24,946 bases of DNA, taken from the IMG/VR virus record IMGVR_UViG_3300030202_003194, positions 13,087 to 38,032 of that record. One strand, given 5' to 3'. Below the pieces are notes generated by a model that did not search any database, was not told the origin of the DNA, and saw nothing but the letters and a program-made list of their open reading frames with translations. The DNA is from a virus. Both the position numbers and the translations under genes were made by a program. This document shows positions 1 through 24,946 of the stretch, piece after piece (the first letter of the stretch is position 1; every line of letters starts with the position of its first letter).

Positions 1-3000
1 CAGTATACTCTCTATTTATGTTTATAAAAGAAAAATTACTATTCGATTTAAATTTTGGAAACACCTTCCCATTAACTGACAATTCTTCTAATAATTTTTT
101 TGATTTTATTTTTTCATTAACAGAAAAAGCAAGTTTAATATCATTTGTATTTGCTCTTGAATTATTTAAACTTTCTTCATCAATAATATCCACAAGCCCT
201 AATTCTTTTTCTAAGAAATGATAAATTACATCTGTTGGGTTTTCTATTAAAGTTCCATCATCTGTATATTTAAACTCCCAATCGTGTCTACCTTTAACAT
301 CTGCATATAAAGAGCTTGAAAAAACATTTTCAAATAAACAGTATTGTATTACAGCTAAGCTATTTACATCAGTAGATATTTGAGCTCTATTTTCTGTGTT
401 TGGCTCATCGCTTCTTATTCTATATACTAAAGCCAAAGCATCAAATTTATCAGGAGTATCCCAATTTTCTATTCTATACTCATTTATACTTTCAAACTGA
501 TTGTTATTTTCATCTGCTGAATCTGTAAATGATTCAACAGACCAACTAATGCTTCCTCCAGAATTAAACAACTCAACATTGTCTGAACCTATATTTTCTA
601 TTTTAAGAAGATTAGCTGCATCTTCAGCATTTCCTACAAATTCTGAATTGTAATTAATATCTTGAGATGTTATTTGCCTTGTAGAATATGCTTGTACTAA
701 AAAAGTGTCCAAACTTCCTACTTGATGTGTTATGTTTGTTCCTATTTCACTTGGAATATTTACATTTAAACCTCCATAAACAAAAGTATTTGTATATCCA
801 CTTAAAGCATCATCAGCCTCTATTGAAGGAAATGGAAATAATAAAGATAATCTTTGCTCTGCTGTAGTTTCACTACCTATAGTTAAATTTACATAATTTG
901 GGTTAGAAGCAGAAACATAATCATAATTAAAATTTCTTCCTGTATGTTGTGTTGAGTATTTACCTCCACAAGGTATTAGAGTGTTATTTTTAATTTCTGT
1001 ATTGCAATTTGCATCAAAGAATTCTCCTAAATAATTGTTTTGTTGTGTGCTTATATTTTGCAGAACATTTCCTTTTGGTATATTCCCTTCAACAATCATC
1101 CACCAAGATTGACCTCCCGAATTGCCTCCTGTTTGATTATCGTAATCGCATAATCCATCCATAGATATTTTATAATTTTCACTTGTAAACATTCCATATC
1201 CACCAGCATATTTTTGAGTTTTAATTTTAGAAGAACCTTCGTTAAAGGAAACTCCATTAATTGAATTAATTTCAATACCATTATAATATGCTCCATACTT
1301 TGTGCCTAAAACATTGTTTTCTGAATTATCTAAATGTTTATCTCTAATTTCAAAAGGTATAAATGAAGCACAGTCATCTTTTTGATATAAAAACTCTCTA
1401 TCAGACCCATCATCAAATAAATTAATAAAAACCTCATTATCTTCCAATCCTCCATCCATACTATCATTCCATTGACCAATATAAACATTTTGAATATTTT
1501 GCAAATTATTATCGTGATTTACATCGCATTGTATTTTATATACAGTAGACGGGTAAATTGTTTTTTTATCTAAACCTGAGAATATTCTCGAATTATTATA
1601 GTATGTACGGTCATACATATCGCCTTGACTCATTAAAAAACCAGGGTTTAATGTATTATTTACATCTTCAGGAAAGTAATCAAAAGTTCTTTGATAATTA
1701 GCATTATTTCCTCCCCATCCTTCTTCAAATTCGTTTCCTTCTATTCCTTCGCACTTGCTTAGCCAAGCTAATTTAAATTTTTCACTTAAAGCATATTGAG
1801 GATATATACCTACTTTATTTACAGAATTATTTAAAACTTCAAATATTTGTCCTTCTCCTGGATTCCTTAACTGCATATCAATTAATTTTTGACCTGCAGC
1901 CGTTATAATCATATCTCCAGAAGGAGCAGATACAAATTTAATATTAGTTTCCTCTAAATTGTGTGCATTTGCCTGTAACCAAGAAGATATATGCCACAAA
2001 TAATTAGTTCTTTCCACTATATCAGTATCATTTTCTTGTGGATACCAATAACCTTTTTTATTGCCAGATTCATTATAGTTTGCAAATAAATTTACCTCAA
2101 CAGTATTGTTTTCAAAAAACTCAACATTATCAGGAGCTAATTCGTCATTTGGTATTCTTGCAAATGTCTGAAATTCTGATATATTATCGGGATCATTGTT
2201 AAAAAAAACGGTAGGATTTTCATTGCTATCTATGGCAGCTTCAGGTCTTAATATTCCAGACTCAGGGTTTGTATTTATAATGCTTCCTATATTTCCATCT
2301 TCAGGAATTCCACCCTCAGATATTAAAACTTCAAGTTGATTTGGTCTTTGTATTTTTACTGCTTGAAACTCATTTTGAGCAGGAGCATTTTGTGCATAAC
2401 CACCTTTAAATTCTTTTTTAATTCTTAAAAATTGCCCTGATTCATTTATACTGTATTGAGAATTATCATCATAAGCTATAAAGTTTTCTTCATCTACAAT
2501 TTCGACATTAGAATTGTAATTTTGTAAAACCCTATAATAATCTCCTTTATATATAAATAAAGGACTATCCATATTATTTAAATCTGTTTCAAATTTTAAC
2601 TCAGGAATATCATTTGGATTACTAAAATCTTCAATTCTTATATCTCTTTCATTACCAGTTACTTGTGAAACATCATCTGCTATAATAGATATTTCTGTTG
2701 TTCCAGCAATATCAACATTGTCTACCCAAGGGATAACAGGGGCTTTATCAACAAAACCATATGTTATTGGTATTGGTTTGTTTATATACTCTTTATTGAA
2801 AACATTTTTACTAAAACCTAAGTTTGCAATAGGAACATCTTTCTCAAGAGATAAACTTGTTAAATCTTCTAATGTTACAGTAACCTTTGTGTCGTTATGT
2901 ACAACTTTACTTATAACACCTCTATATACAAGTAGACAATCTTCTAAATTTTTACAAGATTGACTTTTGTAGTACACATCTATAAATTTATTGCTTTTAT

Positions 3001-3277
3001 TAATAAGCAGGTCGCTAAATCTTTGATTTTGAATTTTATAATTATTGAAATTTAATGTTAGATTTGATATGCTAAACTTGTTAGTGTTAATGTTAATTGA
3101 CTCTTTTACATTGGATATTGACAATCCATAATCTTTAAATGCAGTTTGTAAATCATTTATACTTATTGACTCTTCTATTGTAGATATAAAGAACTCATTA
3201 TCGATTATAATTAATGGATATAAAGTAGAATTATTTCTTTCTATGTCTTTTTCTAAATTAGCAGATAAAGATAACAT
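1..3277 (-). CDS. Large tail tip/hub-like protein, 3' end outside window
   Basis: An uninterrupted minus-strand reading frame of 1092 codons starts at the ATG at 3277 and runs off the left edge, so the C-terminus is missing. The ATG overlaps the tape-measure stop codon (TAATG), implying coupled translation. The first ~170 residues have the look of siphophage tail-tip proteins: a region ending LVYRGVISKV, then a segment like 'VTLEDLTSLSLEKDVPI' and 'PIPITYGFVDKAPVIPW'. Near residue ~1010 a segment NPTDVIYHFLEKELGL resembles the 'P.dvi...L...lG' helix of lambda gpJ-type hubs. Much of the middle is Asn/Asp-rich and Trp-containing and unassigned; it may hold carbohydrate-binding or receptor-binding inserts. 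Position after the tape measure, size and these segments support a baseplate/tail-hub role at the tail tip. The family assignment is from pattern recognition only. Confidence 0.72.
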   Translation of the reverse strand, partial: MLSLSANLEKDIERNNSTLYPLIIIDNEFFISTIEESISINDLQTAFKDYGLSISNVKESININTNKFSISNLTLNFNNYKIQNQRFSDLLINKSNKFIDVYYKSQSCKNLEDCLLVYRGVISKVVHNDTKVTVTLEDLTSLSLEKDVPIANLGFSKNVFNKEYINKPIPITYGFVDKAPVIPWVDNVDIAGTTEISIIADDVSQVTGNERDIRIEDFSNPNDIPELKFETDLNNMDSPLFIYKGDYYRVLQNYNSNVEIVDEENFIAYDDNSQYSINESGQFLRIKKEFKGGYAQNAPAQNEFQAVKIQRPNQLEVLISEGGIPEDGNIGSIINTNPESGILRPEAAIDSNENPTVFFNNDPDNISEFQTFARIPNDELAPDNVEFFENNTVEVNLFANYNESGNKKGYWYPQENDTDIVERTNYLWHISSWLQANAHNLEETNIKFVSAPSGDMIITAAGQKLIDMQLRNPGEGQIFEVLNNSVNKVGIYPQYALSEKFKLAWLSKCEGIEGNEFEEGWGGNNANYQRTFDYFPEDVNNTLNPGFLMSQGDMYDRTYYNNSRIFSGLDKKTIYPSTVYKIQCDVNHDNNLQNIQNVYIGQWNDSMDGGLEDNEVFINLFDDGSDREFLYQKDDCASFIPFEIRDKHLDNSENNVLGTKYGAYYNGIEINSINGVSFNEGSSKIKTQKYAGGYGMFTSENYKISMDGLCDYDNQTGGNSGGQSWWMIVEGNIPKGNVLQNISTQQNNYLGEFFDANCNTEIKNNTLIPCGGKYSTQHTGRNFNYDYVSASNPNYVNLTIGSETTAEQRLSLLFPFPSIEADDALSGYTNTFVYGGLNVNIPSEIGTNITHQVGSLDTFLVQAYSTRQITSQDINYNSEFVGNAEDAANLLKIENIGSDNVELFNSGGSISWSVESFTDSADENNNQFESINEYRIENWDTPDKFDALALVYRIRSDEPNTENRAQISTDVNSLAVIQYCLFENVFSSSLYADVKGRHDWEFKYTDDGTLIENPTDVIYHFLEKELGLVDIIDEESLNNSRANTNDIKLAFSVNEKIKSKKLLEELSVNGKVFPKFKSNSNFSFININREYT

Positions 3278-5226
3278 TAACTCACTCCTATATCAGCACC
3301 TCTACGGATAGCTTCTTTTATTTGTGGTATCGCTTCATCCTCAATAAAATCCTTAGATAAAACATTTCCTTGAAACGATATATTTATAGCTGCACTACTT
3401 CCTGAGTTTATTCTATTTAAAGCTTCTACACCTACTGCATCAACACCTCTACGAGAAACTACAAACTCTCCTCTTTCTGCTTCTATCATAGTTCCTCCTT
3501 GGCTATGTAAACTACCCCCCACCAATCCTCCATAAGCAAATTTTGGAGCTTGTTGTGCTTTTATTTCTTGTACATTTTTAAAACCCATAGCACCAACTAA
3601 ACTTGCTATTATTGCAGCATAAGGCATAGCATGATCGTTTAAAGCTCTTGTCATACCACCATAAGTATCAATAACTGCTTGTCCTATTCTTGCATTTTGA
3701 TTATCTTTAAATGCCTTGTCCATATTCTTTTTATTTCTTTCTAAAACTTCATCTTCTAACTTCTTTTTTTGTTTATCAGAAGATCTTAAATATCTTTGGC
3801 TATTTCTTAATTGTTCTAACTCAAAGCTTTGTTGTTCTTTAACTGCATTCATTTGGACATTAGAAGATTCTAAAAAAGAGTCAGCTAAATCTGAAGCAAA
3901 TTTAATACTTTCTTTTTTTACTGCATTCCGACCTTCCTCTTCTTCTTTTAATTTTTGTATAGCTTCTAATTCTTTTTGATAAGACTCAAATAAATCTTTA
4001 TTAACATCAACAAGTTCTATACCGTTTTCAATAGCAAATTTCTCTATTTCAGTTTTTGCTTTCATTAAATCCATTTTCTTTTGTATTGAAGCATTAGCAG
4101 CCTTTACTTTGTCTGCATATTCATTTTCTATTGCAGCTACTTCTTCTGTAGTTCTACCAAACTCATCAAGCTCATCTTGATTGTCTTTAAATAAATCGAA
4201 ATAATCTATTGTAGCAGTACTTGCAGCTACAAGACCAGCTATTATTAAATATAATTTATTTTTTTTCAAGGCACTATTAAATGCTAAAGTAGCAGTCTTT
4301 GCAGATACTAAAGCATTTTTAAATCCTATGGTTTGTAATTTCGCAGCCCCCATAGCTAATGCTGCAATACTTGTAGCAGTAGCAAATGCTTTCATTCTTT
4401 CGGCAGTTAGATTTTCTGCTAAAAACTTAAATGCTTTAGCTAAACTTAATACAAGAGGAGCTAAGACTTGACCTATTTGTTCAGCTGCATCTCCAAAAGC
4501 ATTACTTGCTTGAGCTAATTGACCTTTTGTTGTTTTACCAAGAGTTTCTGCTAATCCTCCGAATTTTGTTTCTACAGAAGCAACTACATTTGCTATTTTT
4601 TCATTTTTTTCTGTAGCTCCTTGTGCACCAACTCCATATCTTGTTAAGGCATCAGTAGATGAACCGATAGTTTTTGCTACTAATAAACCAGCAGTATTTA
4701 AATCTAAATTTAAACCTGCAGCTAAATCCATAGTAGCTTTAGTTAATTGTTTGGTTTGTTCAACATTTGCTCCAAATGCTCCAATTTGCGACATTAAAAC
4801 ATTTGTGCTTTCATCTCCAAACACAGTTGTTTTTTGTAATTCTGATGAATACTTATCTAATGCCCTTGCACCATCTCCACCAAAAACCATAGCTAATCTT
4901 CTTACAGAATCTTCCTGTTCTCCTGCTTTTTTAACAAAATTTACAAAAGCAGTTGTAGCAAAGGTTACTGCAAATGAAGCAAGTAACATTCTGTTTCTAT
5001 ATATAGCTATTACTGATTGAGCTCTTGTAAGAGCTGATGAATTTGCATTAACAGCTTTAGTATTAGCACTTACTCTATGTGTTAATAACTTTTGTGTTTG
5101 AGCATTTTTTGTTTGTGTTCCGTCTAATTTTCTTTGTGCTTTAGCTAATCTATCAATAGCCTTTATAAGATTAGGAGCTCCCTTTGCTTTAAAATCTATT
5201 ACTAATGCTCTTTTTGCATTTGCCAT
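3277..5226 (-). CDS. Tail tape-measure protein
   Basis: This 649-residue protein follows the tail chaperones and precedes the tail-tip gene, the standard tape-measure position. The N-terminal ~90 residues are Lys/Ala/Gln-rich helix. Hydrophobic segments follow near residues 80-98, 270-290, 325-340 and 545-560, with long charged coiled-coil stretches around residues 350-520. The C-terminal part has the motif KFAYGGLVGGSLHSQGGTMI followed by AERGEFVVSRRGVDAVG, common at the ends of marine siphophage tape measures. Using the established rule of about 0.15 nm per residue, a tail of very roughly 100 nm is expected. A ribosome site AAGG lies shortly before the ATG. No peptidase or lysozyme domain is recognisable inside it. 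Confidence 0.92.
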   Translation of the reverse strand: MANAKRALVIDFKAKGAPNLIKAIDRLAKAQRKLDGTQTKNAQTQKLLTHRVSANTKAVNANSSALTRAQSVIAIYRNRMLLASFAVTFATTAFVNFVKKAGEQEDSVRRLAMVFGGDGARALDKYSSELQKTTVFGDESTNVLMSQIGAFGANVEQTKQLTKATMDLAAGLNLDLNTAGLLVAKTIGSSTDALTRYGVGAQGATEKNEKIANVVASVETKFGGLAETLGKTTKGQLAQASNAFGDAAEQIGQVLAPLVLSLAKAFKFLAENLTAERMKAFATATSIAALAMGAAKLQTIGFKNALVSAKTATLAFNSALKKNKLYLIIAGLVAASTATIDYFDLFKDNQDELDEFGRTTEEVAAIENEYADKVKAANASIQKKMDLMKAKTEIEKFAIENGIELVDVNKDLFESYQKELEAIQKLKEEEEGRNAVKKESIKFASDLADSFLESSNVQMNAVKEQQSFELEQLRNSQRYLRSSDKQKKKLEDEVLERNKKNMDKAFKDNQNARIGQAVIDTYGGMTRALNDHAMPYAAIIASLVGAMGFKNVQEIKAQQAPKFAYGGLVGGSLHSQGGTMIEAERGEFVVSRRGVDAVGVEALNRINSGSSAAINISFQGNVLSKDFIEDEAIPQIKEAIRRGADIGVS

Positions 5227-5227
5227 A

Positions 5228-5647
5228 TTAAACCTTTTTATCTTTTATTTTATTTATTTGTGAAGATTCCTTTTTAGCGAATGATGATTTTATAATAAAA
5301 AAAGTATCTATCCACATCGCTGGTTGTTCTCCATAACTGCCATTATAAGGCGATATTCCTAATTCTTTACAATATATATACCTTTGTATATCTTTTTGTA
5401 TATCTCTGTCAAAAACATTGTTTCTACAAGAAAAAAAAGGCAATTGAGCATTGATAGATTCAGAAACATCAAACTCCTTGCCTTTTGTATTCATTTCTTT
5501 AACTTCCTTTATTAGCAAATCGACAACATTCCAAACATCTTCTTTGCAATTAAAAGTTTTTGTTTGTCTTTTACCATTTATTAATATAGGTAGACGAGCT
5601 TTATAAGGGAAGGAATGAAATTTACAGCCTCCACAGGTTTCCCCCAA
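5228..5647 (-). CDS. Tail assembly chaperone, downstream (T-like) frame
   Basis: This 139-codon frame sits between the G-like chaperone ORF and the tape measure. Its only possible start upstream of residue 52 is a TTG at 5647 with no Shine-Dalgarno sequence, in a genome where most genes have strong ones. The frame stays open upstream to about 5723 and overlaps the end of the 5659-5940 gene in the -1 frame. It is therefore probably translated by -1 frameshifting: 87 residues of the upstream protein plus 150 more give a 237-residue fusion (5940-5680 joined to 5680-5228). The region is Cys-rich (C5, C8 as CGGC, then C34, C74, C93) and ends with GSYGEQPAMWIDTFFIIKSS. The alternative is an independent protein started at TTG; the Cys pattern near its N-terminus leaves that open. 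Expected role: the fusion coats or recruits tape measure and tube protein during tail assembly and is absent from the virion. Confidence 0.72.
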   Translation of the reverse strand: MGETCGGCKFHSFPYKARLPILINGKRQTKTFNCKEDVWNVVDLLIKEVKEMNTKGKEFDVSESINAQLPFFSCRNNVFDRDIQKDIQRYIYCKELGISPYNGSYGEQPAMWIDTFFIIKSSFAKKESSQINKIKDKKV

Positions 5648-5683
5648 AATATTTAATTCTATTTGGAGGCTTCTTCTTCCCCC
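5626..5683 (-). promoter_or_regulatory. Candidate -1 programmed ribosomal frameshift signal
   Basis: On the minus strand the zero frame reads ATG GGG GAA near the end of the G-like ORF, with five consecutive G at 5683-5679. Then come five bases (5676-5672) and the left arm AGCCTCCA (5671-5664), perfectly complementary to TGGAGGCT (5633-5626): an 8-bp stem enclosing 30 nt. Slip site, 5-nt spacer and stem match the geometry of bacterial -1 frameshift signals, and the target frame is open through to 5228. The loop also holds GGGAA (5643-5639), which could pair with TTCCC (5611-5607) as a pseudoknot. The weak point is that after a -1 slip the A-site codon GAA becomes GGA, so only P-site GGG re-pairs perfectly. 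Confidence 0.6.
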
Positions 5684-5940
5684 ATTGTGAACATCCCTTG
5701 TAAAATTGTGAATAACTCTGTTTTTTCTTCAAAAGTATATTTGATTAAAGCTTTATCAGAAATATCTCCATCAATGCAAGTTCTTATCCACTTAGTCATT
5801 GTGCTATTCATCATTTTTACTCCAGAGAAAGAGCCATCATCTTTGTATATATATTCAACACTATCTAAAAGCATATCTCTTTCATCTAAAGTGATGTTTT
5901 TTATTTTAAGCTTTCTACCACTTTTTAACTTAACTTCCAT
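5659..5940 (-). CDS. Tail assembly chaperone, short (G-like) form
   Basis: This 93-residue protein starts with an ATG preceded by a clear GAGGAG site. It lies 20 bases after the tube protein and before the tape measure, the classic place of the lambda G/GT pair. The N-terminus (MEVKLKSGRKLKIKNITLDE) resembles short chaperones that begin with a beta hairpin, followed by helices. The annotated stop is the TAG at 5659; a fraction of ribosomes is predicted to bypass it by slipping to -1 at the G5 run, producing the long form. It should act in the cytoplasm as a non-structural chaperone that keeps the tape measure soluble. The role is inferred from position, size and the frameshift arrangement rather than a diagnostic motif. 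Confidence 0.75.
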   Translation of the reverse strand: MEVKLKSGRKLKIKNITLDERDMLLDSVEYIYKDDGSFSGVKMMNSTMTKWIRTCIDGDISDKALIKYTFEEKTELFTILQGMFTMGEEEASK

Positions 5941-5960
5941 AATCTCCTCGAATTAATTAA

Positions 5961-6956
5961 TTATGATGTTATATCTATTGTTACTAAAGCTCCTGATCCA
6001 TCAGCAGTACCCATAAATGGTAATTCAACAAACACACCACTATCTGTACTTGTATGGCTATGTCCTGTGTATTTAGCTGTTGGAATATCAAAATCTATAG
6101 TAGAACCATCTCCTATGCTAACATTAGCAGAAGTTCCTACAAGAAAATCTTCAGTAATAACTTGAGCTGTATTGTCATCTAACTTAACACTAACAGTTCC
6201 TGTAACTGATATTTGTCCACCTCTCATATAAGCACAAGGTTCTCCATTAATACTATTTACAGTTTCATATCCAACTCTTGTTGCAGGATTAGATATTGTT
6301 AATTCAAAATTATTCATAACAACATCATCTCCACCTATTTGTGAAGTTGTACAATCAAAGAATCCCTTAGTGTAATCAACTGCTGTAGCATCAGGAGATG
6401 TACTCTCTGCTCCAATAACAGGTTGATAGCCACTAAAGAAAGTACCACTTGCAGTTAATAAACCACCATTAGTATCTGGACTCATACTTAAAGTTAGTTC
6501 TTGTAATATAGCACTATGCATTAACCTATCTTTATCTGCATCAGGAGAAGATAATACAACACAAGCATACTCGCCTGTTGATGCACCTTGTTCGTATGCA
6601 ACAGTTCCTTGATTTCCTAAAATCTGAACAGTTCCTGAAGGACTTGAGTCTTCGCTTACTAATTGCAATAATACTTGCAATAATGCTTGATTTTCAACTA
6701 CAAGATTATCAAAAGACCAAGTAAAAGTACCCCCATTATATTTTTTGATATGATCTGTCGGTCTTAAAACTCTTTGTCCTGTTCTTTCAACATCGGCAGT
6801 TACAAAACCTTCTGAAAAATCTATATCATTAACTTCAGGAAGTCTTAACTTATATAAAGTTCCTGAAACACTATTAGCTCCAAGATTGCCTGTTTGAAGC
6901 GAAACATAAGCTTCATACTGCTTTCCCGAGTATACTGTATTGTCTAAACCAGCCAT
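5961..6956 (-). CDS. Major tail tube protein
   Basis: A 331-residue beta-rich, Cys-poor protein directly upstream of the chaperone pair. Its start overlaps the stop of the preceding 60-residue gene (TAATG). N-terminal MAGLDNTVYSGKQYEAYVSL and the segment DIDFSEGFVTADVERTGQRV, then 'GGTFTWSFDNLVV', are typical of tail-tube proteins that open with a hairpin docking the next ring. The C-terminal ~100 residues (from about residue 225) are Gly/Thr/Asp-rich and could form an extra surface domain, because tube proteins are often only 150-250 residues. It forms the hexameric rings of the non-contractile tail. Position, composition and length support the call; no catalytic residues are expected. Confidence 0.82.
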   Translation of the reverse strand: MAGLDNTVYSGKQYEAYVSLQTGNLGANSVSGTLYKLRLPEVNDIDFSEGFVTADVERTGQRVLRPTDHIKKYNGGTFTWSFDNLVVENQALLQVLLQLVSEDSSPSGTVQILGNQGTVAYEQGASTGEYACVVLSSPDADKDRLMHSAILQELTLSMSPDTNGGLLTASGTFFSGYQPVIGAESTSPDATAVDYTKGFFDCTTSQIGGDDVVMNNFELTISNPATRVGYETVNSINGEPCAYMRGGQISVTGTVSVKLDDNTAQVITEDFLVGTSANVSIGDGSTIDFDIPTAKYTGHSHTSTDSGVFVELPFMGTADGSGALVTIDITS

Positions 6957-7138
6957 TATTCTTTTCCTCCTTTAGGCATAGAAGCCTTAATTAAGTAACC
7001 ACCATCTACTAATTTTTTTGGAGGACTTGATAATTCAACTGCTTCGCCTTTTTCAAGTCGTTTAGCATTATCTTTTCCTAATCCATGCCAATCATTTATA
7101 GCAGAAAATGATTTTATTTTGTTTATTTTATATTTCAT
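6956..7138 (-). CDS. Small conserved-looking phage protein, unknown role
   Basis: A 60-residue protein with a strong site (GGAGG) just before its ATG and a stop codon that overlaps the start of the tube gene (TAATG). It is basic, with KRLEKGEAVELSSPPKKLVD in its middle; short proteins with an 'L..G..veL...p..L...g.l' pattern are frequently seen between neck and tube genes of phages. No enzyme motif is visible. Its tight coupling to the tube gene suggests a role in head-tail joining or tail assembly, but this is positional inference only. Confidence 0.7.
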   Translation of the reverse strand: MKYKINKIKSFSAINDWHGLGKDNAKRLEKGEAVELSSPPKKLVDGGYLIKASMPKGGKE

Positions 7139-7149
7139 TTTTCCTCCAT

Positions 7150-7596
7150 TTAAGAAATATTTCCTATGTAATTACATTTCCAATCCCACTCTGTAACATA
7201 AAAACCTTCATCTTCATCAGTATTTAAATCTGTACTTTCAAATCTACAGTCAATAGCTCTACTGTTATTTGCATCAGAAAGTGTCATCGTTACATTGTCG
7301 TGTATTAATGCTTCCACCCTTGACACTTGTCTAAGTATATGGTCTAATGCTTTCTCATTTACATTAGCTTCAGCAAAAACATATCTAACTGCGATTGAAA
7401 ATTCTCTTGTTTCAGAGCTTAAATTGTATTCAATTAAAGTTGTTCCTACAGGAATAAGTTGTATAGCTTGGTTTACACCTTTAGGTATATCTTTACCTTT
7501 ATAGACAGGTATAGCTCCTTTAAATTCTGATTCCAGAATAGACTCTAACTTGTCTAAAATATTCTTCCAATTGTTTGTAAAATTTACGACTGTCAT
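7150..7596 (-). CDS. Probable tail terminator / tail completion protein
   Basis: A 148-residue alpha/beta protein between the head-tail connector and the small protein before the tube gene. The N-terminal helix (NNWKNILDKLESILESEFK) is followed by strands and REFSIAVRYVFAEANV, then a helix and a C-terminal strand ending EGFYVTEWDWKCNYIGN. That order (helix, strands, 'v.i.y.....', helix, strand near the C-terminus) and size fit the lambda gpU-like terminator fold, which caps the tail tube and stops its growth. The assignment comes from position and predicted topology, so a neck protein remains possible. A weak GGA-containing site precedes the ATG. Confidence 0.62.
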   Translation of the reverse strand: MTVVNFTNNWKNILDKLESILESEFKGAIPVYKGKDIPKGVNQAIQLIPVGTTLIEYNLSSETREFSIAVRYVFAEANVNEKALDHILRQVSRVEALIHDNVTMTLSDANNSRAIDCRFESTDLNTDEDEGFYVTEWDWKCNYIGNIS

Positions 7597-7614
7597 ATTA
7601 ATTTTCCAAATTGA

Positions 7615-8559
7615 CTACCTTCTTGTCATCCTTACTGAGTTCATAGCAGAATTATCCACCTCTTCATACCAACCTGATACTTCAACTTCCCATTCATCAT
7701 TTAAAGTAGCTTCAGAATCATCTGCACTTCCAGCCCATCTAATTTGCAAACCTCCTGCTAAAGGTTGATAATCTCCTGATATTTTTCTATCAGAAACAAC
7801 CTCTGTTGCTTTTAAAGAATCTGAGTCTTTTGTAAAAACAGAGTATCTTGCAACACCCAAAGCACCTGCTGTTGTTATTTTTAATCTTACCAAATCCCAA
7901 GAGCCATTCCATCTTCCTCTTGTATCTACAGGTCTTAAAGCTCCCGATATTGCTCCAACTTCTCTTATAATACCTTTTGATGAGTCGCCTGTTGTTTGCC
8001 AAGATAACGATGCTCCTCCTTTATTCAAAGAATCTATGTTGTTTTGTGCATCTTCCATAAGAGCATTAGCTATTTCAGATGTAGGGTCGTGGCTTCTAAT
8101 AAGAAATGTAGCAGATATAAGTGCAGTTGTTCTTACTATAATATAATCATAGTTACCTTCTTTATCTTTTAACTGTTCTTTTGGTAAATTAGGATCAAGT
8201 TTAGCATCTAAGTATCTACTTGCATTAGCAGTAATCCTTGTAATTAAAGAAGAAAACTCTTCTCCTGCTTCCATTAATTTATCATTAGGGTCAGCTGCCG
8301 AATAATAATAAGTTATATCTTCGGCAGAATTATAAAACCATTCCCCTTCAACATTTAAATCAGTATGTGCAGATTGTGCCGGCCCTAAGTCTTCTCCATT
8401 AGCAAATAACTGTGTTGTTAAACCACTATTATGTGCAGCATACTTATTTGTTGATACTTCATTCCATCCGTATAATGGTCTTTTATTATCAAACGAATCT
8501 ACTTGTGGGTATACATCTTTTAATTGCCTATGTGTGCAATATGTTGGTGCTGTTGCCAT
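7615..8559 (-). CDS. Head-tail connector/adaptor with C-terminal extension
   Basis: This 314-residue protein starts with TYCTHRQLKDVYPQVDSFDN, like the 'Y.t..dL...yp' opening of head-completion adaptors. Residues ~85-180 form a helical bundle: EAGEEFSSLITRITANASRY, then YDYIIVRTTALISATFLI and DPTSEIANALMEDAQNNIDS. This resembles HK97 gp6/Mu gp36-type connectors that bind below the portal. From ~residue 190 there is a beta-rich domain (DLVRLKITTAGALGVARYSV) ending WEVEVSGWYEEVDN, which adds about 120 residues to the usual connector length. It follows the basic-protein cassette with only two bases between the previous stop and its ATG. Confidence is good for a neck role, lower for the exact family. 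Confidence 0.68.
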   Translation of the reverse strand: MATAPTYCTHRQLKDVYPQVDSFDNKRPLYGWNEVSTNKYAAHNSGLTTQLFANGEDLGPAQSAHTDLNVEGEWFYNSAEDITYYYSAADPNDKLMEAGEEFSSLITRITANASRYLDAKLDPNLPKEQLKDKEGNYDYIIVRTTALISATFLIRSHDPTSEIANALMEDAQNNIDSLNKGGASLSWQTTGDSSKGIIREVGAISGALRPVDTRGRWNGSWDLVRLKITTAGALGVARYSVFTKDSDSLKATEVVSDRKISGDYQPLAGGLQIRWAGSADDSEATLNDEWEVEVSGWYEEVDNSAMNSVRMTRR

Positions 8560-8561
8560 TT

Positions 8562-8690
8562 CTACCTACCTTTTTTAATCTTCTTAGTTTTACCGTTTTT
8601 AGTCCTTGCAAACTTGTGAGTTTTAGTTTCTCTTATAAGAGTGCCAGTGTATCTTTTTCCACCAAATGTCCAACTTACTTTTTTTGCCAT
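8562..8690 (-). CDS. 42-residue highly basic protein
   Basis: The ATG at 8690 is chosen over upstream alternatives because TAGGAG lies five bases before it and this site overlaps the stop codon of the previous gene. The product starts MAKKVSWTFGGKRYTGTLIR and ends KNGKTKKIKKGR; 16 of 42 residues are Lys or Arg and only one is acidic. The first half could form a small beta hairpin (WTFGGKRYTGTLI). No family is recognised. It is the third of three consecutive short basic proteins between a virion protein and the connector, so a DNA- or capsid-associated role is conceivable, but nothing shows it directly. Confidence 0.7.
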   Translation of the reverse strand: MAKKVSWTFGGKRYTGTLIRETKTHKFARTKNGKTKKIKKGR

Positions 8691-8697
8691 TATTCTC

Positions 8698-8955
8698 CTA
8701 CCATTTCTTGCAAGACCAATACCTTGCTGTTGTTCTATCTTTTGCTGTAGCACATTTATGTCGTGCTCTAAATGATTTTCTTCTTGAAGGACTACTTTTC
8801 TTAATTCTCATATTAGGATCGCCAAACATTACTTTCTTTACTTTACTACCACTTTTAACAAAGACTTTAAACTTTTTGCGACCGTATCCAGGTTGCCCTT
8901 TTGTAACTCTTGATGGTTTATTTAATCTAACTGATTTACCTTTGTACTTAGCCAT
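8698..8955 (-). CDS. 85-residue basic protein with RARHxC...YWSCKKW signature (DUF5872-like)
   Basis: A complete 85-residue ORF, strongly basic, ending with FGDPNMRIKKSSPSRRKSFR and then ARHKC, followed closely by ARYWSCKKW at the extreme C-terminus. I recognise this ending as a signature seen in short proteins of marine phages and some algal viruses, catalogued to my memory as DUF5872; its function is not known to me. The two Cys (about residues 68 and 82) and the His next to the first could bind a metal or form a disulfide. The N-terminal half (GKSVRLNKPSRVTKGQPGYG) is Lys/Arg/Gly-rich. The stop codon TAG doubles as part of the ribosome site of the next gene. The family name needs a profile search. 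Confidence 0.75.
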   Translation of the reverse strand: MAKYKGKSVRLNKPSRVTKGQPGYGRKKFKVFVKSGSKVKKVMFGDPNMRIKKSSPSRRKSFRARHKCATAKDRTTARYWSCKKW

Positions 8956-8956
8956 T

Positions 8957-9046
8957 TCATCTTCTCTTTCTTCTGACTAATCTTTTCTTCATCGTTTTTT
9001 TGAGCTTCCCTTTTTTTTTGCCATAACCTTTTCTTCCGTACTTCAT
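8957..9046 (-). CDS. 29-residue protamine-like peptide
   Basis: A short ORF starting at the ATG at 9046, four bases after a perfect AAGGAG that overlaps the stop of the 494-residue gene. It ends with TGA one base before the ATG of the 85-residue protein. The peptide begins MKYGRKGYGKKKGKLKK; 17 of 29 residues are Lys or Arg and none is acidic, and it ends RRKRR. Such composition suggests nucleic-acid or membrane binding. Two A-runs (A9 and A7) lie inside it, so sequencing or transcriptional slippage could alter the frame. The perfect ribosome site and tight packing support it as a real gene; the function is unknown. Confidence 0.62.
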   Translation of the reverse strand: MKYGRKGYGKKKGKLKKTMKKRLVRRKRR

Positions 9047-9054
9047 AATTCTCC

Positions 9055-10539
9055 TTAGTTTAATGCTATGACTTTAACCATAGCATTTAGCTTTTGATTT
9101 ATGCTTCTTGCTCCAATAGATTGAATATGATTTTTACCACCTGTTGTTGTAACATTTGTTCCACCACTATGGGCAGATACATAAGTACCATTTACAACAA
9201 ATTCTGCATTAGGCATAGCAGTAAAATCTATAGCTCCTGTTTCATAATTTATACTTCCTGTCCCAGCACCAATCAAATTACCATTACCATCATCATACAT
9301 AAAAGCTCCAATATTTGGATTTTCTTCATAAGTAACTTTATTAAATAAAGTATCATCTGGTAATTTAGCTGCAACTGCACTTTCTATACTTGCTATAGCA
9401 GTTATTCTGCCTACCCCAAATGGTGTAGTCCCACTTCCAGGGGCGGCTAATAAAATAGCAGAACCTGATAAATGAGAGCCTGAAGTAAATCTAACATCTC
9501 CATCTACGATACCAACTGTAACTCTTTTTTCAAATAAGTGTCCTGAAGTATAAAATTGAACATTTAAAGCATCTTGTATTTTGTTTAATACTCCATTTTT
9601 ACCACCAAAGTTTGTATTACTTGAATCAGTAGTAAAAGCTAAATCAACAAATGTACTACCACCATCTACTGTTAGATTAAACTGATATGTTGTTGATGCT
9701 GCTAAACCTGTATTAGTATTAGGAGTTATACCTGATAAACCTAATTCTTGATAGCCTTGTGAGTAAAATTTAAGTGCAATAGACCCAGGAACAAATCCAT
9801 CTACTACTGTAGTTGCAGTTCTTCCATATCCAAAAAAATTCATAGCTTTAAACTTACCTGATTTATTAGTTTGTGCAACAGAATATTTATTGTAATTATT
9901 ATAAGCATTAAAAAATGGCAACCATATAGCCACATCATCAGAATGTGATGCAGCAGTAGAGCCATGTACACCTCTTTTAACAGTTAAATCATTTGTGCTT
10001 ATATCTGTAACTTCAAGTATTTCAGTTCCTAATCTAATTAAATCTCCTCTTTTAAAATAATCTCCATCATCAACAGTAACAGTTGTAACAGAAGCATTTA
10101 TAGCACCATTTATAAGTTCATCAGCAACTGCTAAATACACATCTGAACTGGGAGCTGCATTGGTAACATCAGTAGCATTAGCAGCAGAAGCATCGCCATT
10201 ATAACCTATCAACCTTCCATTAGGAAGATAAATAAAATCTCCTGCAGGTAGTAGCATTGTTGCATATCTTGCAGCAGCAGAACTTTGGTCTACATTCGAA
10301 CTATCTTCCCATTCTTGATATTTAAATTGCAACTCTACTCCAACATTACTTTCATTGTATACACAGACTGCCTTTATATTACTCACAGTATTAGCTCCCT
10401 TTGTAGCAGATACTGACAATATATTAATAAAGCCATCTGTATTATCTATTTCTTGTACATTTTCATAGATATTATTATATACTTTAGATTTACTGAATGT
10501 GTTTTTACCTATACTTAAATTTATATTTGCCTGTGCCAT
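9055..10539 (-). CDS. Virion structural protein, beta-rich, 494 residues
   Basis: A beta-rich, Ala/Gly/Thr/Asn-rich protein with no signal peptide or enzyme motif. Residues ~155-195 contain ASVTTVTVDDGDYFKRGDLI followed by RLGTEILEVTDIS and LTVKRGVHGSTAASH. This is the widespread phage module 'f..gd.i.i..E...V......l.V.RG..GT.a..H', found in head-decoration and tail-surface proteins. The ribosome site AAGGGAG overlaps the stop of the 262-residue gene. It lies between a fibre-like protein and the neck genes, so it could be a head fibre/decoration or a tail-surface protein; the sequence does not decide. Expected to be part of the virion. Confidence 0.6.
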   Translation of the reverse strand: MAQANINLSIGKNTFSKSKVYNNIYENVQEIDNTDGFINILSVSATKGANTVSNIKAVCVYNESNVGVELQFKYQEWEDSSNVDQSSAAARYATMLLPAGDFIYLPNGRLIGYNGDASAANATDVTNAAPSSDVYLAVADELINGAINASVTTVTVDDGDYFKRGDLIRLGTEILEVTDISTNDLTVKRGVHGSTAASHSDDVAIWLPFFNAYNNYNKYSVAQTNKSGKFKAMNFFGYGRTATTVVDGFVPGSIALKFYSQGYQELGLSGITPNTNTGLAASTTYQFNLTVDGGSTFVDLAFTTDSSNTNFGGKNGVLNKIQDALNVQFYTSGHLFEKRVTVGIVDGDVRFTSGSHLSGSAILLAAPGSGTTPFGVGRITAIASIESAVAAKLPDDTLFNKVTYEENPNIGAFMYDDGNGNLIGAGTGSINYETGAIDFTAMPNAEFVVNGTYVSAHSGGTNVTTTGGKNHIQSIGARSINQKLNAMVKVIALN

Positions 10540-10549
10540 CCTTACTCCC

Positions 10550-11338
10550 TTACCTTAAATGATATTTGATTGTTGCATTAATTGAATAATCTGAATTTAT
10601 TGAATCTGATCTAAATGTAAATAAAATAACTTTACCAGCATCTACATTTGCAGACTGAACTGTCATTTGTTGATAATATGCTTGTTCATAGCCTGCATTT
10701 GTTACATCCCCACCATCTGCTAATACTGCTCCACTTGAAAAATCTCCACTTGTACTACCATTACCTGAATCTATACTATAGCTCATTAGATGACATCTTG
10801 TGGTATCTCCTGAAGCTGCATCTGCACCTGACCACCAGATTACTCTGTCTATTGTAATATTATCCATAACATACCAAAATGTTCCAACTACATCATCTGC
10901 TTGTGTAGATATAGTATGAGCTAAATCAGGGTTAGTACCTGTTCCCATAGAATAAATATTCTGATGATACCCTCCGGCTGTAAATGGAATTGCATAATGA
11001 TTATTAGCAACCATATTATAATGAATATTCCCTGCTGCTAAACCAAAATGTGCATATTGAGTATTTACAGTATGTTGCCCTATACCTGCTTTGACTAAAT
11101 TATTAGTAGAATCAACAGTTAGCAAAGCATTGCCACTTGCATCGTATATAACAGTATTAGTAGTTGTATCTGTAGAAGGTTGTACTTTTAGGTTTCTATT
11201 AGATAAATGTAAAGCAGTTGTATCTCCATCGCCACAGGTAATTTGTTTTATAGTAGATCCTATGCCTGTATTAGAATTGGATGTATGTAAAATATCTTTA
11301 TACACATCTTTAATACTATTGCCTGTAAAACTTCCCAT
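10550..11338 (-). CDS. Fibre/spike-like virion protein, 262 residues
   Basis: The N-terminal ~85 residues (MGSFTGNSIKDVYKDILHTS, then TCGDGDTTALHLSNRNLKVQ and ASGNALLTVDSTNNLV) match the pattern of virion-anchoring segments in many marine phage fibres: a helix ending in 'IL', then a 'v.dGdGt.taL.ls...v.v' repeat. The rest (from ~residue 105) is a predicted beta-sandwich with Trp and Tyr clusters (GTFWYVMDNITIDRVIWWSG), suitable for a trimeric receptor- or glycan-binding head. A site AAGGA precedes the ATG by seven bases. It is the shortest of three fibre-like proteins here and could be a head or tail appendage. Confidence 0.58.
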   Translation of the reverse strand: MGSFTGNSIKDVYKDILHTSNSNTGIGSTIKQITCGDGDTTALHLSNRNLKVQPSTDTTTNTVIYDASGNALLTVDSTNNLVKAGIGQHTVNTQYAHFGLAAGNIHYNMVANNHYAIPFTAGGYHQNIYSMGTGTNPDLAHTISTQADDVVGTFWYVMDNITIDRVIWWSGADAASGDTTRCHLMSYSIDSGNGSTSGDFSSGAVLADGGDVTNAGYEQAYYQQMTVQSANVDAGKVILFTFRSDSINSDYSINATIKYHLR

Positions 11339-11425
11339 ATTTATTCCTTATATAAGTGTATTTATTAAAATAACAAAATTGCAGATGTTATAATATAAGA
11401 AAAATAAAACTAATTTGCATTTTTG
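11339..11425. other. AT-rich intergenic gap
   Basis: An 87-base gap separates the 51-residue ORF from the 262-residue fibre gene; it is the largest non-coding stretch inside the leftward gene run. On the minus strand it holds a TATTAT box (11395-11390) that could act as a -10 element, but no convincing -35 lies 16-18 bases upstream. A T-rich tract follows the upstream stop without a GC stem. An internal promoter is possible, not shown. Confidence 0.3.
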
Positions 11426-11581
11426 CTATTTGTCTGTATTGTCTTTCATTTTATTTTTTAAGTATTTAATACAACCAACACATTCAAGATAAGCATTTTC
11501 AATTACTTTTAATGTTTTTTCTTGTGTTTCTAACTCTGCTTTATAATCTACTGTTGTTAATACTTCTTTTTTATTACTCAT
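11426..11581 (-). CDS. 51-residue helical protein with CxxC
   Basis: A small ORF beginning MSNKKEVLTTVDYKAELETQ and ending KNKMKDNTDK. The ATG lies two bases from the stop of the upstream gene, with GAGGAG upstream overlapping that gene's last codons. The sequence predicts one long amphipathic helix with a CVGC motif around residues 34-37, which could bind metal or form a disulfide. No family is recognised. Small coiled-coil proteins among fibre genes can be fibre chaperones or attachment adaptors, which is speculation here. The good ribosome site and packing support it as a gene. Confidence 0.6.
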   Translation of the reverse strand: MSNKKEVLTTVDYKAELETQEKTLKVIENAYLECVGCIKYLKNKMKDNTDK

Positions 11582-11582
11582 T

Positions 11583-11819
11583 TTACTGCTCCTCGTTTAT
11601 TTCATTTTCTATTTTACTTAGAATATCATTCTTTGCACTTTCACAACAACTAACATATTTACTTTCATCATAATATCCTTCAAATGCCCAACCTTTAGTC
11701 CCTACAATACTATCATCTTTAGGCAATTTTTCCAACTCTTTTATATTACAAGTATAATGATGTCTTGATATGTCTTTGTTTTTATATTTCTTTATAATAT
11801 CTAATACTTTATTGATCAT
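11583..11819 (-). CDS. 78-residue hypothetical protein
   Basis: The start codon overlaps the stop of the 699-residue fibre-like gene (TAATG), so it is probably translated by coupling. The protein has an N-terminal helix (MINKVLDIIKKYKNKDISRH), a middle part with GTKGWAFEGYYDESKYVSCC, and an acidic helix at the end. Three Cys (one at residue 24 and the CC pair near 58-59) and a His-His pair near residue 20 are notable for so small a protein. No family is recognised. Its neighbours are fibre genes, so a fibre-associated or accessory role is possible. Confidence 0.62.
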   Translation of the reverse strand: MINKVLDIIKKYKNKDISRHHYTCNIKELEKLPKDDSIVGTKGWAFEGYYDESKYVSCCESAKNDILSKIENEINEEQ

Positions 11820-13918
11820 TAAAAATTAGTTCCAAAAAATGTTGCATTATTAACAGGTGCAGAAGGGGCATCCCCTGTTTCATACTCTATATAAGGTCTA
11901 TTAGAAACTGTTGAACTTAAAGGACTATATATAAGAAATTTTCTTTGTGCTGAACTATTTGAACTTGCACTTACTGTATAACTTGTGTCTAAATTGTTTT
12001 GATACCATTGTTCGTAATCCATTGCAACCATAGTTAAAGAACTATCAGATGTTATAGCTCCACGAGCAGTTGAATTTAAACTAAAATCTGTTACAGCAAA
12101 AGAACCTATTTGACTTACTGATATATTAGATGAATATTCTGTTACATCGTCAGAATCCCAATCTGATGTAAAACCTGTAAAATCATTCCATTGTGTAAAA
12201 TGAATTATATCTCCCCCTACTGCACCTGAATTTAAAGCTGGGCTTCCTGCTCCTGATGTATAGCCTCCTGAACCATCCCAAGTTGATTTAATAAAAATTA
12301 CTTCAATATCAGTTGGAGCTGTTCCTGTCCCTCCACTAAAGAACCCTTGTCCAAGAGCTTTAAAAGTTGCAGAACTTACAGTATCAGATATACCTGATGT
12401 GTCAAAATTAAAATTATGATGGTGATTTGTCCAAAGATTTCTTCTCCCTGATGTTTGTCCTGATGTGAAACCTGTAGAAGATACTTCATCACCACAAAGT
12501 GTAGTAGTAATACCTACACCTGACCCTGTGCAATTAACATGATTCCTTTGATGAGTAAAATTAGATGATGTTTTTTGTACAGCAGCTCCAAAAGTTGTTT
12601 GTTGAAAATGTTTCCATGAAAATGAACCTGTAGTGCTATGGTCTACAGCTAAATCTGCATCTAAGTATTGTGCTGTATTTACATTTAAAGAACTTTCAGG
12701 TTTTAAGTATTTGGTGTATCTATAACTACCATCTTCATTATCAATTAATGTATGTGTTGTATAGTAATTTATAATATTATAATCACTATCAAATGCTACA
12801 GGTACATCAATATAATAAGATTTTTCTGAAATTTTAAAATCAAACTTATTATTAATAGGTTCATAGTAATTAGAATTAACTTCTATTGTTAAATTTTTAT
12901 TAAATCTATTTGTCATATCATTACAAAAATCTGCTAAACTAATATCTAAAAACGAGGTGTCTTGGAAACTTTTTCTTTTAAACAATGCTTTAATTTCATC
13001 AGATATATTATTAGTATTAATAAATCCAAAAAAAACATTATCTGTTGCATAATATCCGATAACTTTCTTTTTGTCTTTAGTAAGATATTGACCAATCCCA
13101 CCATCATCAAATACCTCCAATCCATAATTATCACATAAATTATTAATTATTACATCTTCGTAGTTTTCTATATTGTAAGACTGAACAGTAAATATAATTC
13201 CATTTTCACAATAAATAGCACTACCACCATCATACATATTTTCATTTATTATATAGTTACTTAAATCACTATCTCCAAATTCTTCTTCCTTGCTGTACTG
13301 ACCCATTGTTATATATTTGTCTGTAATTTTACCAACATTAAAATCAAAATAAGGAATATCTTTATTTAAGCGAGAATAATTACTATGTAAGCCTAATGTC
13401 GTATTTCCATTATTTTCGCCTATATTAGTTAAATTAAAGCCATAATCGGCTATTTTAGTAGTAGATGTATATTTATTGTTTTGAAGTTCAATACCTTTTG
13501 TATATATGTCAAATTCAATTTTACAATTTCTAAAAGGTTTATTAAGTTTAACTAATTGATTTACTTTTGTATGTTCTAATCTTATTTCTAGATCAGTTTC
13601 TACATTAAAATCTTGTGATTCTCCATCCAATTCTACATTAATTAAACTGAATTCTAATTGTTGTGTACCAAGATGTTGAGTGCCATCAGGTCTTATGCCT
13701 ACTACTTTATTTGGATTATTACCTTTTCTTTTTCCAACACTTACAATACCCTTGTTCATTAGGGATATTTCGCCTATTGTTGAAGTAGTATCATTAAAAG
13801 TTAGATCAATATCATCAAATGTTCCATCTGACTTTTTATACCACATAGGGCTATTTGTTGGATATAACCTATGGGTTGTATCCTCTACTTGACAATGTGT
13901 TCTACTTAGAGGTTTCAT
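11819..13918 (-). CDS. Large fibre-like protein with DNRLRE-like C-terminal domain
   Basis: This 699-residue protein starts MKPLSRTHCQVEDTTHRLYP and continues PMWYKKSDGTFDDIDLTF, a wrapping domain in which statements about structure 'wyk..dG.f.dId' resemble surface-protein N-termini. The C-terminal ~250 residues carry Thr/Ser/Gly-rich strands and end KFLIYSPLSSTVSNRPYIEY, similar to DNRLRE-type beta-sandwich domains, which end 'RPyle..'. Such domains are found in carbohydrate-binding or cell-surface proteins. Residues ~160-400 are Asn/Asp/Tyr-rich and unassigned. Placement between two fibre-like genes suggests a tail or head appendage used for host attachment. The start overlaps the end of the 34-residue ORF by 17 bases, and no strong ribosome site is visible. 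Confidence 0.55.
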   Translation of the reverse strand: MKPLSRTHCQVEDTTHRLYPTNSPMWYKKSDGTFDDIDLTFNDTTSTIGEISLMNKGIVSVGKRKGNNPNKVVGIRPDGTQHLGTQQLEFSLINVELDGESQDFNVETDLEIRLEHTKVNQLVKLNKPFRNCKIEFDIYTKGIELQNNKYTSTTKIADYGFNLTNIGENNGNTTLGLHSNYSRLNKDIPYFDFNVGKITDKYITMGQYSKEEEFGDSDLSNYIINENMYDGGSAIYCENGIIFTVQSYNIENYEDVIINNLCDNYGLEVFDDGGIGQYLTKDKKKVIGYYATDNVFFGFINTNNISDEIKALFKRKSFQDTSFLDISLADFCNDMTNRFNKNLTIEVNSNYYEPINNKFDFKISEKSYYIDVPVAFDSDYNIINYYTTHTLIDNEDGSYRYTKYLKPESSLNVNTAQYLDADLAVDHSTTGSFSWKHFQQTTFGAAVQKTSSNFTHQRNHVNCTGSGVGITTTLCGDEVSSTGFTSGQTSGRRNLWTNHHHNFNFDTSGISDTVSSATFKALGQGFFSGGTGTAPTDIEVIFIKSTWDGSGGYTSGAGSPALNSGAVGGDIIHFTQWNDFTGFTSDWDSDDVTEYSSNISVSQIGSFAVTDFSLNSTARGAITSDSSLTMVAMDYEQWYQNNLDTSYTVSASSNSSAQRKFLIYSPLSSTVSNRPYIEYETGDAPSAPVNNATFFGTNF

Positions 13919-14006
13919 TCTTAAAGTATTTTTTATATTCCTTTATGTCTTGTTGCCAAAACTTTAAAGATTTTTTTAATATTTTATTGTATTGTTTTTT
14001 AGTCAT
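13902..14006 (-). CDS. 34-residue basic helical ORF
   Basis: A tiny ORF whose ATG overlaps the stop codon of the 765-residue fibre gene (TAATG) and whose end overlaps the start of the 699-residue gene by 17 bases. It bridges an otherwise empty 88-base interval. The product begins MTKKQYNKILKKSLKFWQQD and is Lys-rich, predicted to be a single helix. Its main value may be to carry ribosomes from one large gene to the next, because the following gene lacks a clear ribosome site. No family is recognised. Confidence 0.5.
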   Translation of the reverse strand: MTKKQYNKILKKSLKFWQQDIKEYKKYFKNETSK

Positions 14007-16303
14007 TAGAAATTTAAACTTGCTACTCCATAACAAACTTCCTCAGTCGCATCCCAATAAAAAGATAATATATCTCTTTTGTTTCCACCATCAGTTAAAT
14101 CAGGAACAGAACCACCTGACCATCTTACAGCACCTGCTGAACCACCATCATTAGAACCTGCATTACCTGCTGAATCTTTAGTAGCATAAGCATTTATAGT
14201 TCTTGTAGAACCATCCTGTTGTACTACTAAGACAAAATTCCCTGATACAGCAGGAAATTGCATTGTTAATGTTCCAGTTATACTTCCTCCTGTCATATCT
14301 AAGTGTGCTTTATTACCTGTTCTAAAATCAACAGTAACATTGGTTGCATCTGCATAAGTAGTTCTTGTAAATCCTGCTGCACATCCATCAAAGTTTATAT
14401 GTCCACTTGAATCAAAATCTAAACTTCCTGATATAATTTTATCTAAAGAAGAAATAGTTAAATCCCCACTTGAGTAAGTTACATCTGACAAATCATTTAA
14501 GGCAGATGCTCCACCACCACCACTTGAAGCTATTGTTATATTATCAGCATCAGTATGTGTTAGTGTTATATTAGAACCTGCTACAAATTTAATATCATCA
14601 GTTCCACTACCTGCTCCACCTGTTGTATTTCTTAGTATAATATCATCGCTACTATCTACAAATGATAGTGTAGTAGTATTTTGTGTATTATCGTTAGCAG
14701 TCATATCATCCACAGCTAAATCTATAGTTCCATCAGAATCTTGGTAGGTTGCTGCAACCCTTGTTTCAGTATTAGATGTAAACATAGCTCCAACTATATC
14801 TTGAACTGCTTCAGTAGTTAATGGAGCTCCATCAAGTGTAGTTACTACATCTATTGTTCCATCGCCATCTTGATAAGTAACTGCTGTATTAGTTTCTGTA
14901 TTACTTGTAAACATAGCACCTACTATATCCTGAACTTGCTCTGTAGAAAGCTGTGTATCAGTATTTGTTACTGTATTAGTAATAGTAACTGTTCCATCTG
15001 CAGTTGTTTCACAAGTTATACCTGTTCCTGCAGCAAACATTAAGTCATCGCCTTGAGATATTGTTGTTGCATTACTATCAGTTGTAGCAGATACTGTAAA
15101 TGTTGTTAATTGATTTGTATTTGTATCAGCAGTCATATCGTCTACAGCTAAATCAATCGTGCCATCCCCATCTTGATATGTAGCACTTATTCTTGTTTCT
15201 GTGTTTGAAGAAAACATTGCACCTACAATGTCTTGCACTTGTTCTGTTGTTAGTGTTGCAGTTATAAATCCTGATGAACTGTTATCATAGTTTGATAAAT
15301 CATTATCCACTACCAAATCTACAGTACCATCTCCATCTTGGTATGTAGCAGTTATAAGAGTTTCAGTATTGCTACTAAACATAGCTCCTACCTTGTCTTG
15401 TACTTGCTCGTCAGTTAAAGTAGCAGTTACAAAACCTGAATCATTATTAAATGCAGATAATGGTATTTCAGATATTAATTTTCTTCTATCTGCTCCATTA
15501 TCCAGTATTATTAACTCATCTTCAGAACTATTAACACTTGCAGTCATATCTGTAAGCTCAGACATATCTAAAGTTAAAGTAACATCACTTGATGTTCCAC
15601 CACCACTAAGTCCTACACCTGCAACAACTGAAGTTATATCCCCACCACCACTACCTGCCAATCCTGATCCACTTGTTATTTGTATAACATCATTGTTATC
15701 ATTCCTAAAATAAAGCTCATTAGGAGATTCATTTTTTACATATAACTGACCATATCCTGCTGAGTTTGCAACTCCTCCTGTTGTTTCTGCTAATACAAAC
15801 TGCCCTGTAGAGTGAAGTTTTGCAACCATCTCTTGTGTATTTGTAGCAAATGTTCCCTTCCACCATATAAATCCAAAAGACGAATCATCTCCACAAGTGT
15901 TATATACAGAAGATTGTGCTTCTAAAGATAATGTTGCAGCACCTGAACCACTTGTTTTTATAAAAGTGCTACCACTTGTAAATATATTAAACCACAGTCC
16001 TGCATCAGGAGATGTGGCATCTTTGCTTTGCATTATAAATTGTGGTGTGTAAAATCCTGCTGACTTGTTTCCTTTTATTATGGAAACTTGTAATTCTTGT
16101 GTTTTTTCTTTTAAAGTAACAAATTCTTCTGCTGAAGATAATATCTTGCCATCTGCAAATTCTAATCCTGTTGATTTACCACCTATTTTTAATGGTTTAA
16201 AATCCTTGTCTATATTAGAGTCCGAGCCTAATGAAATTGGATTTTTTCTTTTAGGCTCGAAATCTGAAGGACTACTTGTATTTATACTTTTTCTTATAGG
16301 CAT
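14006..16303 (-). CDS. Long tail fibre-like protein with internal repeats
   Basis: A 765-residue fibre. Residues 1-60 look like a virion-attachment segment (MPIRKSINTSSPSDFEPKRK). Residues ~60-210 form a Gly/Ser-rich beta region with Trp clusters. Residues ~222-250 hold 'DITSVVAGVGLSGGGTSSDV', the 'I..V.aG.GL.GGg..gdvtL' shaft motif. Four copies of a ~38-residue repeat (QVQDIVGAMFSSNTET followed by TYQDGDGTIDL) lie at about 297-334, 352-389, 454-488 and 496-533. The C-terminal ~120 residues (FVLVVQQDGSTRTINAYATK, then GGNKRDILSFYW and ending YGVASLNF) are the receptor-tip domain type common in marine podo- and siphophage fibres. AAGGG precedes the ATG. It is probably trimeric and decides host range. 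Confidence 0.78.
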   Translation of the reverse strand: MPIRKSINTSSPSDFEPKRKNPISLGSDSNIDKDFKPLKIGGKSTGLEFADGKILSSAEEFVTLKEKTQELQVSIIKGNKSAGFYTPQFIMQSKDATSPDAGLWFNIFTSGSTFIKTSGSGAATLSLEAQSSVYNTCGDDSSFGFIWWKGTFATNTQEMVAKLHSTGQFVLAETTGGVANSAGYGQLYVKNESPNELYFRNDNNDVIQITSGSGLAGSGGGDITSVVAGVGLSGGGTSSDVTLTLDMSELTDMTASVNSSEDELIILDNGADRRKLISEIPLSAFNNDSGFVTATLTDEQVQDKVGAMFSSNTETLITATYQDGDGTVDLVVDNDLSNYDNSSSGFITATLTTEQVQDIVGAMFSSNTETRISATYQDGDGTIDLAVDDMTADTNTNQLTTFTVSATTDSNATTISQGDDLMFAAGTGITCETTADGTVTITNTVTNTDTQLSTEQVQDIVGAMFTSNTETNTAVTYQDGDGTIDVVTTLDGAPLTTEAVQDIVGAMFTSNTETRVAATYQDSDGTIDLAVDDMTANDNTQNTTTLSFVDSSDDIILRNTTGGAGSGTDDIKFVAGSNITLTHTDADNITIASSGGGGASALNDLSDVTYSSGDLTISSLDKIISGSLDFDSSGHINFDGCAAGFTRTTYADATNVTVDFRTGNKAHLDMTGGSITGTLTMQFPAVSGNFVLVVQQDGSTRTINAYATKDSAGNAGSNDGGSAGAVRWSGGSVPDLTDGGNKRDILSFYWDATEEVCYGVASLNF
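14705..15415 (-). repeat. Four-copy coding repeat in fibre shaft
   Basis: Four related units of about 105-115 bases encode the fibre repeat containing VGAMFxSNTET and YQDGDGTIDL. Units are roughly at 15302-15415, 15137-15250, 14840-14944 and 14705-14818, with variable linkers. DNA identity between copies is partial, with synonymous differences throughout, indicating old duplications maintained by selection rather than recent expansion. Unit one carries K for I in the QDIVG segment and unit four has QDSDG for QDGDG. Confidence 0.75.
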
Positions 16304-16443
16304 TATTTCCCTTTAATTTTCTCCACTATAGGCTTTAATACCATATCCCAAACTAAATCATCTTTTTTGGATGGACTGAGTTTTATTCCTTTTTCTAAAA
16401 CATATAAAGCCAATAAAAACCATTCCCAATTACCTGTTATCAT
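16303..16443 (-). CDS. 46-residue protein with one hydrophobic helix
   Basis: The ORF begins MITGNWEWFLLALYVLEKGI and ends KPIVEKIKGK. Its ATG overlaps the stop of the 97-residue gene (ATGA) and its stop overlaps the start of the 765-residue fibre gene (TAATG), so it is locked into a translational chain. Residues 6-20 are hydrophobic but short for a full membrane span, so it may be amphipathic or peripheral. No family is recognised. Being next to the lysis block it could be an accessory lysis peptide, but a fibre-assembly role is equally possible. Confidence 0.55.
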   Translation of the reverse strand: MITGNWEWFLLALYVLEKGIKLSPSKKDDLVWDMVLKPIVEKIKGK

Positions 16444-16733
16444 TTCAAACATTCGCACTCCTTCTCTATTTTAGTTAATCTTTTTAAAACTGCATTGTAT
16501 TGCCTTTTACTGAAGACTGGAGGATGAGATTCTGATGCAAGTTTTGCTACATTTTTTTCTAAAACCTCTATATACTTCCCTTGTTTAGCTACTGTTTTTT
16601 GCAACTGTTTGACTTGAATGTCAAGCTCATTGTCTTCTTCGACATACTTTTTAAGTTTATTGATTTCTCTTTTTTCCATAACCTTTTTTAAGATTACATC
16701 AATTGCTTTTTTAGCTATCAAACCTTGTAACAT
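16440..16733 (-). CDS. 97-residue coiled-coil protein
   Basis: A strong AAGGAG site (overlapping the stop of the small TM protein) precedes the ATG. The product is strongly helical and charged: MLQGLIAKKAIDVILKKVME, then a coiled coil over ~residues 20-66 (VKQLQKTVAKQGKYIEVLEK) and a second helix ending KIEKECECLK. The CEC pair lies at the C-terminus. The N-terminal ~18 residues are amphipathic and may associate with membrane. Candidates are an i-spanin-like or holin-accessory protein, or a virion coiled coil; no signal peptide or lipobox is visible, which argues against a conventional spanin. No family is recognised. Confidence 0.6.
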   Translation of the reverse strand: MLQGLIAKKAIDVILKKVMEKREINKLKKYVEEDNELDIQVKQLQKTVAKQGKYIEVLEKNVAKLASESHPPVFSKRQYNAVLKRLTKIEKECECLK

Positions 16734-16741
16734 AAATCTCC

Positions 16742-16864
16742 TTAATATTTATAATCATCTTCATCGTCAATATAAAAATCAAACATATCCCACTTCTCTA
16801 ACCACCATAGCCCTCCACAGAAGACTATTATAAATCCTAATAAAAAATACCCTAAACTAATCAC
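16742..16864 (-). CDS. 40-residue single-TM protein, GTG start
   Basis: A GTG start inside the last codons of the MscS-like gene (8-base overlap) opens a 40-residue ORF: a hydrophobic helix (ISLGYFLLGFIIVFCGGLWW) followed by an acidic, Tyr-rich tail (FDFYIDDEDDYKY). The topology is predicted N-out/C-in by the missing positive charge before the helix, though Lys at residue 24 is ambiguous. Its stop codon merges with the ribosome site of the next gene (TAAGGAG). Its size and single span fit accessory holin/antiholin or other membrane peptides in the lysis block. The start is uncertain because no strong ribosome site precedes the GTG. Confidence 0.55.
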   Translation of the reverse strand: MISLGYFLLGFIIVFCGGLWWLEKWDMFDFYIDDEDDYKY

Positions 16865-17216
16865 TACAATCATCCCATTTTTTTAAATCAAGCATAGGTA
16901 AAGGTTTCTCTATAAGATGGTCTTTTAGCTTATCATTCTGAATAGCTACTTTGTTGCCACCTTTTACAAAAGCCTTACCATCTGCACATCCTACTTCATA
17001 TATAAATAAAATTGTTTTCCATAAACCTACTCTAACTACTCTTGCAGGTCTACCATCAAATATAATAGTATCATCAGTATTTAAATCATCCCCTGCGAAG
17101 ACTTTTATAGCCTCTATAGCAGTTTCTAATGTATTTCTACCTAAGATAAAAACAAATGCAATAGCAGCCATCCAACCATACTCTCCTATAAGACTCTCTA
17201 TTGCATCTTTTTCCAT
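16857..17216 (-). CDS. Single-TM protein with MscS-like beta domain
   Basis: A 119-residue protein. Residues ~13-42 (YGWMAAIAFVFILGRNTLET, then AIEAIKVFAG) resemble the pore-lining TM3 helix of MscS-type channels. They lead directly into GDDLNTDDTIIFDGRPARVV and VGLWKTILFIYE, then a region ending GGNKVAIQNDKLKDHLIEKP. This follows the MscS beta domain order 'GD.i...g..g.V..i.l..T.l........iPN..l....i.n'. It would be a minimal TM3-plus-beta fragment without the first two helices. A GGAGAT site lies five bases before the ATG. It sits between the phosphoesterase and a 40-residue TM peptide, next to the lysozyme and holin candidate. Function as a pressure-gated or lysis-modulating pore is inference. 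Confidence 0.55.
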   Translation of the reverse strand: MEKDAIESLIGEYGWMAAIAFVFILGRNTLETAIEAIKVFAGDDLNTDDTIIFDGRPARVVRVGLWKTILFIYEVGCADGKAFVKGGNKVAIQNDKLKDHLIEKPLPMLDLKKWDDCSD

Positions 17217-17229
17217 TTATCTCCATACA

Positions 17230-18009
17230 TTATCCCTTTATAAGGTTGCCCCATAAAGTTGTTTTTCCATTAATAATCTCTACTACTTCAACATTAAAAT
17301 TCCCATTTGAAAAAAAATTAACCACAGCAAACCCATGATTCCAGTTAGTTAAACTACCTCTTAACCAATCTTCATCTGCTTCTATATCTTTCAAACATCC
17401 TAAACTCCAGGCACTTATTGTACCACCTCTGTGAGTCTTAGTATGTCTTTGTAAATCGTGAGTATGTCCATACATAATACTTTCGCCATATACATCTAAA
17501 TGTTTAAAAGAATGATATTTCGAAGTAAACTTTCCGTGAGTAAAGTTAAGTTTACCTATCTTTAAACCTTTTTGTTTATTATATGGATAATAAGCATACC
17601 CTCTTTTTTTTAAATTTAAAGCATTATAAGTCATATATTTATCTAAATAAGGATACCGAATAACAAATTTATCCAACCATACTTCGTGATTGCCTTGAAC
17701 AAAATGTCTTTCTTCGCAATTAACTTTGTCTAATACTTTGTCAATTTGATCCATCCCTTTATTGACTGCTTTTACATCTTTATCTAATAATGGTATTAAA
17801 TCTTCCATTGGCTTGGCAGACCTACCTTTCCAATAATGAGCACTAAAATATTCCCATTCTCCTGTATCGCCCAAATCTATGTATGCAGTAGGTTTTACAA
17901 TTTCAATAGCTTGACATACTACATTTAAAGCTTTTTGATCATGTATTGGAAAGTGTTTATCAGGAGTAACTATAGCTCTTTTGATAACACCCTTGTCCTT
18001 TAAAGCCAT
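17230..18009 (-). CDS. Calcineurin-like metallophosphoesterase
   Basis: A 259-residue protein with the full metallophosphoesterase motif series: D17-K-H19 (TPDKHFP), GD at 47-48 (IDLGDTGEWE), GNHE at 106-109, H158 (NFTHGK) and GHTH at 181-184. These residues bind two metal ions and activate water for phosphate-ester hydrolysis. The size fits small phage and bacterial phosphoesterases. The substrate cannot be read from the sequence; nucleic acid ends, cyclic nucleotides or cell-wall precursors are possibilities. GAGGAA precedes the ATG by about six bases. It is unusual in being inside the late operon between a holin candidate and an MscS-like protein. Confidence 0.88.
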   Translation of the reverse strand: MALKDKGVIKRAIVTPDKHFPIHDQKALNVVCQAIEIVKPTAYIDLGDTGEWEYFSAHYWKGRSAKPMEDLIPLLDKDVKAVNKGMDQIDKVLDKVNCEERHFVQGNHEVWLDKFVIRYPYLDKYMTYNALNLKKRGYAYYPYNKQKGLKIGKLNFTHGKFTSKYHSFKHLDVYGESIMYGHTHDLQRHTKTHRGGTISAWSLGCLKDIEADEDWLRGSLTNWNHGFAVVNFFSNGNFNVEVVEIINGKTTLWGNLIKG

Positions 18010-18050
18010 ATAAATTCCTCGTTTATTGTCTTATAATTTAGTATAGATTA

Positions 18051-18200
18051 CTAATTATTCCTAATTTGCCTATATAGTCTAATCCAAACACTTAGGAATA
18101 CTCCTAATAAAATACCTATTCTAAGCCAAACAGGTAACATATCAATAAAAGATATACTTACACCACCAATTCCTTGTATTACTGTTTTAGTTGTGTCCAT
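18051..18200 (-). CDS. Small holin candidate, 49 residues
   Basis: The ATG lies inside the last codons of the lysozyme gene (14-base overlap), with AGAGGT just upstream. The product begins MDTTKTVIQGIGGVSISFID and contains a transmembrane helix at ~residues 21-44 (MLPVWLRIGILLGVFLSVWI), ending with a positive tail (RLYRQIRNN). One hydrophobic span, a short polar N-terminus, a basic C-terminus and overlap with an endolysin gene are the usual marks of small holins. It should gather in the inner membrane and release the lysozyme. There is no sequence-level family recognition, so the call is from topology and position. Confidence 0.68.
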   Translation of the reverse strand: MDTTKTVIQGIGGVSISFIDMLPVWLRIGILLGVFLSVWIRLYRQIRNN

Positions 18201-18615
18201 TTATACCTCTTAATTTTTCGCTAAGTTCTTTAGCTCTGTTTGGTGTTTGTTTCGCCCATAAAGAGTCAAGCATTTCTATTGATGCTTCATCGTATTGCTC
18301 TGTTTCAAGCAAGTATATAGTTTTTTTAAATTTAGAAAATCCTCTTAGCCCTAATTGATAGCACATATTAATAACTATAGCTTTTGCTGTATTATCTATA
18401 TCTTTAAACCAAGGGAATGCTATGTGCACTCTTTCAAGTAACTTTTGTAATTTTTTCATTAATATTAAACTTGCTATGTCTTCATCTATAATTAAATCTT
18501 TTATTGCAAATCCATAGCCTATCGTATCGTAACCTTCAGTACATTTATAAACTTTTTGTTTAAATCCTTCGTGTTTTTTTATATCATTGATTATTTCTTC
18601 GAACTCTTTTGGCAT
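18187..18615 (-). CDS. GH24 lysozyme-type endolysin
   Basis: A 142-residue T4-lysozyme-like muramidase. Catalytic Glu16 is in KKHEGF, and the pattern YKCTEGYDTIGYG matches T4 'YKDTEGYYTIGIG'. Spacing is conserved: Glu16, then residue 25, then Thr31, matching T4 Glu11, Asp20 and Thr26. Residue 25 is Cys, not Asp, a known variant in phage lysozymes and still active in T4 when introduced by mutation. The C-terminal part has AKAIVINMCYQLGLRGFSKF, which matches the second lobe 'r.al.nm.fqlG..g...F'. No signal peptide or SAR helix is seen, so it needs a holin. AGGAG precedes the ATG, and the gene comes right after the capsid terminator. Confidence 0.9.
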   Translation of the reverse strand: MPKEFEEIINDIKKHEGFKQKVYKCTEGYDTIGYGFAIKDLIIDEDIASLILMKKLQKLLERVHIAFPWFKDIDNTAKAIVINMCYQLGLRGFSKFKKTIYLLETEQYDEASIEMLDSLWAKQTPNRAKELSEKLRGINGHN

Positions 18616-18630
18616 TTATATCTCCTAAAC

Positions 18631-18655
18631 AAATGGGGGCAAGAAGCCCCCATTT
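18631..18655 (-). terminator. Hairpin terminator after major capsid gene
   Basis: A perfect 10-bp inverted repeat (AAATGGGGGC / GCCCCCATTT) with a 5-base loop lies 23 bases after the capsid stop codon. On the minus strand the 3' arm ends in TTT followed by GTTT, a short U-rich tract. It probably ends part of the scaffold-capsid transcription, with read-through or attenuation supplying the downstream lysis and tail genes. The symmetric A/T flanks would let it work weakly in both directions. The lysozyme start is only 16 bases beyond it. Confidence 0.82.
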
Positions 18656-18677
18656 ATTATTATTGATTCAACATCGA

Positions 18678-19826
18678 TTAAGATGCAGGACTAACTAATG
18701 CAAACACTTTTTTGTTTCCAGCAGTTGTATTTCCTGTGATTAAACAACCATAAACACTATCAGCAACAAAACGAGTTGATAATGATGGTAAATCGTAATC
18801 ACTTTGCACTCTTGCTTTCATACCAGAAGCATAAGCCATGTGCATAGCATCTTTAGCTACTAAGTATCCCAAAAGTATTTCACTTTCATCAGTTACTCCA
18901 TTTGCACTAAAGTTGCCAACTGGTGTTGAGCTTTGAGCAGAACTTGTTGAACCTGCTCCGTAGTGCATAAAGTTGTTTGAAACAACAACTTCAACACCAC
19001 CTAATTTACCAGCAAAGCCACTAATTAAAGGCACTACAGAACCAAAAGAACTTCCTGTTCCATCATACCTTGCAAAATCAGCTAACTTAAACAAGCTACT
19101 ATAACACTTAGGTGTTAAAACCATTACATAGTCTTCAAGATTTGAATCATTTGTATGTATAGCCTCAACCATATTTGATACACCAGCAGATATAATATCA
19201 TAAGAATCGTGTGTAGTATTTAATTCTATAGTATTACCAGCTTGATTTCCATCGCCTGTACCATTTGTATGATTAAATGCAATAGATTCAAATAATTTTA
19301 AAGCAACATATTGATCTATCTTTTTAGCTAAAGCATAACCTAACTTTGATGTATAAAGATTCATAACATCATAGCTTGATTGCACTTTTGCAATATCAGT
19401 AATTGAAATAGCACTATGAATTGCTTGGTTAATATCTAATGTATAAGCATCTTCAGCATCAGTTGTTTTTGCAAATGCTAAGCCATTATCTATTAAAGTT
19501 TCAACAGCTACAGTTCCACCACCATAAGTATCAGAAGCAGTAAGCTCTGTATGTCTTGGTAAGTGAATTCTATCTCCACCACCTGCAACTAAACCTGACT
19601 GATCTACTGCTAATTTTGCAAATACAAGATTTTTTTCCATATAATCTTGTATAGAAGCACCCCATATTTCAGGAATGAATTCTTTTAATGATGCAGTAGC
19701 AGCATCAGAATCTTGCAAACCACCAGCAAGTGCTACATTATTTGTACCTGCAAGATTAAATGAAACATTAGCATTAACACCAAAGTTTCTATTAATCCAA
19801 GGATTTTGATTTTCGAAATTAAACAT
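18678..19826 (-). CDS. Major capsid protein (HK97-fold type)
   Basis: A 382-residue protein right after the scaffold gene. Features of marine HK97-fold capsids: EFIPEIWGASIQDYMEKNLV (residues ~49-68, the N-arm/E-loop approach), VAGGGDRIHLPRHTELTASD, and a long spine helix region (VMNLYTSKLGYALAKKIDQY). C-terminal A-domain strands are EVVVSNNFM and DAMHMAYASGMKARVQSDYD. A strong AAGGAGA site overlaps the scaffold stop, and a hairpin terminator follows, as expected for the most abundant late product. No protease gene adjoins it, so N-terminal processing is not predicted from this window. Confidence 0.92.
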   Translation of the reverse strand: MFNFENQNPWINRNFGVNANVSFNLAGTNNVALAGGLQDSDAATASLKEFIPEIWGASIQDYMEKNLVFAKLAVDQSGLVAGGGDRIHLPRHTELTASDTYGGGTVAVETLIDNGLAFAKTTDAEDAYTLDINQAIHSAISITDIAKVQSSYDVMNLYTSKLGYALAKKIDQYVALKLFESIAFNHTNGTGDGNQAGNTIELNTTHDSYDIISAGVSNMVEAIHTNDSNLEDYVMVLTPKCYSSLFKLADFARYDGTGSSFGSVVPLISGFAGKLGGVEVVVSNNFMHYGAGSTSSAQSSTPVGNFSANGVTDESEILLGYLVAKDAMHMAYASGMKARVQSDYDLPSLSTRFVADSVYGCLITGNTTAGNKKVFALVSPAS

Positions 19827-19839
19827 TTTTTATTTCTCC

Positions 19840-20352
19840 TTAGTTTCGCCTATTCGCCTGATCTGCATAGAAAGCTCTTCTCTCTTCTTCATTCATATCT
19901 GCCCATTTTTTATTAGGGATAGAAGCTTTACTTCTTCCTATAGCTTCAGGAGCATTAGGTTTTACATTTTGAATTTTATTAGTAACATACTCAAGAGTAT
20001 CTAAATCTAAATTAGATAATCTTTCTCTATCTTCTTCAGGATGATTGTCTAATAAGGAAGCTCTTCTTGTTCCTTCATATTCATTCCACTTGTTTGCAGT
20101 TTGAGTTAAATTGTCAATTTTCGAAGATGCCTGTTCATATAAGGTTTTAAAATCTTCTTTTTCTTTCAATTTATCTTCTTCTGCTTTAGCAAGACTCTTT
20201 TCTAACTGTGCTAAACGAGTTTCTGCATCCTGAGCTCTTTTTCTATACTTTTTGCTTTCTGCAATATACTCATCATTTGAGCTAACTTGAGGAGTTTCTT
20301 TGGCAGAACTTTCACTAACTGTTTCTGTTACTGCTTGTTTCTCTTCGGACAT
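19840..20352 (-). CDS. Capsid scaffolding protein
   Basis: The start at 20352 (MSEEKQAVTE) is chosen because GGAGG (20362-20358) lies five bases before it; in-frame ATGs 10 and 4 codons further upstream lack such a site, and that GGAGG lies between them. The 170-residue product is acidic and Ser/Thr-rich at the N-terminus. It has a coiled coil at about residues 30-80 (AQDAETRLAQLEKSLAKAEE), and a basic C-terminal tail with KKWADMNEEERRAFYADQAN ending RRN, the usual capsid-docking helix-turn-helix type of scaffolds. It is the first gene of the leftward run and immediately precedes the capsid gene. It should fill the procapsid and leave before DNA packaging. Confidence 0.87.
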   Translation of the reverse strand: MSEEKQAVTETVSESSAKETPQVSSNDEYIAESKKYRKRAQDAETRLAQLEKSLAKAEEDKLKEKEDFKTLYEQASSKIDNLTQTANKWNEYEGTRRASLLDNHPEEDRERLSNLDLDTLEYVTNKIQNVKPNAPEAIGRSKASIPNKKWADMNEEERRAFYADQANRRN

Positions 20353-20378
20353 ACTGTCCTCCATTTTAATTATTAACA

Positions 20379-20396
20379 ACATATTTTACATATTTT
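20379..20396. repeat. Tandem 9-base repeat in divergent promoter region
   Basis: Two contiguous copies of ACATATTTT (20379-20387 and 20388-20396) lie in the leader of the scaffold transcript, downstream of its TATAAT box. The second copy partly overlaps the -35 of the rightward promoter candidate. This could be an operator or simply low-complexity AT sequence. Confidence 0.35.
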
Positions 20397-20413
20397 TGCA
20401 AAATAATTATATA
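20385..20413 (+). promoter_or_regulatory. Candidate sigma70-type promoter for terL-portal
   Basis: TTTACA (20385-20390), a 17-base spacer and TATATA (20408-20413) give a -35/-10 pair with five and four of six consensus bases. The predicted start lies about 30 bases before the terL TTG codon. It is the only pair with ideal spacing that I find on this strand in the gap. Confidence 0.42.
20406..20411 (-). promoter_or_regulatory. Candidate -10 box for scaffold-capsid operon
   Basis: A perfect TATAAT reads on the minus strand, about 54 bases upstream of the scaffold ATG. No good -35 is found at 15-18 bases, so a phage-encoded activator or alternative factor may be needed. It overlaps the -10 of the opposite promoter, so the two directions would compete. 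Confidence 0.42.
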
Positions 20414-20448
20414 TAACTTAAATTAAATACAGGTAATAATGCAAATTT

Positions 20449-21762
20449 TTGAAAGAATCATTAAAACAATATAAAGAAAAGTGGTTTGATTTTATGGGGT
20501 ACACCCCTCATTTCGGTCAAACAAAATTGCATTTTCCAAGAAAGAAAAGTGCAAGGTTTTTTGTAATGGTGTGTGGAAGAAGGTTTGGCAAAACAACTGC
20601 ATCTGCTATGGAAGCTACTTATTATGCTTCCCAACCAAATAAAAGAATATGGCTTGTAGGATTATCTTACGATAAAGCCGATTTAATGTTTAGAGAAGTT
20701 TGGCAGAAGATGGTTGTTGGTCATCAAGGAGATATTGTTAGAGCCTCTGAAAAAGAAAGAATTATAAAATTTAAATGGGGAACTACAGTTGAAGCTAAAT
20801 CAGCAGATAATCCTGATTCTCTTGTTGGGGAAGGTTTAGATTTGCTTATAATTGATGAAGCAGCTAAAGTAAAAAGTAGAATATGGGATATGTATTTATC
20901 TCCTACATTATCTGACCGTAAAGGAAAGGCAATATTCATTACTACTCCTGAAGGTTTTAATTGGGTGTATGATTTGTATCTCCTCGGCAAAGAAGATGAA
21001 TTATGGGAATCCCATCAAGCACCATCTTGGGATAATCACTTTGCCTTTCCTAACGGCAAGTCAGACAATTTTTTGCTTGAAAGAAAAAGGAATATGGCTA
21101 AAGAGGTGTATGAACAAGAGTATGGAGCTAAGTTTACTTCGTTTGCAGGTCGTGTTTATCCTTTTGAGAGAGATTTAGATGTAGGTAAGTTTCCTTATAA
21201 TCCAAACTTTCCTACTTTTTGCAGTATTGACTTTGGTTATCGTATGCCTGCTGTAGGCTGGTTTCAATTGCACAGAGTCGGAGGAGTATGGCATATAAAT
21301 ATAATAGATGAAATAGTTCACAAAACCAATGTAAAGACAGATGTTTTAGCGAATATGATACTAAATAAAAAATATAATGTTTTAAAATATTATGGAGATC
21401 CGGCCGGTGCACAAGCACAAGGACAATCAGGTTTAGGCGATATAGAAATTTTTAGAAGAAAAGGAATAAAAATTAACACAAAAAGAGATAAAGTATCAAG
21501 AAATATAGCTTCAGGTATATCACATACAAGAGGCTTTATTGAAAATGCAGTAGGACAAAGATTTCTTCACATAAATGAGAATTGCACAGAGATAATGAAA
21601 GATTTAGAGAACTATCGTTATCCTGAGCCTAAAGAGGGTGCAGATTTAAAAGCTGAGCCTGTAAAGGATGGTTATCACGACCACGGATGTGATATGATAC
21701 GATATTTCTTTATAAATCAATTTCCAATTAAAAACAGAGAATTTAAAATGAGGGTAAGATGA
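20449..21762 (+). CDS. terL: Terminase large subunit
   Basis: A 437-residue DNA-packaging motor. ATPase part: Walker A GRRFGKTT at residues 43-50, Walker B LLIIDEA at 132-138, coupling motif ITTPEG at 164-169. Nuclease part (RNase H-like): D261 in CSIDFGY, D317 in YYGDPAG, and D415 in DHGCDMIRYF. All key acids are present. It cuts concatemeric DNA and drives it into the prohead through the portal. The start is a TTG without a well-spaced ribosome site, while an ATG ten bases upstream, with AGGT five bases before it, is out of frame by one base across a T5 run. The gene overlaps portal by four bases (ATGA). It is transcribed away from the scaffold/capsid genes. Confidence 0.95.
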   Translation: MKESLKQYKEKWFDFMGYTPHFGQTKLHFPRKKSARFFVMVCGRRFGKTTASAMEATYYASQPNKRIWLVGLSYDKADLMFREVWQKMVVGHQGDIVRASEKERIIKFKWGTTVEAKSADNPDSLVGEGLDLLIIDEAAKVKSRIWDMYLSPTLSDRKGKAIFITTPEGFNWVYDLYLLGKEDELWESHQAPSWDNHFAFPNGKSDNFLLERKRNMAKEVYEQEYGAKFTSFAGRVYPFERDLDVGKFPYNPNFPTFCSIDFGYRMPAVGWFQLHRVGGVWHINIIDEIVHKTNVKTDVLANMILNKKYNVLKYYGDPAGAQAQGQSGLGDIEIFRRKGIKINTKRDKVSRNIASGISHTRGFIENAVGQRFLHINENCTEIMKDLENYRYPEPKEGADLKAEPVKDGYHDHGCDMIRYFFINQFPIKNREFKMRVR

Positions 21763-23123
21763 TATATAATTCAAATATGTCCGCTGAGGACATTATAAAA
21801 AAATCAGTAGAAGAAGCAAAGCTTACAAACCAGCAAAGAAGGCGAGATTGGGTTAGAAAAATGCTTGATTACTACGGAGGCAACTCAACATCGCAATATA
21901 TACAGAATTATTTTAATGCTTCTGCTTTTCAAGAGATTCCTTGCTATAATGCCAATTTTACAAGACGATTTGTAAATAAAATGAGTCGTATATACACAGT
22001 TGGAGCAAATAGGAATGTAAATAACATTTATAATGAGCTTACAATCAAAAAAAATGCAAGAATGAAGCATATTGAAAGAATGACAAGGCTTATGGGTACA
22101 GTTGCAACTCAAATTATTTATAAAGAACATAATGGTATGGCTTATTTTGATTATAGACCTGTTTATTATTTTAATGTTAATCTTAAAGACCCTTATACTG
22201 CAAATGCTATCATCTATCCATTATTAATGCACCCTGAAGATATTTCCAATGTAGAGAAATGCGAATGGGCTTATTGGGATGAGTCTGTTTATATCCAATA
22301 TGATGAGGATGGAAATATAATGGATGAATTTGAACACGGTTATGGTGTTTTACCATTTTTATTTACACATAGAGAAGAACAAGTTGATGAATTTTTTGTA
22401 GATGGAGCAAATGATATTGTTGATTGCAATGAGCAAGTAAATATAGCTATGACAGAGATGCAACTTGGCTTAAGATTCCAAATGTTTGGACAACCTTATA
22501 TGACAGGGGTTGATTCTGATAAAAGAATAGAAAGAGCAGGTTCAGACCAAATAATAGACTTACCAGAAGGTGCTACATTTGATATTGTATCTCCAAGTGG
22601 AAATATTGAGTCTGTAATTGAAAATATTAAGTTTCAAGTAGATTTAGTAGCTCAAAATAATCATTTATTTGTACAATTCGCACAAGATGGTGGCGAAACA
22701 CCAAGTGGAATAGCTCTTAAAATAAAAGATTTAGAAAGATTTGAAGATTATCAAGATGATATTGAACTTTGGAGAATGTATGAGCACGAATTGTATTATA
22801 TAGAAAAAGAAATCGCTGCTTATAATAATATAAAGCTTCCTAATGAATTAAAATTAGACTTTAATGAACCAGAGTACCCAAAAACAGTACAAGATCAAAT
22901 TATGCTTGATGAGCATAGATTAGTTCATCATATGATAGATGAAGTTGGTTTATTAATGGAATACAATAAAGATTTAAACAAAAAAGAAGCAGAGGTTATA
23001 ATTGAGCAAAATAAACAAAAAAGAGAAAAACTCTCAATCTTTGATAAAGTTCGTAAGCAATCTGAAGAAGCTACAGGACTTCAAGGTGGACTTCAGCAAG
23101 GAGTCGATTCAGGAAGTGATTAA
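21759..23123 (+). CDS. Portal protein (SPP1 gp6-like)
   Basis: A 454-residue portal following terL with an ATGA overlap. Features of the SPP1/gp6-like family include an N-terminal helical part (WVRKMLDYYGGNSTSQYIQN), NANFTRRFVNKMSRIYTV (about residues 64-81), the middle segment HGYGVLPFLFTHRE, and GGETPSGIALKIKDLERF (around residue 310-330) in the wing/stem. The last ~40 residues are charged and Gln/Gly-rich, probably disordered. It forms the dodecameric ring at one capsid vertex, docks the terminase and later joins the neck. Alternative start Met7 (MSAEDIIKK) cannot be excluded. Confidence 0.92.
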   Translation: MIYNSNMSAEDIIKKSVEEAKLTNQQRRRDWVRKMLDYYGGNSTSQYIQNYFNASAFQEIPCYNANFTRRFVNKMSRIYTVGANRNVNNIYNELTIKKNARMKHIERMTRLMGTVATQIIYKEHNGMAYFDYRPVYYFNVNLKDPYTANAIIYPLLMHPEDISNVEKCEWAYWDESVYIQYDEDGNIMDEFEHGYGVLPFLFTHREEQVDEFFVDGANDIVDCNEQVNIAMTEMQLGLRFQMFGQPYMTGVDSDKRIERAGSDQIIDLPEGATFDIVSPSGNIESVIENIKFQVDLVAQNNHLFVQFAQDGGETPSGIALKIKDLERFEDYQDDIELWRMYEHELYYIEKEIAAYNNIKLPNELKLDFNEPEYPKTVQDQIMLDEHRLVHHMIDEVGLLMEYNKDLNKKEAEVIIEQNKQKREKLSIFDKVRKQSEEATGLQGGLQQGVDSGSD

Positions 23124-23241
23124 TAATCCAAGAGCTTGGGCAGAGAAGGTTGCAGAAAAACAGATAGTTATAAACATAGATAGATATAAAAAAGCAAAAG
23201 AATTAGGCGAAGAATTTGCAAAGGAGGTTACAGATGCTTGA
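23116..23241 (+). CDS. Small ORF after portal, start uncertain
   Basis: A reading frame +1 to portal contains NNPRAWAEKVAEKQIVINID and then RYKKAKELGEEFAKEVTDA. It ends at the TGA that overlaps the start of the next gene by eight bases. Without it the 110 bases after portal would be empty, and its helical, charged content looks coding. The start given is GTG at 23116; a better-spaced ribosome site (AGAGG) lies before a TTG at 23002 inside portal, which would give 79 residues. A +1 frameshift extension of portal is a third possibility. No family is firmly recognised, though 'NPraWAe' segments occur in small proteins near phage portals. Confidence 0.5.
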   Translation: MINNPRAWAEKVAEKQIVINIDRYKKAKELGEEFAKEVTDA

Positions 23242-23770
23242 TATTGAGTTAAAAAGAAATTTTGATTTTACTATTCTTAAAAAGAACACAAGTAAAATGT
23301 TTAAAGAGTTTGAAAAGACTAATATAGACGATGTTGTAGGGCAATTAAAAGAAAATATTAGAGAAGGTAAGCATTTCAAGACAGAATTATCCCCAATGAC
23401 TAAAAGTGTTAGAAGAATTAGAGGTATTGCATCTAATAAGCCTTTAATAGAGTCAGGAACAATGATTAGTTCTATTAAAGCAAAGAGTGGAACTAAAGGT
23501 GGTAAGTTTCAAGTAAAAACATATGGAGTTATGCAAAACGATGGCTATTTAGTCAATGATGGAAAGAAACATGGCTTTTATGCTCCAAATAAACGAGCTA
23601 AATCTAAAAGATTGTACAAACTAAGTCCAGGCACTAAAGTACCTGCAAGACCTTGGCTTATATACAACCCTAAGAAAAAACAATTTGATTTGTTTATGAG
23701 TAAGCTTATGAAGTATATTAGAACACCGATGATGTCGGTTAAAACAACAACATTTAAATTGGATATATAA
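23234..23770 (+). CDS. Mu gpG-like virion morphogenesis / tail completion protein
   Basis: The ATG at 23234 is chosen because a perfect AAGGAGG (23221-23227) lies six bases before it. The 178-residue product has KTELSPMTKSVRRIRGIASN followed by KPLIESGTMISSIKAK, matching the Phage_tail_S pattern 'L.p.T...R...G...kpLi.tG.m..Si', and a closing PARPWLIYNP segment typical of the same family. Mu gpG-type proteins act at the head-tail joining step. It lies between portal and the MuF-like gene, as in many Mu-like and marine phages, but here on the strand opposite to the tail genes. Confidence 0.82.
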   Translation: MLDIELKRNFDFTILKKNTSKMFKEFEKTNIDDVVGQLKENIREGKHFKTELSPMTKSVRRIRGIASNKPLIESGTMISSIKAKSGTKGGKFQVKTYGVMQNDGYLVNDGKKHGFYAPNKRAKSKRLYKLSPGTKVPARPWLIYNPKKKQFDLFMSKLMKYIRTPMMSVKTTTFKLDI

Positions 23771-23772
23771 CA

Positions 23773-24288
23773 ATGTCAGAGGAGAGTATAGATGAAATTA
23801 TTGAAGAAAATCAGAGAAATCTTGAAGAAGAAGACGAAAACACCCTCCTCTGGGCAACTCTCGGAGTTGGATTTGCAATTGATGTATTCGTTTCTCGAAT
23901 TGAGCAGCAGATTAATGTCTTTAGACAAGCAGGACTATCAGACCAATCAATTATCAGATCCCTTGGAACAGACATCAGTACAAACGGACGAATATTCGGG
24001 GAATTTGGGCATTCAATTAGACGAGGAATCATATCAGGAGTTATGCAAGGCTCTCGACTTGGACAAGATAGAGTTTATGGGAATCAGTTAATGCAATGGG
24101 TTTCTGTTGGAACTCCTAAAATTTGTTCTGACTGCGAATCAAGAGTTGGGCAAATAAATACTTATCAAGAATGGATTGCTTTAGGACTACCTTCTACTGG
24201 TTGGAGTCTTTGTCGTGAGTTTTGTTATTGTCAGGTTCTTCCTGAGGATGTTGAGATTGATTCAAGAGTTCAGATTCAGCAAAAATAA
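23773..24288 (+). CDS. Small MuF-like head morphogenesis protein
   Basis: A 171-residue acidic protein. The C-terminal part carries 'WVSVGTPKICSDCESRVGQI' and NTYQEWIALGLPSTGWSLCR, then FCYCQVLPED, matching the MuF tail pattern 'W.s..d..tC..C....G......W...G.P..G...C...C.C.l.p'. Cys118, Cys121, Cys147, Cys151 and Cys153 could bind zinc. It is about half the size of common MuF proteins, lacking most of the N-terminal helical domain. MuF proteins bind the portal and aid head assembly. Only two bases separate it from the previous stop, and no ribosome site is clear. Its last 32 codons lie over the 3' end of the terS candidate on the other strand. Confidence 0.78.
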   Translation: MSEESIDEIIEENQRNLEEEDENTLLWATLGVGFAIDVFVSRIEQQINVFRQAGLSDQSIIRSLGTDISTNGRIFGEFGHSIRRGIISGVMQGSRLGQDRVYGNQLMQWVSVGTPKICSDCESRVGQINTYQEWIALGLPSTGWSLCREFCYCQVLPEDVEIDSRVQIQQK

Positions 24289-24886
24289 TCTTTTTTTCCC
24301 ATTCACTTCTCTCTGCAAATGTTGGTCTTTTATTTTTTAATGGTTCTACACCTACTTTCTTAGCTCTTACTCTCCATCTATACCAATCTTTTTGCTTTTC
24401 ATTTCTTTTTATCTTTTTAAAACTACCCTTTATGTCTTTTAAGGTTTTAACATTTTCTTTCTTTATAATATCTACATCGTTTTCTTTATATTCTGCCTCT
24501 GTAAACTCAAAAACATCGCTTTTATCGTCTTTTATTTCTTTACCCTTAAGATACTGTTCAAATGGTGCTAAAACCCTTACATTTATATTTTTATCTGCTA
24601 ATTTTCCCCTCATCTTTAGAAACATATCTTGCGATTTAGGATCACCTTCAAGTGCTTGTTCTATAACCTTCATTACAACAGGATGATGATACTGACTGTA
24701 GTATGTATCTGCTACTTTATCTACTGCTTCCCAAAAGTCCGGGTCTTTCCTCCAATTATTAATTGTTGAAATACTTACACCAATTATTTCTGACACTTTT
24801 GAAGAACTAATATTTGGATTTGTCCCAAAAAGCTCTACTGCTCTTGCTTTTATTAGTTGTTTTTTATCTACAATAGCCTTATCCAT
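24194..24886 (-). CDS. terS: Terminase small subunit candidate
   Basis: A 230-residue protein with an N-terminal helix-turn-helix at about residues 26-50 (SSSKVSEIIGVSISTINNWR, then KDPDFWEAVDK), the phBC6A51/TerS-type HTH. A helical middle part follows (MKVIEQALEGDPKSQDMFLK), with 'DP.a...ml...g' typical of small-terminase oligomerisation regions. The C-terminal half is Lys/Arg-rich (residues 140-175) and ends in an acidic, probably disordered tail. It should recognise the packaging site and regulate TerL. It is on the opposite strand to terL and 2.4 kb away from its 3' end. No ribosome site lies upstream, suggesting leaderless translation or a missed signal. A generic HTH regulator is the alternative. 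Confidence 0.72.
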   Translation of the reverse strand: MDKAIVDKKQLIKARAVELFGTNPNISSSKVSEIIGVSISTINNWRKDPDFWEAVDKVADTYYSQYHHPVVMKVIEQALEGDPKSQDMFLKMRGKLADKNINVRVLAPFEQYLKGKEIKDDKSDVFEFTEAEYKENDVDIIKKENVKTLKDIKGSFKKIKRNEKQKDWYRWRVRAKKVGVEPLKNKRPTFAERSEWEKKIIFAESELLNQSQHPQEEPDNNKTHDKDSNQ

Positions 24887-24892
24887 AGCATT

Positions 24893-24920
24893 AATTTAAA
24901 CATTTCAAACTTAATTTCAA
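24893..24920 (-). promoter_or_regulatory. Candidate promoter for terS, possibly leaderless
   Basis: TTGAAA (24920-24915), a 16-base spacer and TAAATT (24898-24893) form a -35/-10 pair on the minus strand. A start about seven bases after the -10 would fall on the terS ATG at 24886, agreeing with the absence of a Shine-Dalgarno sequence. Confidence 0.38.
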
Positions 24921-24924
24921 ACTT
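24902..24924. repeat. Two-copy 12-base tandem repeat before terS
   Basis: ATTTCAAACTT occurs at 24902-24912 and again at 24914-24924 with one base between, i.e. a period of 12. Each copy contains a TTGAAA on the minus strand. Spacing of about one helical turn suggests a protein-binding site. Confidence 0.6.
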
Positions 24925-24946
24925 TTTGTGTATTGGGATTTCTTAA

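Follow-up and report, generated by a model that had tools for sequence, protein, structure and literature searches.

The slip site of phage lambda, GGGAAAG, is a classic heptamer of the X_XXY_YYZ type. In the lambda G/GT system, the chaperone is made short or, through a -1 shift, as a longer fusion, and both act between tube protein and tape measure (PMC5009743). The 'fivetwo' motif of the PRFect study took the form GGGGGAA in every one of its approximately one thousand occurrences among annotated actinophage tail-chaperone frameshifts; the training set of that study averages 64% GC, and its authors put forward a G-U re-pairing of tRNA-Glu at this heptamer (PMC10885494). The heptamer is already known from PRFect and the corynephage phi16, and the general strategy from lambda (PMC10885494, PMC5506516, PMC5009743). 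We found no earlier description in the literature of such a frameshift in the phage group considered here.

The locus lies on the minus strand of a stretch of 24,946 nucleotides (hereafter the window; GC content 32%), which is part of a virus record of 38,032 bases. ORF1 (5659..5940, minus strand), with an ATG and AGGAG upstream of it, encodes the normal translation product of 93 aa, a probable G-like tail-assembly chaperone. ORF2 (5228..5728, minus strand), a predicted T-like extension that contains a CGGC motif, is in the -1 frame and, as the initial annotation had stated, possesses neither an ATG nor a ribosome site of its own; the last upstream stop in its frame is at 5731-5729, after which the frame is open until the stop ending at 5228. 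The overlap of the two frames that had been noted is real, but spans 70 nt instead of about 65 bases. The next gene downstream (3277..5226, minus strand) encodes the tape measure protein, matching PHROG 3336 (tail length tape measure) with E = 9.3e-13, whereas the upstream gene (5961..6956, minus strand), without any family match, is named a probable major tail (tube) protein from its position only. The proposed placement of the pair between tube and tape measure genes is thus supported on the tape measure side and positional on the other. Elsewhere in the window (14006-16303, minus strand) we have identified a 765-aa protein with repeats of the LTTEQVQDIVGAMF type, affiliated with PHROG 30390 (unknown function), which is perhaps a tail fibre.

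Within the overlap, the slippery heptamer G_GGG_GAA (5677..5683, minus strand) is followed by the 5-nt spacer GAAGA (5672..5676, minus strand) and by a perfect 8-bp stem, in which AGCCTCCA (5671-5664), still within the dual-coding stretch, pairs with TGGAGGCT (5633-5626), located over the CGGC codons; both arms are on the minus strand. The ORF1 stop codon TAG (5659..5661, minus strand) is in the stem loop, as is a second GGGGGAAACC run (5636-5645, minus strand), present in the window only and absent from its relatives. The run of five G, the spacer and the stem were located exactly as first described. A -1 shift at G_GGG_GAA gives a product of 237 residues, and both predicted product lengths, 93 and 237 residues, were correct.

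Direct searches identified six viral loci, and a profile of ORF2 identified 77 related viral loci; 79 loci, including the window, show both frames, and the overlap of every one contains GGGGGA[AG], always as G_GGG_GAR. Querying with L078, a distant member, yielded 119 matching loci; 80 of these were retained as a second clade (L083-L162; 25 distinct sequences). Altogether, the comparison set comprises 151 related viral loci and the window (152 loci), represented by 84 distinct sequences of 90 bases each, counted from the heptamer on, with repeated contigs left out. No relatives of ORF2 were found in the bacterial and archaeal genome collection or in the phage-isolate collection. One record, IMGVR_UViG_3300030102_002442 (51,435 bases), carries two chaperone loci, L136 and L149 (contig positions 3150-9584 and 35931-42365), whose identity to the query is 81% and 79%; the record either holds a pair of tail cassettes or is an assembly that has fused two phages.

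All 84 distinct sequences, and with them the 152 loci, carry GGGGGA[A/G] in the frame G_GGG_GAR, with none out of frame: 78 have GGGGGAA and six GGGGGAG, the A-site codon being GAR in 84/84. Even L114, the contig of which begins very close to the heptamer, carries it. For comparison, GGGGGA occurs three times in the window on both strands, corresponding to about 0.004 occurrences expected in any given 70 nt of one strand. Among relatives with 43-69% identity to the window's ORF2, the heptamer, the spacer and the stem are conserved, so that the alignment proposed in the initial annotation speaks for its reading. We conclude from this comparative evidence that ORF1 and ORF2 are very probably one gene read two ways through a -1 frameshift at the G-run; a lambda-like frameshift in a tail chaperone pair, as first suggested, is supported by the relatives. 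A continuous protein across two frames can also resemble an indel, but a disrupted gene or an error in sequencing has a negligible probability here, being excluded by relatives from two clades that show the same arrangement in 152 loci.

It could further be argued that ORF2 is a separate gene with a non-ATG start, such as the TTG available at 5647 in the list of open reading frames, or that its translation is coupled to the nearby ORF1 stop. The TTG is, however, not conserved, and an ORF2 with its own ATG and ribosome site was found in none of the relatives: an in-frame ATG near the head of ORF2 is present in just 15 of 85 sequences and accompanied by a ribosome site in 0 of them, whereas ORF1 has a Shine-Dalgarno (SD)-like stretch in 81/81 tested. 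As a separate start would also leave the invariant G-run, the fixed spacing and the stem unexplained, we regard it as very unlikely.

The frameshift at the G-run is bounded most narrowly in the second clade. There, a TAG in the -1 frame precedes the G-run by 3 nt, and ORF1 ends with a TAG immediately behind GGGGGAA, which confines the change of frame to 13 nt; the heptamer is the sole repetitive stretch in this space. In L007, a -1-frame stop abuts the G-run, so that 25 nt remain for the shift. In L074-L076 the ORF1 stop TAG follows immediately after GGGGGAG.

The sequence upstream of the heptamer was considered separately for the two clades. AGGA occurs about 12 nt upstream in 24/24 usable distinct sequences of the second clade (6.1 expected from synonymous shuffling) and is possibly a stimulator, but since these sequences are close relatives the observation is merely a lead. 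An SD-like stimulator upstream of the heptamer is no commoner than chance in the main clade (36/61 versus 33.4 expected). The arrangement G_GGG_GAA_UAG of the second clade might also be read as a shift driven by slow termination, with the stop codon in the A site, tRNA-Glu in the P site and the upstream AGGA aiding. We consider this improbable; if it were true, sister phage groups would exploit one heptamer in two different ways.

Taken alone, the downstream stem of the window is only mildly unusual (P = 0.03 when its 3' side was shuffled synonymously 200 times), and the fold of the region has z = -1.76. The case for the frameshift draws its weight from conservation (84/84). Among 46 sequences of the main clade, the eight pairs are standard in 96.6% of cases, and at pair 14-57 both sides have changed in 12 sequences, from G-C to C-G. 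The covariation score of the clade was reached by 0/500 shuffles. On the tree, pair 14-57 needs at least five changes, but its exchange of G-C for C-G may have happened only once, which makes covariation alone modest evidence. Elsewhere the helix is re-formed in another register, as AAGCCTCAGAC/GTTTGAGGCTT in the L041 group, CCCTC/GAGGG in the L063 group and AACCCTC/GAGGGTT in L078. In L074-L076 the usual stem is replaced by a different predicted structure, AATCGGT/GCCGATT around a second hairpin.

Dual coding accounts for part of the conservation in the overlap. The CGGC motif, over which the 3' arm is located, has its first glycine outside the dual-coding stretch; this residue is encoded by GGA or GGG in 41/41 sequences, whereas all four codons occur at other conserved glycines. 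This restriction of third positions lends the predicted stem support that is separate from covariation. The only conserved pairings of at least 5 bases in the main clade are the stem and a competing hairpin between the G-run and CCTCC. The RNAalifold consensus prefers the latter, with the G-run paired to the CCTCC arm in free RNA; this pairing was set aside, as it would be melted by a ribosome occupying the slip site. The possible pseudoknot arm of the initial annotation did not hold: a search across the 46 main-clade sequences found no conserved pairing between the loop and sequence further downstream.

The stem and the heptamer also bear on a shift made by RNA polymerase, in which one G is added within the G-run during transcription. 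A run of identical bases does lie at the crossover, and one added G would give the identical fusion frame. Polymerase slippage, however, usually requires more extended runs, for the most part A or T tracts, and five G are generally short for it; moreover, it would have no need for a conserved downstream stem or an invariant Glu codon. Transcriptional slippage is hence extremely unlikely as compared with the ribosomal shift.

The architecture of the locus, the conservation of heptamer and helix and the 13-nt limit in one clade are direct observations, from which we infer that the shift would occur in cells, its efficiency, which tRNAs slip and what the products do in assembly. Most ribosomes would terminate at the ORF1 stop, yielding the 93-residue chaperone. 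A minority would be stalled by the 8-bp stem with G_GGG_GAA in the decoding sites, move back by one base and proceed in the -1 frame, giving the 237-residue fusion. The P-site tRNA-Gly would re-pair perfectly, from GGG to GGG, and the A-site tRNA-Glu would most likely exchange GAA for GGA, with a single G-U pair at the second codon position. A slip of both tRNAs would give the junction M-G-E-R-R-S-L-Q. By analogy with lambda gpG and gpGT, coating of the tape measure protein would fall to the short form and recruitment of tube subunits to the fusion.

The G-U pair is also the reason why the site departs from the classic X_XXY_YYZ pattern, in which both shifted tRNAs keep standard pairs at positions one and two of their codons, in agreement with the initial annotation, although mispairing in the A site is milder than was claimed there. 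The variant P-site slip then invoked is not required, since tRNA-Glu can re-pair with GGA through this single pair, and the predicted junction changes accordingly: MG-GRRSLQ holds for a P-site-only slip and becomes MGERRSLQ if both tRNAs slip. In a P-site-only slip, tRNA-Gly would move before tRNA-Glu enters, with the junction M-G-G-R-R-S-L-Q; this differs from the two-tRNA route in mechanistic detail alone and profits from the perfect re-pairing of GGG with GGG and from the need of a middle-position G-U pair in the A site. It would, on the other hand, tolerate other A-site codons, yet GAR was found in 84/84, a weak argument given the two-frame coding, and the G-U re-pairing was proposed by PRFect's authors (PMC10885494). 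The P-site-only slip is a serious but somewhat doubtful candidate. The invariance of the Glu codon mildly favours slippage of both tRNAs, though the same codon is constrained by coding in two frames. Compact natural sites such as these, one of them limited to 13 nt, are useful for asking whether one tRNA slips or two.

Both proteins were modelled with AlphaFold2 (mean pLDDT 89 for ORF1 and 88 for ORF2). In Foldseek comparisons with annotated tail assembly chaperones, the ORF1 model had its best named match in Bacillus phage 019DV002 (E = 0.0034, probability 1.00) and also matched Mu FS-gp41 (E = 0.079), the scores being only moderate; its fold gave no significant match in PDB. These matches are consistent with ORF1 being a probable tail-assembly chaperone. 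ORF1 also had a weak hit to the Pfam family MRP-S27, which scored below the family cut-off and was disregarded. The ORF2 fold matched unnamed viral models only (E < 0.001). Its CGGC region showed, in a profile search against PDB, a weak match to the FAD-linked sulfhydryl oxidase 3gwl (E = 0.011), perhaps merely shared cysteine spacing. At E < 0.01, the window's ORF2 had no match among Pfam or PHROG families, and at E < 0.001 both ORF1 and ORF2 were without one, so automatic annotation would split or miss the pair.

Overall, an uncultivated phage group thereby gains its probable tail chaperone pair. What is new here is the site in this group, for whose pair no isolate relative was found, the 13-nt limit and the support that numerous relatives give to the stem. 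Compared with lambda G/GT, the locus has the same combination of a short chaperone and a longer predicted -1 fusion, but the lambda heptamer is classic and that of the window is not, and for the window's pair no similarity in protein sequence to a known family was found. Corynephage phi16 gp14/gp14A (KY250482) is like the window in having GGGGGAA in the same frame; its stop follows one codon after the heptamer (GED*), its -1 product begins with GGR, and its gene is flanked by those for the tape measure and the major tail protein, a setting that is probable for the window. It differs in that there is no detectable sequence match and its authors propose a pseudoknot, of which none is conserved in the window's relatives. 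With the 'fivetwo' actinophage chaperones the window shares G_GGG_GAA in the 0 frame, the kind of gene and the -1 direction, and the likeness rests on these three features; the actinophages are of high GC content (64% on average in the PRFect training set, versus 32%). The predicted use of the GGGGGAA slip site would thus extend from high-GC actinophages to a phage of 32% GC.
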